Shown here: positions 1 through 64,000 of the stretch, piece by piece
How positions within the stretch are numbered: the first letter of the stretch is position 1
How the letters are laid out: each line of letters starts with the position of its first letter
Source of the DNA: a virus
Direction: 5' to 3' (one strand)
Length of the DNA stretch: 64,000 nt
Virus record (IMG/VR): IMGVR_UViG_3300025012_000074
Coordinates: 1 to 64,000 of that record
Notes under the pieces: model-generated
Database searches by the model: none
What the model was told of the DNA's origin: nothing
What the model saw: the letters and a program-made list of their open reading frames with translations, nothing else
Program-made: the position numbers and the translations under genes

Positions 1-1283
1 GCCGGCCGCTCGAACTTCCCGGTTTCCTTCTCGGCGGCGATCAGCAGGCGTTCCGCCTCGTCGGCGGTGATCGACCGCGAGTTACCGAGCGGCCGGCCGA
101 GGACCTTCGACGAGAATTCGAGCGTTTTCCGCTTGTCGCCGTTGAACAGTATGAACGTCGCCTCGAGCGCCTTCGACTTGCGGACCGCTTCCTCGGCGGC
201 CTTCGCTTCGCACGCCGCCAGAATCTCGGCGGCCTGGATCTCGGCCGGCGTTTTCTGGACGGCCGGCGGCTCGGCGGGCGGGGCCGGCGGCTTGGCGATC
301 GGCTGCGGGTTGGTCGGCGAACTCGTCTTGAATTCCATCCCGGCCGGCGGATCGGTGGTCGCCATCGCCGGGGCGGTCAGCGGCTCGGTCTTCGTCGCCG
401 GCGGTTCCGGTTTGTTCGGCTTAGCCGGCGGCTTCGGCGGTTCGACGTGTTCGATCTTCAGCGTCTGCGATTCGAACGCGACGGCCGGCCGTTCGTCCGC
501 TCCGTCGCGGTCCTCGTCGCCGGTCGGCTCGAGCAGGTTCTGCGAACGGTCGGCGAGGATCAGGTCCTCGGCCTGGGTCGCGGCCTGGATCTTTTCGTCC
601 GCGCCGGACATAAGTTTGATCTTTTTCAGGAACGAATGCCAGACGGTCTTGGCCGCCATCTCCTCATACCAGTTGACCCACGGGCCGTTGTCTTTCGCCC
701 GGCTCACGTCGCGGCGCTTCTGGATGTCCTCGTTCCACATGAAATGCCAGAGCCGCTGGCCGTCCGTCTTGACGATCACCGCGTAGGCCCCGATGATCTT
801 TTCCCCGCGAAGCGACGGCGGAAGCGGCTGGTGCTCGATCGTCCGCTCGGGCATGACCACGAACTTGAACGGCTCGTTTTCGTAAACGACGGAATCGAAG
901 ATTTCGCGGACGAGGCCGGTTTCCCAGAGCAGGTCGATCTTGCCCTTGTAGTCCGGCTGGAACTGCGCCTCCATCGTCGTCTGCCCGGTCTTCTTGTTCC
1001 AGATTTTCCGGGCGATGATGTGACCCTGCCGGCCGTCCACCTTGAGGCCGGCCATCGACGCGACGAGCAGCGAATTGACGATCGACAGCGTGGAGCACTC
1101 GGCGATCTCCGAGTTGCGCATCATCGCGGTCATCGCGAACGACAGGAACTGGTCGGGCGAAATTTTCTCCGCCAGCATGTTTTCGATCCGGCCCCGGTAT
1201 TTCCCGACCGCCAGCGCGATGTCTTTCTGTTTCTCGGCCCACGGATCGATGACGGCCACGGCGCGGTTGTTATTCTCGGCCAT
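1..1283 (-). CDS. recT: RecT-family single-strand annealing protein, C-terminus cut by window edge
   Basis: Open for 427 codons to the window edge without a stop, so the C-terminus is missing. The N-terminal ~240 residues match the RecT family: a stretch reading CSTLSIVNSLLVASMAGLKVD followed by the GHIIARKIWN and QFQPDYKGKIDL blocks typical of RecT. RecT anneals single-stranded DNA during phage recombination. A long Pro/Ala/Glu-rich linker (about residues 260-350) follows, then a short C-terminal domain with an LGRPLGNSRSITADEAERLL segment of the kind found at the end of some phage annealing proteins. The ATG at 1283 has GGGAACGATCA upstream. SSB lies just upstream in the same operon, a common pairing. 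Family assignment is firm; the function of the C-terminal extension is unknown. Confidence 0.88.
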   Translation of the reverse strand, partial: MAENNNRAVAVIDPWAEKQKDIALAVGKYRGRIENMLAEKISPDQFLSFAMTAMMRNSEIAECSTLSIVNSLLVASMAGLKVDGRQGHIIARKIWNKKTGQTTMEAQFQPDYKGKIDLLWETGLVREIFDSVVYENEPFKFVVMPERTIEHQPLPPSLRGEKIIGAYAVIVKTDGQRLWHFMWNEDIQKRRDVSRAKDNGPWVNWYEEMAAKTVWHSFLKKIKLMSGADEKIQAATQAEDLILADRSQNLLEPTGDEDRDGADERPAVAFESQTLKIEHVEPPKPPAKPNKPEPPATKTEPLTAPAMATTDPPAGMEFKTSSPTNPQPIAKPPAPPAEPPAVQKTPAEIQAAEILAACEAKAAEEAVRKSKALEATFILFNGDKRKTLEFSSKVLGRPLGNSRSITADEAERLLIAAEKETGKFERP

Positions 1284-1310
1284 TGATGATCGTTCCCTTC
1301 TCCCCGCCGG

Positions 1311-1517
1311 TCAGGCGGTCATCGGCGTCGCCTGTTCGGCAACGTAGTATTTATCGAGCGTCAGACGGATCTTGATGAGGTTGATAGCCCCGCAGCCGGA
1401 GCAGCGGAACGGCGCGCGGCCGTCCGGCCGGTGTTCGCCGGCGGACGTGAATCCGCTCTCCGTGTCGCCGAGCGTCGAACATACTCGGCAGATGATCGGC
1501 CGTTTTGCGATTTCCAT
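1311..1517 (-). CDS. Small zinc-ribbon protein
   Basis: A 68-residue protein with CRVC near residue 16 and CSGC near residue 39, two CxxC pairs that fit a zinc ribbon. Its ATG overlaps the TAA of ssb (TAATG), so it is probably translated by coupling, and it sits between ssb and recT. No specific function can be assigned; a DNA- or protein-binding accessory role in recombination is only an inference from position. Confidence 0.65.
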   Translation of the reverse strand: MEIAKRPIICRVCSTLGDTESGFTSAGEHRPDGRAPFRCSGCGAINLIKIRLTLDKYYVAEQATPMTA

Positions 1518-1978
1518 TAGAACGGCAGATCCTCGTCCGCGATGGTCGGCGGGTTCACGGGCGGTTGATTCGACGCCGTCCGGTTCGTCGGATTGTCGGC
1601 CGACGAATCACGCTCGGGATGATCGGTTGCCGGCCGGTCCTCGCGCGGTCCGCCGAGCAGCCGGATCTCGCTCGCGACGATCTCGGTGCGGTGAACCTTC
1701 TTGCCGTCCTTTTCGTAGGAAGCGTCTTTGATTTTCCCTTCGAGGTAAATCTGCTTCCCTTTCTTGATCCACTCGCCCGCGAACTCGGCGAGTTTCGCCC
1801 AGACGACGATATTGTGCCACGTCGTTTCCGTCTTCTTTTCCGCCGCGCCGGCTGGCGTCCACGACTCGCTGGTCGCCAGGCTGAACTTGGCGACCGCCGT
1901 TCCGCCGGACGTGAACCGCAGTTCGGCATCCTCGCCGACGTTCCCGATCAGGATTGCTTTATTGACTCCGTTGGCCAT
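1517..1978 (-). CDS. ssb: Single-stranded DNA-binding protein
   Basis: A 153-residue protein with the full bacterial SSB plan: an N-terminal OB fold beginning MANGVNKAILIGNVGEDAEL, with TTWHNIVVW and a YLEGKIK strand, a flexible Pro/Asn-rich tail, and the acidic tip DEDLPF that in known SSBs recruits partner enzymes. It coats single-stranded DNA during phage replication and recombination. It lies directly upstream of a zinc-ribbon gene and recT in what looks like one operon driven from the promoter near 2350. Confidence 0.96.
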   Translation of the reverse strand: MANGVNKAILIGNVGEDAELRFTSGGTAVAKFSLATSESWTPAGAAEKKTETTWHNIVVWAKLAEFAGEWIKKGKQIYLEGKIKDASYEKDGKKVHRTEIVASEIRLLGGPREDRPATDHPERDSSADNPTNRTASNQPPVNPPTIADEDLPF

Positions 1979-1981
1979 GCG

Positions 1982-2305
1982 TCACCTCGCCGCCTTGAAA
2001 TTCTTATCGTGCCAGACGTCGAACTTGGCGATGAACCCCGGCGAGTATTTTTCGAAGTCCAACAGCGTCTCGCGTCTCGGATACATCCCGCGCCGGTAGG
2101 CCCTGATTTGACAGTCCTGAAACTTGTGGCCGGTCCTCGCCTGGATTCGCCGCAGCATTTCGTTCTGCCATCCGGCCTCGGCGATCAGTTCGTCGATCGG
2201 CCCGGCCGGCGGGTAGGCAGTCCGCGCGGTCGATCCGCGCCCGCTGGATTTCCGCGCGGCCTTGACGAGCTTCTGTTTCGGTTTGATCTTCGGTTTCTTT
2301 TTCAT
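1982..2305 (-). CDS. Hypothetical basic protein, first gene of the ssb-recT operon
   Basis: A 107-residue protein with a Lys/Arg-rich N-terminus (MKKKPKIKPKQK), then a segment with ELIAEAGWQNEMLRRIQARTGHKF that looks helical. I do not recognise a family. The ATG at 2305 follows a strong GGAGG (2311-2315) and a consensus-like promoter, so this is the first gene of the operon; ssb follows after 3 bases. Its basic character suggests nucleic-acid binding, which is inference. Confidence 0.7.
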   Translation of the reverse strand: MKKKPKIKPKQKLVKAARKSSGRGSTARTAYPPAGPIDELIAEAGWQNEMLRRIQARTGHKFQDCQIRAYRRGMYPRRETLLDFEKYSPGFIAKFDVWHDKNFKAAR

Positions 2306-2321
2306 ACAACCTCCACGTATA

Positions 2322-2351
2322 ACAATATCACGTTATGGCTAGTGCGGTCAA
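2322..2351 (-). promoter_or_regulatory. Sigma70-type promoter for the ssb-recT operon
   Basis: Reading the minus strand: TTGACC (2351-2346), 18-bp spacer, TATTGT (2327-2322). It is preceded by GGATAACTG, which recurs near another early promoter. The predicted start lies just upstream of the GGAGG of the gene at 2305, giving a very short leader. Confidence 0.6.
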
Positions 2352-2354
2352 CAG

Positions 2355-2858
2355 TTATCCTAAAATTTCCGGTTTAGTTTCGTCCGTCTTCGCTCGCCTC
2401 GCCGCTTGCATCCTGACGATTCGCTCATTCATGGCCGCCCGCTGTTCGTCCGTGTAGACCCGCTTCGCCCGAAACGGCGACTTGCCAAGTCGGTAGCCGT
2501 AGATCGGGCAGGTGACGACGATGCAACACCGCACGTCACGCCGCGGTCCAGACGAGCAATCGAGGCATTGGAGTTTGACCGCTTGTCGAAGCGTCCTCGG
2601 CGCGTCCACCGGTTGCCCGCAGACGGTCGGCCGCCAGGTTGCCGGATCGAACGGCGGCGCTTCCGCCCCGTCGTCGGCCGCTTCGACTTCGCCGACTTCG
2701 ATCTCGATCTCGGGTTCCGGCTCGTCGTCTTCCTCCGGTTCGTCGATCCGGTTCGGGTCGATCGCTTGCGCCGAATCGGAATCCTCCCATTCCCCGCGCG
2801 GGCCGTCGGCCAGTTGCGTCGTTATCGTTTCCGTCGTTTTCTTCTGGATTCGTTTCAT
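2355..2858 (-). CDS. Phage protein with acidic linker and C-terminal Cys-rich CLDC domain
   Basis: A 167-residue protein. Residues about 35-65 are a Glu/Asp/Pro-rich disordered stretch. The C-terminal half has the motif QCLDC, then a Cys pair, then TCPIYGYRLGKSPFR, giving five or more cysteines (CxxC, CC, CPxxxYRxG). This Cys motif is a recurrent uncharacterised module in phage proteins and is likely zinc-binding. AGGAAAGG lies upstream of ATG 2858. It sits between the helicase-methyltransferase gene and the ssb operon. Function unknown. Confidence 0.7.
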   Translation of the reverse strand: MKRIQKKTTETITTQLADGPRGEWEDSDSAQAIDPNRIDEPEEDDEPEPEIEIEVGEVEAADDGAEAPPFDPATWRPTVCGQPVDAPRTLRQAVKLQCLDCSSGPRRDVRCCIVVTCPIYGYRLGKSPFRAKRVYTDEQRAAMNERIVRMQAARRAKTDETKPEILG

Positions 2859-2870
2859 GATTCGCCTTTC

Positions 2871-5800
2871 CTAGAACAGTGTCAGTTCGTGTTTCTCGTC
2901 CTCGGCCGCCCGCAGGTTATTTACCGCCTGCTCGAAGTAACTGGGTTTCAGTTCGATGCCGATGAACTTCCGGCCCATCTTGACGGCCACGAATCCCTCG
3001 GAGCCGATGCCGGCGAACGGAGAAAATACCGTATCGCCGGGGTTCGTCCACAGGTGGATGGATCGTTCGACAACGTCAAGTTGCAGAGGGCAATTATGGA
3101 CGATGCAACCTTCGGCCGTGAATGACGAATCTTCCGAAACTCGAAGATCCCACACTTCCTGGTTCCCGGCATCCTCCATTTTTCTGACTTTCTTCCAAGC
3201 ACCGGAATCGTCGATCCATCCCGATTTTTTGTATCCATCGCTGTTTCTAAACGCGAAGATCCATTCGCGTAACATGTGAACCTTACGGCCTTCGATGAAT
3301 CCAATTCTTTCCGGGCGACCTGCGTAAACACTGGCGACAACGCCGCGCGCCCGCTGGGCGACAATCGCCATCCCAAGCAGAAGCGCCCTTGAAACGGACG
3401 ACGCTGTTAAACGGTCATACTTTTTAACATAGTGACCGTCGGCCGAAAGATAACCGGACAGCAACGCCTCCGACTTTTCCTTGCTAAGAGTAACCGCTTC
3501 TCCGGGAAGATGTTTGTTTTCCGCGCCTTCGCCGCACCGCGATAAGACTTCTCGAACTTCTTGACGCAACCCGATAAGATTGATTTGCGTGGCAGTTAAA
3601 ACTTGTGAACATCCCGAGTGGATACCAAGGCGCACCCTGAGTTCATCAACTTCGTTGTGATTGCACGAAATGATGAATTGCCCGAGACCTTTGCCGCGCT
3701 TGCCGCTGGTTCGCCTAGTTCCGCGATGACCGTCGCCGAGCCAACGTCCAACGATCCACCATTCTGTTTCGGTCAGGACGTTCGATTCTTCCGGCGGAAG
3801 TTGCAGGTTGAGATATGAACCGAGAGTATCTTTCGCTTCGGACCACACCGGATCGGACTTTCGCGCCGAATCCTTTTCGTGTGAACCGACCGCTAATTTT
3901 GTCCAAAGTTTGTGGTCGGGAGTCGCCTGAAGATCTGCCACACCTTGAGCGCAAACACGAATCGTATTCGCGATCCCGTTGCATCTTTTCGCAATGACCG
4001 GCATCCACCGGCCGCGATGCGTAAGAACACGATTCCCGTTTTCGACTTTCTGAATTTCGATATATCCGTGCTCGCGGGTAAGAACCAACGAACCGGAAGC
4101 AAGACATATGTGTTTTTCATCCTCCTGCTCGCGCGACCCGTCGCGGCGCAGGACGTTCTGTTGACGGATGTCAAACCACACGGGCGAAGCGTAACGCTGC
4201 CAAACCTGGATGGAATGATCGCGTTCGCTCCGAACATTCTCCGGGCCGTCCTCGCCGACGTATCCTTCGTCGATCGGAAATCGAACATCCGGAGTCGGTC
4301 CGTGAACCGGCTTCGGGAATTCTTCGCCGTCCCACTTCCGGAACACGACGAGATAGTCGGCCATCCCCTGACGGCTTGCCGTCGAATCCTTGCACAGTTG
4401 TTTGTGCAACAGTCCGTGCGACTTCGTGCGCTGCATTTCCGTCACCGGATCTTTCCAGATCGTGACGCGAGAATGATACTGCCAGCCCTCGTCCTCGAAC
4501 GCGCGGACGATCATTCCCGGGAAGTCGATCAGCCCGGCCGCCCCGTCGCGGTTCTTGTAGGCCGGAAGGTCCTTGCAATGGACCGAGCACAACCGGCCGT
4601 TTACGGTCGCGCGGAACAGTTCGCGGATCAGGAACCGGAAGTGTTCGAAAAATTCTTCATGATTCGCGCTATTCCCCATGTCCCTGTTGGAGTCTGAATA
4701 TATGTACAGATTGGAAAATGGCGGAGAATAGGTAGAAAAGTCGAGCGAATTGTCGGGAATCCTGCGGATGACATCCACGCAATCCCCGTTCCACAATTCC
4801 CACCCGTTCCCGCTCGTCTTCGTCGGTTCTGGCGCGTCGATCAGCGCCGTGTTTCTCGTCCCCTGGAATCCTCGCATGGCGGCCACCATCTCCCGTTTCA
4901 TTTTTTCGTGGTCGGCGATTTTGCGCTCGACGACGTTTCGAATCCCGCTTTCCGCTTCCGATTCGATAATCAGAATATCGACCGGCTCCGTTTGACCGAA
5001 TCGCCAAATGCGACGGATCGCCTGATACAGCGCCTCGAACGAATACGACAGGCCGATGAACGCCGCCCGGTGGCAGTTTTGAAAGTTCATTCCGTATCCC
5101 GCGACGGACGGCTTTGTGACGAGGATTCGTTCCTCTCCGTTGGCAAACCGGAACAGGCTTTCGGTTTTCTTCGCGTCCGAATCAGACCCGCGAACGTCCA
5201 CCGCTCCGATGATTTCCGCGTCCAGCGCGTCGGCCTCGTAGTTCGTATCGCACCAAACGAGACATTGCGCGTGATCGGCGGCTACGAATTCAGCCGCGGC
5301 CTTCGCGCGGATGCCGGCCGTGTCGCGCTTCACCTTGTGAATCTCAGTAGCCGAAAGCGTTTCGCCGGTGTGAAACAACATCCCGGGCGGCGGCGGAGCG
5401 TCGACCGTCTTGACGACGATCCGGAGTTCGGGGAGGATATAACCCGTGTCGTCGTAGTCGCCGAAGTCGGAAGGCTTTTCAAGCGCGCAGGCCCAGGACG
5501 CGACCCAATGCCAGAAGTCGCGCGCGCCGTGCCGCTTCAGCCGGTAGTTTCCGGCCTGCATCGAATCGTTGATGAACCACCGGGCGAGCATTTCATTCGA
5601 TCCCATCGACCCGAGAAACTCCGCGTGATTGCCGAGTTCCATGTGATCGTTCGGGGCCGGCGTCGCCGTGCAACAGAGTTTGAACAGCGTGCGCTCAAAC
5701 TGCTCGATGAGCGTGCGCTTCGTGACGCCCATGTAATTCTTGAGGATCGACGACTCGTCGAGGACGACGCCCGAGAATTCGGACGCCGTGAAATGGTCGA

Positions 5801-6155
5801 ACATCTCATAGTTCGTGACGTTTACGCCCGGCCGAACGTCGGATTGTTCGCGGCAAATCGTCACGTCGATTCCGAACTTCTTGCCCTCGCGCTCGGTCTG
5901 CCTGGAGACGGCGAGCGGAGCGAGGATCAGGACCGGCCGGCCGGTGTGCGCGGCGACGACGCGCGACCATTCCAACTGGATAGGGCTCTTACCGAGCCCG
6001 CAGTCGGCGAACACGCACGCGCGCCCACGGCGGAGCGCCCACTTCACGATGTCGCGCTGAAAGTCGAACAGTTTCGGATTAAGTTCCGGGATCTCGGTCA
6101 AGCCCGTCGGTTGATCGACGACCCGTTTCGATTGGATGAATTCTTGATAGTCCAC
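2871..6155 (-). CDS. SNF2-type helicase fused to amino DNA methyltransferase, with an in-frame intein
   Basis: A 1094-residue precursor. Residues 1-430 form an SF2/SNF2-like ATPase: GLGKS (53-57), DESS (133-136), TATP (163-166) and QAIRRIWRFGQ (378-388). Residues from about 450 form a beta-class amino methyltransferase: SPPF motif IV (477-480) precedes the SAM-binding FAGIG motif I (1047-1051). Residues 684-1021 are an intein that splits the conserved HI-CPLQL segment of the methyltransferase. After splicing the product would be 756 residues. Start is GTG at 6155 with AAAGG upstream. The likely role is protective DNA methylation coupled to DNA tracking, or methylation/remodelling during replication; helicase and methyltransferase are often adjacent genes in phages and are fused here. 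SPPF leaves N4-cytosine versus N6-adenine open. Confidence 0.9.
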   Translation of the reverse strand: MDYQEFIQSKRVVDQPTGLTEIPELNPKLFDFQRDIVKWALRRGRACVFADCGLGKSPIQLEWSRVVAAHTGRPVLILAPLAVSRQTEREGKKFGIDVTICREQSDVRPGVNVTNYEMFDHFTASEFSGVVLDESSILKNYMGVTKRTLIEQFERTLFKLCCTATPAPNDHMELGNHAEFLGSMGSNEMLARWFINDSMQAGNYRLKRHGARDFWHWVASWACALEKPSDFGDYDDTGYILPELRIVVKTVDAPPPPGMLFHTGETLSATEIHKVKRDTAGIRAKAAAEFVAADHAQCLVWCDTNYEADALDAEIIGAVDVRGSDSDAKKTESLFRFANGEERILVTKPSVAGYGMNFQNCHRAAFIGLSYSFEALYQAIRRIWRFGQTEPVDILIIESEAESGIRNVVERKIADHEKMKREMVAAMRGFQGTRNTALIDAPEPTKTSGNGWELWNGDCVDVIRRIPDNSLDFSTYSPPFSNLYIYSDSNRDMGNSANHEEFFEHFRFLIRELFRATVNGRLCSVHCKDLPAYKNRDGAAGLIDFPGMIVRAFEDEGWQYHSRVTIWKDPVTEMQRTKSHGLLHKQLCKDSTASRQGMADYLVVFRKWDGEEFPKPVHGPTPDVRFPIDEGYVGEDGPENVRSERDHSIQVWQRYASPVWFDIRQQNVLRRDGSREQEDEKHICLASGSLVLTREHGYIEIQKVENGNRVLTHRGRWMPVIAKRCNGIANTIRVCAQGVADLQATPDHKLWTKLAVGSHEKDSARKSDPVWSEAKDTLGSYLNLQLPPEESNVLTETEWWIVGRWLGDGHRGTRRTSGKRGKGLGQFIISCNHNEVDELRVRLGIHSGCSQVLTATQINLIGLRQEVREVLSRCGEGAENKHLPGEAVTLSKEKSEALLSGYLSADGHYVKKYDRLTASSVSRALLLGMAIVAQRARGVVASVYAGRPERIGFIEGRKVHMLREWIFAFRNSDGYKKSGWIDDSGAWKKVRKMEDAGNQEVWDLRVSEDSSFTAEGCIVHNCPLQLDVVERSIHLWTNPGDTVFSPFAGIGSEGFVAVKMGRKFIGIELKPSYFEQAVNNLRAAEDEKHELTLF
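3093..4106 (-). other. Intein 1 (338 aa, LAGLIDADG endonuclease) in the methyltransferase
   Basis: Encoded in frame inside the helicase-methyltransferase. It begins with Cys (CLASGSLVL, block A), has ATPDHKLW (block B, TxxH), two LAGLIDADG-type helices (VGRWLGDGH at intein residue ~119 and LLSGYLSADGH at ~215) with the acidic residues retained, and ends WDLRVSEDSSF ... GCIVHN before a Cys +1 residue. All splicing residues (Cys1, block B His, His-Asn end, Cys+1) are present, so both splicing and homing look intact. The exact boundaries follow from the restored extein HI-CPLQLD. Confidence 0.93.
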
Positions 6156-6158
6156 GTT

Positions 6159-6359
6159 TTACCTTTCGGGGAACATTTGATAGTTGAACGCCTCGCGGCC
6201 GGGATCGGCGTTCAGGAACCGCACCATCCCCGCGCCTTCGACCTCGATCGGAAACAGTTCGATCAGCGTTTCCGGGTCGGTGAACGCCGGGTAGACGGCG
6301 GCGAGCGCGCGCTCGGCCTTCGCGCGGTCGCGGATTGAAATCGTGTAGTGGCCGGCCAT
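6159..6359 (-). CDS. Hypothetical small protein
   Basis: A 66-residue protein (MAGHYTISIRDRAKAERALAAVYP...). I do not recognise it. Its ATG overlaps the stop of the upstream 58-residue gene (TAATG), and it ends 3 bases before the helicase-methyltransferase start, whose ribosome binding site (AAAGG) lies within its last codons. The tight packing supports a real gene. Confidence 0.6.
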   Translation of the reverse strand: MAGHYTISIRDRAKAERALAAVYPAFTDPETLIELFPIEVEGAGMVRFLNADPGREAFNYQMFPER

Positions 6360-6535
6360 TAGAACCGCGCCTTGCGATCCGGACCGTAGACGACCTGTTT
6401 CAAGGCGTTGATGTAGTCGTAGGCGGCATCGCGCGCCGCGTTCGATGCCCCGAACATGTTCGGCGGAGCATACATCCTGAACCGATCGGCGATCATCCAG
6501 CGCGCCCGCAGGTAGTTGACATTTTGATTGTTCAT
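6359..6535 (-). CDS. Hypothetical 58-residue protein
   Basis: Starts MNNQNVNYLRARWMIADRFR and ends VVYGPDRKARF. No known family. ATGA overlap with the gene upstream (6532-6783) and TAATG overlap with the gene downstream place it firmly in the operon. The residues APPNMFGASNAARDAAYDYINAL suggest an amphipathic helical C-terminal half. Confidence 0.55.
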   Translation of the reverse strand: MNNQNVNYLRARWMIADRFRMYAPPNMFGASNAARDAAYDYINALKQVVYGPDRKARF

Positions 6536-6783
6536 TCGGATGCCCCGATCCGCCGCAGCCGCTCGGCCAGGATGTAGGCCGTCAGCGATTCGATTGTGTA
6601 TACGGCCGCGTCGAATTCGACGTGAACCTGCTCGTCGTTGTCCGGGTGGCTAAAAATCAAACGTCCGGTCTGATCGTCCACGTCCGGGAAGTTGGCGAGC
6701 AGTTCGACGAGGTGCCGCATGTTCACCGCCGTCTCGATCTTATCGACTAGGCGCGGGTGAAAGTGGGTGAGTTTGAATGTCAT
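6532..6783 (-). CDS. Hypothetical 83-residue protein
   Basis: MTFKLTHFHPRLVDKIETAV... with VHVEFDAAVYTIESLTAYILAERLRR at the C-terminus. I do not recognise a family. ATG 6783 overlaps the TGA of the gene upstream (TGATG); a GTG lies one codon earlier. It is one of seven short genes transcribed from the promoter near 7640. Confidence 0.6.
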   Translation of the reverse strand: MTFKLTHFHPRLVDKIETAVNMRHLVELLANFPDVDDQTGRLIFSHPDNDEQVHVEFDAAVYTIESLTAYILAERLRRIGASE

Positions 6784-7064
6784 CACGCGCTCGCTTTCTC
6801 GTCGCGTTCTTGCGCGTCTCCGACGATCCGCTCAAGCCAGTATTCCGCGTCCTCGCGCGCGGTTCCGGCATTGCAACGTGCGATCATGTTTCCAGTCGTC
6901 TCGTTGGGCGTCCACTTGTGCGCGTCGTAGTCCCTGACGGCGGCGTGATACCGGTTGGCAAACAGTCGCGCGAGGCCGGGATCGATCGCGTGCGCTTCGG
7001 CGAATCGCCCGTAGATCGCGCTCGGTTCGATTTTCGTCGTCGGTTTATTCTTCTGGTGTTTCAT
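6783..7064 (-). CDS. Hypothetical 93-residue protein
   Basis: I chose the ATG at 7064 because GGAGG lies five bases upstream and it overlaps the stop of the gene before it; a longer reading from 7094 is open but would overlap that gene by 31 bases. The protein (MKHQKNKPTTKIEPSAIYGRF...) has WTPNETTGNMIARCNAGTAREDAEYWLERI in its C-terminal half. No family recognised. Confidence 0.6.
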   Translation of the reverse strand: MKHQKNKPTTKIEPSAIYGRFAEAHAIDPGLARLFANRYHAAVRDYDAHKWTPNETTGNMIARCNAGTAREDAEYWLERIVGDAQERDEKASA

Positions 7065-7327
7065 CATTTCCTCCATGTCTTTCCGCATTTGCAAGAGCAG
7101 TTGATTACCCGCTCGGTTCCGAATTCGTGGTCGAACGAAGCGTCCTCGGCTTCGATGGTCGACGACCCGCAGGCGGGGCAGACGATCGGGTCGAACCGGT
7201 CGGAAGCGTCGGGTTCGTGGATCATGCGATCTTTTAATTTGCTTTCGTGATCGGGTTCGGTGATTGGCATATTTCGAAGTATTTCGAATCGCGCGAGGTC
7301 TTTTAATTCGACGTGCTTGAAACTCAT
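7064..7327 (-). CDS. Zinc-ribbon protein
   Basis: An 87-residue protein whose C-terminal half contains VCPACGSSTIEAED and INCSCKCGKTWRK: two Cys pairs separated by about 25 residues, as in TFIIS-like zinc ribbons. The N-terminal half is charged and unrecognised. It lies in the run of small early genes; binding to nucleic acid or a host protein is possible but not shown. Confidence 0.65.
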   Translation of the reverse strand: MSFKHVELKDLARFEILRNMPITEPDHESKLKDRMIHEPDASDRFDPIVCPACGSSTIEAEDASFDHEFGTERVINCSCKCGKTWRK

Positions 7328-7344
7328 TATTTCGGCTTTCCTCG

Positions 7345-7458
7345 TCAGATGATCTTATTATTCCGAATAAAATAGAACCCGCGAATGTCCGAGAAATACT
7401 TGACGAGTTCGTCGGGGTTCATGCGCAGGATCATCGCGGCGACGTCGAATTTCTTCAT
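7345..7458 (-). CDS. Very small hypothetical protein (37 aa)
   Basis: MKKFDVAAMILRMNPDELVKYF... ending FYFIRNNKII. The ATG overlaps the TGA of the preceding 35-residue gene by one base, the packing seen throughout this operon. It has an AAMILRMNPDELVKYF helix-like segment. Function unknown. Confidence 0.5.
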   Translation of the reverse strand: MKKFDVAAMILRMNPDELVKYFSDIRGFYFIRNNKII

Positions 7459-7565
7459 CAGAGTTTTTCCATCTCGGCCGTCAGCGTCTCGTCCATCGCC
7501 GAATCGTAAAGGCTGTTCATGATCCGGTCGAATTCGCTCTTGAGTTCCTGTGCCGTCTTCGTCAT
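7458..7565 (-). CDS. Very small hypothetical protein (35 aa), first gene of operon
   Basis: MTKTAQELKSEFDRIMNSLY... ending TAEMEKL, probably one long helix. AGAGGGAACG lies upstream of ATG 7565, and a promoter (7614-7643) lies about 50 bases further upstream, making this the first gene of the run 7565-6159. Function unknown. Confidence 0.55.
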   Translation of the reverse strand: MTKTAQELKSEFDRIMNSLYDSAMDETLTAEMEKL

Positions 7566-7613
7566 CGTCGTTCCCTCTTTCGTTTTCGTCCGTAGTTCGG
7601 TCCTGATAATTCC

Positions 7614-7652
7614 AGTATACACGATAACTTATTACCGCGTCAATAGTTATCG
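7614..7652 (-). promoter_or_regulatory. Sigma70-type promoter with overlapping palindromic operator
   Basis: Minus strand: TTGACG (7643-7638), 18-bp spacer, TATACT (7619-7614). A perfect 8-bp inverted repeat, CGATAACT (7622-7629) and AGTTATCG (7645-7652), brackets the -35 region and most of the spacer. A regulator binding this dyad would block RNA polymerase. A GATAACTG half-site also precedes the promoter near 2350. Confidence 0.65.
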
Positions 7653-7719
7653 CAAAGTATTTTTCAGACGGTTGAAAATGCGAGCGGTTATCGCGATCTA
7701 GCGGAAAAAAACTTTCCGA

Positions 7720-7902
7720 TTACCGGCCGAGCGGACGGAACCTCGGGACGGCCGCCGCGCGAATCTCGATCCGTTCCAGCGCCGCGATCCTGGCCGATAG
7801 TTCCGCGTGCGTGCGCTCGTCCTGGCGGATGTGCAGCAGAATTGATGCGGCAAGGATCAGGATCAAGGCTACAAACGTGCTCCGGTTCTGACGGTGGTTC
7901 AT
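7720..7902 (-). CDS. Small single-pass membrane protein
   Basis: A 60-residue protein with an N-terminal charged start (MNHRQNRST), one hydrophobic segment (FVALILILAASILLHI, about residues 10-25), then a polar helix with heptad-like ERTHAELSARIAALERIEI. ATGA overlap with the gene upstream. Topology and size resemble small phage membrane proteins such as spanin components, but there is no proof of such a role. Confidence 0.6.
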   Translation of the reverse strand: MNHRQNRSTFVALILILAASILLHIRQDERTHAELSARIAALERIEIRAAAVPRFRPLGR

Positions 7903-8237
7903 TTCGTCACCTCGGCGAGCACCCGGTAGTCTCTGTATATATCGCTGTCGCAGTCCGTGTGATTCTTTTTACCCTTGTATTTTTTGCAGTATTCGGGAGA
8001 GCAACGCCGGCAAACGTATTTCGCCCGCACCTGACCCGTCAGTAGTTGCGTTTTCCGCAACTCGTCGCGCTCGAGGATGATTTCATGGTTGACGCGCGCG
8101 AGCATGTTACTCAGGTTCATCCACTTCCGCGCCATGTTCCGCCAGTAACACACGTCACAAAGACCGTCGTCGATTCCTGGCTCGCGGCCGTGGAGGTGAG
8201 GATTGATCGCCAGTGAGCCGCAGGGACAGGCGTTCAT
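7899..8237 (-). CDS. Cys-rich, probably zinc-binding protein
   Basis: A 112-residue protein starting MNACPCGSLAINPHLHG with CDVCYWRNMARKWMNL, a charged helical middle, and a C-terminal CRRCSPEYCKKYKGKKNHTDC cluster. At least ten cysteines in CxC/CxxC/CxxxC arrangements suggest two zinc sites. ATGA overlaps at both ends. Family and function unknown. Confidence 0.6.
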   Translation of the reverse strand: MNACPCGSLAINPHLHGREPGIDDGLCDVCYWRNMARKWMNLSNMLARVNHEIILERDELRKTQLLTGQVRAKYVCRRCSPEYCKKYKGKKNHTDCDSDIYRDYRVLAEVTK

Positions 8238-8488
8238 CCCACAACCTCGCTCATCAGGTAGGCCGCTCGCATCGCATGAACCGCCTCGGCGAGAAAGTAG
8301 ATTGCAAGCGTCGTGACGGCCAGCGTCACGGCCCCGACGAGCCCGTTGATGATCTTCTCGAATTCAGGGACGACGTGAACTTCCGTCATCTTGACGTAGT
8401 TCCCAGCCGCAGCGTCGCCGCTGACGTTGACGATCGTGAATAGTTTCCGGTGGCCTGGCAGTGAGTTGGTTTTGTCGGGTTCGGTCAT
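8234..8488 (-). CDS. Small membrane protein
   Basis: I place the start at ATG 8488, which overlaps the stop of the upstream gene (ATGA); a longer reading to 8518 is open. The 84-residue product has a soluble N-terminal half and one or two hydrophobic stretches (IINGLVGAVTLAVTTLAIYFLAEAVHA) near the C-terminus. It is immediately followed by other small genes and lies in the same operon as the amidase, so a holin-like or membrane-accessory role is possible but speculative. Confidence 0.55.
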   Translation of the reverse strand: MTEPDKTNSLPGHRKLFTIVNVSGDAAAGNYVKMTEVHVVPEFEKIINGLVGAVTLAVTTLAIYFLAEAVHAMRAAYLMSEVVG

Positions 8489-8772
8489 GTCGTTTTCTTT
8501 TCCTCTCCTCGCCCGCATATCGGGCAGTGCGTGTAGGTCCCGCAGCCTGGAGCGGCCGGATCTTCGCGGAAGTTCGCCGGCCAGAGTTTCTTATCGACGA
8601 TCCGAGTCGAACCGATCAACATCGACGCATCGAACGGCGCTCCGGCCGGCCGGCCGTTCGGCGGTTCGTGGACGTGCGGGGCGACGCCGTAGTAGGGGAA
8701 CACGCAACCTTCATCCGGCGCGTCCGGGTTCATGCAGAAGTCGCAGTTGCCTTTCGAGCCGTCCACGTTCAC
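8485..8772 (-). CDS. Zinc-finger-like small protein
   Basis: I place the start at GTG 8772, which overlaps the TGA of the amidase gene (GTGA); the open frame runs further upstream but would overlap the amidase heavily. The 95-residue product has CDFCMNPDAPDEGC near its start and CGTYTHCPICGRGEE at its end, so probably binds one or two zinc ions. Function unknown. Confidence 0.6.
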   Translation of the reverse strand: MNVDGSKGNCDFCMNPDAPDEGCVFPYYGVAPHVHEPPNGRPAGAPFDASMLIGSTRIVDKKLWPANFREDPAAPGCGTYTHCPICGRGEEKKTT

Positions 8773-9374
8773 CCCTTCCGAATCCGCTCGCACAGTTCGA
8801 GGAACGGGAAACGCGAGCCCGGGCACGACTTGGAAGAAAAGTGCGAGTGCGGATAGATCGGGGCGGTCGCCGGGTCGAGGCCGAGTTCGACGAGCAGCTG
8901 GCGGCACGTCGCGGCCCCGGCGATCATCGCGGCTCCCGGCAGCGTTTCCGTGTCGAAGTCGCCGGAAAAACAGACGCCGATATACAGTGCGTTCTCGTCG
9001 CCCTGCGTCTTGACAGATCCCGCGTGGTAGCCGACTTCATCATTGCGAAGCGTCCGATACGCCGTGCCGTCCGGCTGGACGACGGCCGTATACCCGATGC
9101 AAGGCCATTTGTTGGTTTCGACGTGGTAGCGCGCATAGGCTTCCGGGTTCGAACCCTTGAGCGCCATGGCCGTGCCGGAATGGTGGATGACCAGGCCGAG
9201 TCGGGTGCCGGGCGGGACAGTCCGCGGCGTCCGGCGGGCGAGCGTCGAAACGATGTCGACGAGTTTGAAGACGGGGACGGGCGGCGGGGCGGTATTCTGG
9301 AATGCGGGGATTTCGTAAGATTCGATTCCGATCGTAAGTTTGCACCGGCAGACGGGGCAGGTGATTTCGTTCAT
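8769..9374 (-). CDS. N-acetylmuramoyl-L-alanine amidase (endolysin)
   Basis: A 201-residue PGRP/Amidase_2 domain protein that cleaves the bond between muramic acid and the stem peptide. The zinc ligands are visible: the HH of VIHHSGT and the His and Cys of HSHFSSKSCPGSRFPF; the conserved core GYTAVVQPDGTAYRTLRNDEVGYHA and IGVCFSGDFD is present. No signal peptide, so release would need a holin or another export route. The N-terminus has a CPVCRCK pair, unusual for this family. AGGA precedes ATG 9374. It lies in the early operon, far from the likely holins at 60.5-61.3 kb. Confidence 0.9.
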   Translation of the reverse strand: MNEITCPVCRCKLTIGIESYEIPAFQNTAPPPVPVFKLVDIVSTLARRTPRTVPPGTRLGLVIHHSGTAMALKGSNPEAYARYHVETNKWPCIGYTAVVQPDGTAYRTLRNDEVGYHAGSVKTQGDENALYIGVCFSGDFDTETLPGAAMIAGAATCRQLLVELGLDPATAPIYPHSHFSSKSCPGSRFPFLELCERIRKG

Positions 9375-9386
9375 AGGGTTCCTTTC

Positions 9387-9665
9387 TTATTCGAACCAAT
9401 TTTCAAACATAGCCAATGCCGATCCGCGTTCATCGACCGTCATGGATTTGAATAAGTCGATCACCGGACGCTCGACGTCATCCAATTCGAAAGTTCCGCA
9501 CCAGTCAACATCCGAATCCTTGATGTTGAAATCGTCCACAAGGATGTGCAGATTTCCGCCGGCTCCGTGCGCTTCATAAAGCGCCATCAAGAGGCCCTGC
9601 GCCATCGTAACCTTTTCTGTGATTATCTTAGGCGACCCGTATCCACTCCAACATCCCTTGCACAT
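9387..9665 (-). CDS. Conserved phage hypothetical protein
   Basis: I place the start at ATG 9665 because the ATG at 9704 overlaps the -10 element of the promoter. The 92-residue product begins MCKGCWSGYGSPKII and contains GGNLHILVDDFNIKDSDVDWC, a pattern I associate with an uncharacterised phage family. The last residues FENWFE are acidic and aromatic. Function unknown. Confidence 0.6.
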   Translation of the reverse strand: MCKGCWSGYGSPKIITEKVTMAQGLLMALYEAHGAGGNLHILVDDFNIKDSDVDWCGTFELDDVERPVIDLFKSMTVDERGSALAMFENWFE

Positions 9666-9702
9666 TTTAATTGTCGTCCTTTCTTCCTCGCGCATTATCT
9701 CC

Positions 9703-9730
9703 ATTATACAATATCGGGTTATTGTGTCAA
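9703..9730 (-). promoter_or_regulatory. Sigma70-type promoter
   Basis: Minus strand: TTGACA (9730-9725), 16-bp spacer, TATAAT (9708-9703). Both hexamers are consensus. It would drive the gene at 9665 and probably the amidase and small genes downstream. Confidence 0.7.
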
Positions 9731-10548
9731 CGTATTTTTAGGTTTCTAAAAATCAGAACCGGACGAATCCATTGTTTTGTGAACTTTTGCCACGCTTCTA
9801 TTTTGAGTCCCGTCAACGGGCAGCGCATGAGCATCGCAAACGGAACGAACCCGGCATCCCACGTTTCACGTAACCGCGCTTCTGCTTTCTCGATCGTGTC
9901 GCCCTTGTATCCGAGAAAAACGTAGGCGGCCAGCCGGTGAGATGCTTTGGTAAATCCCGCGTTGAAAAGATTCGTCGCCGCGCATCGAAGTTTCTCAACG
10001 TCGCCCGGCCGATCGTTCGCGCAATAAATAATAGCCGGGTGGATCTTTCGCAACTCGGTCGCTATTTCCGGCGTAATCCGGCTGGCCTCGAGCCCCCCCG
10101 TGAATCTTACTTTTCCATTCGGACGGCCGCGCAACATCGCAAACACGCTGCTGATGTGTTCGTGCGAACACTGCAATAAATTTGAATCCAGGACGTTCGA
10201 ACCCGGAATAATCGGAAGTTCTCGAATCGCACCCTCGCGTTTGTGGACTTGGCAATACCAACATCGATTATTGCATCCTCGCGATGTGATTGTGTAACCG
10301 TCGGCGATGTATCGACCAGGAATGAAATTGCCGCCGCGATCACCGCACGCCGGACCGCCGATCGTAGTCGTAGCGACATCGCGCCAAGCACGCGCTAATT
10401 GTTCGGCGCGCGGAATATCCCATGTGAACGTCACGCTGACGTGGATCTCGTCCGCCTCGTCGAGCATGTCAGGTTCGACGTTCACGCGAACGAGTGAATC
10501 GGTAGGTGTCGCGGACGTCCGTCGCGGAAAAACTCGGATGATTTTCAT
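9727..10548 (-). CDS. Radical SAM protein
   Basis: A 273-residue protein with the cluster motif SRGCNNRCWYCQVHKREG (CxxxCxxC) near residue 90, which binds the 4Fe-4S cluster that cleaves S-adenosylmethionine, and a FTGGLEA segment further on. The rest resembles the partial TIM barrel of the family (AAYVFLGYKGDTIEKAEARL). No substrate can be deduced; phage radical SAM proteins are often involved in nucleotide or RNA modification. ATGA overlap with the helicase upstream. Confidence 0.8.
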   Translation of the reverse strand: MKIIRVFPRRTSATPTDSLVRVNVEPDMLDEADEIHVSVTFTWDIPRAEQLARAWRDVATTTIGGPACGDRGGNFIPGRYIADGYTITSRGCNNRCWYCQVHKREGAIRELPIIPGSNVLDSNLLQCSHEHISSVFAMLRGRPNGKVRFTGGLEASRITPEIATELRKIHPAIIYCANDRPGDVEKLRCAATNLFNAGFTKASHRLAAYVFLGYKGDTIEKAEARLRETWDAGFVPFAMLMRCPLTGLKIEAWQKFTKQWIRPVLIFRNLKIR

Positions 10549-12965
10549 AACATCGGTTCCGTCATTTCCTCATAAACTTTATCCCGCGACCGCGCGGACG
10601 CGCAGAGCACGCCGACCTTCGAGTCGCGGTAGTCGTAGACGCGGGCCGCTTCCTTGCCCGGCGCAGGACGTAGCACGCGGCCGAGATACTGCAACAGCCG
10701 CCCGTCGAACTTGATCGGTGTGGCAAGAAACAGCGTCGACAGCCCGGCGCAATCGAACCCCTCGCCGATCAACTGGCCGGTCGCGATCACAACGCGGGCC
10801 GCGCCGGACGCCGCCCGGCCGACGACCGCCAGCCGTTCGCGCTTGCCGAGCGCGCCGGTCAGCACGTCCGCCCAGATTCGGCGCTCGGCAAACAGGCCGG
10901 CCAGCGTATCGCAGTGTTCCTTCCGGTCGGACAGGATCAGGCAGATCCCCGCGCTGGCTTCCAGTTCCTCGCACACGTCGGCGACGATCAGTTTGTTTCG
11001 CTGTTCGTCTTCCGTCAGTTCGCCGATCATTCGCGCGTAATTCGGTTGCCAGCCGGTTTCGCGCCGGACGATTTCCGCCCGCAGGATGTCGCCGTTCGAT
11101 TCCAATTCGCCCTTGTCGATCGAATGAACCAGGTCGCCGAGGTGCCAGAAGATGAGTTTCGTTTGGCCGTCCCGCCGCCAGGGCGTCGCCGACAGACCGA
11201 GCGAATACCAGGCGTCGAACTTGGAAACGGCTTCTGTGAACGTGCGGGAAGGGCAACGGTGGCAATTGTGAACCAGCACGCCGCCGGCAAAATAGTTACC
11301 GGTTTCAGTTTCTAAATTGAAGACAGGACCGACCGGACACACGTCCGAAGATCGTTCAGTATCTGGCGGTTTGTAAACCTTAACACTTTCCACCCTAACT
11401 TTTGTAAGTATTCCGTTTTCTTTGAATCCAGAATTCGTCGTTTCCCATTGTGGCTTTGTCCGTCTACTTCTATACCGATCATTAATTTTGTATTTGCTAT
11501 GTCGATTTTGTAGCACGTCGGCAAATTCTGCTCCAAAAGAAATTCTCTCCGGCTTCCTTTCTGAAGATGACTCGCCGTTTTTATCGGAACTTCCGTTCGC
11601 CATTTCAAGGCATCGGCTAAAGTCTTTTGAGCGATAGGAACCGGCCGGCCATTTCCGCCTCGATTCTTCGTGACGACAGATAATGTTCCGTTTTTCGTTT
11701 TCGTGTCCATCATCTTTGCGATCCATTTTGGATTTTTCATTGGGTTGTTTAATATCTTGTTGATGCGACCTTGCGTTTGATTGTATTTTGCTAGTGACAT
11801 TCCTGAAACGACATGGCCACGACGCACTATTTCTTTCGTGCATTCTTCCGAGCACGTAGCACGCCCTGATTTTGCTTGCGTCAAGGAACTTCTCCAATGA
11901 TTTCCGTCTTTGCATTCCACCTGTTTTCCGCATGCTCGGCACGGAACAATTACAATCTTCATTCTCGATTGCATTCTTGCGCGTCGGCATGGCTTGCAGA
12001 AAAGCCCGGTATCGTTTTTTCCCGTTCCGCATTCTTTGCAATTTTTTCTTATCATGAATCCTCCAAGCATAATCGCCAATTTTAATTTCGTTTGCCGGTT
12101 TATATTCATTGTCGATATAAAACGGATGATTAGCAGTGCATATCACATGTTCGCCGTTTTCAAAATCAATACGATATAGATCGTTTGATTGATTATGAAA
12201 TTCATGTAATACTTTAGATTCGACAACTTGTTTACTATCATGATTATAGCCTAATACAATGTCGCCGGTCTTAATATCTTCAATATTTTTTTGTCCATCA
12301 ACCGTATCTATTTTCGTTTCGGAGGCGAAACACTCGTCAGTTATGACGAACCCCACCCGCTCACGCACGGCCGCCGCGTTCTTGTAAAGCGAATTGACGA
12401 TCGCGACGGTAATCCGTTCCCCGATCTTGTTTTTCCCGCCGCCGATGATCCCGACTTCGGGCGCGGGGATCGCCAGGAACCTGCCGATTCGTTCAATCCA
12501 CTGGTTCAGCAATTCTTTATTATGGACGATCACGAGCGTCGGCTGGCGACGAGCCGCGACCGCAGCCAGGGCCATGACGGTCTTCCCCGATCCGGTAGCC
12601 GCGTTGAGCACGCCGAAGTCTTTCTTAAGCACGTCATCAACCGCCGCTCGCTGGATCGGCCGGACAGCGCCGGCGAACTGAAAATCAACCTCGGGAAGTT
12701 TGCGGCGACGATCATCCAGCGTGAATGCCAGACCGGCCGCTCGGGCCGTTCGGATCGCTTCGGCGATGAACCCGCGCGGAACGATCAGGCCGAATTCCGT
12801 TTCCGAGTATCCGACGATGTTCCGCGGCACGTTCCAGTTCGAGCGGCCGGCCTTTTCGTTGACCGTGAATTGCAGGTTAGGAAACGTCAGCGCGGCTTTC
12901 AGGCCGGCCAGGAAATCAGGCGGGGCGGATTCGATCGACAGGCAGGATGAGAGGCGGAAGATCAT
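10545..12965 (-). CDS. DECH-box SF2 helicase with an intein in motif II
   Basis: I place the start at ATG 12965, which overlaps the stop of the PLD-like gene; the frame stays open to 13043. The 806-residue precursor has Walker A (ATGSGKT, ~residue 123), motif II split as DE (210-211) plus CH (568-569), SATPWRR (~592) and QYLGRVLRP (~758), typical of XPB/UvsW-like SF2 helicases. Residues 212-567 are an intein. The spliced enzyme would be 450 residues. Because the intein splits the catalytic DECH box, the helicase can be active only after splicing. A likely role is replication or recombination fork processing. It forms an operon with the radical SAM gene. Confidence 0.9.
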   Translation of the reverse strand: MIFRLSSCLSIESAPPDFLAGLKAALTFPNLQFTVNEKAGRSNWNVPRNIVGYSETEFGLIVPRGFIAEAIRTARAAGLAFTLDDRRRKLPEVDFQFAGAVRPIQRAAVDDVLKKDFGVLNAATGSGKTVMALAAVAARRQPTLVIVHNKELLNQWIERIGRFLAIPAPEVGIIGGGKNKIGERITVAIVNSLYKNAAAVRERVGFVITDECFASETKIDTVDGQKNIEDIKTGDIVLGYNHDSKQVVESKVLHEFHNQSNDLYRIDFENGEHVICTANHPFYIDNEYKPANEIKIGDYAWRIHDKKKLQRMRNGKKRYRAFLQAMPTRKNAIENEDCNCSVPSMRKTGGMQRRKSLEKFLDASKIRACYVLGRMHERNSASWPCRFRNVTSKIQSNARSHQQDIKQPNEKSKMDRKDDGHENEKRNIICRHEESRRKWPAGSYRSKDFSRCLEMANGSSDKNGESSSERKPERISFGAEFADVLQNRHSKYKINDRYRSRRTKPQWETTNSGFKENGILTKVRVESVKVYKPPDTERSSDVCPVGPVFNLETETGNYFAGGVLVHNCHRCPSRTFTEAVSKFDAWYSLGLSATPWRRDGQTKLIFWHLGDLVHSIDKGELESNGDILRAEIVRRETGWQPNYARMIGELTEDEQRNKLIVADVCEELEASAGICLILSDRKEHCDTLAGLFAERRIWADVLTGALGKRERLAVVGRAASGAARVVIATGQLIGEGFDCAGLSTLFLATPIKFDGRLLQYLGRVLRPAPGKEAARVYDYRDSKVGVLCASARSRDKVYEEMTEPML
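11265..12332 (-). other. Intein 2 (356 aa) splitting the helicase DECH box, with a nested out-of-frame gene
   Basis: Block A starts with Cys (CFASETKIDTVDG), block B is ICTANHPFYI, and the end reads VFNLETETGNYFAGGVLVHN before Cys+1. These splicing motifs are intact. The region between block B and block F, where an in-frame endonuclease usually sits, is in this frame a ~220-residue Lys/Arg/Ser/Asn-rich stretch with no recognisable domain. In another frame the same DNA encodes an endonuclease (11312-12055). The region is visibly more AT-rich than its surroundings, as expected for a recent insertion. Confidence 0.92.
11312..12055 (-). CDS. Vsr/DUF559-like homing endonuclease nested out of frame inside intein 2
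   Basis: A 247-residue protein read in a frame different from the intein. ATG 12055 is preceded by TTGGAGGATTC, an excellent ribosome binding site; an earlier in-frame ATG lies at 12109. N-terminus: zinc-finger-like CKEC ... CKPC and CRAC ... CSEEC pairs. Middle: NNPMKNPKWIAKM, resembling DNA-binding modules of homing enzymes. C-terminus: CYKIDIANTKLMIGIEVDG, QSH, then DSKKTEYLQKLGWKVLRF, matching the PD-(D/E)xK-like DUF559/Vsr fold. It starts after intein block B and stops inside block F. A Vsr-like family is known beside split inteins; here the host frame is uninterrupted. Confidence 0.85.
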   Translation of the reverse strand: MIRKNCKECGTGKNDTGLFCKPCRRARMQSRMKIVIVPCRACGKQVECKDGNHWRSSLTQAKSGRATCSEECTKEIVRRGHVVSGMSLAKYNQTQGRINKILNNPMKNPKWIAKMMDTKTKNGTLSVVTKNRGGNGRPVPIAQKTLADALKWRTEVPIKTASHLQKGSRREFLLEQNLPTCYKIDIANTKLMIGIEVDGQSHNGKRRILDSKKTEYLQKLGWKVLRFTNRQILNDLRTCVRSVLSSI

Positions 12966-13693
12966 GACCCGATCCGCCACTCGGGCGCGCACCATTCCGA
13001 TTCCCAATCCAGCGGTTCGGACAGGGAAATGATCTTTTGCCATTCGTCGAAGTAGCGTTTAGCAATCAGCGGATCGTGCATGACCACCGCGTTCTCAAAC
13101 GAGTTTGTAGAATTTTTCGTGAAGTTGAATGAGCCGGTCCAGACCGAATTTGGCTTCATCCCATCATATCCATGTTGGGGTTTCCACGATTTTCCAAACA
13201 CTAAAAATTTATTGTGCATTCTTGGGAACGCCGGAAGTTTATTATAATTATTGTTTCCAACGCATCGCATTGGATCTATTGTGTTATCTCCGCACATACT
13301 TAATTTTCTCACTAATTCACCCATAGCATAACGAGTAAAATTAGTTTTAATATTATTATATTTTGTCTTTAATTCGTCGCGATATCCGACAGACGCGCTC
13401 ATATCCGGCCGCAAAAAGTCTTCTTTTTGAACGACGATTGATACGCCGAATTTCACGGACGCCAGCGCGTCAAGGATCTTCGGGCTCGTCAGCCAGGCAA
13501 CGCACCCGACGACAGACTCGGCCGCTTCGATGTGGCGGCATACCACGTCCTCAAGATTTTCAAAATAGAGTTCTACTTTTGGGTTGTATCGCGTCGAATT
13601 CCTATCAACGTCGTTTGCGAATTCTGTATATTCCGATCCGAGAACTTTGTTTCCGATCCGTTTCAAATCCTTCGGCAAACTTTTGTCGTTCAT
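12962..13693 (-). CDS. Phospholipase D-like protein (possible nuclease)
   Basis: I choose ATG 13693 as start (243 residues) because the region upstream is the AAACTTT repeat array; the frame is open to 13744. The C-terminal part has RMHNKFLVFGKSW ... NSVWTGSFNFTKNSTNSFENAVV, the HxK and SxNFT pattern of PLD-family phosphodiesterases with one catalytic motif, so it would dimerise. The N-terminal part has ESVVGCVAWLTSPKILDAL, also typical of these proteins. It may be a DNA nuclease; lipid activity is less likely given its neighbours. ATGA overlap with the helicase. Confidence 0.75.
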   Translation of the reverse strand: MNDKSLPKDLKRIGNKVLGSEYTEFANDVDRNSTRYNPKVELYFENLEDVVCRHIEAAESVVGCVAWLTSPKILDALASVKFGVSIVVQKEDFLRPDMSASVGYRDELKTKYNNIKTNFTRYAMGELVRKLSMCGDNTIDPMRCVGNNNYNKLPAFPRMHNKFLVFGKSWKPQHGYDGMKPNSVWTGSFNFTKNSTNSFENAVVMHDPLIAKRYFDEWQKIISLSEPLDWESEWCAPEWRIGS

Positions 13694-13717
13694 TTTTACG
13701 TCCCCATTTCTTCGTCT

Positions 13718-13891
13718 AAAACTTTCGCAGTGAAGTTTCCGCACCGCCGAAACTTTCCGAAACCGTCTAAAACTTTTTCAAAAACTTTATAAATCAACTC
13801 AAAACTTTTTCGAACCTTTTTGAATCGTCCGAAACTTTTTCAAAACTTTTGGAAAAGTTTTCAAAAGTTTTCGGAAACTTTGTCAAACTTT
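13718..13891. repeat. AAACTTT repeat array
   Basis: Nine direct copies of AAACTTT (for example 13719-13725 and 13885-13891) and two inverted copies (AAAAGTTTTC) in 174 bp, at uneven spacing. More copies occur just across the neighbouring gene boundary near 14139 and 14189. The stretch is AT-rich in a GC-rich genome and lies between the replication gene and the helicase operon. It may be a set of binding sites (iteron-like) at an origin; this is inference. Confidence 0.7.
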
Positions 13892-13925
13892 CTACTTCCA
13901 GTTGACAACCGATGTTGATAAAGGG

Positions 13926-14104
13926 GGTTACGTCGGTTACGTCGCGTGGGTCCCTTACACTTTTCCCAGTTTCGTCGAAAGCCCCTATAGATAGAAAATT
14001 AATGTTCTTTCTTTCTTTCTTATATAAGGAGCGCGTGCGCGCGCGCGCACACACACGCGCAGGAGGAACGTGTAGGCTACCCACGCGACGTAACCGACGA
14101 AACC
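13926..14104. repeat. 26-bp inverted repeat enclosing Z-DNA-prone and polypyrimidine tracts
   Basis: Arms 13926-13951 and 14079-14104 match in 25 of 26 positions as inverted copies. Each arm carries CGTCGGTTACGTCGCG. The 127-bp interior holds TTCT repeats (14005-14020), TATATAAGGA and a 30-bp strictly alternating purine-pyrimidine tract (14031-14060). No convincing gene is present in 13694-14127. Such features suit a replication origin or a regulatory cruciform. Confidence 0.75.
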
Positions 14105-14127
14105 TATTGTATGTAATTTATACATTA

Positions 14128-16419
14128 CTAAATCCGTTTCAAAAGTTTCGGATGAATCTCGTAAACCGCGGCTGGCCGTCCTCCGGATTGCCCGAAACTT
14201 TTCCGATCCGATTCCGGCCGGACGTATCCCAGGTCGGTCAAATACTCGAGCGCCGGGCGGATCGCCTCTTGGGAATTCAGAGAGCCCCAATTGTTTCGTT
14301 GAACAGTCCGCGGTGTGAACCGGTCCTTCAAGTCGCCGGTTCGGATTTTGTTCAGGATGGTAATCGCCCGGATCGTGTCCGCCGAGTCGCCGGCGAAATA
14401 CATCCGGCGGGCGTGCGCCTCGAAGTATCGAATCAGCGTCACGGCCTTGACCACCGACGGGGCCGTGACGAAGCCGTGACGGCCGGAGACGACGTGATCG
14501 ACGAGCGCGAGGACCGGGACGAGGGACTGGTATTTCAAAAGATGATCCTGGAGGTCGGTCGAGTCGACGCACCGTTCCCGATTTTCGTTCACGGCCGATT
14601 TCAATTCGACATACCAGGCGTCAAAAACTCTCTGCGCTTCATCATCAAATCGGAGGTATGGGACGTGCTTCGGGTCCTCGGTCATGGTCGCCCCGATTTC
14701 CTCGGCATCTATACGTGAAATAAACTCGTAGACGGTTCGCGCGCTTCGCTCGGCCGCTTCGTCGGCCGGACGGTCGGGGACCTTGAAGTTTTCCGGCGGG
14801 TCCGGCCAGACGGCCGCGCCGAACCGAGCCAGGAATCCGTCCGATACTTTCCCCTTGCCGGACAGCAGCCTGGACTGCAACACCTCGGGCTGCGTTCCGC
14901 CGACCATCGACAGGCACAACCCCTCGCAGCGGGACGAACCGCGGCCGATCCGGTCGACGTTGTGCGTGCCGGTTCCCGACCAGCACTCGAGGTAGAATTG
15001 CCGAGCGCCCTGATTGCCTTCACGCTGGAACGAATCGAACAGGCCGGCGATCTCGTCGCGCTCCATGAGCATCCCGCGCGGATTATCTTTCAAAAGGTCG
15101 GCGAGTTTTTCGATCGTCGTATCCTTGACGAGAAACCGGGCCGGCGTCGCTTTTTCCTTTTCGATTTCCGCGTCTGCCAGTTGCTCGGCGATTTGTCGCG
15201 CTTCCGTATTCGCCTCGTCGCTGGTTCCGACCCGCATGGACTTCGCAAGTTTGGCTTTCAAATCGTTGATCTTCGCTTCCGCGTGGATCTTGTCCGCTCG
15301 CGATCCCTTGGACGCGAACCGCTCAGCCGCTTCCGATTCGATTTTGTGGATGGGCTTCAACGCCTCGCGGAGCGCCGGAGATTTTCCCGAGCCCGGCGTT
15401 CCGATCAACAGCGACCAGATGACGCCCGGCTGAACCCAGTTCGAAAACTTGATCGGCTTGATGCCGACCCGGCGTCCGATCAGCCCGGCGCAGGATGTCA
15501 GCGCTGCGACCGCCACAAAGTCGAGCGGCGCGCCGGTCTGTTCCGCGATGTCGGAAATCCACGGTCGAAGGCTTCGCGGTAGCAATTCGATGTCGAATCT
15601 CGGAACGGGTAGCAACGGGTTCGGCATCGGCTCCGGATCTCGCCAGCCGCCCGGCTGAACTTTCAGCGGCTTTTTTCCGACGATCGTTGATATGGCGTTC
15701 GCCGCGTCGGCCCGCAGCGTGTCCACGTCGATCGCGTTGACCGCCAGTTCGGCGAGCCGTTCGCATTGGATCTTTATCCGCCGGCGGTCGTAGGCGTCCT
15801 CGAGGAGAATCACCGACGAGTCGAGCGATAACCAATCCTGCGTGTTGACGAACGTCGTAAATTTAACTTCGTCGGCAAACGCCGGAAACCGGCGCTTCAA
15901 ATCCGTCAGGACAGAAAAAAACTCGATCGGCTGGCCGTTCGCCTTCATCGTCCGCAGGGATTCGAACACCTTGCGGCAGAGCGGGTCCGCGAAGTGCTCG
16001 GGCTCGAGCGTGTCGATGATCCGATCGACGGCCGTCGGATCGTAGTATTTCAGGCACGTCCCAATGACAAGCCGCTCGGCTTCCGGCTGGCTCGTCCAAC
16101 CCGCCTTGTTACCGACGATCTCCGGGACTGACGAATAGACGGGAGGGACGAACGGGATCAGCGCGTCGGCGGCCGGTTGCGGGGCGAGTCGCGGCCCGTG
16201 CTTGTCGTCCATCGCTTCGGAAAACCAGTCATCGTCGGCCGGCTCTGAAATATTTTTTTCCTCGCTTGACACGCTCACGGAATCTCCGGTATAATCGGGG
16301 TGTCGTTCTACCTCTCCCTGTTCCGTTCCAGCCGGCTCGTCACCGGCTGGTTTTATTTTCTCCGGTTGCGGTCCGAGCGTGGAGTCGAACGGGATACCTT
16401 CGATTTCGAAAAGGTTCAT
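14128..16419 (-). CDS. DnaB-N plus DUF3987-type replication ATPase
   Basis: A 763-residue protein. It opens with MNLFEIEG, then a disordered acidic/Pro-rich stretch to about residue 110. Residues ~112-180 resemble the DnaB helicase N-terminal domain (EAERLVIGTCLKYYD ... FADPLCRKVFESL). Residues ~280-620 resemble DUF3987: GTPGSGKSPALREAL (Walker A, ~330), MLMERDEIAGLFDSF, and SGTGTHNVDRIGRG. The C-terminus (~690-763) is winged-helix-like (ALEYLTDLGYVRPE). DUF3987 proteins occur as primase/helicase-like replication proteins. The gene directly borders the origin-like repeat region. Its 5' end overlaps a candidate antisense RNA. Confidence 0.85.
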   Translation of the reverse strand: MNLFEIEGIPFDSTLGPQPEKIKPAGDEPAGTEQGEVERHPDYTGDSVSVSSEEKNISEPADDDWFSEAMDDKHGPRLAPQPAADALIPFVPPVYSSVPEIVGNKAGWTSQPEAERLVIGTCLKYYDPTAVDRIIDTLEPEHFADPLCRKVFESLRTMKANGQPIEFFSVLTDLKRRFPAFADEVKFTTFVNTQDWLSLDSSVILLEDAYDRRRIKIQCERLAELAVNAIDVDTLRADAANAISTIVGKKPLKVQPGGWRDPEPMPNPLLPVPRFDIELLPRSLRPWISDIAEQTGAPLDFVAVAALTSCAGLIGRRVGIKPIKFSNWVQPGVIWSLLIGTPGSGKSPALREALKPIHKIESEAAERFASKGSRADKIHAEAKINDLKAKLAKSMRVGTSDEANTEARQIAEQLADAEIEKEKATPARFLVKDTTIEKLADLLKDNPRGMLMERDEIAGLFDSFQREGNQGARQFYLECWSGTGTHNVDRIGRGSSRCEGLCLSMVGGTQPEVLQSRLLSGKGKVSDGFLARFGAAVWPDPPENFKVPDRPADEAAERSARTVYEFISRIDAEEIGATMTEDPKHVPYLRFDDEAQRVFDAWYVELKSAVNENRERCVDSTDLQDHLLKYQSLVPVLALVDHVVSGRHGFVTAPSVVKAVTLIRYFEAHARRMYFAGDSADTIRAITILNKIRTGDLKDRFTPRTVQRNNWGSLNSQEAIRPALEYLTDLGYVRPESDRKSFGQSGGRPAAVYEIHPKLLKRI
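16266..16295 (+). promoter_or_regulatory. Consensus promoter antisense to the replication gene
   Basis: Plus strand TTGACA (16266-16271), 18-bp spacer, TATAAT (16290-16295): both hexamers perfect. It lies inside the 5' coding region of the minus-strand replication gene, and the predicted start near 16302 is followed about 27 bases later by a terminator hairpin. Confidence 0.6.
16302..16359 (+). ncRNA. Candidate small antisense RNA
   Basis: Inferred from a consensus promoter (16266-16295) and an intrinsic terminator (16328-16359) on the same strand. The RNA would be about 58 nt, antisense to codons roughly 20-40 of the replication protein gene (start 16419). It could pair with that mRNA and limit its translation or stability, as in plasmid copy-number control. 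No expression evidence is available. Confidence 0.45.
16328..16359 (+). terminator. Intrinsic terminator of the antisense RNA
   Basis: Perfect 8-bp stem CCAGCCGG (16328-16335) and CCGGCTGG (16343-16350), 7-base loop, then TTTTATTTT (16351-16359). Confidence 0.65.
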
Positions 16420-16511
16420 AGCGTAACCTCAAATGTAAAAGGGTGGCCGAGACCTTGCGGCGCGCAGAGAATCGCGCGCGAACCCTCGCGGTGCTTCGCG
16501 GTCTCGGCCAT
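16416..16511 (-). CDS. Possible 31-residue leader peptide of the replication gene
   Basis: MAETAKHREGSRAIL... ending FTFEVTL, with the TGA overlapping the ATG of the replication gene (ATGA). A GTG at 16547 would give 43 residues. Neither start has a good ribosome binding site, but the overlap fits the operon style. It may couple translation of the replication gene. The segment contains a GC-rich dyad (CCGCGAAGCACCGCGAGG). Confidence 0.3.
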   Translation of the reverse strand: MAETAKHREGSRAILCAPQGLGHPFTFEVTL

Positions 16512-16586
16512 GATAAACTTAATGATGTCGAATGAATAGGAGGCCACTTTCGGAGGCGTCTCCGTTCTCTGAATTTCCGCACTTCA

Positions 16587-16616
16587 ATCATATCGTATAG
16601 TGGGTTACCGTGTCAA
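16587..16616 (-). promoter_or_regulatory. Sigma70-type promoter for the replication gene
   Basis: Minus strand: TTGACA (16616-16611), 18-bp spacer, TATGAT (16592-16587). It lies downstream of the terminator at 16650-16672, so it starts a separate transcription unit for the replication protein. Confidence 0.65.
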
Positions 16617-16649
16617 TCGTGGTGTGAAATAACTACCGGATGACGGGAT

Positions 16650-16672
16650 AAAAAAACCGCCCGGATGGGCGG
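16650..16672 (-). terminator. Intrinsic terminator of the methyltransferase operon
   Basis: Minus strand: CCGCCC, ATCC, GGGCGG (16672-16657), then seven T (16656-16650). It follows the stop codon of the gene 16943-16677 by a few bases. Confidence 0.75.
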
Positions 16673-16676
16673 CCGT

Positions 16677-16943
16677 TCAACGCTTGACGTATCGCTGATG
16701 TTCTTTCGTTTTCTTACGGATCGCGTCACGCGCCCGCCGTTCGGACTCCGCCCGCGCGCGGGTGTATCCGGCGTTCCAGGCGGTGAACGGCGTCGGCCCG
16801 ATCCATTTGTTTCTCGGATGCGGGTTATCCGTGATCGGCTGGCCGCGCTTGAACGCCAGTTCTCCGGCTATCGCCGCTTGCCAAGCGGAGAGCCTGGCTT
16901 GGTCGAAGGCGGGGTCTGAAAGTAGGGGGTCGTCAAGGATCAT
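16677..16943 (-). CDS. RMF/CrpP-like small protein
   Basis: An 88-residue protein. The middle, AAIAGELAFKRGQPITDNPHP followed by PFTAWNAGYTRARAE, has the spacing A..G..A...G...NP...AWN.GY seen in ribosome modulation factor and CrpP-like phage proteins. The C-terminus is very basic (ERRARDAIRKKTKEHQRYVKR). Two shorter proteins with the same pattern lie at 19050 and 19221 on the other strand. The ribosome-related function of the family is known for RMF only; here it is inference. ATGA overlap with the gene upstream. Confidence 0.6.
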   Translation of the reverse strand: MILDDPLLSDPAFDQARLSAWQAAIAGELAFKRGQPITDNPHPRNKWIGPTPFTAWNAGYTRARAESERRARDAIRKKTKEHQRYVKR

Positions 16944-17296
16944 TCCTTCCCCATCCTCTCCACCGCTTCGACCTCGAGCAAGCGCGGGTCGCCCGGCTCA
17001 AACGCGGCGTTTGATACTATCCTCGGTTCGGTCGATGTCGAATCCTTCGGCATGCCCGACAACTCGCGCAGCTGCAACACCTTCCCGAGCGCGATCCGGG
17101 CGGCGACGCACGCCTCGCGCCAGCGGTCCGGCGGATCGTAGGACGACCGGCCGTATCCTTCGTTCGACAGTTCGCGCAGCGTCTCAAGCGCCTGGCGATA
17201 GAGCGGATCGTTGCCGATCAAGTCGGTGGCGACCAAGTGCGCGTCGCGGCGAAGCGTGTAGTAGCGGGCGATCAAATTAGATTTGATGTCGTTCAT
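16940..17296 (-). CDS. Hypothetical protein
   Basis: A 118-residue protein (MNDIKSNLIARYYTLRRDAHL...) that looks mostly helical with an acidic C-terminus (LLEVEAVERMGKE). It overlaps the end of the broken methyltransferase by 20 bases and ends in an ATGA overlap with the RMF-like gene. I do not recognise a family. Confidence 0.6.
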   Translation of the reverse strand: MNDIKSNLIARYYTLRRDAHLVATDLIGNDPLYRQALETLRELSNEGYGRSSYDPPDRWREACVAARIALGKVLQLRELSGMPKDSTSTEPRIVSNAAFEPGDPRLLEVEAVERMGKE

Positions 17297-18480
17297 TTCG
17301 CATTTCCATTTCCGTTCGAAGGATCGCGCGTCCGATGACTTCGACGACAGCCGGGACCACCGAGTTACCGGCCGCTTTCAAAGCGCAACGATTCCACGCG
17401 CGATACTCGATCATTTGGTTTTTCTTCCACCATTCCGCGACAGCATCCGGGCTGCGATGAACTCGATCAGCGAGTCGTCGGATGAAAGATCCATCCAATC
17501 CGCCGGGTAGTTCATGAGCGTTGCGACCCATCTGGAATTCAGCGTCCCGCGATTCGATGAGTCGCGGCGGTTCCCATTCGTGTTGGGGCTGTCCGGGGCG
17601 GGCGGGCCATCTCGCAGCATCGCTCCCGGCACCGTGTCCCGCCCTCGCTGCGAGGGCGGGAGCGTGTCGTTCTTCGCGTCCTGCGCTGCCGGGGTCGGCC
17701 ATGATTCGAAGATTTTCCCGGCCGGATTCCCGCCGCCCGCGTTCGGCCGGTGCGTCTTCGACCCCGGTTTCTTCGCCGACTCGTTCCTGCCGCCCGAATT
17801 GTTCGCGTCCATCGCGGTTGCGGTCGGCCAATCTTTCGAAATTCGAAGCAGCGAAGGCGTCTTCCGTTTTCCGCCTACGCCCTTCGCTCGCCCGTCCGAA
17901 GCCATCGGAGTCGGAAACATCAAATCTTCGTTCGGTGTAGTTGTATTCGAATCGTCGGCCGTCGTCGTCGAATCCGAGTCGTGCGACGAACCAAGCGCGC
18001 TTTCGTTTGTGCGGAGCGCCGATGTCATCCGCACCGATAACCATGGGCGGCGCGACGGTGTAGCCGAGGCTTTCCAAGTCGCCGATAACCCGGTCAGCGC
18101 CTCGAGTTCGGATAGCACTGACGTTTTCAACGAGGACGTAAAGCGGTCGGCAGCCGCCGACAATTCGATACATGTGTCGCCAAAGAGAAGACCTTGAACC
18201 TCGTTCAATTCCTAACCCCTTCCCGGCGACTGATATATCCTGGCACGGTTGAACTCGGGAACCCGCCGACGATCATGTCAGCGAGTCCCCGATAAACCTC
18301 CCCGTCCAGAGTCGTCACGTCTTCGTGTATAATAGCGGCTGGCCAATGCTTGCTGAGAATCAATCGGCAGAACGGATCAATCTCGCAGAACGCCAGCGTT
18401 TCAAATCCTTGAGTCCGCTCGAGCCCTGCGGAAATCCCGCCGACCCCGCTGAACAAATCCAATATTTTTAATTTTTCCAC
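17277..18480 (-). pseudogene. C5-cytosine DNA methyltransferase, frameshifted at the catalytic motif
   Basis: The 5' part (from GTG 18480, GGGGAGGACGAC upstream) encodes motif I DLFSGVGG, EIDPFCR and IVGGFP. The next codons should give the catalytic PCQ, but ten extra bases (18246-18255) shift the frame and the reading ends after 91 residues. Removing them restores GGFP-CQDISVAGKGLGIE and a 397-residue enzyme. Downstream, in the other frame, are ENV (motif VI), GAPHKRKRAWFVAR (motif VIII) and ALKAAGNSVVPAVVE (motif X). As it stands no functional enzyme can be made without frameshifting. A second frame of the middle is also open (17411-18208). Confidence 0.85.
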
Positions 18481-18508
18481 GTCGTCCTCCCCTTCCCTTC
18501 GTCGTCCA

Positions 18509-18538
18509 ATAATACCATACTGCGATAGCGAAAATCAA
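18509..18538 (-). promoter_or_regulatory. Leftward promoter of the divergent pair
   Basis: Minus strand: TTGATT (18538-18533), 18-bp spacer, TATTAT (18514-18509), upstream of the methyltransferase start at 18480. Confidence 0.5.
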
Positions 18539-18549
18539 CCAATAATCTG

Positions 18550-18578
18550 TTGACATACCACGATATTTCGATTATGCT
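18550..18578 (+). promoter_or_regulatory. Rightward promoter of the divergent pair
   Basis: TTGACA (18550-18555), 17-bp spacer, TATGCT (18573-18578). The next ATG is at 18585, only six bases beyond the -10, so the first transcript may be leaderless. Confidence 0.65.
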
Positions 18579-18584
18579 AGAAAC

Positions 18585-18695
18585 ATGCAGGAAATAATCC
18601 AGTGGGCGGCCGGCGTGATCGCAGCCGGGTTGATCGTCCTGACGCTGGCCGGCGCGGCCGCCAACGGCGACGAGGAAACGGCGGACTTCGAATGA
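18585..18695 (+). CDS. Small membrane protein (36 aa), first rightward gene
   Basis: MQEIIQWAAGVIAAGLIVLT... one hydrophobic segment (residues 8-25) and an acidic tail (NGDEETADFE). The ATG lies at the expected transcription start, so it may be translated from a leaderless message. ATGA overlap with the next gene. Function unknown. Confidence 0.5.
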   Translation: MQEIIQWAAGVIAAGLIVLTLAGAAANGDEETADFE

Positions 18696-18901
18696 TGGAG
18701 ATCATCGTAATTACGTTTTCTGGTGCGCTTGCATTGTCGGTGTGTCTTGCGTTCGACGCCGGGAAGGCGTCCGGACGGGTCGAAGGCCGGATGATCGGGA
18801 TCGCGGAGGAGCGGGCGGAAACGATGGATTCGAAATACAACGCATTCTGTCTTAATGTCGCATCCGCCCGCGTTCACGCGCTGAACGGTGAAATCTGGTA
18901 A
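18692..18901 (+). CDS. Small membrane-anchored protein
   Basis: A 69-residue protein (MMEIIVITFSGALALSVCLAF...) with an N-terminal hydrophobic segment and a soluble C-terminal part (EERAETMDSKYNAFC...). Overlaps both neighbours (ATGA, TAATG). Two possible ATGs (18692, 18695). No family recognised. Confidence 0.55.
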   Translation: MMEIIVITFSGALALSVCLAFDAGKASGRVEGRMIGIAEERAETMDSKYNAFCLNVASARVHALNGEIW

Positions 18902-19053
18902 TGAAGATCCTCTACCCGGCCGATCAATCGCCGCGCGCGAACTTCTGGCGTGAACAGAGGCGGAAGAAAATCATCCGCGCGATTTGGGAACATCGGACGG
19001 AAATCGAATCGAATCGGCATTATTTCCAACCCGGGAGGAAGGTGAAACCATGA
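18901..19053 (+). CDS. Basic hypothetical protein (50 aa)
   Basis: MKILYPADQSPRANFWREQRRKKIIRAIW... a strongly basic, Trp-containing small protein. TAATG overlap upstream and ATGA overlap downstream. The GGGAGGAAGG in its last codons is the ribosome binding site of the next gene. Function unknown. Confidence 0.5.
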   Translation: MKILYPADQSPRANFWREQRRKKIIRAIWEHRTEIESNRHYFQPGRKVKP

Positions 19054-19190
19054 CAGTCAAACCGCAGGACAAGGCGTTCAACCGCGGGGCGGAGCACGCG
19101 CGGGAGGGCAAAAACGCCAACCCCTACTCCGCGAAGGCCCCGGCGTTCCGGAACGCCTACGACAAGGGACACGCGAGCGTCAAGAAGTAG
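19050..19190 (+). CDS. RMF/CrpP-like small protein, copy 1
   Basis: A 46-residue protein: PQDKAFNRGAEHAREGKNANPY then AFRNAYDKGHASVKK. It shares PQDKAF.G..H....NPY.....AF.NAY..G with the next gene and the same general spacing with the minus-strand gene at 16677. The pattern resembles ribosome modulation factor and CrpP-like proteins. A strong GGGAGGAAGG site precedes the ATG. Confidence 0.65.
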   Translation: MTVKPQDKAFNRGAEHAREGKNANPYSAKAPAFRNAYDKGHASVKK

Positions 19191-19220
19191 CCGTAAAATA
19201 AATCGGAGGAGCAACCGAGA

Positions 19221-19394
19221 ATGAGCAAGCCGCAAGACAAAGCGTTCGAACTGGGAACGAAACACGGGAAAGCGCGTCACGGATGGGCGAATCCATACGA
19301 CGAGAAACGCAGCCGCGCGTTTTTCAACGCCTACGAGCGCGGATACCAGACGGCCAACACGAAGGTCGGGAAGGCGAAGGCCGCTTCCAACTGA
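19221..19394 (+). CDS. RMF/CrpP-like small protein, copy 2
   Basis: A 57-residue paralogue of the preceding gene: PQDKAFELGTKHG ... WANPYDEKRSRAFFNAYERGY, with a basic tail. ATCGGAGGAGCAACCGAGA precedes the ATG. Tandem copies suggest recent duplication. A ribosome- or host-targeting role would be inference from the family pattern. Confidence 0.65.
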   Translation: MSKPQDKAFELGTKHGKARHGWANPYDEKRSRAFFNAYERGYQTANTKVGKAKAASN

Positions 19395-19487
19395 CCGGCT
19401 TGCGGCGCTCTGCTCGAAAAGGCCGGTCGCCGCATTATCATTGTCCACAACACCGCGCAGATACAGGCCGAGTAAACGTCAAGGGAG

Positions 19488-19613
19488 GTGAAGAAAATAA
19501 CAACAGATCCGAGGCCGAATAATTCAAACCCTTTGACGTTCGAAACAAGGGACGTTTACTTAACAACATCGATCACGCCAAGCGATCGTCGGCGCACACC
19601 GGAGGTTGCTTAA
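19488..19613 (+). CDS. Possible small protein in a structured region
   Basis: A 41-codon frame from GTG (AAGGGAGG overlaps the start): KKITTDPRPNNSNPLTFETRDVYLTTS... The FETRDVYL segment resembles the start of a short phage protein family, but the frame ends early, so this may be a remnant. A perfect 10-bp inverted repeat, AGTAAACGTC (19471-19480) and GACGTTTACT (19551-19560), spans it. The rest of 19395-19773 shows no convincing gene. Confidence 0.3.
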   Translation: MKKITTDPRPNNSNPLTFETRDVYLTTSITPSDRRRTPEVA

Positions 19614-19773
19614 CCCTTGCGGGCGACGCGAGATCGCAAAACAGTGAATCGCGGCCGGTTTCCGGAAACGGCAACCGCCCGCTTTGAATCCCCTGACCCG
19701 AACGAATGAGGGTGTGCCTCCTGACAGCCGGAAAGACGGCAAAACGGGCAGGGGAACGATATTGAATTTTTAC

Positions 19774-19832
19774 AGGAGTGGACGGGAATGGATAGGATCG
19801 GGAGGGACGGGATAGGACTGGATTGGAACGGT
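19774..19832 (+). repeat. Purine-rich GGA-type repeat next to the tRNA-like element
   Basis: Degenerate units GGATAGGATCGGGAGG, GGACGGGATAGGACTGG run directly into the tRNA-like element. The composition matches the longer repeat before terminase (23806-23965). Confidence 0.6.
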
Positions 19833-19894
19833 GCGCCTGTAGCCTAATCGGTAGGCCGACCCGGGTTATGTTGGTTCGAGTCCAGCCAGGCGCA
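19833..19894 (+). tRNA. tRNA-like element lacking a normal anticodon arm
   Basis: 62 nt. A perfect 7-bp acceptor stem (GCGCCTG with CAGGCGC plus discriminator A), a D arm (GCCT-AATCGGT-AGGC) and a T arm (GTTGG-TTCGAGT-CCAGC) are present. Only 13 bases, including the palindrome ACCCGGGT, separate the D and T arms, too few for an anticodon stem-loop and variable loop. CCA is not encoded. It is either a degenerate tRNA gene, a tRNA mimic, or a remnant used as an attachment site. It cannot decode as drawn. Confidence 0.55.
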
Positions 19895-19989
19895 AACGCC
19901 GGACGAAACGAAAGGCAGTTGACTCTCTCAAGGGAAAGGCCGCGTAGCCGGCCGATCGCATCCGGCGAAATATTTTAGGAGTGGTGAAA

Positions 19990-20298
19990 TTGGAAGACCA
20001 CAAGACCCTACACATGATCGTCGAACCTGACAAACTCGCGACCGCGACGAGCGAGATCCAGCCGAAGCCGAAGCGCAAGAAAGATCCGGGCAACCTGTGT
20101 GTCATCCACCGATCGAACGGCAAGCCGATCCGCCGAGTCGGGCACAAGCCGGGCCGGAACGAAAAATGCCCGTGCGGGTCGGGAAAGAAGTTCGGCGCTT
20201 GCCACTGGAATGGCGGCCGGTGGGAGCGCGTCGCCCCCGGCGAGAAGCCGTTCCAGAAGCCGCCGGTCGACCCGACGCGGCTAAACAACGGGGAGTAG
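19990..20298 (+). CDS. SEC-C motif protein
   Basis: The C-terminal half has GRNEKCPCGSGKKFGACHW, the zinc-binding SEC-C motif found at the end of SecA and in many small proteins. The N-terminal half is charged and Lys-rich. I choose TTG 19990, eight bases after AGGAG; GTG codons at 19981 and 19984 lie too close to it. About 102 residues. Function unknown; SEC-C modules mediate protein or ribosome binding in known cases. Confidence 0.7.
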   Translation: MEDHKTLHMIVEPDKLATATSEIQPKPKRKKDPGNLCVIHRSNGKPIRRVGHKPGRNEKCPCGSGKKFGACHWNGGRWERVAPGEKPFQKPPVDPTRLNNGE

Positions 20299-20303
20299 AC
20301 GGC

Positions 20304-20579
20304 ATGAAATCCAGAGGCCGCACAACCGGCGTGTCCGCGAACTCGAACCCGGTCGGACGCCCGCCGCGCGAGCGCGGAATGTCCGACGCCCCGTCTCAAA
20401 GCGCACTGGCTACCCGGTTTCGGAAACTACTTTCCGATCAACGCAAGCGGTTGACCGACATGCTGACCGTCATCGTGCCGGGCAACACCTGCCCGCCGGA
20501 CCGCGAAGCCGAGGCCGTGAAACTGATCGAACTGACGCGGGCGGCGATCGACAAAATAGAGAGGGAGATGGACGTGTAA
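20304..20579 (+). CDS. Hypothetical protein
   Basis: A 91-residue protein starting MKSRGRTTGVSANSNPVGRP, with a helical C-terminal half (REAEAVKLIELTRAAIDKIEREMDV). GGGGAG lies 9 bases before ATG 20304. The Gly/Arg/Pro-rich beginning looks disordered. No family recognised. Confidence 0.6.
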   Translation: MKSRGRTTGVSANSNPVGRPPRERGMSDAPSQSALATRFRKLLSDQRKRLTDMLTVIVPGNTCPPDREAEAVKLIELTRAAIDKIEREMDV

Positions 20580-20755
20580 TGAACGAAACACCGACGGAGA
20601 ATAAACCCATGACGTGCGAGTGTGGCGGTAACTATCAAGAGGTTGAAAAGGAATTCAACGGGATCAAGTGCCCGGTCATGGCATGCCCGAAATGCGGCGA
20701 TGTCGTTTTCACGATCGAGCAGTCGAAGCATTACCACCGGAGGACCGGACGATGA
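20579..20755 (+). CDS. Small zinc-finger protein, YgiT/MqsA-like
   Basis: A 58-residue protein with CECGGNYQEVE ... IKCPVMACPKCGDVVFTIEQ: two CxC/CxxC zinc sites and the trailing segment seen in YgiT-type zinc domains (as in antitoxin MqsA). TAATG overlap with the gene upstream and ATGA overlap downstream. An HTH gene follows shortly (21309). The resemblance is a pattern match only. Confidence 0.6.
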   Translation: MNETPTENKPMTCECGGNYQEVEKEFNGIKCPVMACPKCGDVVFTIEQSKHYHRRTGR

Positions 20756-21312
20756 AATGCATCGGTGGAACAATCGTAGACGGCCCCACTCTCGAAATGA
20801 ACGAACGCGGTTGGCCGGCGTCGATCGCGGTCGACGGCTACCTGTTCGAATTCGTCGAAGTCGTCGACATCCTGCGGCAGGAAATCAAGCGGCAGAATTC
20901 GGTCAAGCAAGATCCGCCGTGGAACGCGATCGTCAACGGAACGCCGGCAACCTTGACGCTCGATGCTCGCGTTGCTGCGGTAGAAAACAACGTTGATACT
21001 CTACGTGCACGCGCTTCCGACGCGGAGGTAACATCAAGGAACATCCGGACGGATGTCGCGGCCGTCACGAAGAAAACAGACGGCATGTATCATTCGCTCG
21101 CCCAACAGGGCGACGTCATCGAATCACTGGCGCGCAAGGTCGCAGGGATCGAAACAACGATCTTGAAAAATCACTTCGCGAAGGTGAACCTGACGGCCGG
21201 GACTTGGACGGACGACAAACCGACGCCCGAGGAACGGCTCAATTCCGCCGAGTCCCGTATCCGCGTCCTGCAAGATCAGGTAATCGACCTGATGAACGGG
21301 CGGAAGCCGTGA
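20752..21312 (+). CDS. Coiled-coil hypothetical protein
   Basis: A 186-residue protein from ATG 20752 (ATGA overlap). A globular N-terminus (MKCIGGTIVDGPTLEMNERGW...) is followed by a long helical region with heptads (DARVAAVENNVDTLRARASDAEV, VIESLARKVAGIETTI). Such architecture is common in phage structural or scaffolding accessory proteins, but no family is recognised. Confidence 0.6.
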   Translation: MKCIGGTIVDGPTLEMNERGWPASIAVDGYLFEFVEVVDILRQEIKRQNSVKQDPPWNAIVNGTPATLTLDARVAAVENNVDTLRARASDAEVTSRNIRTDVAAVTKKTDGMYHSLAQQGDVIESLARKVAGIETTILKNHFAKVNLTAGTWTDDKPTPEERLNSAESRIRVLQDQVIDLMNGRKP

Positions 21313-21566
21313 CCACCTCAACCACCCCCACCACCGAACTGATATTCGAAGCCATGGAATCCCGCGCGTGGGACCGCGATGAACTGGCGCGGCGGATGCG
21401 CGTCCCGCGTTCCGTCCTCGATTCGATTCTATCTGGTCACCGGCCGATCAACGCGCCGGTCGCGCGGCTGCTCGTCGCCGCGTTCGGCGAGCGCACGCCC
21501 GAATTCTGGACAAACCATTACGACAACTACCAGGCCGATTTGAAGGCCGGAAAGCGGGCGAGTTGA
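21309..21566 (+). CDS. HTH protein, HigA/XRE-like
   Basis: An 85-residue protein (GTG start, GTGA overlap). The core TTELIFEAMESRAWDRDELARRMRVPRSVLDSILSG with NAPVARLLVAAFGERTPEFW matches HigA-type XRE antitoxins and regulators. No HigB toxin is next to it. It could regulate phage genes, for example through the palindromic operator at 7622-7652, but that link is speculation. Confidence 0.75.
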   Translation: MTTSTTPTTELIFEAMESRAWDRDELARRMRVPRSVLDSILSGHRPINAPVARLLVAAFGERTPEFWTNHYDNYQADLKAGKRAS

Positions 21567-21919
21567 TGAAGATCGGATTCTCGGATGAGGATTATCAGGT
21601 AGGCGACAAATGCCTGGTTTCCAACGGGATGGGCGGAGGGCAGTTGGCGACCGTTGCAAAACTGACGAAAACACAAGTAGTCCTGTCGAACGGCCAGCGG
21701 TTCAACGATCGTGGATTCCTGATCGGCGGCGGGACGTGGAGCCGCGTGACGATCACAAAAGATCCGAAAGCGTTCAAAGACTATCGGAATCGCAAGGATA
21801 TGTTAAAACTGGAACGCTACATGGAAAAGATCCGGAAGATGCCGCCCGAACTCGTCGAACAAATTCTTAAGTTCGTTGACGAACACCCGCTTTATCAACC
21901 ACTCAAGGACGTGAACTGA
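21566..21919 (+). CDS. Hypothetical protein
   Basis: A 117-residue protein (MKIGFSDEDYQVGDKCLV...) whose N-terminal half looks like a small beta barrel (QLATVAKLTKTQVVLSNGQRF) and whose C-terminal half is a charged helix. TGATG overlap with the HTH gene. Possibly a KOW-like domain; no family assigned. Confidence 0.6.
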   Translation: MKIGFSDEDYQVGDKCLVSNGMGGGQLATVAKLTKTQVVLSNGQRFNDRGFLIGGGTWSRVTITKDPKAFKDYRNRKDMLKLERYMEKIRKMPPELVEQILKFVDEHPLYQPLKDVN

Positions 21920-22389
21920 TGCCGCTCTTCCGCCACAAACCGACGATCATCGAAGCGCGGCCGTGGAACCGGCACGGGGATCATGCGGGGGTTGAAGAGT
22001 TGCGTCCGTTCGGTGACGACGGATTGCCAAAATACGATTGCCAAGCGGGATGCCCGCACCCCGGCCGCGACCACGGATACATTAAACGACGCGACGGCGG
22101 CGCGCTCAACGGCCTCAAAGTTTGCCCCGGCGACTTCATCGTCGTCGGCCCGTTCGGCGAACTAATCCCGATGAAGCCGGCCGAGATCCTGGCATCGCAT
22201 GACATCATCTACCCGTCGTATTCCTGCCCGTGCGGCGAGGACTACTACCCGATCGTCGTCGACTCGCAATCCGAAAGTTTGATATACTCAGGGAAGGCGC
22301 GCGTTTGCACAAACCCGCCGGCCGTCGTCTGTTCGACCTGCGGCGCTCCGATGCCCGCCGACTGGTTCGTCTCGAAAGGGAAATCATGA
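21919..22389 (+). CDS. Conserved phage hypothetical protein with zinc-site-like cysteines
   Basis: A 156-residue protein. The segment HGYIKRRDGGALNGLKVCPGDFIVVGPFGELIPMKPAEIL resembles a common phage family that reads G.I....V.PGDWII.G..GE.YP.KP. The C-terminal part has SCPCGEDYY and VCSTCGAPMPADW. Role unknown. The ATGA overlap leads into the next gene. Confidence 0.6.
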   Translation: MPLFRHKPTIIEARPWNRHGDHAGVEELRPFGDDGLPKYDCQAGCPHPGRDHGYIKRRDGGALNGLKVCPGDFIVVGPFGELIPMKPAEILASHDIIYPSYSCPCGEDYYPIVVDSQSESLIYSGKARVCTNPPAVVCSTCGAPMPADWFVSKGKS

Positions 22390-23087
22390 CATCCGGTTAT
22401 CTCAAATCGTTGATCTACACGATCGTCAGCGGCTCGTCGGCCTACGATCGCAACGCGCAAGCGATGCTTGCCGACGAATTGGAAGCGGCGGCGGTGAAGA
22501 TCCGGGGCCGGCTGGCCGCGGCCGCGCCGAAGCCGGTCGCCCCGTTGCAGGATGTGAAGGCGCAGCCGGTCGCCGCCGGGCACGTCGAATCGATCGACAA
22601 GAACGGCGTGGCAACGATCGTGAAAAACGACGGAACGAAAACGACGACGCAATATACCGGGATGGGGAACATCGAACGGCCGATCACCGACCCGAAGCCG
22701 CCCGCCGTCCCGCAGCCGTTCCGCGAACTGTCCGGCATCTACACCACCGGCTACTACCCGCCGCCGGCCGGCGGCTACAAGTCGAAGGCCGAAGCGAAGA
22801 TGGAAGGCGGCCCAAAAGATCGATACGGCAAGCCGCTGCGGACGCTCCAACAGTTCGACGGATCGTCAACCGCTTACGTCTCGATCGCGACCGACCCGAC
22901 ATACATCCCGTCGAAATCGTTCGTCACCATCGACGGCTTTCCCGGCGTCATCTTCTACGCCTGCGATGTCGGCTCGGCGATCAAGGGATTGCACATTGAC
23001 ATTTGCGTGAAAGACGCGAAGGCCGCGAACGCGGTTACCAAGCGCGGGCGGGTCGTCCGGGTCTACGAACAGCGGCCGATCATTTAA
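22386..23087 (+). CDS. 3D/RlpA-like double-psi beta-barrel protein
   Basis: A 233-residue protein. Its C-terminal ~110 residues (TAYVSIATDPTYIPSKSFVTI ... FYACDVGSAIKGLHIDICV ... AANAVTKRGRVVRV) match the 3D domain, a double-psi barrel found in MltA-like lytic transglycosylases and cell-wall proteins. The N-terminal half is Pro/Ala-rich with a short beta segment. No signal peptide is seen. It may act in peptidoglycan breakdown with the amidase. Confidence 0.7.
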   Translation: MTSGYLKSLIYTIVSGSSAYDRNAQAMLADELEAAAVKIRGRLAAAAPKPVAPLQDVKAQPVAAGHVESIDKNGVATIVKNDGTKTTTQYTGMGNIERPITDPKPPAVPQPFRELSGIYTTGYYPPPAGGYKSKAEAKMEGGPKDRYGKPLRTLQQFDGSSTAYVSIATDPTYIPSKSFVTIDGFPGVIFYACDVGSAIKGLHIDICVKDAKAANAVTKRGRVVRVYEQRPII

Positions 23088-23096
23088 GGAGATCGA

Positions 23097-23801
23097 ATGT
23101 CCAACATCGAAAACATCGTCAAGGGTTCGTTCCGGTTACTCAACGTCGTCCCGCCGACCGTCGGCGCGTTCGATCCGGTCGCGATCTTCAACCGCCTGGC
23201 GGACGAGCGGCACGCCTTCGATCCGGTGAAGGCCAAGTCCGGATTCGAGCGGGCGAAACTCTCCGACGGGTTCGTGTCCGTCAACTACCGGTTCGTCAGC
23301 GCCGATGCGATGGTCATCCTTCGCAACGGAAAGTTCGAACGATTCGAATACTCGACGGTAGAAACCTGTTCGATGGCGTTCAACCGGACGTTCGCCGTCA
23401 TCCAGGGGAACGCGGACGCGATCAAGATGGGACGGTTCGAACTGGCAAAAGCGGCCGGCGTCGGATTCGCGGAGATCCACCTCGCGCCCGTCCGGGTCTA
23501 CAAACTCAGCGAATCGATGTCGATGATCCGCGCGATCGCGCTGAAAAAGATGAAACGCGGGAACGTGAGCGGCGCGACGTTCAGCGGGAAGTTCGAAAGC
23601 ATGAGCGAGATCGAACCGTTCGCGTCGTCGGAAAACACGAAGTCGATCAAGGGCACGGTCGAGACGTGCGACGGGCTGCGAACGATCGCGATCAATTCGG
23701 ACGCGAAGGTTTCCATCGGCCTGACGCGGGAGGAAAAGGCGGACGGGATCGACGCGCGGGTGTTGCAGTGGATATTTAATTTCGTGACTAACGGGCGGTA
23801 G
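23097..23801 (+). CDS. Hypothetical protein before terminase
   Basis: A 234-residue protein (MSNIENIVKGSFRLLNVVPP...) with an alpha/beta appearance; contains SEIEPFASSENTKSIKGTVETCDGLRTIAI. AAGGAGATCGA precedes the ATG. It is followed by the GGATCGGAT repeat and TerS. No family recognised. Confidence 0.6.
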   Translation: MSNIENIVKGSFRLLNVVPPTVGAFDPVAIFNRLADERHAFDPVKAKSGFERAKLSDGFVSVNYRFVSADAMVILRNGKFERFEYSTVETCSMAFNRTFAVIQGNADAIKMGRFELAKAAGVGFAEIHLAPVRVYKLSESMSMIRAIALKKMKRGNVSGATFSGKFESMSEIEPFASSENTKSIKGTVETCDGLRTIAINSDAKVSIGLTREEKADGIDARVLQWIFNFVTNGR

Positions 23802-23805
23802 CGGA

Positions 23806-23965
23806 GCGGGTGTAAAGGATGGGAGGGGATCGGATTGGATCGGATCGGATGGGAAGGGATCGGATCGTAAAGCATCGGTTGAAAAGGATTGGATAGGAAC
23901 GGAACGGGCAGGAGAGGAATGGAGAGGACCGGATTGGAATGGATCGGCCGCAACGGATCGGAATG
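23806..23965 (+). repeat. GGATCGGAT-type repeat immediately upstream of terS
   Basis: About 160 bp of degenerate units (GGATCGGATTGG, GGATCGGATCGG, GGATAGGAACGG) with almost no pyrimidine runs on the plus strand. No gene fits here. The position directly before terminase genes is where packaging sites bound by TerS occur in several phages. The G-runs could also form quadruplexes. Confidence 0.7.
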
Positions 23966-23966
23966 A

Positions 23967-24623
23967 ATGCGTAACTTGAACCTGTTCGAAATTGAAGGAG
24001 ACGCAGAGCCGGTGATTTTGTTACCGGCTCTCGCCTTTCGACACGGCCAACAGCCGGACTTCGGTCCGGCCGATGAACCGATCGACGCGAAGGCCGATGG
24101 GCAGGAATTCATAATCGAACAGCCGGACGAGGACCTCGAGAAAGACCCGCTGCCGCCCGTCGAATACCCGAAAAATTCCGACTTCGAAACGGCTGAGCCG
24201 GACATCTTGATCGGCCCGGACGGCCGGCCGCCGAGAAAGCGCGAGCGTCATCAAAAGGTCGGCGAGCGCGATATCGTCGAAGCCCTGCGGAAGTCCGGCG
24301 GGTATCGGACGCAAGCGGCCAAGATGCTCGGCATCACCTACGACGGGCTGGCGAAGCGTATTCAGCGGTCGCCCGACCTGCGAGCGGCCGAGCAACTGAT
24401 CGAAGAAACAAGCCTCGACTTTGCGGAATCCAAGTTGATGCACGCGATCCGGCGCGGCGAGCCGTGGGCGATCAAGTTTCATCTGGAAACAAAGGGCGCG
24501 GTGCGCGGCTACGTCAAGAAAGAACCCGAGCAAGACGCGCGGGAGCAGGACTTCGTGTTCACGTTCGAGGTCGATAAAATCGTCGATCAAACGGAACCGG
24601 TAGCCGAACCGGTCGAATCTTGA
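23967..24623 (+). CDS. terS: Terminase small subunit
   Basis: A 218-residue protein. The core KVGERDIVEALRKSGGYRTQAAKMLGITYDGLAKRIQRS is a helix-turn-helix of the TerS/Fis-like kind, followed by KLMHAIRRGEPWAIKFHLETKGAVRGY, typical of small terminases. It would bind the packaging site, perhaps the repeat just upstream. The N-terminus reads LNLFEIEGDAEP, nearly identical to the start of the replication protein. A 9-bp hairpin (24005-24031) follows that segment. The neighbouring TerL supports the call. Confidence 0.8.
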   Translation: MRNLNLFEIEGDAEPVILLPALAFRHGQQPDFGPADEPIDAKADGQEFIIEQPDEDLEKDPLPPVEYPKNSDFETAEPDILIGPDGRPPRKRERHQKVGERDIVEALRKSGGYRTQAAKMLGITYDGLAKRIQRSPDLRAAEQLIEETSLDFAESKLMHAIRRGEPWAIKFHLETKGAVRGYVKKEPEQDAREQDFVFTFEVDKIVDQTEPVAEPVES

Positions 24624-26056
24624 TCGAGCAACCGCCAGCGAACCAGGTCAAGCGCCGGCTCGGGATTTCCGGCGTCATGGCCGCCGCGCTCCAATCGAAA
24701 AAAAAGATCGTCGTCGTATTCGGCGGAATCGGGTCGGGCAAGACAACCACCGGCTCGCTCTGGACGCTCGGCAAGGCCAAGGCATCGCCGATCGGTTCCA
24801 AGGGGTTGATTGCCGCCAACTCCTACATGCAGCTGGTCGACTCCACGATTTCAAACTTTTACGAAACCGTCGAGATGCTGAACCTGCGGATCAATCCGCG
24901 GACGCCGCCGAACAATAACCACCCGTTCAACCTCTGCATTCCGGTGGCCGGCAAGCGTCAGGTCTGCCGCTGCCGATCGCTCGAGAATTACAAACTGATC
25001 GAGGGCGCGCAATACGAGTTCGAATGGCTGGACGAAACGCGGGACACGAAAAAGGCGGCGTTCGACATTTGCTTGGGCCGCGCCCGATCGAAGCGCGTTC
25101 CGCTGTCGCAAATCTTTATTACAACGACGCTCGACGAGGACCCGGACGGATCATGGCTTTACGACGTGTTTGTCAAAGGCTACGACCCGGCGATCATGGA
25201 CGTGTTCTACGCTCCGACTTCGACGAACATCTACCTGCCGAATCTGCAAGAATACATCCAGTCCCAACGATCGCTGTTGTCGCCGACGCTGTTCCGGTCG
25301 CGCGTCGAGTGCATCTGGACGAACGTCTTGAAGTCCGTTATTTACACATCCTTCAGCCGGGCCGGAAACGATCGGCGCAAGGGCAACGTATCCGAGGACG
25401 TGTTCCTTGATGACGCGCTGCCGCTCTACTGGGCGCATGATTTCAACGTCGGCGCGGGTAAGCCGATGTCGTCGTGTTTCTTCCAGATCAAGCGGGGCCG
25501 CGGCCCGGACGGAAAGACGCGCAACGAAGTCCACGTCATCGACGAGATCATTCAAGACGAGTCGGACACGAACAAAATTATCCCGCTGGCGATCGAGAAG
25601 TTTGGCCAGCCGGACCGCCGCCGGTTCATCATCCACGGCGACGCGGCCGGGCACTCGAAGGATTCACGATCGGGCGGAACCGATTACACGATTCTCTCGA
25701 ACGCCGGGTTCACCGAACAGCGCGTTCCGCGCGCAAACCCGTTGAAGCGCGACCGCCACAACGCCATGAATTCGCTGATGCTCAACGCGGATATGGACGT
25801 TCGGCTGTTCATTCATCCGCGAGTGAAGACGCTGATTCGCGGGCTTGAAATCGTCGGATACAAAAAGGGATCGGCGAACGATGAGGAAGAGCGATACGAG
25901 CAACACGTAACGACCGCGCTCGGATACGCCGTCCATTCCGAATTCCCGATCCAGGTCAACAAATCCGCCGGGACGATTACAATCGTTTCGGATCGGTCGG
26001 TTCCAGGTTCGGCGGAAACCGGTCAACGGACGGATTATGCAAGCGAATTCATTTAA
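24620..26056 (+). CDS. terL: Terminase large subunit
   Basis: A 478-residue packaging motor. ATPase: VFGGIGSGKTT (Walker A, ~residue 35), YEFEWLDET (Walker B, ~135) and ITTTLDEDPDG (coupling motif). Nuclease: YWAHDFNVGAGKP with Asp, IDEIIQD, and IHGDAAGHSKDSRSGGTDY. It cuts concatemers and pumps DNA into proheads. The start is TTG 24620, overlapping the terS stop (TTGA); an ATG 19 codons later is the alternative. Confidence 0.93.
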   Translation: MIEQPPANQVKRRLGISGVMAAALQSKKKIVVVFGGIGSGKTTTGSLWTLGKAKASPIGSKGLIAANSYMQLVDSTISNFYETVEMLNLRINPRTPPNNNHPFNLCIPVAGKRQVCRCRSLENYKLIEGAQYEFEWLDETRDTKKAAFDICLGRARSKRVPLSQIFITTTLDEDPDGSWLYDVFVKGYDPAIMDVFYAPTSTNIYLPNLQEYIQSQRSLLSPTLFRSRVECIWTNVLKSVIYTSFSRAGNDRRKGNVSEDVFLDDALPLYWAHDFNVGAGKPMSSCFFQIKRGRGPDGKTRNEVHVIDEIIQDESDTNKIIPLAIEKFGQPDRRRFIIHGDAAGHSKDSRSGGTDYTILSNAGFTEQRVPRANPLKRDRHNAMNSLMLNADMDVRLFIHPRVKTLIRGLEIVGYKKGSANDEEERYEQHVTTALGYAVHSEFPIQVNKSAGTITIVSDRSVPGSAETGQRTDYASEFI

Positions 26057-26061
26057 GTATA

Positions 26062-26070
26062 TGTTATAAT
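26062..26070 (+). promoter_or_regulatory. Possible extended -10 promoter before the portal gene
   Basis: TGTTATAAT (TG at 26062-26063, TATAAT 26065-26070) between terL and the portal gene. No good -35 is visible. Extended -10 promoters work without one. Confidence 0.4.
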
Positions 26071-26135
26071 CGGATCATCGGACCACCGACCGCCGACTTA
26101 TAAATCAATCCCCGGAACAATTTGGAGGACATGAC

Positions 26136-27839
26136 ATGGCAAAACGCGCGAAGGAGCAGCACTTCGATAATTCTCCGGGGGTCCCGATCGCGGGGCCGGC
26201 GGTCACGACGAGCACGATTCAAGACGCCAGCCAGGGTGTCGCGTTCACGATCGGCGAGGTCGCGAAGTCGATCATTCCCGACGGGTTCATGATCGGCGGC
26301 GATTACACGAACCCGGACGAGTTGGTCAAGCGGCAGGGCCACAAGGTATTCGACCGGATGCTGAACGATGACCTGATCGGCCCGCTGTCGCAGTTGAAGA
26401 AACTGATTATCCTTTCCTTCGACTGGCGCATCAAGCCGTTCGATTCGTCGCTCGAGGCCGCCCGCCGGGCGGAGTTCGTCAACCACTGCCTGACCGAGAC
26501 GATGAGCCGATCGTTTAACAAAGTTTTGAACGATATTCTTGACGCGCACTTCTACGGGTTTTCGCTGGCGGAAAAGAATTTCGCCTACATCCAGGAAGGC
26601 GAATACCTAGGGATGGTCGGGCTCAAGTCGATCCGGACGAAGCCGCAATCGTCGATCGAATTCAAAACCGACGAGTTCGGAAACCTGGGCAAAATCATGC
26701 AGGTCATCAACTCGGCCCGCACCGACCTGCCGGCTGACAAGTTTATCCACTACGCGGTCAACCAACAGAACGAAAACCCGTATGGGAAGTCGATCCTCGC
26801 GCGGCTTTACAACGTCTGGTTCATCAAGACGATCATGCTCCGGCTCTACCCGGCGCACGTCGAGCGGCACGGTTCGCCGACGACCGACGTTTCGTATCCG
26901 GCCGGATACGGCGAGCCGCTGAAGCGCGAGATCCACAACGCGATCCGTAAACTCCAGTTCGGGTCATCGTTCACCCACCCGACGGACGTGACGTTCAAAT
27001 ACATGCACGTCCCTACCCCGAGTTCCTACCCGGAAGCAATAGGCCTGATGAACAAGTTCATCGCTCGCGGGATGGGCGTACCCGATCTTTTCGGCTTCAC
27101 CGACATTTCGACGGGCACGCGCAACCTCGGCCTGTCGCAGTTCGATTTGATGTTCCTGCTGTCCGACGCCGAGCGGTCGGACCTGCTCGAGTGCATCAAC
27201 TACCAGTTGATTCCTACGCTCGAGGACATCAACTTTCCGAAGATCGGAAAATACTCGACGATCGCGATGACACGCAAGCGGCTATCCGACGCGAAGGGCG
27301 TGGCCGATCTTTACTCGTCCGCTATCTCCGTCGGCGGGTTCAACCCGACGTTACGCGAGGACATCAACAAATTCCGCTCGTCAATCGGGCTGGAAGAGAT
27401 CGAAGAAACGCAGTTCCGCGACTACCTGACGAGCGTCAAACCCTACTTGAAAACCGGCGGAAGCCAGCCGGCCGGGCTTGTCAGCGCGGTGACGACCACC
27501 CGATTCGAGGACGAGCCGCCGACCGATCCGGAGCCCGATCCCGCGGCGGGCACGCACGATCACGCGGACGATCCGACGATCAAACGCAACATCGGCGAGG
27601 TCGACGCGAACCTGAATGGAATTAAAACGCTCGTCTATGAAGAGATGGACAAGATGAGCGCCGACGTTTTGAAACTGGCTGTCGCGTCCTGGGAAGCCGG
27701 CGACATCGAGATTCAATCGCAATTCATGGAGTCGATGGGGTTTGCGTCCCTGCGGGATCGAATCGCCAAACTCTACACCGACGGATACACGAACGGGACG
27801 GCCTCGGCCGCCCTCGATTTGCAGGAGGCTGAACAGTAA
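26136..27839 (+). CDS. Portal protein, DUF935/Mu gp29-like
   Basis: A 567-residue protein forming the DNA entry ring. The core LNDILDAHFYGFSLAEKNF, KFIHYAVNQQNENPYGKSILARLY and FIARGMGVPDLFGFTDIS matches DUF935 portals of Mu-like heads. The C-terminal ~110 residues include a His/Asp-rich stretch (GTHDHADDP). GGAGG precedes ATG 26136. It sits between terminase and a MuF-like protein, the normal order. Confidence 0.9.
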   Translation: MAKRAKEQHFDNSPGVPIAGPAVTTSTIQDASQGVAFTIGEVAKSIIPDGFMIGGDYTNPDELVKRQGHKVFDRMLNDDLIGPLSQLKKLIILSFDWRIKPFDSSLEAARRAEFVNHCLTETMSRSFNKVLNDILDAHFYGFSLAEKNFAYIQEGEYLGMVGLKSIRTKPQSSIEFKTDEFGNLGKIMQVINSARTDLPADKFIHYAVNQQNENPYGKSILARLYNVWFIKTIMLRLYPAHVERHGSPTTDVSYPAGYGEPLKREIHNAIRKLQFGSSFTHPTDVTFKYMHVPTPSSYPEAIGLMNKFIARGMGVPDLFGFTDISTGTRNLGLSQFDLMFLLSDAERSDLLECINYQLIPTLEDINFPKIGKYSTIAMTRKRLSDAKGVADLYSSAISVGGFNPTLREDINKFRSSIGLEEIEETQFRDYLTSVKPYLKTGGSQPAGLVSAVTTTRFEDEPPTDPEPDPAAGTHDHADDPTIKRNIGEVDANLNGIKTLVYEEMDKMSADVLKLAVASWEAGDIEIQSQFMESMGFASLRDRIAKLYTDGYTNGTASAALDLQEAEQ

Positions 27840-28621
27840 TGGGACGACCGAAAAAAGAAACCACCGTCAAGCCGGAAGAGGTCAAGCCGGCCGGTCTGTT
27901 CGAGATCGACGGGGAAGATGAGCCGATCGTAGCCGTCGAACCGGCGGACGAAACGCACCCGCTGGCCGTAGCCGCGCTCGTCGAATCGACCGAGCCGGGC
28001 ATCGCCGAGACGATTTCCGACATAGTTTTCGACAACGCGATAAACTCAAAAGACGCCGGGCCGATCCCCGACTGCACGGATTTGATCGATGCGTTTCGAA
28101 CCCCTTTCCCGCCCGCCGACTTCGTTCGGCCGCTGTCCTGCGGCCCGTCCTGTTCCTTCACGTTCGACGAATGCGCGGAAGGTCATCGGATCGTCCGCGA
28201 GTCGTTCGGCAATTCCTACCGGTGCGTCGGCTGCGGCGGGGAATTCTCGGCGCTCCTCACGTCCGGCAGGTGCCCGACGTGCGATAACAAGATCGGCGAG
28301 GCGAAGCCGCAGGAGATCCGCGAGACGTTCACCAACCAAGTGACGGTTGCGCCCGTCTACGAGCCGCCGGTTCAGGAGGTCCCGATGCAGCGTATCGACA
28401 TGAACCGCAACAATCCAATCTTCGACGCGCAGGTCAACGTCGACAACGCGAACCACGTCAAAGAACTGTCGGACGCGCGGCGAAAGATCCACGACGAGGA
28501 ACGGCTCGGCGTCCGGCCGGAATCCTTGCGCGTTGTCGAGGTCGTCGATGGCGTCGAAGTCGAGCCGGACGGAGACGTCCCCGACGTGACGGTCGTCGAA
28601 CGGCGGAAGCATGACGCCTGA
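27839..28621 (+). CDS. Hypothetical head-module protein with zinc ribbon
   Basis: A 260-residue protein. N-terminus GLFEIDGEDEP repeats the LFEI(E/D)G motif of TerS and the replication protein. A central YRCVGCGGEFSAL ... GRCPTCDNKI zinc ribbon is flanked by acidic, disordered stretches. It lies between portal and MuF genes (TAATG start, 11-base overlap at the end). No family is recognised; a head assembly role is inferred from position only. Confidence 0.65.
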   Translation: MGRPKKETTVKPEEVKPAGLFEIDGEDEPIVAVEPADETHPLAVAALVESTEPGIAETISDIVFDNAINSKDAGPIPDCTDLIDAFRTPFPPADFVRPLSCGPSCSFTFDECAEGHRIVRESFGNSYRCVGCGGEFSALLTSGRCPTCDNKIGEAKPQEIRETFTNQVTVAPVYEPPVQEVPMQRIDMNRNNPIFDAQVNVDNANHVKELSDARRKIHDEERLGVRPESLRVVEVVDGVEVEPDGDVPDVTVVERRKHDA

Positions 28622-29525
28622 TTCCCGGCTGCTCCTCAACCTTCTGAAATTCGCCGACGGCGATTTCGTTCCGACCGACGCGACCGACTGGATCGGCCGC
28701 GTATCCGAGTCGAACGCGGAGACGGTTGGGGAGTCGCTGGTAGCCGCCCATCGTTCGACGTTCCTGAAAGGGATCGCCGAAGGCTGGGGCGTCGAAGAGT
28801 TCACAAGCAACCTGAAATCGGCGCTCGGGAAAGAGACGCAAAAAGGCGGGCACGAGGCCGAGGTCATTACCGGCATGCACACGGTATTCAACCGCGGACG
28901 CATGGACTCGTTCAAGGAAGCGGGCGTCAAGTGGTTCACGTTCGTTGCGATCGTTGACGAACGGACGACCGAAGTTTGTAACAACCTGGACGGCCGGATA
29001 TTGACGCCGGCCGACGGCGACGAGTTCAACCCGCCGCTGCATTACCGCTGCCGGTCGCTCCTGTCGCCGAACTTCAAAGGGCCGTCCGGAACAGACGACG
29101 CGCGGCTGATGAACGATCGCGACCGCGCGATTGCCCGCGACGAAGCCGGCGACGGATTCCTTGGTAAAGCAAAGTCGATCGATCCGCCGGTGAAGCGGCC
29201 GGAGTTGAGGCGGTCGGACATTTCTGAGATTCGCGCGGAGACGATCCGCCAGAAGTATTTCGGGACGCTGAATTCGATCAAAGGTATCGGCGCTCCGATC
29301 GCATCCGACGTGTCGGCACCGCTCGCGTTTCTCGATCGCGCGAAGCCCGGCGACAAGGCGGTTGACGTTCAAACGCAACTCGTTTCCAATTTGCGCAACT
29401 CGAAAGCGGACAAACCGAGCAAGGGAATTCTCGCCCGGCTCTACGATATATTCCTCAGCGAACTGTTCGCCAAGGCCACGCTCGTTTCAAAACAGGTCGA
29501 AACCGAAGAAAAGCAAAATCAATAG
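28611..29525 (+). CDS. MuF-like minor head protein
   Basis: A 304-residue protein. The central block GMHTVFNRGRMDSFKEAG ... VDERTTEVCNNLDGRI ... PPLHYRCRSLLSP is the signature of phage Mu gpF/SPP1 gp7 head morphogenesis proteins (ERTT.VC..LDG and HY.CRS). The C-terminus is a charged helix. Follows the portal as in Mu-like phages. Confidence 0.9.
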   Translation: MTPDSRLLLNLLKFADGDFVPTDATDWIGRVSESNAETVGESLVAAHRSTFLKGIAEGWGVEEFTSNLKSALGKETQKGGHEAEVITGMHTVFNRGRMDSFKEAGVKWFTFVAIVDERTTEVCNNLDGRILTPADGDEFNPPLHYRCRSLLSPNFKGPSGTDDARLMNDRDRAIARDEAGDGFLGKAKSIDPPVKRPELRRSDISEIRAETIRQKYFGTLNSIKGIGAPIASDVSAPLAFLDRAKPGDKAVDVQTQLVSNLRNSKADKPSKGILARLYDIFLSELFAKATLVSKQVETEEKQNQ

Positions 29526-29535
29526 GAGGTCTATC

Positions 29536-29982
29536 ATGAACTTCAAAATCCTTTTAACCATCCTCGTGCTCGCGCTGTTCGCCCTGCCGGCCGCCGGGCA
29601 GGAGATGCTGTCCGAGAAACAGGCGCTCAACAAACTGGCGCGCACGGTCAACGCGGACGGGACCGCGTTCAACACGGTCGCAACGTCTGAGGTCAAGGTC
29701 TACGGCTACGAAGTCGTAGCGCCGACGACCGTCGATGGCGCGGCCGTCACCGTCGCGCTCGCCCACCGGCCGGTGTCGACGAACTTCTACGACCTGTCGG
29801 ACACCTACCAGGTGCGGCTCGTCAAGGGCGGCGCTCCGGCCGGCGCGTCGACCGGCGTCATCGTCGAACCCGGGCAGGTCATCACGTCGGCCGACGGCGA
29901 GCAAATCTTTTCCGTCTACGGCGCGAACGTGGACGACCCGGCGTCTTTCCAGATTACCAGCGTCTACGAAGTCGGGCTTTAA
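29536..29982 (+). CDS. Exported small protein
   Basis: A 148-residue protein with a clear signal peptide (MNFKILLTILVLALFALPAAGQ). The mature part (TVNADGTAFNTVATSEVKV...) looks like a beta-sandwich. AGGAGGTCTATC precedes the ATG. Exported proteins are unusual inside a head module; together with the next genes it may form a set acting on the cell envelope. No family recognised. Confidence 0.65.
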   Translation: MNFKILLTILVLALFALPAAGQEMLSEKQALNKLARTVNADGTAFNTVATSEVKVYGYEVVAPTTVDGAAVTVALAHRPVSTNFYDLSDTYQVRLVKGGAPAGASTGVIVEPGQVITSADGEQIFSVYGANVDDPASFQITSVYEVGL

Positions 29983-29994
29983 GAGGTGGCAACC

Positions 29995-32862
29995 ATGCGT
30001 AAAATCAACTTCATTCTCGCGCTGTTCCTGATCCTCATCACCGCCGTTTCGGCATCCGCTCAGGTCAGTAACTCGATCGTCCGTCCGTCGCGCGTTCGCG
30101 GTCCCGGGCAGATTCCGGCGACGGCCGTTCCGGCCGCGGCGTTCACCGGCGGCGTCACGGCTGGCGCGAATGTGACGGTCACGCCGACGGCGACCGGCGT
30201 CGAAATCGCGGCGTCGGCTGCTGGCGCGGTCATCGACGACCTGACGACCGCAACCGATAAAGTGTGGTCGTCGCTGAAGGTGGCCTCCAGCCTGGCACTT
30301 TATCTGCCGGTCATCGACCCGATCACGGACGGCCCGCTGTCGATCGACACGACGGAAAACGGTATCTATTCCAAGAAAGCAATTGGAACGCTCGCAAATG
30401 GTAACGGCTTGACTTACGGCGCGGTATCGTGCAGTTGGGCGACCGCCGATACGTTTTATGCGGCGATGAGCGGCGGCTCCGATCGCATTTACAAGACGAT
30501 CGACGGCGGTTCAAATTGGGCCGCCGAATCCATTCTCGGGACCACCGATCTAGTAGCCTATTCGATTGCGTCCGACGGAACCGGGATCGCCGTTGCGGTC
30601 GGACAAGGCGCGTCCGATCCGTTTACGACCAACAAAGGAATTAGGACGTCCGACGGCGGGCTTACTTGGGCCGACATCACGCTGCCTTCAAACTGGTTTT
30701 GGGATACAGTGGCAACCAACCGCACCGGCATCTGGATTTCGACGGCGAATAACAACAAACTCGCCCGCTCGACCGACAACGGCGCGACGTGGGTTGAAGT
30801 CGTCGGCGCGTTAGGATCGCCGAAAACTTCATTCGCTTCCGACGGAGGCGCGGTCTTCATCGGCGTCGGGGCGAACGGGGCCGATTCGTCGATCGTCCGA
30901 TCGACAGACGGCGGGCTTACTTGGGCCGACATCACGCCGCCCGATGCGTCGTGGTCCGGTAATGAAGTCGTCTATTGCGGCGGAACGAAATACGCGGCTT
31001 GCGGTTCCAGTTCGTCGGATAGCAAAAACCTCATCTATTCGACTGACGGCGGCGCGACCTGGGCGGCTTCCGCGCTGGCCGACGGGCTCGTCTACGAGGC
31101 GCTCTCTTCTGATCGTCTCGGGAACGTCGCGGCGTTTAACAACGACGGGACGGCTTATAAATCGAACGACAATGGCGCATCGTGGACTGCGCTTTCGGTC
31201 GCCGGGCTCGACGAATATAACTGGCGATCGGCGGCTATGAATTCCGAATCGGATCTTGTGGTTGTTTCAGTGTCTGGGACCGACAAGTCGGCGCGAGCGG
31301 CTGCGACAAACGTCGGAATTCTTCTGAGATCGGCCGCCGTCTACGTCGACAACCTGACGGCGGTTGCGGGCTCGCCCGTGCAGGTGGACCCGGCGACCGG
31401 CAAGGTTTCCTATTCGACGCCCGTTACGCAAATCCTCCAGAACTACGGCATCCTCAGTTGGTTCACGTCCGAGGTGGAAGCGTGGCCGGTCCTCGACCTG
31501 AGCGGCTACCTGACGACGAGCGGTAAGGCGGCGGACGCCTCGCTCCTGAACGGCGTGGCGGACGCGACGACGGCGACGGCCAGCACGATCGCCAAGCGGG
31601 ACGCATCCGGCGACCTGACCGCCCGGCGGTTTGTGTCCGGGCTCGCAACCGGGACCTCGCCGCTCTCTGTTACGTCTACCACGGTGAACTCGAATCTAAA
31701 CGCGGACCTGTTGGATGGCAACGAGGCTTCGGCTTTCCTTGGCGCTTCTGCGACAGCCGCGAACGCCGTAAATCTGATGGGACTTTCGTATCTTCAGTAT
31801 TTGCCGAGCAAGGCGACTATCGAAACACTTCTTGGCGCTTCTGCGGCGAACCTCAACGGCGGGATAGCGGTTGACACTGACAAGTTCACGGTGGCGGATG
31901 GGACTGGTGATACGGTCGTAGGCGGGACGTTCAACGCAAAGGGCGCGGTTACGAACGACTCTACGCTGCTTAATACGGGAAACGCAAAGTTCAGCGGAGA
32001 AGTCGCCGTAACCGGCGATGTTGTCAAATATACCGCTGCCAGTGCCGTCGCCAATAGCGGATACAGGCACGAGGCCGACAATGGCGGTTACACCCGTGTC
32101 ACAGATATGTCTGATACAGGTTACGCTCCGGGAGTTTATTCCAGATCGGTTGGGGCGGGGACAGGAGCGGAGGGTTTCGAATTTAGAGCTTGCCCAAGCC
32201 AGGATTTGGCTTCAAATTCCACCTATGCTTTCATCGCCTTCAACCCGGCGTATACAGGACCTCTGACGGCATCTGATATTTTTAGAATACAGAACTATAC
32301 GACCACAGTCGCCCGCATCAACGCATCCGGCAACATGACCTTGGGCGCTACCGACCTCGCCTCTACGACCGCCAAACTCTACGTTGACGGCGTAACTAAG
32401 GTGAAGACGCTCGACTCGGGCACGGGCGACACCGCCGTCTACTGGGACAACGCTACCTACACGCTCGCAACCCAAGCATCGGCCCGTCGCTACAAGGAAA
32501 ACATCAAGCCGCTCGACGCCGACTGGGACAAGTTCATGGCGATCCGGCCTGTCTCCTACACGCTCATCAAGGACCCGAAGGCCGGAACCAAGGTCGGTAT
32601 GATCGCGGAGGAGGTGCTTCCGCTCTACGCCGGGGAGGTATCGACGAACCCCGATGGAACGTGCGAATCGGTGAACTACGACCGGCTGGTCTCCCCGACC
32701 ATCGCCGCCGTGCAGGATCTCAAGCGCACCGTCACGTTCATGGGCTGGCTGCTCGCCCTTGTGTTCCTGACCGTCGTCTACCTGCTGTTCCGGAACCTCG
32801 CGAACGAGCGCGAATTGATGCGGCTGAACTACTGCAAGCAAGGGACGGGGGACGGGGAATGA
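29995..32862 (+). CDS. Exported Asp-box (BNR/Ycf48-like) protein with S74 chaperone domain
   Basis: A 955-residue protein. Residues 1-23 are a signal peptide (MRKINFILALFLILITAVSASAQ). Residues ~150-440 carry at least six Asp-box repeats (STDGGLTW, STDNGATW, SNDNGASW), indicating a beta-propeller. A repeat-rich tail-fibre-like region follows. Near 830 is ARRYKENIKPLDADWDKF with GMIAEEVLP, the endosialidase-type S74 chaperone, which trimerises and can cleave itself off. A hydrophobic segment (MGWLLALVFLTVVYLLF) follows, near the C-terminus. A secreted, membrane-tethered, fibre-like protein would be odd for a phage; it may act in surface modification. Confidence 0.75.
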   Translation: MRKINFILALFLILITAVSASAQVSNSIVRPSRVRGPGQIPATAVPAAAFTGGVTAGANVTVTPTATGVEIAASAAGAVIDDLTTATDKVWSSLKVASSLALYLPVIDPITDGPLSIDTTENGIYSKKAIGTLANGNGLTYGAVSCSWATADTFYAAMSGGSDRIYKTIDGGSNWAAESILGTTDLVAYSIASDGTGIAVAVGQGASDPFTTNKGIRTSDGGLTWADITLPSNWFWDTVATNRTGIWISTANNNKLARSTDNGATWVEVVGALGSPKTSFASDGGAVFIGVGANGADSSIVRSTDGGLTWADITPPDASWSGNEVVYCGGTKYAACGSSSSDSKNLIYSTDGGATWAASALADGLVYEALSSDRLGNVAAFNNDGTAYKSNDNGASWTALSVAGLDEYNWRSAAMNSESDLVVVSVSGTDKSARAAATNVGILLRSAAVYVDNLTAVAGSPVQVDPATGKVSYSTPVTQILQNYGILSWFTSEVEAWPVLDLSGYLTTSGKAADASLLNGVADATTATASTIAKRDASGDLTARRFVSGLATGTSPLSVTSTTVNSNLNADLLDGNEASAFLGASATAANAVNLMGLSYLQYLPSKATIETLLGASAANLNGGIAVDTDKFTVADGTGDTVVGGTFNAKGAVTNDSTLLNTGNAKFSGEVAVTGDVVKYTAASAVANSGYRHEADNGGYTRVTDMSDTGYAPGVYSRSVGAGTGAEGFEFRACPSQDLASNSTYAFIAFNPAYTGPLTASDIFRIQNYTTTVARINASGNMTLGATDLASTTAKLYVDGVTKVKTLDSGTGDTAVYWDNATYTLATQASARRYKENIKPLDADWDKFMAIRPVSYTLIKDPKAGTKVGMIAEEVLPLYAGEVSTNPDGTCESVNYDRLVSPTIAAVQDLKRTVTFMGWLLALVFLTVVYLLFRNLANERELMRLNYCKQGTGDGE

Positions 32863-33477
32863 AGCCAGTCATTTTCCTCACTCTCGTCCCGTTCATCATC
32901 TACGGTCTGTTGACGGCCGCCGGCAACGGCTACAACGCGCAAATCTTCCCCCGGCCGGTGACGCTCTCCGACTCCCGCTCGGCGCTCGATCTCGTGATTC
33001 AGGACCTCCACAACCTCAAGACCGAAAACGACGCGCTGAAGGCCCGCGTTGTTGAATTAGAAAATGCAACTCAGGCCATGTTGGATCTATATCCCGTGTT
33101 CGCAAAGGAATCCATCGCGTCGATCGAAGTCAGGTTGCAGAAGTTGGAGAACCCGAAGCCGAGCGTATCGGACGGGCTTGGAAATACCTATCCGCTGATA
33201 CCGAACTACCCGGCGAACCCGCAACCGGGTTTCAGTTTCGGCGAATACAACGCCCTGACCGGGTCGATCCTCCTGAAAAACAACGGCCAATGGCTCTCGA
33301 CCTCCTCCGTCTTGTTACTCGCTCGGACCGCCGGATGCCAACTCCTCGCCGACCGAACTACTTCGCATCGGAGGCGCGGCCGGCGACACCCGGCTTGACG
33401 AACTTGAAATGATCCCCTGCCCGGACGGCCGCCCCGGCTGTTGCGTGGCGCATTACCGAAAGAGAGGAACGAAATGA
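32859..33477 (+). CDS. Membrane-anchored coiled-coil protein, frameshifted by a 4-bp duplication
   Basis: MKPVIFLTLVPFIIYGLLTAAG (membrane segment), a coiled coil (TENDALKARVVELENAT) and a region GFSFGEYNALTGSILLKNNGQWL. The zero frame ends at 33398 with an Arg-rich tail. A tandem CTCGCTCG (33318-33325) sits at the break; removing one CTCG gives LLLGPPDANSSPTELLRIGGAAGDTRL ... CPDGRPGCCVAHYRKRGTK, ending at 33477 in an ATGA overlap with the next gene, as elsewhere in this genome. So the intact gene encodes about 204 residues. Either a real mutation, phase variation, or a sequencing error. Confidence 0.7.
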
Positions 33478-34007
33478 ACCGCATCATCCTGGCGCTCGTC
33501 ATCTTGTCCGTAACGCTCACCGGCTGCTCTCTCCTGAAAGGCGAACAGGTTGCCGGCGCGGCGTTCGCCTCGCAGCCGGACATCATCGGCTATCTGGGCT
33601 GGCGCTCGTCCATCCGCCAGCCGGACCCGATCGCGGAACTGCGGGCGGTCAAGCAGTGGGCGGACGACAACCTCCAGCGCCGGCCGGATTCGGTCATCGA
33701 CTACCCGAAACTCGCATCCGTCACCTGGACCGACCGGTCCGGTGATTGCGACGACTGGAGTTATCTTTTCCTCGACGTCATGGCCTCGCACGATCACGCG
33801 GGCTCGCGCCTGATGTCGATCGACAATTTCCATACGGTGTGCGTCGTCCCGGACGGACACGGGCTGTTCTATCACGCCTCGAACTGGGCGGAAGTTCGCG
33901 GACCGTTCGCGACCACCGATGAAATCGCGCTGTCGATCAAGCCGGATTGGAAGCGAATCACGTTCAGAAACCGAGACCTCGACGTCACGGCGGAGATCGA
34001 GCGTTGA
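33474..34007 (+). CDS. Lipoprotein with transglutaminase-like cysteine domain
   Basis: A 177-residue protein. A lipobox (LTGC, residues 15-18) follows a hydrophobic signal (MNRIILALVILSVTLTGC), so it should be lipidated and membrane-bound. DRSGDCDDWSYLFLDVM carries a likely catalytic Cys, with FHTVCVV (His) and HASNW further on, a layout of transglutaminase-like cysteine peptidases. Phages use such enzymes in structural or envelope steps. Function not proven. ATGA coupling with the preceding gene. Confidence 0.7.
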   Translation: MNRIILALVILSVTLTGCSLLKGEQVAGAAFASQPDIIGYLGWRSSIRQPDPIAELRAVKQWADDNLQRRPDSVIDYPKLASVTWTDRSGDCDDWSYLFLDVMASHDHAGSRLMSIDNFHTVCVVPDGHGLFYHASNWAEVRGPFATTDEIALSIKPDWKRITFRNRDLDVTAEIER

Positions 34008-34954
34008 GCAAACGGTTCATCTTCGCCGAGCACAACATTCCGCTGCCGTCGATCTGGCCGCATTACCGAACGATTGCGGCCAACCTGCCGCCCGATCAAA
34101 TCACCACTCGGAAAATCGGATCGGTCGATCATGAAATCCCGGCCGGGTCGGTTGCGATCTTCGCCGAGTCTCCGACGCCGATCGCGATCCCGCGTCCGTT
34201 CAAACTTGTCCATGCGTTTCACGGGCTGGCCGAAAAGGGATACACCTACGAGGTGTGCCGCAACCGGGCGTTTGACTTGATCCTATCACCCGGCCCGCGC
34301 GCGACCTCGATCCTGATTGCGAACGGCATCGACCCGGCGAAGATCGCGGAAGTCGGGATGCCGAAACTCGATGGCGTGTTCAACCGACCGGCACACGTTC
34401 GCGGAAGCCGGCCGGTCGTCCTCTACGCACCGACCGGCATCGGCGACTGGCGGTCATCGCTTCGCCGCATCCGGCCGGAACACCTCATCAACTCCGACGC
34501 CTACGAACTGCGGTTCCGCGTTCACCCGCTGGACAAACGTGGATACGAAAAACTCGCGGCCGAGTGGGCGGAAGCCGGCGCGATGATCGACCGAAACTTC
34601 GACCCGGTTAAAATCTTCGATGGCGTCGACCTCCTGATTTCCGATTACTCCTCGATCGCAATCGAATTCGCGCTGACCGGCCGGCCGGTCCTGAAACTCG
34701 GCTTCACCGAATGGCTGGACAATCCGAACCTCATCAACGATTTCGAATTCACATCGACGTTTACGCGGTCGGTCGATGTCGGAACTGGCGGCCGGAACCT
34801 TTTTCGTGACGTTACGGAAATGCTGTCCGGCGCTTCCAACCCGCCAGAGTTCGATGCCGCGCTGGAAACGATCATCCCGCGCCACCTCCGCGACGGGCGG
34901 GCGGGCCAGCGGGCGGCCGCTGCGATTATGAAACTGATCGAGGCGGGATCATGA
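34004..34954 (+). CDS. CDP-glycerol glycerophosphotransferase-like transferase
   Basis: A 316-residue protein starting at TTG 34004 (TTGA overlap). The C-terminal block GVDLLISDYSSIAIEFALTGRPVLKLG is characteristic of TagB/TagF-type glycerophosphotransferases and related GT-B enzymes; VLYAPTGIGDW and RFRVHPLDKRG fit. It likely transfers a CDP-activated phospho-alcohol to a glycan. The next gene is a likely cytidylyltransferase, which would supply the donor. Confidence 0.75.
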   Translation: MSKRFIFAEHNIPLPSIWPHYRTIAANLPPDQITTRKIGSVDHEIPAGSVAIFAESPTPIAIPRPFKLVHAFHGLAEKGYTYEVCRNRAFDLILSPGPRATSILIANGIDPAKIAEVGMPKLDGVFNRPAHVRGSRPVVLYAPTGIGDWRSSLRRIRPEHLINSDAYELRFRVHPLDKRGYEKLAAEWAEAGAMIDRNFDPVKIFDGVDLLISDYSSIAIEFALTGRPVLKLGFTEWLDNPNLINDFEFTSTFTRSVDVGTGGRNLFRDVTEMLSGASNPPEFDAALETIIPRHLRDGRAGQRAAAAIMKLIEAGS

Positions 34955-35655
34955 AACCGTTCGACTTGATTATCCTGGCGGCCGGTCGCGGGTCGCGGCT
35001 GTTCGGAGACGGACCGGCGCGGCCGAAGTGCCTGGTTGAAATCGGCGGGCAGACGATCCTCGACCGCTGGCTGTCCCGGCTGTCGCCGTTCTACAACCGC
35101 GCGATCGTCGTCACCGGGTTCGACCGCGAGGCTTTCGCACCCCGGCCGCGCGTGACCTACATTGAAAACGAGGAATGGGCGACGACGAATACCGCGGCGT
35201 CGCTCGTCCTCGCGTTCCGCGCCCGGTTCCACTGCACGGATAACGTGCTCATCATCAACGGAGACGTGATCGCGACCGATCATGCTATCCGTGCGATCGT
35301 CCGCTCGATCCAAGCGGCGACCGTTTCAACCGTGTTTGCGATCCCGTGTGCAGCCGACGCCGAGGCGGTCAAGGTCGCCGAGCGCGCCGGGTTCGTCGAT
35401 GAAATCGGAAAGCACATCGAACAGCCGGACGCGCCGGAAGCGATCGGCATCAACTATTTCACGAACGATATGGCGCGAAATTATTGCGGGTGGTATACTG
35501 AAAACTACCGTATGAAATATTTCGAGGACTTGCTAAACGACATGACGAAACACGGCAGGTTCATTGCCAAGGCCGCGATGCTTCCGGAATCTAACGTGAT
35601 CGAGATCGACACGCCGGCGGACTTGGAGCGGGCGCAACGGATGATCGGCCGGTGA
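34951..35655 (+). CDS. Sugar/alcohol-phosphate nucleotidyltransferase
   Basis: A 234-residue protein with the nucleotidyltransferase signature LAAGRGSRLFGDGPARPKCLVEIGG at residues 9-33, followed by LIINGDV. It resembles LicC/SpsI-like cytidylyltransferases. It probably activates a phosphate ester with CTP for the transferase encoded just upstream; the exact substrate is unknown. ATGA overlap with it. Confidence 0.8.
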   Translation: MKPFDLIILAAGRGSRLFGDGPARPKCLVEIGGQTILDRWLSRLSPFYNRAIVVTGFDREAFAPRPRVTYIENEEWATTNTAASLVLAFRARFHCTDNVLIINGDVIATDHAIRAIVRSIQAATVSTVFAIPCAADAEAVKVAERAGFVDEIGKHIEQPDAPEAIGINYFTNDMARNYCGWYTENYRMKYFEDLLNDMTKHGRFIAKAAMLPESNVIEIDTPADLERAQRMIGR

Positions 35656-37925
35656 GCCGGTTACTCGTCGTCTTCCCGACGTGCCCGGCCGGATTCGGCG
35701 GTGGCGGCCAGAGGTGGGACCAACTATCGGCCGTGTTTGCCGCGAACGGCTGGCGGGTCGTCCTGCTCGATCCGAACTTCCCGATCCCCGATAGAATCGA
35801 ATTCGAAGCCGAAGCGGAAATCCGTGTGCTGATCGTCGCCCAACCGAGGCCGGGAACGCACGTCGCGATGCGCAAATACCGGGCGCGTGGGTTCATCGCC
35901 GTTTACGACCTGGTAGACGATTGGACCGGGCTGAATGACGGCTGGTATGCGCAACACGTCGAAGCGGACCTGTGCAAGCGCGCCGACTTCGTGACCGTCA
36001 CCTGCCCGGCGCTCGAGCGTCACGCGCGCGAACTCGGGGCGCGGCGGATCGTGGCCGTTCCGAACGCGGGCGACCCCGAACGGTTCAACCGCGGGCAACT
36101 CAAATATTCGGCAAACGGACCTAACAGGGCCGTTGGATATTTCGGGTCCGTGTGGGGTTCGTGGTTCAACCATCAACTCATCGCCGGGATCGCGAAACTT
36201 CGCCCGCGCTGGACGTTCGACATTATCGGCCAGCATTCGTTTCTGTCGCCCGACGGATCGCGCGTGCTCGCCGAGTCGACGGCCAAACGCGCGTTGGGGA
36301 AGATCCCGAACGTCCACTTGCGCGGGATCGTCCCGCACGAACGGCTGGCCGCCGCGGTCGCCGGCTGGTCGGTTGCGCTTATACCGTTCAAGCGGTCGAA
36401 AGTCATCGACTGCACCGATCCGGTGAAAGCCTACGAGTATCTGCTATCCGGCCTTCCCGTCGTTTCGACGCGGTTCGAAAGTCTCGAGCGATACAGAGGA
36501 AACGGATTGACGATGATCGAAGGCGTGGACATTGAGCGGCCGGAAATGTGGGTTGCCGCGATCGAGAAATCCAACCCGCCGATCTTCGGCCGGACGGACA
36601 TGAAAAGCCTGACGTGGCAAGCGCGAAAGGAAACGCTGTTGAAGACCATCAACGAAATAGCGGCCGAGCGGGAAGCCGCCCGCGCGGCGTTCGAGATCCG
36701 GCCGGCCGTCGATCGGTCGCCCGTCTCCGCGTTCCTGCCCGCCGTTTCGGTCGTCATTCCTTCCTGGCGCGACTGCGATCAGCTGAAACCGCTGCTGTTG
36801 AGCCTCAAGCAACAGACGCACCGGCCGGCCGATATCATCGTGGTTGACAACCAATCCGACGACGGAACGGCCGAACTCTGTCAAGCGGCCGGCGTGACGT
36901 TCATCGAGGAGCGGTCCAACATTTCGACCGCCCGCAACCTGGGCGCGCGCGCGGCTTCGTCCGAACTGATCGCGTTCACCGATTGCGGATGCCGCCTCGC
37001 GTCCAACTGGCTCGAATCGCTGACGATCGCTCACCGGCCAGCGTCGATCGTCGGATCGGTCATCTACAACCGCCGATATCCGGACGATCCGCAACGGGAC
37101 GCCGCCGGTCAAATCGTCTACGCCTGCGGCCAATCGTCGCTCGCCGGGTTCCTGCCGTCCGGTTCGTCGATGCTGATTTCCCGCGCGGACTTCGAACACA
37201 TCGGCGGGTTCGACCCCGACCTCTACAACGGCGAAGACACCGAGTTTGATTTCCGCGTGTTGAAGCGCGGCCTGTCGATCATCCCGATCCAGGCGCGACT
37301 GGTAGAGCACGATGTGCAGCCGACCCGCCGCGAACTGTTCACCCAGTTCTGGAAATACGGGATGTGGGATCGGATCGCCAACCGCGAGCGCGACCGCGGA
37401 TACGCGACGATGGCGCACGGCGCGGCGACAACCTGCCTTGCCCGCGCTCCGCTGCCGTCGTTTATCCAGGCCGCGTCGTATCTCGGATGGGAAAACGGCC
37501 GGACGGTCGCGATCGGTTCGCCGGACGATCCGCGCGCGGACGCTCCGCTCGCCCGCGATACCCGCGTTTCCTCGTTTCTCGCCGCGTTCAAACTCCGGCT
37601 GATCGAGAAAGAACGGGTGTTGATCCTGCGCGGGCGCGACCTGCCGCCGCGGTTCATCCCGCCGCTGATCGGTCAGTATCACGTTCACGTCGGATCGTTC
37701 GGCCCGTTGCCGCCGTCCGACCGGCGCTGGTGCGAATCAACCGAACTCGGATTGCGCGACGCCGCGGCGTGCGTTCGTCGGCTCGTCCTCGCGTTCAATC
37801 CGAAATTCGTCGTCGTCGCGGGCGTCGACCACCGAACGCTCGATACCGTTCGGCCGATGATCTCCGGGCGGTTGCAAGATGTCGAATCGCTAATCGACTC
37901 GCCGCTGGTTCAGGGGTTCAAATAA
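35652..37925 (+). CDS. Two-domain glycosyltransferase (GT4-like plus GT2)
   Basis: A 757-residue protein with GTG start (GTGA). Residues ~1-330 are GT-B (GGGQRWDQLSAVFAANGW, NVHLRGIVPHERLAAAVAGW, KAYEYLLSGLPVVST). Residues ~365-620 are a GT2 domain (VSVVIPSWRDCDQLKPLLLSL ... IIVVDNQSDDGT ... SNISTARNLGA). The last ~130 residues are a further unrecognised domain (LRGRDLPPRFIPPLIGQYH). Likely adds two sugars of a surface or virion glycan. Confidence 0.85.
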   Translation: MSRLLVVFPTCPAGFGGGGQRWDQLSAVFAANGWRVVLLDPNFPIPDRIEFEAEAEIRVLIVAQPRPGTHVAMRKYRARGFIAVYDLVDDWTGLNDGWYAQHVEADLCKRADFVTVTCPALERHARELGARRIVAVPNAGDPERFNRGQLKYSANGPNRAVGYFGSVWGSWFNHQLIAGIAKLRPRWTFDIIGQHSFLSPDGSRVLAESTAKRALGKIPNVHLRGIVPHERLAAAVAGWSVALIPFKRSKVIDCTDPVKAYEYLLSGLPVVSTRFESLERYRGNGLTMIEGVDIERPEMWVAAIEKSNPPIFGRTDMKSLTWQARKETLLKTINEIAAEREAARAAFEIRPAVDRSPVSAFLPAVSVVIPSWRDCDQLKPLLLSLKQQTHRPADIIVVDNQSDDGTAELCQAAGVTFIEERSNISTARNLGARAASSELIAFTDCGCRLASNWLESLTIAHRPASIVGSVIYNRRYPDDPQRDAAGQIVYACGQSSLAGFLPSGSSMLISRADFEHIGGFDPDLYNGEDTEFDFRVLKRGLSIIPIQARLVEHDVQPTRRELFTQFWKYGMWDRIANRERDRGYATMAHGAATTCLARAPLPSFIQAASYLGWENGRTVAIGSPDDPRADAPLARDTRVSSFLAAFKLRLIEKERVLILRGRDLPPRFIPPLIGQYHVHVGSFGPLPPSDRRWCESTELGLRDAAACVRRLVLAFNPKFVVVAGVDHRTLDTVRPMISGRLQDVESLIDSPLVQGFK

Positions 37926-38545
37926 TGCCGATCGAAAACATCGACCGCCACCTGTTCGAATTGAAGCGGATCGTCGCCCGCGTGTCGGCCGGCCAAACGC
38001 AAACGCATACGATCTATCCGGCGTTCCCGGACAAGGCCGAGGCGATTCAAGAATTCATCGATCTGTTCGCCGAACACCTTCCGGCTGGCGGCCGGCTGCT
38101 CGACATCGGCGCGTGTGACGGCTACCTGGCGCGCGCGGTCGCCGAGCGTTTGCCCGGGGTCGTCGCGCTGTCCTGCGACTGCAACCCGCAAAACGAGATG
38201 GTGAAGAAAACGGCGCTGCCGGATCTTCATTATTTCCATGAAGATTTCAACGTCGTCACGTCGCGCCACTGCCTTGAACATTCGCTTACGCTCTCGCTCG
38301 ACCTGCTGGAAATCCGGCGCATCCTCAAGCCCGGCGGCATCCTGGCGGTCGTCGTGCCCGACATTTACGATAGCATTATCCTTGAGCATCCGAACCATGT
38401 TAATATCCTTCCGCGCGAAGCCTGGCGGAAGGTATTCCGTATCTTCGGATTCGAGATCCTGCGGGATGTCGACGGCATCTGGAAGGCATCGAAAGACATG
38501 CGTGAATGGCGGTTCATCCTGAGGAAATTGGAACTCCCGCTTTGA
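37925..38545 (+). CDS. SAM-dependent methyltransferase
   Basis: A 206-residue protein. GGRLLDIGACDGYLARAVAE is the SAM-binding motif I (near residue 55), with HYFHEDFNVVTSRHCLEHSL (an EHS segment) and EIRRILKPGGILAVVVPD (post-motif). Typical class I methyltransferase. In this cluster it probably methylates a sugar or phospho-sugar. TAATG overlap with the preceding gene. Confidence 0.8.
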   Translation: MPIENIDRHLFELKRIVARVSAGQTQTHTIYPAFPDKAEAIQEFIDLFAEHLPAGGRLLDIGACDGYLARAVAERLPGVVALSCDCNPQNEMVKKTALPDLHYFHEDFNVVTSRHCLEHSLTLSLDLLEIRRILKPGGILAVVVPDIYDSIILEHPNHVNILPREAWRKVFRIFGFEILRDVDGIWKASKDMREWRFILRKLELPL

Positions 38546-39585
38546 ACGGCATCGGTCAACGGATCTTCCGTGATTTCGTCGCCGGCCGGTATTTCCGTAT
38601 CTGGCTGGTTCAGTCAGCCGGCATCGGCGACTTCATCGAAACGCTCTGGGCTTACCGGACGGCGCTCACGCTGCTCGGCGGCGATGGATTCTCGAACGAA
38701 ATGGCGCTCAGGCGCACGCACTACGTTGTCAACTCGTTCGTCTCTCCGCTGATCCGGATGGTCGAAGGCGTGGACGGTTCGAACATCCACCCGCTGCATG
38801 ATTTTTCGGACAAGCCGAAGACGGCGATTTCGCCCGGGGCCGGCGACTACCTCATCAACCTGACGGATAAAGGGTTCGCCGGCGTGGTCAACACGTTTCC
38901 GGCGTCGAATGTTTTTTCGCCATTCCGGACGACGCCCGAACTGGCGACCGCCCGCGGCCGTTCGAAGTATCGCTTTTGGGTGTCGCGGTTCGCGGCCGGT
39001 AACATGCCGGTGCAGGCGTTCGCGTCGTCCTCGTCGCGGTTCGATGAATTCACGTCGATGAAACTGACGGTCAAGAAACCGAGCGAACCGGTTCGGCTGG
39101 CGCTGTTCCCGTTTTCCCGCGATGGCGGATTCGAAGCGGTGACGGCCGACCCGGCGACCGGCCGCTCGATGTCCGCCGAATTCGTCTGCGAAATGGCCGG
39201 CGCGACGTCCGGCGCTTGCGTGTTCGGCGAGCCATACCACTGGCTACCGAATCTATCGCGCGAGATCGCGGAGCGCGGGGCGTCCGATCACGTCTGGGCC
39301 AACCCACTGCCGTTCGCCGGCATGGCTTCCGCCGTCTCGGCCGCGTCTTCGGTCGTCACGGTCGACACGTCGGCCGCGCACCTGGCCGCCGCGCTCGGCC
39401 GTCGAACGGTCGTCCTGCTCGATGATCGTTCGCCGGAAGTCGTAGCCGCTGGGTTGACGGCCGTCCCGCGCGCTCCGCATGTCGTCCCGTTCATTTGCGG
39501 CCTACGCGAACGGCGGCCGGCCGAACTGTCGTTTTACCGCGCGTCGATCCTGCGCATCCTCGAAAAGATGGGGGCCAAACTTTGA
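38542..39585 (+). CDS. Glycosyltransferase, GT9/heptosyltransferase-like
   Basis: A 347-residue protein from TTG 38542 (TTGA). SVVTVDTSAAHLAAALGRRTVVLLDD near residue 275 is the hallmark of ADP-heptose:LPS heptosyltransferase-like enzymes (T.D.G..H.A..LG..V..L). The start LNGIGQRIFRDFVAGRYF is atypical. Probably extends an LPS-type glycan, supporting a Gram-negative host. Confidence 0.7.
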   Translation: MNGIGQRIFRDFVAGRYFRIWLVQSAGIGDFIETLWAYRTALTLLGGDGFSNEMALRRTHYVVNSFVSPLIRMVEGVDGSNIHPLHDFSDKPKTAISPGAGDYLINLTDKGFAGVVNTFPASNVFSPFRTTPELATARGRSKYRFWVSRFAAGNMPVQAFASSSSRFDEFTSMKLTVKKPSEPVRLALFPFSRDGGFEAVTADPATGRSMSAEFVCEMAGATSGACVFGEPYHWLPNLSREIAERGASDHVWANPLPFAGMASAVSAASSVVTVDTSAAHLAAALGRRTVVLLDDRSPEVVAAGLTAVPRAPHVVPFICGLRERRPAELSFYRASILRILEKMGAKL

Positions 39586-40604
39586 AGAAGTTGAACGACA
39601 TTTACCCGAACGAACCGGGATTGAAAACGGCCGGCGGATACCCAGTCCCCGGGCGGTTCGGACGCCGGACGCTGACGTTCCTGCGCGGCGCGACGTGGAA
39701 TAAATTCTATCAGCGGACGCAGGCGCTCGCTGTCGGACTGTCGCAACTGCTTCCGACCTGGGATATATTCTTTGTCTCCGACGGGGAAATGAACGTCATC
39801 CGCCCACAGGCGCGGAATCTGTTCGTCGTCTCTCCGCTCTGGTTCGAACAGTTCAAGGCCGACCTGGCGCGCGGCGTGTTCTTTACCACCTGGCCGCGGC
39901 TGGCCGACGAACTGCTGACGGCCGACACGTCCTGGTTCGACCTGTGCGATCACCCGTCACTGTTCTACCCGAAGGGAATGGGCGAACGGGAACAGTCGGA
40001 ACTCGGACGCGCGCTGACGGCCGACATCTTCACATCGACGCTCAACCGAATGGGCGTCGAACACCGACTCGACGGCTGGACGATCCCCAACGGCTGCTGG
40101 CCAGCGAACACCGCGCTGAACCCGCTGACCGTTCAATCCGCGCCGGTCATCGGCTTCTGGGGTTCGATGGGGCCATGGGTCGACGCCGACCTGTTGAACG
40201 AACTGGGGAAACGCTACGCCGTGCTCGTCGCCTGTGAGCCTGGTAAGTGCCCGCCGACGTGCGCGGACATGGGGTATCTGCGATACGATCAACTCAAGTG
40301 GTTCGCGAAACTCTGCACGCACCTCATTATCCCGTTCAAGCGCGGGCCGATCGCCGAGTATTCCGACCCGATCAAGCAATACGAATACGCGGCGGCCAAC
40401 CGGGTATCGCTGATTCCGACGTGGATACCGAACTTTCACGGGCTCGGGCTGACCAACTACCGCCGATATACGACGCTCGACGAACTGGTAAACGTCATCG
40501 GCGAATATCGGGTTGAAGATTTGAAGCGGTTCGATGATCCATTTTTCATCTCCTGGGAAACCCGCTGCCGGACGCTCGTCGCCGAGGTGTTCGGCCGTGA
40601 ATGA
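39582..40604 (+). CDS. Glycosyltransferase, GT4-like
   Basis: A 340-residue protein from TTG 39582 (TTGA). The C-terminal half (APVIGFWGSMGPWVDADLLNEL, MGYLRYDQLKWFAKLCTHLIIPFKRGP, YEYAAANRVSLIPTW) has the GT-B acceptor/donor pattern seen in several proteins of this cluster. It resembles the N-terminal domain of the fused enzyme at 35652. Confidence 0.7.
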   Translation: MKKLNDIYPNEPGLKTAGGYPVPGRFGRRTLTFLRGATWNKFYQRTQALAVGLSQLLPTWDIFFVSDGEMNVIRPQARNLFVVSPLWFEQFKADLARGVFFTTWPRLADELLTADTSWFDLCDHPSLFYPKGMGEREQSELGRALTADIFTSTLNRMGVEHRLDGWTIPNGCWPANTALNPLTVQSAPVIGFWGSMGPWVDADLLNELGKRYAVLVACEPGKCPPTCADMGYLRYDQLKWFAKLCTHLIIPFKRGPIAEYSDPIKQYEYAAANRVSLIPTWIPNFHGLGLTNYRRYTTLDELVNVIGEYRVEDLKRFDDPFFISWETRCRTLVAEVFGRE

Positions 40605-41592
40605 AATCGTCATGGTGTCCGATCACTTCAACTTGCCGGGCGACACGATCCCGATTGGCGGGGTTCAGAAACATATCTCGGCCGTGTCGGACGAACTGAA
40701 ACGCCGCGGTCATTCCGTCAAGTGGATGTATCCGGCGTCGGCCGTCGGCCGGGCTGTCGAACTTTCGCGTTCCAACGTGTTCTTTCACGACTGGTCAGCG
40801 TTCCGTAACTTCCCGTCCGTCACCCGGACGATCATCTTTCACGGCTGGGAGGGCGTCTGCCCGCCGAACCCGAAGACGGTGGCCGCCCGTCAACACATTC
40901 ATGCCCAATGCGATTATTCGATGTGCGTCGGCCACTACGTCGAAAAGCACTACGGCACGAAATGCGATCACGTCATTTACGGTGGGGCGAACCTGCCGGA
41001 AGGGTTCGAACGGCGGCCGGTCGGCGACGAATTCAACGTCCTGTTTCTCGGCCGGGTTGCGCGCGACACCGAGCCGGCGCTTGCCGTCTACGCCTTTTCG
41101 CAGTTCGTCAGCACGAATGCGCGTTTCTTCGAACAGCGCGGATGCGCGACCGTCCGGCTGGCGCTCGCCGGCGACGGCGACCAACGCGCGAGGATCGAAC
41201 TTCAGGCGCTCGAACTGACGCGCCGATTTTCCAACGTCAAGGTCGAATGCCGCGGATTCGTCGCCGACATCTGGCCGCTGGTTTCAACCGCCGATCTTGT
41301 CATTCCGACCGGATACCTATCGGCTGCCGAAGCGATGGCCGCCAACGTCCCGTCCGTTGTCTTCATCGACGAGCGATACACGCCGACGATCAAGCGCGAT
41401 TACTGGGCGATGATGCCGAACAAACTCAAGCCGGCAGTGGTTTCAACCCACGATTCCGAGCGGTTCCTTACCGAAGGATTCGATGCGAAATTCAACGGCG
41501 GCGAGTATCCGAAAGCGATCGTCCCCGGCAAAACGCCGGACGGCTGGCCGTCGATCGCCGACGCTTATATTTCCTGTCTGGCCAAAAAGTAA
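40597..41592 (+). CDS. Glycosyltransferase, GT4-like
   Basis: A 331-residue protein from GTG 40597. NVLFLGRVARDTEPALAVYAF and VRLALAGDGDQ, with NVKVECRGFVADIWPLVSTADLVIPTGYLSAAEAMAANVPSVVF, form the GT-B donor site of GT4 enzymes. It is the last gene of the glycan block; a perfect promoter follows at 41603. Confidence 0.8.
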   Translation: MNEIVMVSDHFNLPGDTIPIGGVQKHISAVSDELKRRGHSVKWMYPASAVGRAVELSRSNVFFHDWSAFRNFPSVTRTIIFHGWEGVCPPNPKTVAARQHIHAQCDYSMCVGHYVEKHYGTKCDHVIYGGANLPEGFERRPVGDEFNVLFLGRVARDTEPALAVYAFSQFVSTNARFFEQRGCATVRLALAGDGDQRARIELQALELTRRFSNVKVECRGFVADIWPLVSTADLVIPTGYLSAAEAMAANVPSVVFIDERYTPTIKRDYWAMMPNKLKPAVVSTHDSERFLTEGFDAKFNGGEYPKAIVPGKTPDGWPSIADAYISCLAKK

Positions 41593-41602
41593 CTTGCATA
41601 AT

Positions 41603-41631
41603 TTGACACGTTACCAGCCGTATGATATAAT
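41603..41631 (+). promoter_or_regulatory. Consensus promoter before the protease/scaffold gene
   Basis: TTGACA (41603-41608), 17-bp spacer, TATAAT (41626-41631): perfect sigma70 consensus and spacing. It starts a new transcription unit for the capsid genes and suggests that the glycan block is not essential for their transcription. Confidence 0.8.
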
Positions 41632-41725
41632 GCGGTTATACGAACTCGCTCTGAGTTCAATTTCCTAATTTCCAGTTCCGGAACATATCGCACAAAAGCC
41701 CGAGGTTTCTCGGGGGAGTTTCGCT

Positions 41726-43474
41726 ATGGAATTTTCCGCCCCGTCCGTCGTCCACGATAAAAAAAGCGGTTTGTCGAAAGTGCTTCGACAGGCGATCTTC
41801 AACGTGGGGACGCACAAGGGGAACGTGTTCACGCTCGCCGACCTGGAAGACATGGCGCGGAATTTCAAGCAGATGCCGTTCATGAAAATCCCGTCGATCC
41901 CGAAAGTCGCGTCCGCGAAACTCGGGCACAACGAAAAAGACAACTATGGGATTCGCAGCGGCTATCCGGCCGTCGGCTGGGTTTCAAACCTCGTCGTCGA
42001 AGACGAAACGCTGGTCGCCGATTTTGATGGCGTCCCCTACCAGGTCGCGGTCGGGATCGAAAAGCAGGCGTTCAAAACCAAGTCATCGGAGATCGCGATC
42101 TACTGCGACCCGGAATACAAAGACGCGGACGGAAACACGCTCGGTTGCGTGCTCGTCGGCGTCGCGTTTCTCGGCGAGGAACTGCCGGCCGTTCCGGACC
42201 TGAACGATCTGCACACGCTCTACATCACGGAAGAAAACGCGGACGACTTCACGGCCGTCAAACTTTCGAAGTGGGTCGACTGCCTGGTCAACCCGCCGGT
42301 CCGCGCCGAGCAGCGAATCTCCGAGCACGTTCACACGTTCCAATTTTCAAAAAATGACAACCATGAAAGGGTGAATCACAAAATGGCTCTGACGATCGAT
42401 GAAGCGAAAACCGCCATCGGCGAACTGACCGGCATGGCCGACGCGCTGGCGAAGATGCCGAAAGACGACGCGGGATATGAGTCCGCCCGCGCCGACCTGA
42501 TCGGTAAATGCAAGATGCTCGCCGCCGAATTCACGGTCAATCCCGAGATCGAATCGGTGAAGCCCGACTTCGACGCGCTGACCGTCCTGCTGATCGACGC
42601 CGGGCTGGCGACCGCCGATGAACTGGCGGCCGACAAGCCGAAGACCGAGACCGACGAGGAAATCGAGGCGAAGAAAACCAAACTCGCGGCCGACCCGAAG
42701 CCGGTCAAGATGTCGATGGACGATGCGAAGCAGCGCATCCGCGACCTGGCCGACGAACTCTGGGCGATCCAGAAACCAGCCGTCGCGCTGGCCAAGCCGG
42801 AGGAGTTCAAAACCCGCCGCGCCAAACTCATCGACGACCTGAAGTCGCTGATGGCCGAGTTCGACATCAACCCGGACATCAAAGACGTCACCGACCGGAT
42901 CGTCTGGCTCTACAACGATCTGCTCTGGGCCGGGCTGATCGAGGACGGCGAACTGTCGCCGGCCGACGCCGAGATGAAGGCCGAGTTCGCGAAGCGCGCC
43001 GACGACTACAAGGCCGCGAAGTTCGCAAAGGCGGACGCCGCGAAACTCAAGATCGAACTGGCCGCCGCGAAAACGGCGATCGATTCGACCAAGGGCGAAC
43101 TGGCCGAGCAGCTGAACGCCTCGAAGGCCGAGGCCGAGCGGCTGCGGGTCGCGAACGTCACGCTCACGCGCGAGCGGAACGAGGCGACGGTCGCCAAGCA
43201 GATGGACGAGTGGAAGAAGTTCGGACGCACCTGCCCGGCGCAGGACGAACCGCTCCGCCGCGTGCTCTTCCAGGCGCTCTCCGCGCCGGTCAAGATCGAG
43301 TTCGCGAAGGACGGCAAGACCGCCGAGTCGACGCTGTTCGACGATCTGGTCGCCGTCTTCAACGCAGTCCCGTCCAACACGGTCGTCAACTTCTCGGAAA
43401 CCGCCGTCGGCGAGGCCGGCGACGAGTCGAAGGTCGAAGCGATCGTCAAGACCGATTCCCGCTTTTCGAAATAA
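41726..43474 (+). CDS. Capsid protease with C-terminal scaffold region, Mu gpI-like
   Basis: A 582-residue protein. The N-terminal part (TLADLEDMARNF, KIPSIPKVASAKLGHNEKDNYG, AVGWVSNLVVEDETLVADFDG, SSEIAIYCDPEYKD) resembles Mu-type prohead proteases, with GHN a possible catalytic His. Residues ~215-560 are long charged helices (KRADDYKAAKFAKADAAKL) like a scaffold. It matures the capsid and guides its assembly. Followed by decoration and capsid genes. Confidence 0.8.
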   Translation: MEFSAPSVVHDKKSGLSKVLRQAIFNVGTHKGNVFTLADLEDMARNFKQMPFMKIPSIPKVASAKLGHNEKDNYGIRSGYPAVGWVSNLVVEDETLVADFDGVPYQVAVGIEKQAFKTKSSEIAIYCDPEYKDADGNTLGCVLVGVAFLGEELPAVPDLNDLHTLYITEENADDFTAVKLSKWVDCLVNPPVRAEQRISEHVHTFQFSKNDNHERVNHKMALTIDEAKTAIGELTGMADALAKMPKDDAGYESARADLIGKCKMLAAEFTVNPEIESVKPDFDALTVLLIDAGLATADELAADKPKTETDEEIEAKKTKLAADPKPVKMSMDDAKQRIRDLADELWAIQKPAVALAKPEEFKTRRAKLIDDLKSLMAEFDINPDIKDVTDRIVWLYNDLLWAGLIEDGELSPADAEMKAEFAKRADDYKAAKFAKADAAKLKIELAAAKTAIDSTKGELAEQLNASKAEAERLRVANVTLTRERNEATVAKQMDEWKKFGRTCPAQDEPLRRVLFQALSAPVKIEFAKDGKTAESTLFDDLVAVFNAVPSNTVVNFSETAVGEAGDESKVEAIVKTDSRFSK

Positions 43475-43478
43475 AAAG

Positions 43479-43500
43479 CCGGCCGCAAGGCCGTAAGAAA
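43479..43500 (-). terminator. Hairpin, possible leftward terminator or mRNA structure
   Basis: CGGCC-GCAA-GGCCG with A-runs on the left, so on the minus strand it is a hairpin followed by TTTTTATTT. It lies between the protease and decoration genes. No minus-strand gene nearby requires it; it could instead be a protective mRNA hairpin. Confidence 0.35.
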
Positions 43501-43511
43501 GAGGTGTAGAA

Positions 43512-43880
43512 ATGAACATTCCGCTCTACAACGAACAGGTCGCGTTCGAGGACAAGACCCTCTGGCAGATCGAGAACGCTGCGATGCCGGCTTCGATCGG
43601 CGTCGTCATCGCCTCGACCGCCGACTTCCCGCTGCAAAAGGGGACGGTCATGGGCAAGGTCACCGCCACCGGGAAGTATCTTCCCTACGTGGACGGCGCG
43701 GTCGACGGGACGGGCACGGCCGTCGGGCTGCTCAACGAGCACGTCGACGAACTCCGGCTCTCGTCCACCAACCAGGACGTCACGTCCACGATCGGCGTCA
43801 TCGGCGTCGCGATCGAGGCTTCCTGCGTCGGGCTCGACGCGGCGGCCAAGGTCGACCTCAAGACGATCGTCTTCGTCTAA
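43512..43880 (+). CDS. Head decoration protein
   Basis: A 122-residue protein between protease and capsid genes. ASTADFPLQKGTVMGKVTATGKYLPYVDGAVDGTGTAVGLLNEHVD resembles lambda gpD-like decoration proteins (the AG..I.KGT..G..T..G.Y....). It would cap and stabilise the capsid. AAAGAGGTGTAG precedes the ATG. Confidence 0.85.
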   Translation: MNIPLYNEQVAFEDKTLWQIENAAMPASIGVVIASTADFPLQKGTVMGKVTATGKYLPYVDGAVDGTGTAVGLLNEHVDELRLSSTNQDVTSTIGVIGVAIEASCVGLDAAAKVDLKTIVFV

Positions 43881-43900
43881 AAGAAAGGCAGGCGAATACA

Positions 43901-44908
43901 ATGAGCAACTCCCTCCTGTCCGTCCTCGATCCGAAGGCCATCGCCGGCCTGATCGACCGCCGGATCCCCGTCGGCTTCCGCGGCCTCGAATCGATCTTCA
44001 AGGATTCGATCAAGCCGCGTGACAACATGTTCACGCTCGAGTTCGACGTGCGCTACGGCCGCATCCCGCGCGCGCCCATGTCGAGCCCGAAGGCCCCGTC
44101 CTCGCCGATCCGCGTCGGCAAGGTCAAGAAACTCCTGCTCGAGCCGGCGTGCATCAAGGGCCATCACCGCGTGTTCGAGGCGGACGCCGCGCGCATGCGC
44201 ACCCCCGGCGGCCTCGGCCCCTACGGCGACAAACTCATGGCCGACGCGGCCGACACGATCGGAAAGGCCGTGCAGACCACGAAGGAATGGATGATCTGGC
44301 AGGCGCAGCGCGGCTCGATCACCTACTCGAACACCGAGACCGGCCTCCAGTTCAACGTCAACTTCGGTCAGGACGCTTCGCACCTGCCGGTCAACCTGAC
44401 GACCGCCAAGTGGGACGCGCCGACCACGGCCGATCCGCTGGGCGACATCGAGACCTACATCGGGATCATCGAGCGCGACGGCGGGGTCACCCCGACCGCG
44501 ATCGTCATGAACCGGTTCACGCTCGCCAAGGCGCTCAAGTGCGCTTCGCTCCAGACCGTCCTCGCCCCGACCCTCAAGGGCGGGTCCCTGTTCGCCGCGT
44601 TCAAAGAGTATCTGATGACCGCCTACCAGTGCGCGCTCGAGATCTACACCGGCCCCTACGAGTCCGAGGCCGGCGCGAACGCCTACATGGTCAACGACGG
44701 CGAAGTCTTCTTCTGCCATCCGTCGGCCGTGTCGGTCGAATCGGCGGCCAGCGAATACAACAAGACCGGGCCGTCGAACTACAAGGCCGGCGCGTGGACC
44801 GCGATCGAAGAGATCAAGGACCCGCTCGGCGCGAAGATCATCGGCGGCGAAAACTCCCTCGCGGCGCTCGTCATCCCCGGCGCGTCCGTCTTCCTGACGG
44901 CCTACTAG
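43901..44908 (+). CDS. Major capsid protein
   Basis: A 335-residue protein. The start (LIDRRIPVGFRGLESIFKDSIKP) and KWDAPTTADPLGDIETYIGIIERDGGVTP with PTAIVMNRFTLAKAL match lambda gpE-type capsid proteins of the HK97 fold. It lies directly after the decoration protein, as in lambda. Downstream, 44909-44989 holds GC-rich hairpins and no gene. Confidence 0.92.
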   Translation: MSNSLLSVLDPKAIAGLIDRRIPVGFRGLESIFKDSIKPRDNMFTLEFDVRYGRIPRAPMSSPKAPSSPIRVGKVKKLLLEPACIKGHHRVFEADAARMRTPGGLGPYGDKLMADAADTIGKAVQTTKEWMIWQAQRGSITYSNTETGLQFNVNFGQDASHLPVNLTTAKWDAPTTADPLGDIETYIGIIERDGGVTPTAIVMNRFTLAKALKCASLQTVLAPTLKGGSLFAAFKEYLMTAYQCALEIYTGPYESEAGANAYMVNDGEVFFCHPSAVSVESAASEYNKTGPSNYKAGAWTAIEEIKDPLGAKIIGGENSLAALVIPGASVFLTAY

Positions 44909-44989
44909 GGCTGATCCTTCACGGGCCGGCGGCCGGGTTTTACCGCCCGACTGCCGGCCTACTTCGTTCCAACTTTCCAAGGTGAGCAA

Positions 44990-45559
44990 ATGGCGTATTC
45001 GACGATCGCTGACGTGAAAGGTTCGATCCGTGAGACCGGGGCTTCCCCGGTTCAACTCACGCTGTCGGATGCGAAAGTCACGGAAAAGATCGTCGAAGCG
45101 GATGCACTGATCGACGGTTACCTCGGCCGCGCCTACGCCATCCCGTTCACGTCCGGCGGCGTGGCGGTCGCGACTCCTCCGCTCGTCGCGCTCATGTCGA
45201 AATACATCGCCGTCGCGTTCTGCATCGAGTGGGCGATGTCGATCAAGAATGAGATTTCCAGCCAGAGCAAAACAACCGCGCAGGTTCAATATGACCGCTG
45301 GGTATCGACCCTGAAGTCGATGATCGCTCGCGCGAACGCGCAGCCGATCCTGAATTGCGATCTTAAATCCGGCGTGACGGTCAACGCCGACGGCGGTTTC
45401 AACGTCGTAATCGGCAGTTCGAATTCGACGCTCGGGCTCGTCACCTCGACGACCGGCGGATACAAGCCGACGTTCGGCGAAGAGTCGCCGGAAGAGTGGC
45501 GCATCGACCCGCGCAAACTTTCCGACCTGGCGAGAATGGGTGACCATGTTGTCATCTGA
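44990..45559 (+). CDS. Head-tail connector, gp36/DUF1320-like
   Basis: A 189-residue protein. The core MAYSTIADVKGSI, DAKVTEKIVEADALIDGYLGRAYAIPF and VALMSKYIAVAFCIEWAM matches DUF1320, the Mu gp36-like family. It links head and tail. AAGGTGAGCAA precedes the ATG. Confidence 0.88.
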   Translation: MAYSTIADVKGSIRETGASPVQLTLSDAKVTEKIVEADALIDGYLGRAYAIPFTSGGVAVATPPLVALMSKYIAVAFCIEWAMSIKNEISSQSKTTAQVQYDRWVSTLKSMIARANAQPILNCDLKSGVTVNADGGFNVVIGSSNSTLGLVTSTTGGYKPTFGEESPEEWRIDPRKLSDLARMGDHVVI

Positions 45560-46409
45560 TCGGCCGTCCGTCTGCCTGGGGACGCTCATCCGGAATTGCG
45601 CGTGGATTCTCCCCGCGTTCCTTTCCCGCGTTTCGATGCTCGACTACCCAAAGCGTTCGATGGATCTGATCTTCCTCGTCAACGATTCGACCGACGACTC
45701 GGGATCAATCCTTGAACTATTTGCGTCCGAACACCGCCACGAATACCGATCGATCGTGATCGCCCGTCATGACCTTGGCGAACGCGCGATCGGCTCCGGA
45801 TCGTCCCGGCTGAACGAACACGATCCGCTCGGCCGGCGCGACGGCGCGAAGATCGAAGACCGCCCCGGGCTATTCCGGAACCTCGCGCATCTTCGAAACG
45901 TCCTCGTCGAATTGTTCACCACCCGGACGGCCGCCGACTGGCTGTTTTCCTGCGACTCGGACATTCTGATTCCGGCCGATTGTTTGACGAACTTACTCGA
46001 CTATCCGACCTCGCGCCTTCGGGCCGGGTTGGTCGTCAACGATTTAATGCAGAATCCCGAAAAGGGCTACGAGATGTTTCACCGCCGCTGCAACGCGGGC
46101 GTCATCTACGAACTGCCGGGCGGCAGGAAACTGATCGGCCACCAACTCAACTACGAACTTGGCCGGATCTACCCGGTCGCCGTGACCGGCGCGTGTTTTG
46201 TTTGCCACCGGTCGATCCTCGGCCAGTCCGAATACCGCTTCCACGAGTGGGGCGAGGACGCCGGCTTCTGCCTCGGCCTTCCCGAGGGCACGCCGATCGA
46301 GTGGGATACCCGGACGGTCTGCACGCACGCGATGAGCTCAGCGCACCTGGCGGCCGTCCCCGCCTTCGAGTCGGCCGTCGAGGGGGCTCGGGCGCTGTGC
46401 CGAAGGTAA
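45540..46409 (+). CDS. Glycosyltransferase within the structural module
   Basis: An approximately 289-residue protein (GTG 45540; ATG 45546 is equally possible). GTLIRNCAWILPAFLSRVSML and DLIFLVNDSTDDS are the GT-A nucleotide-binding start, WLFSCDSDILIPADCLTNLL the DxD metal site, and HEWGEDAGFCLGLPEGTP the acceptor region. It resembles Anp1-like/GT2 enzymes. Its place between connector and virion-morphogenesis genes suggests that it glycosylates a virion protein. Confidence 0.75.
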   Translation: MTMLSSDRPSVCLGTLIRNCAWILPAFLSRVSMLDYPKRSMDLIFLVNDSTDDSGSILELFASEHRHEYRSIVIARHDLGERAIGSGSSRLNEHDPLGRRDGAKIEDRPGLFRNLAHLRNVLVELFTTRTAADWLFSCDSDILIPADCLTNLLDYPTSRLRAGLVVNDLMQNPEKGYEMFHRRCNAGVIYELPGGRKLIGHQLNYELGRIYPVAVTGACFVCHRSILGQSEYRFHEWGEDAGFCLGLPEGTPIEWDTRTVCTHAMSSAHLAAVPAFESAVEGARALCRR

Positions 46410-46924
46410 CGCTCAAACTCGGCCGGATCGAGGCGCTGGCCGAGAAACTGCGAAACAACAAACCGGCGTTCGCAATGATTAAGGCGCGGCTGATCGAAGC
46501 GGTGTCCGACCACCTCAAGCGCGAGGAAGGCCCGGACGGACGCTGGGAGCCGCGGTCATCGTTTACGAAAATCATGGCCGAGCGATCGAAGGGTATCAAG
46601 ATTCACACCGGCGGGCTGTTGAAAAACCGCGGCACGTTCGGCGTATCGTTCGGCCGTGGCGCGACTTCCGGCAAGAACCGGGCGGCCGTCGGTTCGGCGC
46701 TGAAGACGCCGGACGGCAAGCACAACCTGGCGGCCATTCATCATGAAGGCGTTGACATCGCGGTCACGCCGAAAATGATCGGCTGGTTCAAGCACAACTT
46801 CGGGCTCCGGCTGAAAACCAATGCGATCCGAATTCCAGCGCGGCCGGTCCTCTGGCTGTCGGCCGACGAAAAGAAAGACATCCTTGAAATTCTTTCGTCG
46901 TTCTATTCAGGGCAGGCCGCCTGA
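46397..46924 (+). CDS. Virion morphogenesis protein, Mu gpG-like
   Basis: A 175-residue protein with GTG start 46397 overlapping the glycosyltransferase end. MIKARLIEAVSDHLKREEGPDGRWEPRSSFT ... RSKGIKIHTGGLLKNR ... AAIHHEGVDI and IPARPVLWLSADEKKDI fit the phage virion morphogenesis (gpG/tail completion) family. It attaches tail to head. Followed by a gpJ-like gene (ATGA). Confidence 0.85.
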   Translation: MPKVTLKLGRIEALAEKLRNNKPAFAMIKARLIEAVSDHLKREEGPDGRWEPRSSFTKIMAERSKGIKIHTGGLLKNRGTFGVSFGRGATSGKNRAAVGSALKTPDGKHNLAAIHHEGVDIAVTPKMIGWFKHNFGLRLKTNAIRIPARPVLWLSADEKKDILEILSSFYSGQAA

Positions 46925-47373
46925 TGGCTCGCAAACTCCTGACGAAAGTCATCGACGACGTTTACACGCTGCTTCAGGCGGATACCGCGCTCGCCGCGTC
47001 CGTCAAATACTGGGCGAAGTCGGACGCGATCGAGCCGGATCAATTCCCGGCGCTCGTGTTTATCCGCGATCTGACGACGCAAGTTCGCAACGTGACGATC
47101 GGGCGGCGAACGGCCACCATCTACCCGCTGAACATCGGCGTCATCGTCAAGAATTTTGATAGCGTCGAACTGGCCGACGAGGCGCTGGACGAACTGCTCG
47201 ATCTGGTAATCGACCGGCTGGATAAAAACCCGAGAATCAATGGAACCTACGCGAACTCGACGATTACCGGATGGCAATACTCGGTTGCCAACTTCGCCAA
47301 CAATCCCATCGCGTTTTTCCCGGCGGCCATTCTAACCATTAACGTAGAAGTCGATAAGAAAATCGACTGCTGA
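46924..47373 (+). CDS. Tail terminator/completion-like protein
   Basis: A 149-residue protein (MARKLLTKVIDDVYTLLQADT...) with FPALVFIRDLTTQVRN and a short beta core (TIYPLNIGVIVKNF). Size and position just before the tail tube fit tail terminator or Mu gp37-like proteins. The family match is weaker than for the neighbours. Confidence 0.65.
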   Translation: MARKLLTKVIDDVYTLLQADTALAASVKYWAKSDAIEPDQFPALVFIRDLTTQVRNVTIGRRTATIYPLNIGVIVKNFDSVELADEALDELLDLVIDRLDKNPRINGTYANSTITGWQYSVANFANNPIAFFPAAILTINVEVDKKIDC

Positions 47374-47396
47374 ACAAGAATCGGAGGATTTGAATC

Positions 47397-48635
47397 ATGA
47401 CCGTCCTTCAGGGTATCCTGGCAAAACACGTCATCTACACCGAAGCCGCGTTCGGCACGATGCCGGCGACGCCCGCCTACACCCGCGTCGAACTCCAGTC
47501 GTTCGAGCCCGAGGTCGATTACGGCTACAAAGAACCGGAGACGATCAGCGGAACGCTCGTCCCGGCCGCGGACGTGCGCACCCGCAAGACCGTCAAATAC
47601 TCGACCGGCATGCTGGCCGCGCCCGAGAACGGGTTCGAAAAACTCCTGAAATACATCACCGGCGCGGTGACCACCGTCGCCGGTTATTTCCGCTCCGAGT
47701 GGTTCACCGCCAGCGGCGCGGAGACGACCGTCACGCTCGCGTTCGCGCCGATCACCGCCACGTCGGAAAGCCTCTACTTCTTCGACGCCTCGGCCGGCAC
47801 CTGGGCGCTGCTCACCCGCGTCGTCGCCGGCCCGTCGACCGGCGAGTATTCGATCAACAATACCAGCGGCGTCGCGTCCCTCGGCTTCTCGCTGGCCGCC
47901 GGCGACAAGATCCTTTCCCGCTACTGCGAAGTCGTTTCCGGCGTCTACTCGCACGTCTACACCGCGTCGGTGGGCACTCTGCCGTCGTTCGGCGTGCTCG
48001 AAAACCTGCCGACCGATCTGGACGTGCGCGAAGTCCCGGGCGGCAAGGTCAACAGCGCGTCGATAACGATCGGTTCCGAAGACTTCCTGGCCGCGTCGCT
48101 CGACATCATGGCGCAGGAGGAAGCCCTCGGGTCGGAGACCGGCCACACGTTCCCGGCCGGGACGACGATGAGCAACCTTCAAAAGTTCCTGTTCAAGGAT
48201 GCCGCGATCTACATCAACGGCGTCTCGACCGACCTCTACGAATCGCTGGACATCGCGTTCGAAAACAACCTCGACGAAGCATTCACCATCCGCTGCGCGG
48301 ATACCGTCCGCGACCTGGCGGTCACCAAGCAGCGCGTCGGCCTGTCCGGTTCGCTCCTGTTCGAGGATCTGGTCGAATACAACCGCGTCCGCAACGGCAC
48401 GTTCTTCATGCTCGAAGTCGTCTACGGTCTGTGCCACGGCGAAGAGATCGGGACGACCGACCGGAATTACGGCTTGCACTTCTGGGCGACCAACGTCCGG
48501 CACCAGAGCGGGACGCCGCCGACGCAGCTGGAGCGCATGCGCATCGACGTCGAAGGCTTCGCCAACCCGCACCCGAACCTCGACAACAAGGCGTATGAAA
48601 TCGTGCTCATCAACACCATCGCCTCGATCGCGTAA
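47397..48635 (+). CDS. Major tail tube protein
   Basis: A 412-residue protein. LKYITGAVTT ... FTASGAETTVTLAF and SLDIMAQEEALGSETGHTF, NLDEAFTIRCAD, DLVEYNRVRNGTFFM fit siphovirus tail tube proteins (phage_tail_tube-like), with an insert domain around residues 100-200. It is followed by the frameshifted chaperone pair and the tape measure, the standard order. AAGAATCGGAGGATTTGAATC precedes the ATG. Confidence 0.82.
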   Translation: MTVLQGILAKHVIYTEAAFGTMPATPAYTRVELQSFEPEVDYGYKEPETISGTLVPAADVRTRKTVKYSTGMLAAPENGFEKLLKYITGAVTTVAGYFRSEWFTASGAETTVTLAFAPITATSESLYFFDASAGTWALLTRVVAGPSTGEYSINNTSGVASLGFSLAAGDKILSRYCEVVSGVYSHVYTASVGTLPSFGVLENLPTDLDVREVPGGKVNSASITIGSEDFLAASLDIMAQEEALGSETGHTFPAGTTMSNLQKFLFKDAAIYINGVSTDLYESLDIAFENNLDEAFTIRCADTVRDLAVTKQRVGLSGSLLFEDLVEYNRVRNGTFFMLEVVYGLCHGEEIGTTDRNYGLHFWATNVRHQSGTPPTQLERMRIDVEGFANPHPNLDNKAYEIVLINTIASIA

Positions 48636-48668
48636 GCGGACGAGCCCAACATCGGAGGAGCAACCGAT

Positions 48669-48974
48669 ATGAAACTGTCCGAAATGAAACCGAAGGAAAC
48701 CACCATCGACGGCGTTACGTTCAAGTTCCGGACCGTCCCCGGTTCGGTCGTCATGGACTACCGCAAGCCCGGCCACGTCGTGAAGGAGGGCGAGACGATC
48801 GCTCTCGCCGTCTCCCTCACGTCCGGCTGGAACCTCGAAAACGAGGACGGGTCGCCGATGGAAATCACCGAGGAAAATTTCCTGAAACTCGGGATGGACA
48901 CGATCGGGAAATACATCAAGCGCATCATGGGCGCGGAAGAGATCCCGGGCCAGGAACAGGTAAAAAACTCGTAG
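48669..48974 (+). CDS. Tail assembly chaperone, short product (lambda gpG-like)
   Basis: A 101-residue product of zero-frame reading, ending VKNS at the TAG 48972-48974. MKLSEMKPKETTIDGVTFKFRTVPGSVVMDYRKPGHVV is typical of siphovirus chaperones before a programmed frameshift. The stop lies four bases beyond the slippery heptamer. It coats the tape measure with the longer product. CGGAGGAGCAACCGAT precedes the ATG. Confidence 0.85.
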   Translation: MKLSEMKPKETTIDGVTFKFRTVPGSVVMDYRKPGHVVKEGETIALAVSLTSGWNLENEDGSPMEITEENFLKLGMDTIGKYIKRIMGAEEIPGQEQVKNS

Positions 48975-49225
48975 ACGCTGTAGCCGCCGGAGTCGCCGCG
49001 AAGGCCCGGGGGCTACAGCCGACTACGAAACTTCTACCTGAAAACGCTTCGTTCGTTCGCATCTTTTCGCTCTGCCAAAACCTCGAGTGCCTGCCTTGCG
49101 CTGGCGGGCTACTCGATCAGCCGGCCTGGTTCGTGATTCTGTCCGAGGCCGTGTTCCAAGGGCGCGAAAAAGGCAGCGATTCGGCGGGGCGTTACAAGTC
49201 ACTGAAGACCATGATGAAAAAGTAA
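48669..49225 (+). CDS. Tail assembly chaperone, -1 frameshift fusion (lambda gpGT-like)
   Basis: After a -1 shift at A-AAA-AAC (48962-48968) translation continues VKN-LVDAVAAGVAAKARGL ... LPENASFVRIFSLCQNLECLPCAGG, then LLDQPAWFVILSEAVFQGREKG, to TAA 49223-49225, adding about 85 residues. The downstream frame has no start of its own and shows normal protein composition. The fusion product would bind the tail tube protein, by analogy with lambda gpGT. Confidence 0.82.
48962..49019 (+). promoter_or_regulatory. Programmed -1 ribosomal frameshift site
   Basis: Slippery heptamer A-AAA-AAC at 48962-48968 in zero-frame phase, 8-base spacer, then a hairpin with a perfect 9-bp stem: GCTGTAGCC (48977-48985) and GGCTACAGC (49011-49019). 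Heptamer, spacing and stem all match known -1 sites. Confidence 0.85.
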
Positions 49226-49275
49226 CTCGGGGCGCGGCGTCTTAGCGGACGCTCCGCCCCTTCGAGAGGATCGGC

Positions 49276-52200
49276 ATGAGCGCGACGACCGTCGACAAAT
49301 TTCAAATCGAAGTCGAAGCGATCGACGCGGCGTCCAATGTGATTAGCGCGATCACGGGATTTATTGACGCGGCACGAAAGAAAATCGAACCACCGATCAA
49401 GATCAGCGCAGACGATTCGGCGATGCTCAAGGCAAATGACCATCTGGAAGAATTGTTACAATCGCTCAACCAAGTCAAGGCTTCATCGGGAAACATGTTT
49501 GTTTCCTTCGGCGACAGCGCAATCGCCGCGCTTAACCCAGTAAATCTTTTGTCGGGAGCAATGTCAGTCTTCGCCGGCGGCGTCTTGCAATCCGTCGGTT
49601 CGTCGATCATGACGCTGCTGAACCCGATGACGTATCTCACGGCCGGGTTCGATGCGCTGACGATCGCCGCTGAATCGCTCTACTCTATCATCTCCGGCGC
49701 TTTCTCCGCCGCGTTTACGGCCGCCGGGATGGCGGTCGACGGCGTGGTCGCCGTATTCTCGACGCTCGGGTCGGCCGCGATGTCGGTCGGTTCCGCGTTG
49801 ATGGATGTCGGGACGACCATCGGCGGGCTCCTGCTCACCGCGTTCGACGGGCTCCTGGCTGCGGCCGGCGCAACGGCCAGCGCGCTGCTCGAAGTCGGAT
49901 CGGCGGCCGCGTCCGCGCTCGGTGAAGCCGTTCGAGTCTCCGGCGACTTCGAACAGTCGATGGCAAACGTCAAATCGATGGGCGTCGAATCGGAGGATAC
50001 GTTCCAGCGGATGCGCGAAGCGGCAATCAAACTCGGTGCCGATACGTCGCTGTCGTCCTCGCAGGCGGCCGACGCGCTTTACTCCCTGCGGTCCGCCGGA
50101 TTCTCGTCCGAAGAATCCATCCTCGCGCTCGAAGGCACCGGGAAACTGGCCGAGGCGACGATGAGCGATCTTCAGTTCACGGCCGAAGCGGTCGGCGCGA
50201 CGATCAAGCAGTTCGGAATGGAAGCGTCGGACGCCGGCCGGGTGTCGAACGTCTTCGCGGCAGCAATCCAAAACTCAGCGTTGACGATGGACCGAGCCGC
50301 GAACGGCATGAAATACGCGGGCGTGATTGCCGGCGCGCTCAAGATACCGTTCGAAGAAACGACCGCCGCGCTCATGATCCTGAATAACGCGGGCATCAAA
50401 GGCGAGATGGCCGGGACGGCGCTGCGGGCCGGCCTGTCGAAACTCGTCGATCCGTCGAAGGAATCGGCGGCGGCCATTCAGGCGCTCGGGCTAAGCGTGA
50501 AGGATACAAACCCGGCGCTCGTCGGCATCACCGGCGTCGTCGCCGCGCTCGAGAAAGCGGGAATGACCGCGACCGACGCGGTGAAGATCTTCGGCGTCGA
50601 AGCCGGTCCGGCGATGGCCAACCTTGTCGGCGGCGGGGCGCAGGCGCTCACCGATTTTCAAGCGAAAATCACGGGAACGAACGCGGCGTTGGACATGAGC
50701 AAGACGCAGTTGGATACCTTCTCCGGCGCGTTGAAAATCTTCGAGGGATCCTGGGAATCGCTGCAAATCGTCATCGGCGGGGCGTTCCTGCCGGTCCTCA
50801 AGCAGGTTGTAATCGGCGCGTCGGAAATCGTGAACGCGCTGACGACCTGGATTCAGACGACCGGGCTGGCGACCGCCGCGATGGCGGCGTTTTCAGGCGT
50901 GACAACCGCCGTTCAAACCGTGATTACAACGCTCTCGCCGCTCGTCGGCGGAATCTCTGCGACGTTCACCGCGCTCGGGAAATACGTCGCCGATTCGATG
51001 ACCGCGTTCGGCGCTTGGGCGGCGGCCTCGTCGACCACGAAAGACGCGGTTGAAGCAATCAAGGCATCGGGTGAAAAGTTCGTCGCCATGCTATCCGAAA
51101 TGATCGGCGGCGTGCTTTCGCTCAAGACGGGGTTGGATGCCGGCAAGGCCGGATTCGACGAGTGGGGAAACCAACTGACGGTCGCCAGCGGTTCGCTCGG
51201 CGAGTTCGGGACGAAACTCGCGGCGCTCGCGTCGCAAGCGTTGGCCGCAATCGGAACGTGGATTCAGTCGGGCCAGGCGTTCACCGATCTTCGAGCGGCC
51301 GTGTCCGCTGCCGGTTCCGTATTCACAAGCATCGTCACGGTCATCATGTCCGTCGGCCAGGCCGTCGTATCGACCGCCGCGGCAATCGTGAATTTCGCGG
51401 CCGGGATCGGCGAATCGTCGGCGACGAGTTCGACGTTTGCCGGCGTGATGAAAACCGTTTCGGATGCGGTCGCGGTCGTCGCAACTGCTATCACATCGAG
51501 CATCGCAGCCTACACCGAATTGATCCTCAACACTGATTTGATTTCGACGGCATTTTCCGCCGTGTCGGCTGTCGTATCCGCAGCCGTCGCCGTGTTCAAC
51601 ACCGTATCCGGCGGGGTCGGAGCGGCTGCCGCGTCGCTCGCCGATTTTCTGACCGGCCTTCAGGCGTTCGTCAAGCAGACGGAAACCGGAATTAAGTTCG
51701 ATTTCGGTGGCGCGATCAAGGCCGGGATCGTCGCCGGGATCGGGATCATCAACGCGGCGGCGAATGACGTTGCGGCGGCCGTGTCGAAGATGGTCGGATC
51801 GTTCAACGCCGATTCGGTCGCATCGACGATCACCGCGTTTATCGCGTCGATCCGTGACAACATCATTTCCGGATTCACCACCATGTCGGCCGACGGTGCA
51901 ATCGCTCAGGCGTTCGTCGATGTGTTCGGTTTCCTGTCGTCAGTCGCCGAGAAAGTTACCGGCCCGGTCGGTGATATGGTGGCCGGAGTGTTCGCGCTGT
52001 TGAAGCAGAGTTTCGACGACAACGCGGCGGCGCTCGGGACGCAAATGGGGACGATCTTCGAGCCGGTCGTCACCGCCGCAATCGACGCGCTGGCCGGAAT
52101 CGTCGATGCGATCACCGCAACGATTTCCGGAGCCGAGTCGATGAGCGGTTCGCTCTCCGAGTTCTTTAAGTCCGGAATCGATGCGGCGCTGCCGAACATC

Positions 52201-53718
52201 AAGGAAGCGTTCGACGCGCTCGGAAAATCGCTCGGCGAGTTCGTGACCGCCGCGCTCGACGCGGCCGGGCTTTCTGACTTCGGAAAGAAGTTCGTCGAAC
52301 CGATCCTTGCATCGCTCCAAGCCGGCAACTGGGACGATCTGAAAAAGGCGCTCGGCGAACTGTTGAAGAAAGCGATCAGCGAAGCCTGGGCGCTGTTTGT
52401 CGCCGGCGTCGGCGCGGCGCTCGACTTCGAAGTGTTCGGCGTGAAAATCCGCGACGGAATTATCATGGCGCTTGGTCTGGCGCTGACCGGGCTCGGCGCG
52501 CTCATCATGGCGCTTCCGGTCCTCGCCACCCTATCGGCTGGAATCGTCGCGGCCGTCGTCGGAGCTGCCGCTTCGTTCGGCCCGCTGATCGTCGCCGCCG
52601 GGCTGGCCGTGCTCATCGGGTATCCGTTGGGCGAAGCGATCTCGGCGGCGTTCCCCGAAGGCTTGAAATCAATCGGCGAAGCGGCGGCCGACTTCATGAA
52701 AGGCATCGCCGCGTTCTTCACCGGCGAAGGCGTGGACCCGATCACGAATGCCGTGGCCGCCATCGCATCGGCCATCGGAACGGCGTCGGTTGCGATCGGT
52801 CCCGCGTTGACCGCGATCAAGGAAGGCATCACAAAAGCGGCCGTTGGCATGGCCGACGGCGTTGTCGACGGAGCGAAAGCGATCGGCGAGGCGCTGGATA
52901 ACATCGGGCAACTGTTTGGCGCGGCCGTCGTCGATTTCGCGGTCCTCGTCGGCGACATCGCGGAAGCGATCAGTAACAAGTTCAACGAGTTCTTTACATC
53001 GGCCGGCGAATTGTCGGTCACGGTTCAAACTTGGCTGACAAATAACATCATGACTCCGATCAACAATTTCGGGTCGGCAGTGCTCGACACGATTTCCAAT
53101 ATCGGTAAAACGATCTACGACGGCGTTGCCGCCGTGTTTGAGTTCATGACCACCATGCCGGAAGACGCCTACACCTGGGGCGCGAACATCATTCAATCGT
53201 GGGTCGACGGGATCATGGCGACGATCGAGAACGCGAAGGCCGGAATCGCCTCGGCCGTCGATTGGGTATTCGGCATGTTCAAAGGCCAGTCGCCTCCGAA
53301 GGAAGGCCCGCTTCAGCACATCGATCAGTGGGGCTCGAACGTCGCGGCGGCGTGGTCGGATTCGTTCGTCGCCCGCATTCAGAGTTCGATTCCGAGTATC
53401 ACGTCGGCGGTCGCCGCTGCCGGTTCCGCGATGGGCGGACTTGGCAAACTCTCCGGCGTCGCCATGCCGGCCAACCTCACATCCGCGATCAAGGGAACCG
53501 GGGGGAAGGCGGGCGGTGCGGTCGGCGCTCCTCCGGGCTTCGCCGCCGCTCTCTCCCCGGCCTCCCGCCAGCCGGCCGCCGCGACCGTCAACGCGCCGAT
53601 CAACTTCGGCGGTGTCACGATTTCGAACGGCATCGACATGGTAAATTTTGCCGACACGATTTCCACGTCGATTAAGCAAACGCTGAGGACCGAGACGGCC
53701 GCGCGGAGGCGAGGGTAA
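49276..53718 (+). CDS. Tail tape measure protein
   Basis: A 1480-residue protein, the largest here. Residues ~220-500 match the TP901-type tape measure core: FEQSMANVKSMGVESEDTFQRM, LGADTSLSSSQAADALYSLRSAGF, ALTDFQAKITGT. The rest is long helices and Ala/Gly-rich hydrophobic segments (LIMALPVLATLSAGIVAAVVG). It sets tail length. By the usual rule of about 0.15 nm per residue, the tail would be about 220 nm. Confidence 0.93.
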   Translation: MSATTVDKFQIEVEAIDAASNVISAITGFIDAARKKIEPPIKISADDSAMLKANDHLEELLQSLNQVKASSGNMFVSFGDSAIAALNPVNLLSGAMSVFAGGVLQSVGSSIMTLLNPMTYLTAGFDALTIAAESLYSIISGAFSAAFTAAGMAVDGVVAVFSTLGSAAMSVGSALMDVGTTIGGLLLTAFDGLLAAAGATASALLEVGSAAASALGEAVRVSGDFEQSMANVKSMGVESEDTFQRMREAAIKLGADTSLSSSQAADALYSLRSAGFSSEESILALEGTGKLAEATMSDLQFTAEAVGATIKQFGMEASDAGRVSNVFAAAIQNSALTMDRAANGMKYAGVIAGALKIPFEETTAALMILNNAGIKGEMAGTALRAGLSKLVDPSKESAAAIQALGLSVKDTNPALVGITGVVAALEKAGMTATDAVKIFGVEAGPAMANLVGGGAQALTDFQAKITGTNAALDMSKTQLDTFSGALKIFEGSWESLQIVIGGAFLPVLKQVVIGASEIVNALTTWIQTTGLATAAMAAFSGVTTAVQTVITTLSPLVGGISATFTALGKYVADSMTAFGAWAAASSTTKDAVEAIKASGEKFVAMLSEMIGGVLSLKTGLDAGKAGFDEWGNQLTVASGSLGEFGTKLAALASQALAAIGTWIQSGQAFTDLRAAVSAAGSVFTSIVTVIMSVGQAVVSTAAAIVNFAAGIGESSATSSTFAGVMKTVSDAVAVVATAITSSIAAYTELILNTDLISTAFSAVSAVVSAAVAVFNTVSGGVGAAAASLADFLTGLQAFVKQTETGIKFDFGGAIKAGIVAGIGIINAAANDVAAAVSKMVGSFNADSVASTITAFIASIRDNIISGFTTMSADGAIAQAFVDVFGFLSSVAEKVTGPVGDMVAGVFALLKQSFDDNAAALGTQMGTIFEPVVTAAIDALAGIVDAITATISGAESMSGSLSEFFKSGIDAALPNIKEAFDALGKSLGEFVTAALDAAGLSDFGKKFVEPILASLQAGNWDDLKKALGELLKKAISEAWALFVAGVGAALDFEVFGVKIRDGIIMALGLALTGLGALIMALPVLATLSAGIVAAVVGAAASFGPLIVAAGLAVLIGYPLGEAISAAFPEGLKSIGEAAADFMKGIAAFFTGEGVDPITNAVAAIASAIGTASVAIGPALTAIKEGITKAAVGMADGVVDGAKAIGEALDNIGQLFGAAVVDFAVLVGDIAEAISNKFNEFFTSAGELSVTVQTWLTNNIMTPINNFGSAVLDTISNIGKTIYDGVAAVFEFMTTMPEDAYTWGANIIQSWVDGIMATIENAKAGIASAVDWVFGMFKGQSPPKEGPLQHIDQWGSNVAAAWSDSFVARIQSSIPSITSAVAAAGSAMGGLGKLSGVAMPANLTSAIKGTGGKAGGAVGAPPGFAAALSPASRQPAAATVNAPINFGGVTISNGIDMVNFADTISTSIKQTLRTETAARRRG

Positions 53719-54081
53719 ATGACGCTGACGATCAACGATAATATCACGATCGGTTCCTATATTTTCACCTACAACCCCGGCGGTTACGACGTGAAGAATC
53801 AGAAACTCGCGGAGTTCGGTCGAACGATCGGCGGCAACCTTCGGGCGACCGGCGTATCGAACGGGGCCGGCGGGTTCGTCGTCAAGAAAGTCTTTTCGAT
53901 CAGCGGCCTGTCCCGCGATCAACTCGACGACATCGAGGCCGAGTTCGTCAAGTCCGAGTTCCTGACGTTCGTGTCGCCCGACTCGAAAACCTACACCGTC
54001 GCGTTCACTGGTTTCGACTATTCGATGGAAGAGATGAAGCCGAAACTTCCCGGCTACTCCATCGAACTGACAGAGGCTTGA
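53719..54081 (+). CDS. Distal tail protein candidate
   Basis: A 120-residue protein directly after the tape measure (TAA-ATG). TLTINDNITIGSYIFTYNPGGYDVKNQKLAEFGRTIGGNLRATG looks like a small beta-rich tail protein. Position suggests a distal tail or tail tip component. No family firmly recognised. Confidence 0.65.
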   Translation: MTLTINDNITIGSYIFTYNPGGYDVKNQKLAEFGRTIGGNLRATGVSNGAGGFVVKKVFSISGLSRDQLDDIEAEFVKSEFLTFVSPDSKTYTVAFTGFDYSMEEMKPKLPGYSIELTEA

Positions 54082-55511
54082 CCGTGCAGGAATCCATTGA
54101 ACTGACGATCACCGATACGCTGATTGCCGAAGGGACGCTTCCGGTTTGTTACGCCGGATCATCGGAAAACGTCGCGGGCTCCGATCGCATCTACGTTTCG
54201 CCGGGAGACAACTTCGAAATCTTCAACAGCGAATTCAGGAAATACGGCGTGTGCTTCCCGTCCGACGATCCGACGGCGTTTTACTACGTTTCGGAAGCGG
54301 TCGGAAACGTGCTGTTCATCCGGCCTTCGCTGCGGCATGACCTCGGCGTCGCCAACGGCTACGCGGTGAACATCTACCACGGGAAGTTTTCAATCCCGCT
54401 GGAAGTCGTCGCGCGATACGGAGAGATCCAGAACACGGCGGCCAACCTCGAAGTAACCGGCGGGGCGTTCACGGGCGTCACCGTCCCGGCCGAAGTGTCA
54501 GGCCAGCCGGCCGAGGAAGCCTGGACGACCGTCGCCTACACGAAGGCGACCGATCTTGAATTGACCGGCCGCAACTTCTTGTCTTACAACTTCCCGAACC
54601 CGCTGATACCGCCGTATTTCCCGGAGGCCCGCTATTTGTTCCGCGGCGCGCGGATTCGGCTCGTCGGATACGGCGACGGGAACGACTACGAAGTCATGCA
54701 AGACATGGCGCACGCGACGGAAGCCGAACCGCTTGGCGGCGACGTGTTGGTGACAAACAACATTCGACCGGCGCAGTGCGCGGAAGTCAACGGCAACGTG
54801 AACGCGCTAATCAGCAGCGAAGTCAACTCGTTTGTCGGCTCGACCGACCCGACCACGATCGGCGCGGGGACGACCGGCGCGTCATCGCCGGACGATCCGC
54901 ACTCGCATTCAATTCCGTCGACCGAGCACTACCACGGCAGCGGTCACACGCACACGGTAACGAATTTCCAGACGGTCATTCCGCTGACAAACATCGCGCA
55001 CGTTCCGCCAGTCAACAGTTACGTGGAAATCCGCGGGGCCAAGTATCGCGTGATTTCATCGCCGGGAACGCAAATCACGATCTACGGCGCGCTCGCCGGT
55101 TCGCTGTTCGACGGAGATCCGGTCTACCTGCATTACGTTCCGGCCGGCATCGAGATCCAGATGAACCTGTGGCAGCATAGCGGGAACGTCTGCCTGTCGC
55201 AGCATCAAAACATCGGTCCCGGATTTCAACCGGTCATCATTAATGCGATGAAGGTTCAGGGCGGGTCCGGCATGGACTCGAAAATCCTTTATGTTGGAAA
55301 GATGATTCCGGTGTATGCTATCGCTCAACCGGTCTACGGCAACACACTGGAACATATTCAACAGATTACTTTCGGATCGTTCGACTTCCCTGGATTCGGC
55401 GGGCGGATTCGCGTCCGGATGAAAAACATCAAGAATGTGTTCGGCACGCAAACGATCGATCAAGTCGGCGAGTTCGCCCCGCTTCTGTATCCCGGCTCCG
55501 AGTTTTCCTGA
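54078..55511 (+). CDS. Tail tip protein with His-rich loop
   Basis: A 477-residue protein from TTG 54078 (TTGA); GTG 54084 is an alternative. Mostly beta, with DDPHSHSIPSTEHYHGSGHTH near residue 275, a dense HxH cluster that may bind metal, as HxH repeats do in some tail spikes. The rest (AHVPPVNSYVEIRGAKYRVISSPGTQITI) resembles tail or baseplate wedge proteins. Family not recognised. Confidence 0.65.
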   Translation: MTVQESIELTITDTLIAEGTLPVCYAGSSENVAGSDRIYVSPGDNFEIFNSEFRKYGVCFPSDDPTAFYYVSEAVGNVLFIRPSLRHDLGVANGYAVNIYHGKFSIPLEVVARYGEIQNTAANLEVTGGAFTGVTVPAEVSGQPAEEAWTTVAYTKATDLELTGRNFLSYNFPNPLIPPYFPEARYLFRGARIRLVGYGDGNDYEVMQDMAHATEAEPLGGDVLVTNNIRPAQCAEVNGNVNALISSEVNSFVGSTDPTTIGAGTTGASSPDDPHSHSIPSTEHYHGSGHTHTVTNFQTVIPLTNIAHVPPVNSYVEIRGAKYRVISSPGTQITIYGALAGSLFDGDPVYLHYVPAGIEIQMNLWQHSGNVCLSQHQNIGPGFQPVIINAMKVQGGSGMDSKILYVGKMIPVYAIAQPVYGNTLEHIQQITFGSFDFPGFGGRIRVRMKNIKNVFGTQTIDQVGEFAPLLYPGSEFS

Positions 55512-55529
55512 TTGCTTTAGGGGGATAAT

Positions 55530-57323
55530 ATGTCAGTCATTCGTTCCGGTTATTCCGACGCGCGGGCGGCCAACACGGCGGCCGACGCTGCTCCTCCCGC
55601 CCCGCCAACCGACCTGATTATCGAATCGGTCGGGCAGCACGGGCCGGCCGGCGCGCGGCTCCCGGAAATCGGGATTTCGTTCATCGCACCGACGACAACG
55701 ATCCTGACCGCGGCCGAGTCGCTGACCGACGACGAATACGATTCAGGCTCGATCGTTTCGGCGACGGCCACTCCGCAGGGAACAAACGATACGAACATCG
55801 CGACCGCGACCGATCTATCGGCCGTGCTCGTCCCGGGCGACCGCATCCTGTTCGCCGGCGACGTGAACCGTTATCCGGTCGTCGCGGCGACCGCCACCCC
55901 GCAGGAGGTCGAATTACTCTACGGGTTGCAGACCGCGCTCGACGCGGGGACGGTCATCCGGCATATCACGAAGACCGCCGAGTCGCCGGCCGATTCGCAC
56001 ATCTACCGGCTGAACGCCCGCATCGCGGTTTCGGCCACGATCTACACCGACGACGCGGTTACCAAGTCGAAATGGAACCTGACGACCGCGCTCGGCCAGT
56101 GGGAAGACTTGAACAAAGTCATCGGGACGATCAACGAAGCGGGCCGCGAGTGGACCGCGCATCGCGTCATCTACGGCGCAACGCCGATGGTCGCGCTGTC
56201 CGACGCCGCCGGCGGAACGTCCGCGGTGGTCGTCAACTTCGACCCGGCGCTGTCGATCTCCGCCGGGCAGAAAGTCGGATTTACCGCGCTTTCGTCCGAT
56301 GAATTCTATGAGGTATACGCGCTGACCGCCACGCCCGACCGGATCGTGCTCGCCGCCCCGCTGGCGGAAAACGTCGCGGCCGGCGCGGAGGTCTGGATCA
56401 AGGACGAGTTCAGCATCGGCGCGACGCCCTACGTTTTCCCGGATTACTCGGCGATCAGCCTGGCCGACGTGGACGCGGAAACACCGCTCGTCGACCTCGG
56501 CGGGTATTATCTCTACTGCCAGGCCGCCACGCCGGCAACGCAGGAAGCGAAGGGGACGCGGGTTGTCATGATCCCGCACGACGAAGTAACGGTCGACGGC
56601 GCGCGCACCGAATACACATGGGACGCGGATTCGAAGGTGTTCGAAGGCGACCGCGTGTATTTCTCGCTGTCCGCCTACGATCAGGAAATTCCGCTGCCGA
56701 ACGAATCGACGGCCGCTCTGAACGCGACGACGATTACCTACCCGGGAAACGTGACGATTACCGAATTCACCGAGGACCGGCCGGCGCTTCAAGCCGTGCT
56801 CGTCCTCGACAAAATCACCGAGCGCGGCGACGGTTCGAACATCCACCTGCTTGAGGTCATGAACCAGGCGACCGCCCAATACTCGACGCGCGGCGGGTAT
56901 GACATCTACCTGAAGTCGATGACCGCGCTCGCGCCCGGCTCCGGCGTCTACGAGGGGTTGACCGCGACGACCGCGCGTTTCTCGCACTCCGAGATCCTGC
57001 TCGGCGATCAGGTCCGGGTCGTCGATGGGCTCACCCGGCACGAATGGATCACGCAATCGGAAGCGGCCGGAAAGGTCGAATTCTCGGACGCCGATCTGGT
57101 CTTCGGCGACCTGGCCGTCGACTATCTGGCCGGCCACAAAGTCGAAAACATCTCGGCGTTCCGGGCGACCATCGATCGGACGACCGATTCCGTGTTGCCG
57201 CTCTCGAGCGAGGCGACGCCGCAAAAGCAATACCTGACCGACTTCAACGATTCGGCGACGATCAGCATTCCGTCGATCGGCCTTTACGCAATCGCCGCCG
57301 AGGCGATCGATACCGAGGCGTGA
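55530..57323 (+). CDS. Tail protein
   Basis: A 597-residue beta-rich protein with repeated short segments (LLYGLQTALDAGTVIRHI; VPGDRILFAGDVNRYPVV; LLGDQVRVVDGLTRHEW). It contains fibronectin-like edges (AAPPAPPTDLIIESVGQ). It sits between two tail tip genes. Probably part of the tail tip or hub; no precise family. TAGGGGGATAAT precedes the ATG. Confidence 0.65.
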   Translation: MSVIRSGYSDARAANTAADAAPPAPPTDLIIESVGQHGPAGARLPEIGISFIAPTTTILTAAESLTDDEYDSGSIVSATATPQGTNDTNIATATDLSAVLVPGDRILFAGDVNRYPVVAATATPQEVELLYGLQTALDAGTVIRHITKTAESPADSHIYRLNARIAVSATIYTDDAVTKSKWNLTTALGQWEDLNKVIGTINEAGREWTAHRVIYGATPMVALSDAAGGTSAVVVNFDPALSISAGQKVGFTALSSDEFYEVYALTATPDRIVLAAPLAENVAAGAEVWIKDEFSIGATPYVFPDYSAISLADVDAETPLVDLGGYYLYCQAATPATQEAKGTRVVMIPHDEVTVDGARTEYTWDADSKVFEGDRVYFSLSAYDQEIPLPNESTAALNATTITYPGNVTITEFTEDRPALQAVLVLDKITERGDGSNIHLLEVMNQATAQYSTRGGYDIYLKSMTALAPGSGVYEGLTATTARFSHSEILLGDQVRVVDGLTRHEWITQSEAAGKVEFSDADLVFGDLAVDYLAGHKVENISAFRATIDRTTDSVLPLSSEATPQKQYLTDFNDSATISIPSIGLYAIAAEAIDTEA

Positions 57324-60300
57324 CCGTGAAGGTTTCCGGGCTCTCCGACTCGCGTGTTCTTTCCGTCCCCGACGGCCCGACGATCGAGCACGCGCCGACC
57401 GTCACGCTCAAGGAATGCGCGATCATCTACGGCAACGCCGGCGTTTCGAACCGCGTCCTGCTTGCCGATGATTCTTACCTGCCGGACGATTGCTACCTCG
57501 TCGAAGGCCGGTTCTTTTATCCGGCGGTCCTCCACACGGGGACGAACGTCTTCACGTTCCGGTCGGTCGACGTCAACGGCATCATTTCCGCCGTCTCGTC
57601 AGTCTCGATCGAGCGGAACATCCGGCCGATGGTTTCGTTCCGGACGTTCACGCTGACCATCAATGGCGTCGATTATACGACCTACGCGAACGCGCAGCCG
57701 AACGTCAGCGGCGCGGGCTCGGCCGGTGCCGGAACGCTCACCGTTTCGCTGCATGGCGTCGCGCAATCCGATGAAGGCGACTTCGCAATCGGAAACACTG
57801 TTTCCGTGTCGATGGGCGACGGCGTTGTCGATCAGACCTACAGCGGCAAAATCGACCTGATTGATATGGGGATCGAATCGACCGGCAAGCGTTCGTTCGA
57901 ACTGACGGCTGTCACCGCCGGATCGAAGATTCTTGAAGCAAAAATCACACGCTCGATCCTCGGCAAGTTGAACGGCCAGGCCGTCGCCGAGGTGTGCCGG
58001 GCCGCCGGGTATACGACCGTCTACGCGCCGGCCGGCAATCGTTACACCGGGCCGCGCTACTTTCAGGAAGAGGATGCGACGAAGATCCTTGGCGAGATTC
58101 AACTCGTCGAATCGTGGGCGCGCGTCGAACTGGACGCGAACACAATCGCGTTTCTTCCCGATTACGTCGCGTCGTTCATTTCGTGGACGTTCCAAGAGTC
58201 CCGCGAGTTGATGCTCGTCCATCGTTCGATCGACGGCGCGCGGCTGGTCAACAAAGCGCGGATCAAATACGTCGAACCGCCGGAAACGAATATCACAAGC
58301 GCATACCTGGAAGCGAACATCCCGGATAAAACCGGCGAGGGCGAGGGCTACGCATTTTATGAATCCGACGCGATGGCTGCGGTCGTCACCTCGTATTCAG
58401 CCGATTCCGTCGTCACGTTCGCGCTGTGGTCGAATTTGCTTGACTGGGAAAACGTCGAGCAAATCTATCTTACGCTCAAATTCAAAGGATCGTCGGCCGC
58501 CGGCGCGTCGTCGTTTACGAAATACGTTCCGCTCGAGACCTACCCGGAAAAGAAGATCGCGGTCGGAAACTTCGACCTGCGAATCTACCACCTGTTGAAC
58601 GGGACGCCGCTTTTCTGGAACTACTACGCGACGGACGCAGCCGGCCACGTCCTTGGCGGGGAAAACAATTTCAACCTCATGCGTCTGTCCGGAACGGTCG
58701 GCAAGTTCGATTCGATTATCACCGAATACGACGTGCAGATGACGGAAGAAAAGTTACTGGCAACCGTGGACAAAACGTGGACGGTCAACGGAAACGACAC
58801 GCTTCCGACGACGGCCGAGGATGAAGTCGTATTCTTCCGTTACGACCACACGAAAACCGAGCACGACGAATACTGGGAATATGAAATCATCCTGTCGATC
58901 CCGTTCATCGATGCGGTCATGGGCTCGCTGCTGTTCGACCTCGATCAGGTCAACCGCAACACGGGCGTCCGGCTGAAAAACGCCGAGTTTGAAACCAAGG
59001 GAAACTCGGACATCAACGGCTCGAAGTGGATCTTCGCCGTCCGGCCGCAACAGCCGAATATCCCGGTCCGGCGGATCAACCGCGCGTATATGAAACTGAC
59101 CGGAAAGGTCAACATCGGCGACGCGATTATCATCCGGTTCAACATCTGGGGGCGCGAGTTCAACGGGTCGTCCGACTTCGAGGATTACACGAAGATCGAC
59201 GAGATACAATCGGACGCCGCATCGATCGCGCGCTACGGCGAGCGGTTCGGCGGGGCGATCGTTTCATCCTACCTGGCGACGAAGGTTCAGGCGGCGAACC
59301 GGTTGCGGAAACTCATTGCTACCAGAAAGACGCCGATCGAAGTCGACACGCTCGACGTGCCCGGGTTCACCGAGATCCAGGCGAACCAGCTGATCCGCGT
59401 GACCGCGCTCGATCAGGCCGGCATTGACAAGTTCTATTGGATTCTCGAGGCGGACGTTAATTCGGAACGGTCGTCTATCGAGGCGGTCAAGATTCAGGAT
59501 GTCGAACTGGTTGACAAGGAAGGCGTTTCGTTCTGGCGGAACGTCGCGCCCGATGTCGACCTTTCGCTGACCGCCGCGATCGAGGAATCGAAGAAACCGC
59601 GGACGGATGAAATCCTTCATGGCACGGTCGCGCGCAACAAATACCGCGACATGTTTACCGTCCGGCTGGCCGACGGACGTGAAATCAAATACGTGCATTC
59701 GCGGGTCGATAACGTGAAGGCCGACGATCAGGTCCTCGTCGCCTACACGCCGGAAGGCAGTTACATCATCGTCGCCGTCCTGCGCGAAAACATGGAGTTT
59801 GATAAGGTCGACGACCTGGACGAGCAGGATCAAGAGGATTTGGAATCCGAAGATCCGAACGTGCGCGACAACGTAGCGGACGCCGATCAAGGCCGCGACA
59901 TCCCGAACTACTGTTCCGTGAAATCCATCACGCCTTCGATGTTGATCGACGACATCATACCGCTCAACGCGACGTTTGATATCGAGATGTCGCACGAATT
60001 CACGGCTACGCCAGCGCCGGGGGTTCGCCCGGACGACGGCAACATTTCTCCGTTTCTCGTCTGCTACTACCTTTCAGGCGGGACGAATGTATGGCTTCCG
60101 ATCACCGTTCAGAAGGTGTCGGCGTTCGTCTACCGGATCACGCCGGTCCCGCAGGTGCTTCCGTTCGACACGGATATCATCGTCGGCGTGCAAAACATAA
60201 CCCCGCTGTCGGCCCCGCATTCCTGGGGCCGAGAGTGGGATTGCACGTCGATCAGCGGAGCGATCCTGGCCGAGCGTGTTACCGAGACGTTCCGGGTTGA

Positions 60301-60445
60301 AATCCAGTTCACGGCCGACATGGCGCAAATGACGAGCGCGAACAGCGGCATCGTCCACTTCAACCAGCGGCTTGGATTCGACGAAGAAAACGTCGCGGCG
60401 ATCAGGAACACCGACAACTACGAAGTCGATTACCAATACATTTGA
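57320..60445 (+). CDS. Large tail tip/hub protein
   Basis: A 1041-residue protein from GTG 57320 (GTGA). The N-terminal ~90 residues look like an Ig or fibronectin domain. FTLTINGVDYTTYANAQPNVSG ... GDGVVDQTYSGKIDLIDMG is reminiscent of hub domains, and LIATRKTPIEVDTLDVPGFTEIQANQLIRVTALDQAG (near residue 670) matches late-control/prophage-tail-hub proteins. The last ~130 residues resemble an Ig-like domain. It may bind the host receptor as lambda gpJ does; no lysozyme domain is seen. Confidence 0.7.
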   Translation: MTVKVSGLSDSRVLSVPDGPTIEHAPTVTLKECAIIYGNAGVSNRVLLADDSYLPDDCYLVEGRFFYPAVLHTGTNVFTFRSVDVNGIISAVSSVSIERNIRPMVSFRTFTLTINGVDYTTYANAQPNVSGAGSAGAGTLTVSLHGVAQSDEGDFAIGNTVSVSMGDGVVDQTYSGKIDLIDMGIESTGKRSFELTAVTAGSKILEAKITRSILGKLNGQAVAEVCRAAGYTTVYAPAGNRYTGPRYFQEEDATKILGEIQLVESWARVELDANTIAFLPDYVASFISWTFQESRELMLVHRSIDGARLVNKARIKYVEPPETNITSAYLEANIPDKTGEGEGYAFYESDAMAAVVTSYSADSVVTFALWSNLLDWENVEQIYLTLKFKGSSAAGASSFTKYVPLETYPEKKIAVGNFDLRIYHLLNGTPLFWNYYATDAAGHVLGGENNFNLMRLSGTVGKFDSIITEYDVQMTEEKLLATVDKTWTVNGNDTLPTTAEDEVVFFRYDHTKTEHDEYWEYEIILSIPFIDAVMGSLLFDLDQVNRNTGVRLKNAEFETKGNSDINGSKWIFAVRPQQPNIPVRRINRAYMKLTGKVNIGDAIIIRFNIWGREFNGSSDFEDYTKIDEIQSDAASIARYGERFGGAIVSSYLATKVQAANRLRKLIATRKTPIEVDTLDVPGFTEIQANQLIRVTALDQAGIDKFYWILEADVNSERSSIEAVKIQDVELVDKEGVSFWRNVAPDVDLSLTAAIEESKKPRTDEILHGTVARNKYRDMFTVRLADGREIKYVHSRVDNVKADDQVLVAYTPEGSYIIVAVLRENMEFDKVDDLDEQDQEDLESEDPNVRDNVADADQGRDIPNYCSVKSITPSMLIDDIIPLNATFDIEMSHEFTATPAPGVRPDDGNISPFLVCYYLSGGTNVWLPITVQKVSAFVYRITPVPQVLPFDTDIIVGVQNITPLSAPHSWGREWDCTSISGAILAERVTETFRVEIQFTADMAQMTSANSGIVHFNQRLGFDEENVAAIRNTDNYEVDYQYI

Positions 60446-60450
60446 AGGGC

Positions 60451-60816
60451 ATGATGGACGTGGCACCTGGGAAATACGATGACAAGGATCTTGAGTTCGC
60501 GGAAGAGTGGGGGACATTCAAAAGTGATTTCAAAACATTGGCCGCGAAGGTAAATGAGATCCATGAAACCTGCAAGTCGAAATGCCCGGTCGACATCGCT
60601 CGGGAAGTCGCGCGCGAAGTCGCGAAACTGACGATGGTCCAGCCGGTCGCCCAACAGCCGACGCCGCTTTCCGGCTGGCTGAAGACCGTCATCGGCGGCA
60701 TCGGGGCCGGGTTCCTGGCCGTCTCTCTCGCGGTCGTCGCGAACTTCCAACAGGTGATGACCACGATCGCGAAGGGCTTCGCGTTGATCGTCAGTATTTT
60801 CCAGTCCAAACCTTGA
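60451..60816 (+). CDS. Membrane protein, holin candidate 1
   Basis: A 121-residue protein (ATG 60451; TTG 60442 overlaps the previous stop). A helical soluble N-terminal part with KCPVDIAREVAREVAKL is followed by two hydrophobic stretches (TVIGGIGAGFLAVSLAVVANF and MTTIAKGFALIVSIF). Two-TM protein after the tail genes, so a holin or superinfection protein is likely. Confidence 0.6.
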   Translation: MMDVAPGKYDDKDLEFAEEWGTFKSDFKTLAAKVNEIHETCKSKCPVDIAREVAREVAKLTMVQPVAQQPTPLSGWLKTVIGGIGAGFLAVSLAVVANFQQVMTTIAKGFALIVSIFQSKP

Positions 60817-60863
60817 CGCGGAGCGATCCGCCGGGGCCGGCCTTGCCGAGAAAAGGAGCAATC

Positions 60864-61280
60864 ATGGAAACCGTCAGTCCCTACTTAACTTCCGGAAACA
60901 TCGCGCTCGTCGCGTTGATTCTCATCCAGGCGTTCCGCGTCATCGCGCCGAAGACGAAAACGACGGTCGATGACAAGATCCTGAACATGTTCGACAACGG
61001 GACGGCCTGGTTGAAGGCCAACGCGCCGGACAGTTTCAACAAAGTCGAGGCGCTGGCGCTCACCGGCGCTTTCTCAGGCGGAGCCGCCAAACTCGCAGCC
61101 TACCTCTGGGATTTGAACGTCGCGCACATCGAGGACCACGGAACGCCGCTTCCGGTCGAAATGATCGAAGCCGCGCAGCGGGCCGCCGCCGGGCTCGATG
61201 CCGAGGATAAGGTCAAGCGTGCCGCTCCGGCCGCCGCGGCGGCGATGCCTTCCCCTCCGCCCGCCCCGGCTTCGAAATAG
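60864..61280 (+). CDS. Membrane protein, holin or spanin candidate 2
   Basis: A 138-residue protein with one hydrophobic segment (NIALVALILIQAFRVIAP, residues 12-29), a soluble middle and a Pro/Ala-rich C-terminus. AAAAGGAGCAATC precedes the ATG. Last gene of the late operon. With its neighbour it may control lysis, although the amidase lies in the early region. Confidence 0.6.
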   Translation: METVSPYLTSGNIALVALILIQAFRVIAPKTKTTVDDKILNMFDNGTAWLKANAPDSFNKVEALALTGAFSGGAAKLAAYLWDLNVAHIEDHGTPLPVEMIEAAQRAAAGLDAEDKVKRAAPAAAAAMPSPPPAPASK

Positions 61281-61391
61281 AAATCGGGGCAAAACGGACA
61301 ACGATCGGCGTCGCCAAAGGCGGGATGTCGGCCGGAGTAGTCATCGGCGGCGGGAAGCCGCAGTTCGCTCTACGATACAGACGATCATTCT

Positions 61392-61427
61392 AAAAAGAAG
61401 GGCTCCCGATTGTGGGAGCCCTTTTCT
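61392..61427. terminator. Bidirectional intrinsic terminator between convergent operons
   Basis: A-run (61392-61396), stem AAGGGCTCCC (61398-61407), loop GATTGT, stem GGGAGCCCTT (61414-61423), T-run. Works for the late operon rightward and the minus-strand operon leftward. The 100 bp before it hold no gene. Confidence 0.85.
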
Positions 61428-61429
61428 AA

Positions 61430-61558
61430 TCACTGAAACAAATAGATCCATGAATACTTGACCATCGCCGCGGCGACGATCAACCAAACGACGCCGAATA
61501 CGGAACACGCCAATCCGATCAGTATTTCAGTGACGGTGTAGCCGCGTCGATTCATCAT
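61430..61558 (-). CDS. Small membrane protein with prepilin-like N-terminus
   Basis: A 42-residue protein (MMNRRGYTVTEILIGLACSVF...). RRG followed by YTVTEILIGL resembles the type IV prepilin/pseudopilin cleavage motif (G before a hydrophobic start, E at +5). One membrane helix. ATGA overlap with the Lar-like gene upstream. Possibly a coincidence of a short membrane protein. Confidence 0.5.
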   Translation of the reverse strand: MMNRRGYTVTEILIGLACSVFGVVWLIVAAAMVKYSWIYLFQ

Positions 61559-61755
61559 ACCTCCCTCGGATCGTCGATCATCCGATTCCACGAAGTGACC
61601 GCTCCGTGAACGGACTTCCGACGCGGACCCTTGACGCCGCATTTCTCGGAATTGAAACATCCGACGCGGAACACGCGCTGCGTGTATTCGATGATACCGG
61701 CGTGACGGCCGCACGCCGGGCAACGGCAGATTATATGTTTGATTTTCTTTGTCAC
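61555..61755 (-). CDS. Lar-like restriction alleviation protein
   Basis: A 66-residue protein from GTG 61755 (GTGA overlap). CRCPACGRHAGIIEYTQRVFRVGC, then FNSEKCGVKGPRRKSVHGAVTSWN matches the Lar family: C.CP.CG, C.NC.., and A...WN at the end. Lar reduces host type I restriction by modifying the host methylase activity. Zinc binding by the four to five cysteines is likely. Confidence 0.75.
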   Translation of the reverse strand: MTKKIKHIICRCPACGRHAGIIEYTQRVFRVGCFNSEKCGVKGPRRKSVHGAVTSWNRMIDDPREV

Positions 61756-62042
61756 AGTTTCGCCTTCCTCGCTTCCGCCGTTTCGTCGATGATCGGTTCG
61801 AGCATTGACTTGCATCTAACAAGCGGAAACGATTCAAGCGCCGATGCAAACTTCATTATGTTTTCCGTCGCCGCTTCGACCGGCGGGCCAAATGCACCGG
61901 CAATCACCCGCCCGATATTCTGCATCCCGTAAGTCAACCGCGCCATCGTTTCACTGAACGATAGCCGCGGCGTGTGCTTCGGGTTCCTGCAGCGGATGCC
62001 GTTGTTACGCTTGCCGTGGCGGGTTGAACGGTCGCGGGTCAC
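61752..62042 (-). CDS. Hypothetical 96-residue protein
   Basis: From GTG 62042, which overlaps the stop of the SMC-like gene. TRDRSTRHGKRNNGIRCRNPKHTP is basic; the C-terminal half (FGPPVEAATENIMKFASALE) is helical. An open frame reaches further upstream but would lie within the ATPase gene. No family recognised. Confidence 0.55.
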   Translation of the reverse strand: MTRDRSTRHGKRNNGIRCRNPKHTPRLSFSETMARLTYGMQNIGRVIAGAFGPPVEAATENIMKFASALESFPLVRCKSMLEPIIDETAEARKAKL

Positions 62043-63391
62043 TCCCCCTCGCACTCCCCGTCGCGCTTCAGGTCCGCGCCGTAGATCGTGAACGTGTTCG
62101 GGTCGTCGTCCGGCCCGGCCTCGCGCCGAACGCTCTCGAAGATGAGCATCCATTCTTCGGACGCGGCGGCCAGCCGCTTGGCGATTTGCGCCAGATGCGC
62201 GCCGTCGATGAACGAACCCTGTTTCAGGAACAGGACCTTGAGCGGAGGATTCTCGGCGACTGCCAAGTCGATCGACACCTCGGCCTGACGGGCGGTCGAA
62301 GCGTTGGCGAGCGGCTGGCCGTCGAGCGTGATCGTCTTCGTCTCCGCGTCGATGTCGAGCCCGGGAACCGGTGACGGCGCGTCGGCGACCGTCCGCTGCC
62401 GTTTCTCCCGCTCGGCCTTGACCGCCGCCTCGGAATCGTTGAACGCTTTCAACTTGGCGGTGTGTTCGGCCTTCGACTGTTCGGCGGCCGTTCGCTTGGC
62501 CGACAGTTCGTTGATCCGCTGCGCGTTGACGATCCGGCTGGAACACGTCCGGATCTTTTCCTCGATCGCGTCGAGCGGGCCGGCCGCCTTGATCCGCGCT
62601 TCCGTCTCGGCCGCCTGCGCTTCGAGTTGGTCGACCTTCGTCATCGTCTCGGCGATCAGCGCGTTTGCCCGTTCGATTTCGTTCCGGATCTGTTCGACCT
62701 TCTGCCGGCCCGTCTTGATCTTCGACGCCAGGCTTTCGGCCTCGGTCTTTTCGACCATGACCGCTTGCACGTCGACCGGCTCCTCGGCGATCCCGTTCGC
62801 GGCCTGACGCGCCGTCTCGTAGGCTCCGCCGTCTCGGGCGTTCATTTTCTCCGCCAGGTCGAGCGCCTGCCGCGCGGCCTTCCTGCGTTCCTCCGCCGCC
62901 TTGACCGCCGCGTCGGAAGCGGCAAGCGCCTTGTCGATGCCCTTGATCTTCGCGAAGTATTCGAACTGCTTGTCCGCCGGCTTGTCGAGGAATAGGAGCG
63001 GGTCGCGGGCGACCGTAGAAAACAGACTTGATAAAAACTTCTGGGGCGGCTGCGTGATCGGCGCGCCGGTCTCGAGGTCGCGGACGGACAGCGACGTGGT
63101 TTTACCTTCCTTGTTGAAGATCCGCTTCACGTCGTATTTGTTGACCCCGCGCTCGGAAATCACGCCGGAAATAACCGCGCGCTTGGCGTCGTAGTTCACG
63201 AAGTCGCCGAACGGTCGGTCCGGCGAGTTGACCGCGTAGGGCTCGATCAGTTGCGAGATCCCGTCGATGACGCTCGATTTCCCGGTTTCGTTCGGACCGT
63301 GGATTTCAACCAAGACGCCGGTCGGGTCGAAGTCGACGCGGGCCGCTCGGATCTTGCGGACGCCTTCCAGGCTGACGGATACGAGTCGCAT
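62039..63391 (-). CDS. SMC/Rad50-like AAA ATPase
   Basis: A 450-residue protein. MRLVSVSLEGVRKIRAARVDF and IHGPNETGKSSVIDGIS (Walker A near residue 32) open a RecF/SMC-type ATPase; a long coiled coil (residues ~155-330) follows; ASTARQAEVSIDLAVAENPPLKVLFLKQGSFIDGAHL is the signature and Walker B-like end. Such phage proteins act with RecT/exonuclease in recombination or in DNA repair. It probably joins the recT operon around the window edge. Confidence 0.8.
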   Translation of the reverse strand: MRLVSVSLEGVRKIRAARVDFDPTGVLVEIHGPNETGKSSVIDGISQLIEPYAVNSPDRPFGDFVNYDAKRAVISGVISERGVNKYDVKRIFNKEGKTTSLSVRDLETGAPITQPPQKFLSSLFSTVARDPLLFLDKPADKQFEYFAKIKGIDKALAASDAAVKAAEERRKAARQALDLAEKMNARDGGAYETARQAANGIAEEPVDVQAVMVEKTEAESLASKIKTGRQKVEQIRNEIERANALIAETMTKVDQLEAQAAETEARIKAAGPLDAIEEKIRTCSSRIVNAQRINELSAKRTAAEQSKAEHTAKLKAFNDSEAAVKAEREKRQRTVADAPSPVPGLDIDAETKTITLDGQPLANASTARQAEVSIDLAVAENPPLKVLFLKQGSFIDGAHLAQIAKRLAAASEEWMLIFESVRREAGPDDDPNTFTIYGADLKRDGECEGE

Positions 63392-63392
63392 G

Positions 63393-63581
63393 TCAGCGTC
63401 CTCCCGTCTTCGGCATGTCCAAGTTCGGGTCGGTCGCGACCGACTGCGAGACGGACGGCGGCGTAGCGTTTTCGAGGCGGGCGGCCAGCGCGGCGTAGCA
63501 GTCGGCGTTGACGGCGCAGTCGTTGCACTTGTCGGCCCGCGGCGACCAGTTGAGCGCGTAGCAGTTGGGTTTGTCGTTCAT
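63393..63581 (-). CDS. Small Cys-rich protein
   Basis: A 62-residue protein from ATG 63581 (GGAGGACGA upstream). NCYALNWSPRADKCNDCAVNADCYAAL has four to five cysteines, like a small zinc- or iron-sulphur-binding knuckle. Precedes the SMC-like gene. Function unknown. Confidence 0.55.
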   Translation of the reverse strand: MNDKPNCYALNWSPRADKCNDCAVNADCYAALAARLENATPPSVSQSVATDPNLDMPKTGGR

Positions 63582-63589
63582 TCGTCCTC

Positions 63590-63790
63590 CTAGAAACAGG
63601 TGATTGTGACGCACTTCGTTAAATATGACCGCCCGCGTTCGAGCGTCTTGATAATCTTCGTGACTTCGCGGCGTTCCGGTTCATCGAAATACCGCCGCAG
63701 TTCGTGTTTCAGTTCCGACCACCTGAACGTATCCGACGACCGGACGGCGGCCGATACCTTGACCGTAGATTCTCTGCCGTTGATTTTCAT
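63590..63790 (-). CDS. Hypothetical 66-residue protein
   Basis: MKINGRESTVKVSAAVRSSDTF... mixed alpha/beta with DEPERREVTKIIKTLERGRSYL. I choose ATG 63790 because GAGG lies six bases upstream. A 10-bp GC-rich stem with a TTCG loop (63801-63824 on the minus strand) precedes it, possibly stabilising the mRNA. No family recognised. Confidence 0.55.
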   Translation of the reverse strand: MKINGRESTVKVSAAVRSSDTFRWSELKHELRRYFDEPERREVTKIIKTLERGRSYLTKCVTITCF

Positions 63791-63831
63791 AAACATCCTC
63801 GGGCCGGAGCCGAAGCCCCGGCCCGGTCGGT

Positions 63832-64000
63832 TAGATCTTCACCGGCGCTTCGTGCTCGGCGACGAACGCCCGGATCGCGTCGAGGTGTTCGAGGATGGCT
63901 TTCGCTTTTCCTACGCCGAACGAGAAGTCGTTGCGCTCGCCGACGGGCAGGACGAGCAAGGGGTTGCCGCGGTAGTCGTCGCGCTTGGGTTCGCGTTTTT
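63832..64000 (-). CDS. Hypothetical protein, N-terminus cut by window edge
   Basis: Only the last 55 residues are in the window (KREPKRDDYRGNPLLVLPVG, then ERNDFSFGVGKAKAILEHLDAIRAFV, ending PVKI). The stop is TAA 63834-63832. The pattern (NPLLVLP, FSFGVGKAKAIL) resembles a common small phage family of unknown function. It probably belongs to the operon that continues past the edge. Confidence 0.55.

Follow-up and report, generated by a model that had tools for sequence, protein, structure and literature searches.

The DNA analysed here (the window) comprises 64,000 nucleotides of a 71,105-base IMG/VR virus record whose terminase, portal, head protease and tape-measure genes identify its source as a tailed phage. 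All genes and gene parts given below by window position lie on the minus strand. The host gene (10545-13043) encodes an 832-residue SF2 DNA helicase precursor with an intein, as indicated by Pfam matches to ResIII (5.3e-20), Helicase_C and Intein_splicing and by a PHROG DNA helicase match (2.7e-55). Its N-extein, delimited from the sequence at 12333-13043, carries Walker A (AATGSGKT, 12579-12602) and ends in Walker B (...ITDE, 12333-12344), with Walker A and the DE of Walker B conserved in 56 hosts. The C-extein (10545-11264) contributes further helicase motifs (SATPW...) and the Helicase_C domain. Neither close relatives nor an empty, intein-free allele of this particular helicase were found in IMG/VR, and its alignments with other phage helicases reach only ~25%. 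A PLD-like nuclease-family ORF (12962-13744) overlaps the helicase ORF start by ~80 bases. Further along, a non-coding-looking stretch at 13730-13900 holds many near-repeats of GAAACTTTTTCAAAACTTT, followed by a GCGCGCACACACACGCG tract near 14040; repeats and tract are possibly iterons or an origin. The same phage carries another intein in a 1094-residue ORF (2871-6155) encoding an SNF2/Helicase_C and N6_N4 methyltransferase fusion. There, a LAGLIDADG-like domain lies in frame, which is the conventional arrangement.

The helicase intein (11265-12332, residues 238-593, 356 aa) is inserted at Walker B, running from DE|C to HN|C. Splicing block A (CFASETK, 12300-12332) provides Cys1 and block B (CTANHPF, 12114-12146) the catalytic His of a TxxH motif, both invariant in 73 inteins. 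Block F (VFNLETETGNYFAGG, 11280-11324) is followed by block G with the Cys+1 (VLVHN|C, 11262-11279); the terminal Asn is likewise invariant in the 73 inteins, and the preceding His and the Cys+1 are present in at least 90%. Cys1, TxxH, the C-terminal His-Asn, a +1 residue of the Cys/Ser/Thr type, a Hint fold and an uninterrupted host ORF are thus all found together, as in cis-splicing Hint inteins. Pfam PT-HINT scored above its cut-off for the intein and Intein_splicing just under it (34.9 vs 35.8 bits). In the AlphaFold2 model the Hint domain is confident (pLDDT 90-98 for the first 100 residues, mostly 94-97 for the C-terminal strands) and its parts are separated by a low-confidence stretch of ~190 residues. 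Foldseek matches of the model comprised bacterial intein-like proteins and the gp41-1, DnaB, RecA and NrdJ-1 inteins. By motifs and modeled fold the element is a Hint intein, and splicing activity is predicted.

Between blocks B and F, the same DNA contains a second gene in the +1 frame of the intein (11312-12055, 247 residues plus stop). Its stop codon (11312-11314) falls inside block F, so that the first residues of this block are overlapped by the 3' end of the nested gene. A Shine-Dalgarno sequence, GGAGG (12060-12064), lies 4 nt before the ATG at 12055; the last in-frame stop upstream is at 12143-12145 and the frame is open for 29 codons before the ATG. From its N-terminus, the product contains a zinc-finger-like CxxC pair (CKEC...CKPC, 11987-12040), a second CxxC-type pair whose last Cys is conserved (CRAC...CSEEC, 11840-11941), an RGGNG family motif (11642-11662, G134 and G136 invariant) and a catalytic DUF559/EDxHD core (11369-11512) with D185, E196, D198, H202 and D210. 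Of these, D185, H202 and D210 do not vary among 73 sequences, and E196 and D198 are conserved in at least 90%. Pfam DUF559 matches the product above its cut-off (E = 2.6e-11). The structural model (mean pLDDT 85.9) finds its best Foldseek match in the catalytic domain of I-Bth0305I (E = 3.5e-3, probability 1.00), followed by 3hrl, so that both sequence and fold of the catalytic domain place the protein among EDxHD/Vsr-like nucleases. An HNH identity was considered and rejected, as only the zinc-pair region matches an HNH PHROG. Based on sequence and model, we regard the nested product as a DUF559/EDxHD homing-endonuclease-type protein, with cleavage and homing as predicted activities. An earlier note, made from the letters of the window alone, had proposed an intein with intact blocks A, B, F and G in the helicase frame and an out-of-frame Vsr/DUF559-like endonuclease with its own GGAGG and ATG. 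The coordinates it gave for both elements proved exact, all four blocks were located in the helicase ORF, and the family assignment is borne out by the DUF559 profile and by structure predictions for both frames, which gave a Hint fold, an I-Bth0305I-like fold and a low-confidence linker.

We searched for relatives of this arrangement. Using tblastn against GenBank phages, the endonuclease was detected in 42 records at ~33-35% identity, and most of the rows listed lay under a helicase-annotated gene. In all eight GenBank records that were examined, a single CDS spans the whole stretch, the endonuclease is unannotated and its frame is +1 relative to an intact intein. This layout and offset occur in isolated phages, among them Vibrio K391, CP-T1, Pseudomonas MR14 and Corynebacterium phi673. 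Further loci were collected from IMG/VR and genome contigs with 80 loci retained per scan, a sampling that favours close relatives of the window endonuclease and its kin. The resulting 254 loci were classified with separate HMMs for the endonuclease, N-intein and C-intein, and dereplication at 90% left 139 non-redundant loci with a close endonuclease. Within this sample of 80 loci per scan, 124 loci (the window included) have the endonuclease nested in an uninterrupted intein ORF at one frame offset; the others are nested but truncated by contig ends (4), fractured (7) or free-standing (4). An in-frame endonuclease or a different offset was found in none of the 139. Intein-frame stops are absent from 128 of the 139 loci, number one in a single locus (L243) and at least nine in ten. 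The proposed homing-endonuclease-type gene lying out of frame within an intact intein is therefore supported by the window itself and by the 124 nested loci, and the search for the same insertion in relatives also brought up fractured, free-standing and empty states. Judging from these sequences, most of the family is overprinted, and this form is not a rare intermediate. Overprinted inteins were also seen on bacterial-genome contigs from many phyla (L099-L122 and L133; Chloroflexota, Planctomycetota, Cyanobacteriota, Bacillota and others). Two free-standing endonucleases (L003:1531-2148 and L006:3788-4402) sit directly upstream of an intein-free helicase gene with a slight overlap.

To evaluate how the two frames are maintained, synonymous codons were reassigned inside each endonuclease gene, keeping protein and codon usage. 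Shuffling predicted 1,051 intein-frame stops in the 124 nested genes and none was observed, a zero that is partly definitional because one intein ORF is part of the nested call. The evidence for openness is that nearly all close relatives fall into the nested class and that controls behave differently: free-standing DUF559 genes had 563 stops against a prediction of 580, and in the third frame of nested genes 2,028 stops occurred where 1,845 were predicted. For the window gene, 20,000 shuffles gave a mean of 9.4 intein-frame stops and not a single stop-free sequence. The same discipline is visible at individual codons. Third-position T before AA, AG or GA occurs at 0 of 1,689 sites in nested genes vs 61% T at other C/T sites, and in nested genes below 35% GC at 0 of 143 vs 88%. 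This bias is absent from free-standing genes, where 563 of 801 such sites carry T.

Protein-level selection was estimated from 18 pairwise dN/dS comparisons, some of which share sequences. Values were 0.02-0.5 for the endonuclease frame (four comparisons saturated) and 0.06-0.47 for the splicing blocks, against ~1.0-2.7 for the intein-frame linker, the last being inflated by the overlap. Low values for endonuclease and splicing blocks next to a linker value of about 1 or more point to two functional proteins, the endonuclease and the splicing domain, and to a linker merely kept open. In the window, this dual-coded stretch (11325-12055) would correspond to a stop-free, probably disordered linker between the splicing halves, whose amino acids appear unconserved with only openness kept. 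A conserved linker protein was rejected, since in the intein frame dN/dS reaches or exceeds about 1 and the model has low confidence. The earlier note had argued that long openness of a second frame by chance is improbable, which the shuffles confirm, and that both frames seem selected. The latter holds for the endonuclease frame and for the splicing blocks; it does not extend to the linker over the endonuclease, which is open but not conserved in amino acids.

The observed offset has a property that follows from the genetic code. An intein-frame stop requires an endonuclease codon NNT followed by AAN, AGN or GAN, and since every NNT has the synonym NNC, stops can be removed at no change to the endonuclease protein. 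In the other offset, ATG followed by A creates TGA, which is not removable synonymously, and nested genes contain a mean of 2.8 such Met positions. A single origin may by itself also explain the shared offset and is compatible with the code-based explanation.

The hosts of the element are P-loop ATPases, comprising helicases of the SF2 and SNF2 types as well as clamp-loader-type AAA+ proteins. Of 91 tabulated loci, 84 have the insertion at DE|C or EE|C, and DE|C is conserved in 56 hosts. The C-exteins share 17% identity in the mean pairwise comparison, the endonucleases 40% and the splicing domains 38%. Their three distance matrices correlate with one another at Spearman 0.43-0.47, a level reached in none of 500 permutations, which is consistent with a composite element whose parts are inherited, and occasionally transferred, together. 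The window endonuclease (11312-12055) groups with L001:3-434 (51% identity), which lies in a clamp-loader-type gene, the window host being a helicase; this grouping hints at transfer between different ATPase genes. Vibrio phages whose helicases are nearly identical differ at one shared codon, which is unoccupied in 141O35-1, 1.024.O, 234P10 and PS17B.1 and carries the overprinted intein in K391, 1.088.O and 1.194.O. A divergent mini-intein of ~150 residues without endonuclease is found at this codon in K389 (L257), K459 (L258), 268E42.1 (L261) and K453 (L262). Derivation of the mini-intein by simple deletion from the overprinted intein was rejected, as the alignment indicates a divergent allele and no clean deletion. 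Empty, mini-intein and overprinted alleles at one site are the pattern that would be expected of a homing element.

The anatomy, conservation, selection pattern and allele polymorphism observed here lead us to propose an overprinted homing intein, in which one mRNA region read in two frames would yield both a spliced helicase and a separate homing endonuclease. We assign this reading, based on sequence comparison and structural models, a probability of roughly 85%. Ribosomes in the helicase frame would produce the full precursor, from which the Hint domain (blocks A/B and F/G) would excise the insert including its long disordered linker and join the helicase at Walker B. The separate EDxHD/DUF559 endonuclease would come from other ribosomes, which would initiate at the internal GGAGG-ATG of the +1 frame. 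This protein would cleave alleles lacking the intein close to the DE|C codons, and repair would copy in the whole element. Over the endonuclease, the intein frame would be selected solely for the absence of stops. A frameshift in the endonuclease would also break the host ATPase, and this putative frame lock would slow endonuclease loss. Lapses in the wobble discipline would break the host ORF and could leave a split intein in a fractured gene.

Other explanations of the locus were weighed against this proposal. The window rests on a metagenomic record, and in principle the second frame could be open by chance or an assembly indel could have misplaced the endonuclease frame. Isolated phages K391, CP-T1, MR14 and phi673 share layout and offset, which refutes an assembly artefact, and the lack of any stop-free window shuffle, the wobble data and the 124 non-redundant relatives refute chance openness; we consider either practically negligible. 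Retention of the insert in a non-splicing intein, as proposed for the ShiLan domain of phage methylases, is very improbable, as no splicing residue is missing, these residues are subject to purifying selection and the retained insert would break Walker B, an essential ATPase motif. Somewhat less remote, but still improbable, is expression of the endonuclease by +1 ribosomal frameshifting from the precursor, giving a fusion of N-extein, intein-N and endonuclease without internal initiation. The 29 open codons upstream of the window ATG would allow it, and about one fifth of nested genes have no 4-nt Shine-Dalgarno match at any candidate start. Against this, 98 of the 124 nested genes (79%) have a match of at least 4 nt ahead of their best candidate start, vs 39% of matched control starts; for matches of at least 5 nt the figures are 34% vs 6%. 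Further, in five relatives (L013, L096, L188, L079 and L189) only 0-1 codons separate an upstream in-frame stop from the start, which gives a shift hardly any space.

The relation of overprinted inteins to fractured genes was addressed with a quick IQ-TREE phylogeny using DUF559 outgroups. The clade is mostly overprinted, and fractured rows appear within it at two or more separate positions; in each of the seven fractured loci, the offset of both intein halves to the endonuclease is that of the overprinted form. One of these rows, L243, joins two overprinted rows in a starred group. Apart from a single TAG (L243:3240), the intein in its clamp-loader gene is open; the stop arises where the endonuclease codons AAT and AGA meet, and AAC in place of AAT would leave the endonuclease protein unchanged. 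The TAG may mark a one-step natural intermediate or a pseudogene, or be a sequencing error. We infer that overprinted inteins can become fractured genes when wobble discipline lapses, a direction that is tentative given weakly supported deep branches. The reverse course, from fractured genes with split inteins to the overprinted form by fusion and loss of the stops, draws on this weak support and on the long branch of the fractured clade; we consider it unlikely in view of the nested positions of the fractured rows, the offset retained in both halves and the lone stop of L243. The earlier note had called the overprinted form an intermediate or alternative state. The idea of an intermediate is partly supported by the fractured rows inside the overprinted clade and by L243, one stop from intact, but the overprinted form is the usual one in the family.

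Several known systems share parts of this arrangement. Full-length inteins such as PI-SceI contain an in-frame LAGLIDADG or HNH endonuclease domain as part of the intein polypeptide. The position between blocks B and F is the same here, but the window endonuclease is a separate product in the +1 frame, and none of the 139 relatives has it in frame. Dassa et al. reportedly described in 2009 fractured genes with split inteins and a Vsr-like homing endonuclease family, where the host ORF is broken and splicing occurs in trans. An intein and a related endonuclease family are common to both, and L095, L114, L180 and L182-L184 resemble that arrangement; host ORF and intein of the window are continuous, unlike in the seven fractured relatives. 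Same-strand overprinted viral genes also use both frames, but here one frame is selected for its protein and the other, along most of its extent, just for stop absence. I-Bth0305I, the best structural match of the nested protein, is a phage group I homing endonuclease (PMC3943268) and is not described as an intein-nested gene. The closest likeness is the ShiLan domain, a hidden HNH endonuclease in phage methylases (Arsenault, Gosselin, Gogarten 2025, PMC11855218). ShiLan and its Pacc40 relative are out-of-frame HNH-type nucleases in a stop-free phage insertion without splicing domains, and for ShiLan the ribosome binding site is undetectable and the host is a non-essential methylase (PMC11855218). 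Both are phage insertions without stops in the host frame that have their endonuclease in another frame and are annotated only as the host gene. The element described here differs in its intact Hint intein with a full splicing domain, its DUF559/EDxHD nuclease, its SD-ATG start and its location at Walker B sites of ATPases. Within the literature searched, ShiLan and the Pacc40 relative are the only published out-of-frame endonucleases in a stop-free phage insertion, and no description of an intact intein with an overprinted endonuclease was found, most of the subscription literature lying outside this search. What is new is the arrangement, which is widespread and informative about mechanism; its parts are known.

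In conclusion, the overprinted intein looks like a stable and apparently undescribed way for a selfish gene to inhabit an essential gene. Here a homing endonuclease is housed in an intein in a manner that differs both from the in-frame domain and from the gene placed between split halves; more than 120 distinct examples are known from this analysis, and they include GenBank phages annotated as helicase only. We see about even odds for the broader picture of a large, old phage-intein lineage that keeps its overprinted endonuclease at the cost-free offset, where the frame lock would prevent decay and failure of the lock by a synonymous wobble change would give rise to fractured genes and split inteins. 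The arrangement is relevant to the origin of both, as endonuclease-synonymous changes suffice to keep or break the host gene. The element is also an unusually clean same-strand overlap, one frame being selected for its protein and the other almost purely for being stop-free. It may further be a source of new Walker B-site inteins and EDxHD nucleases.
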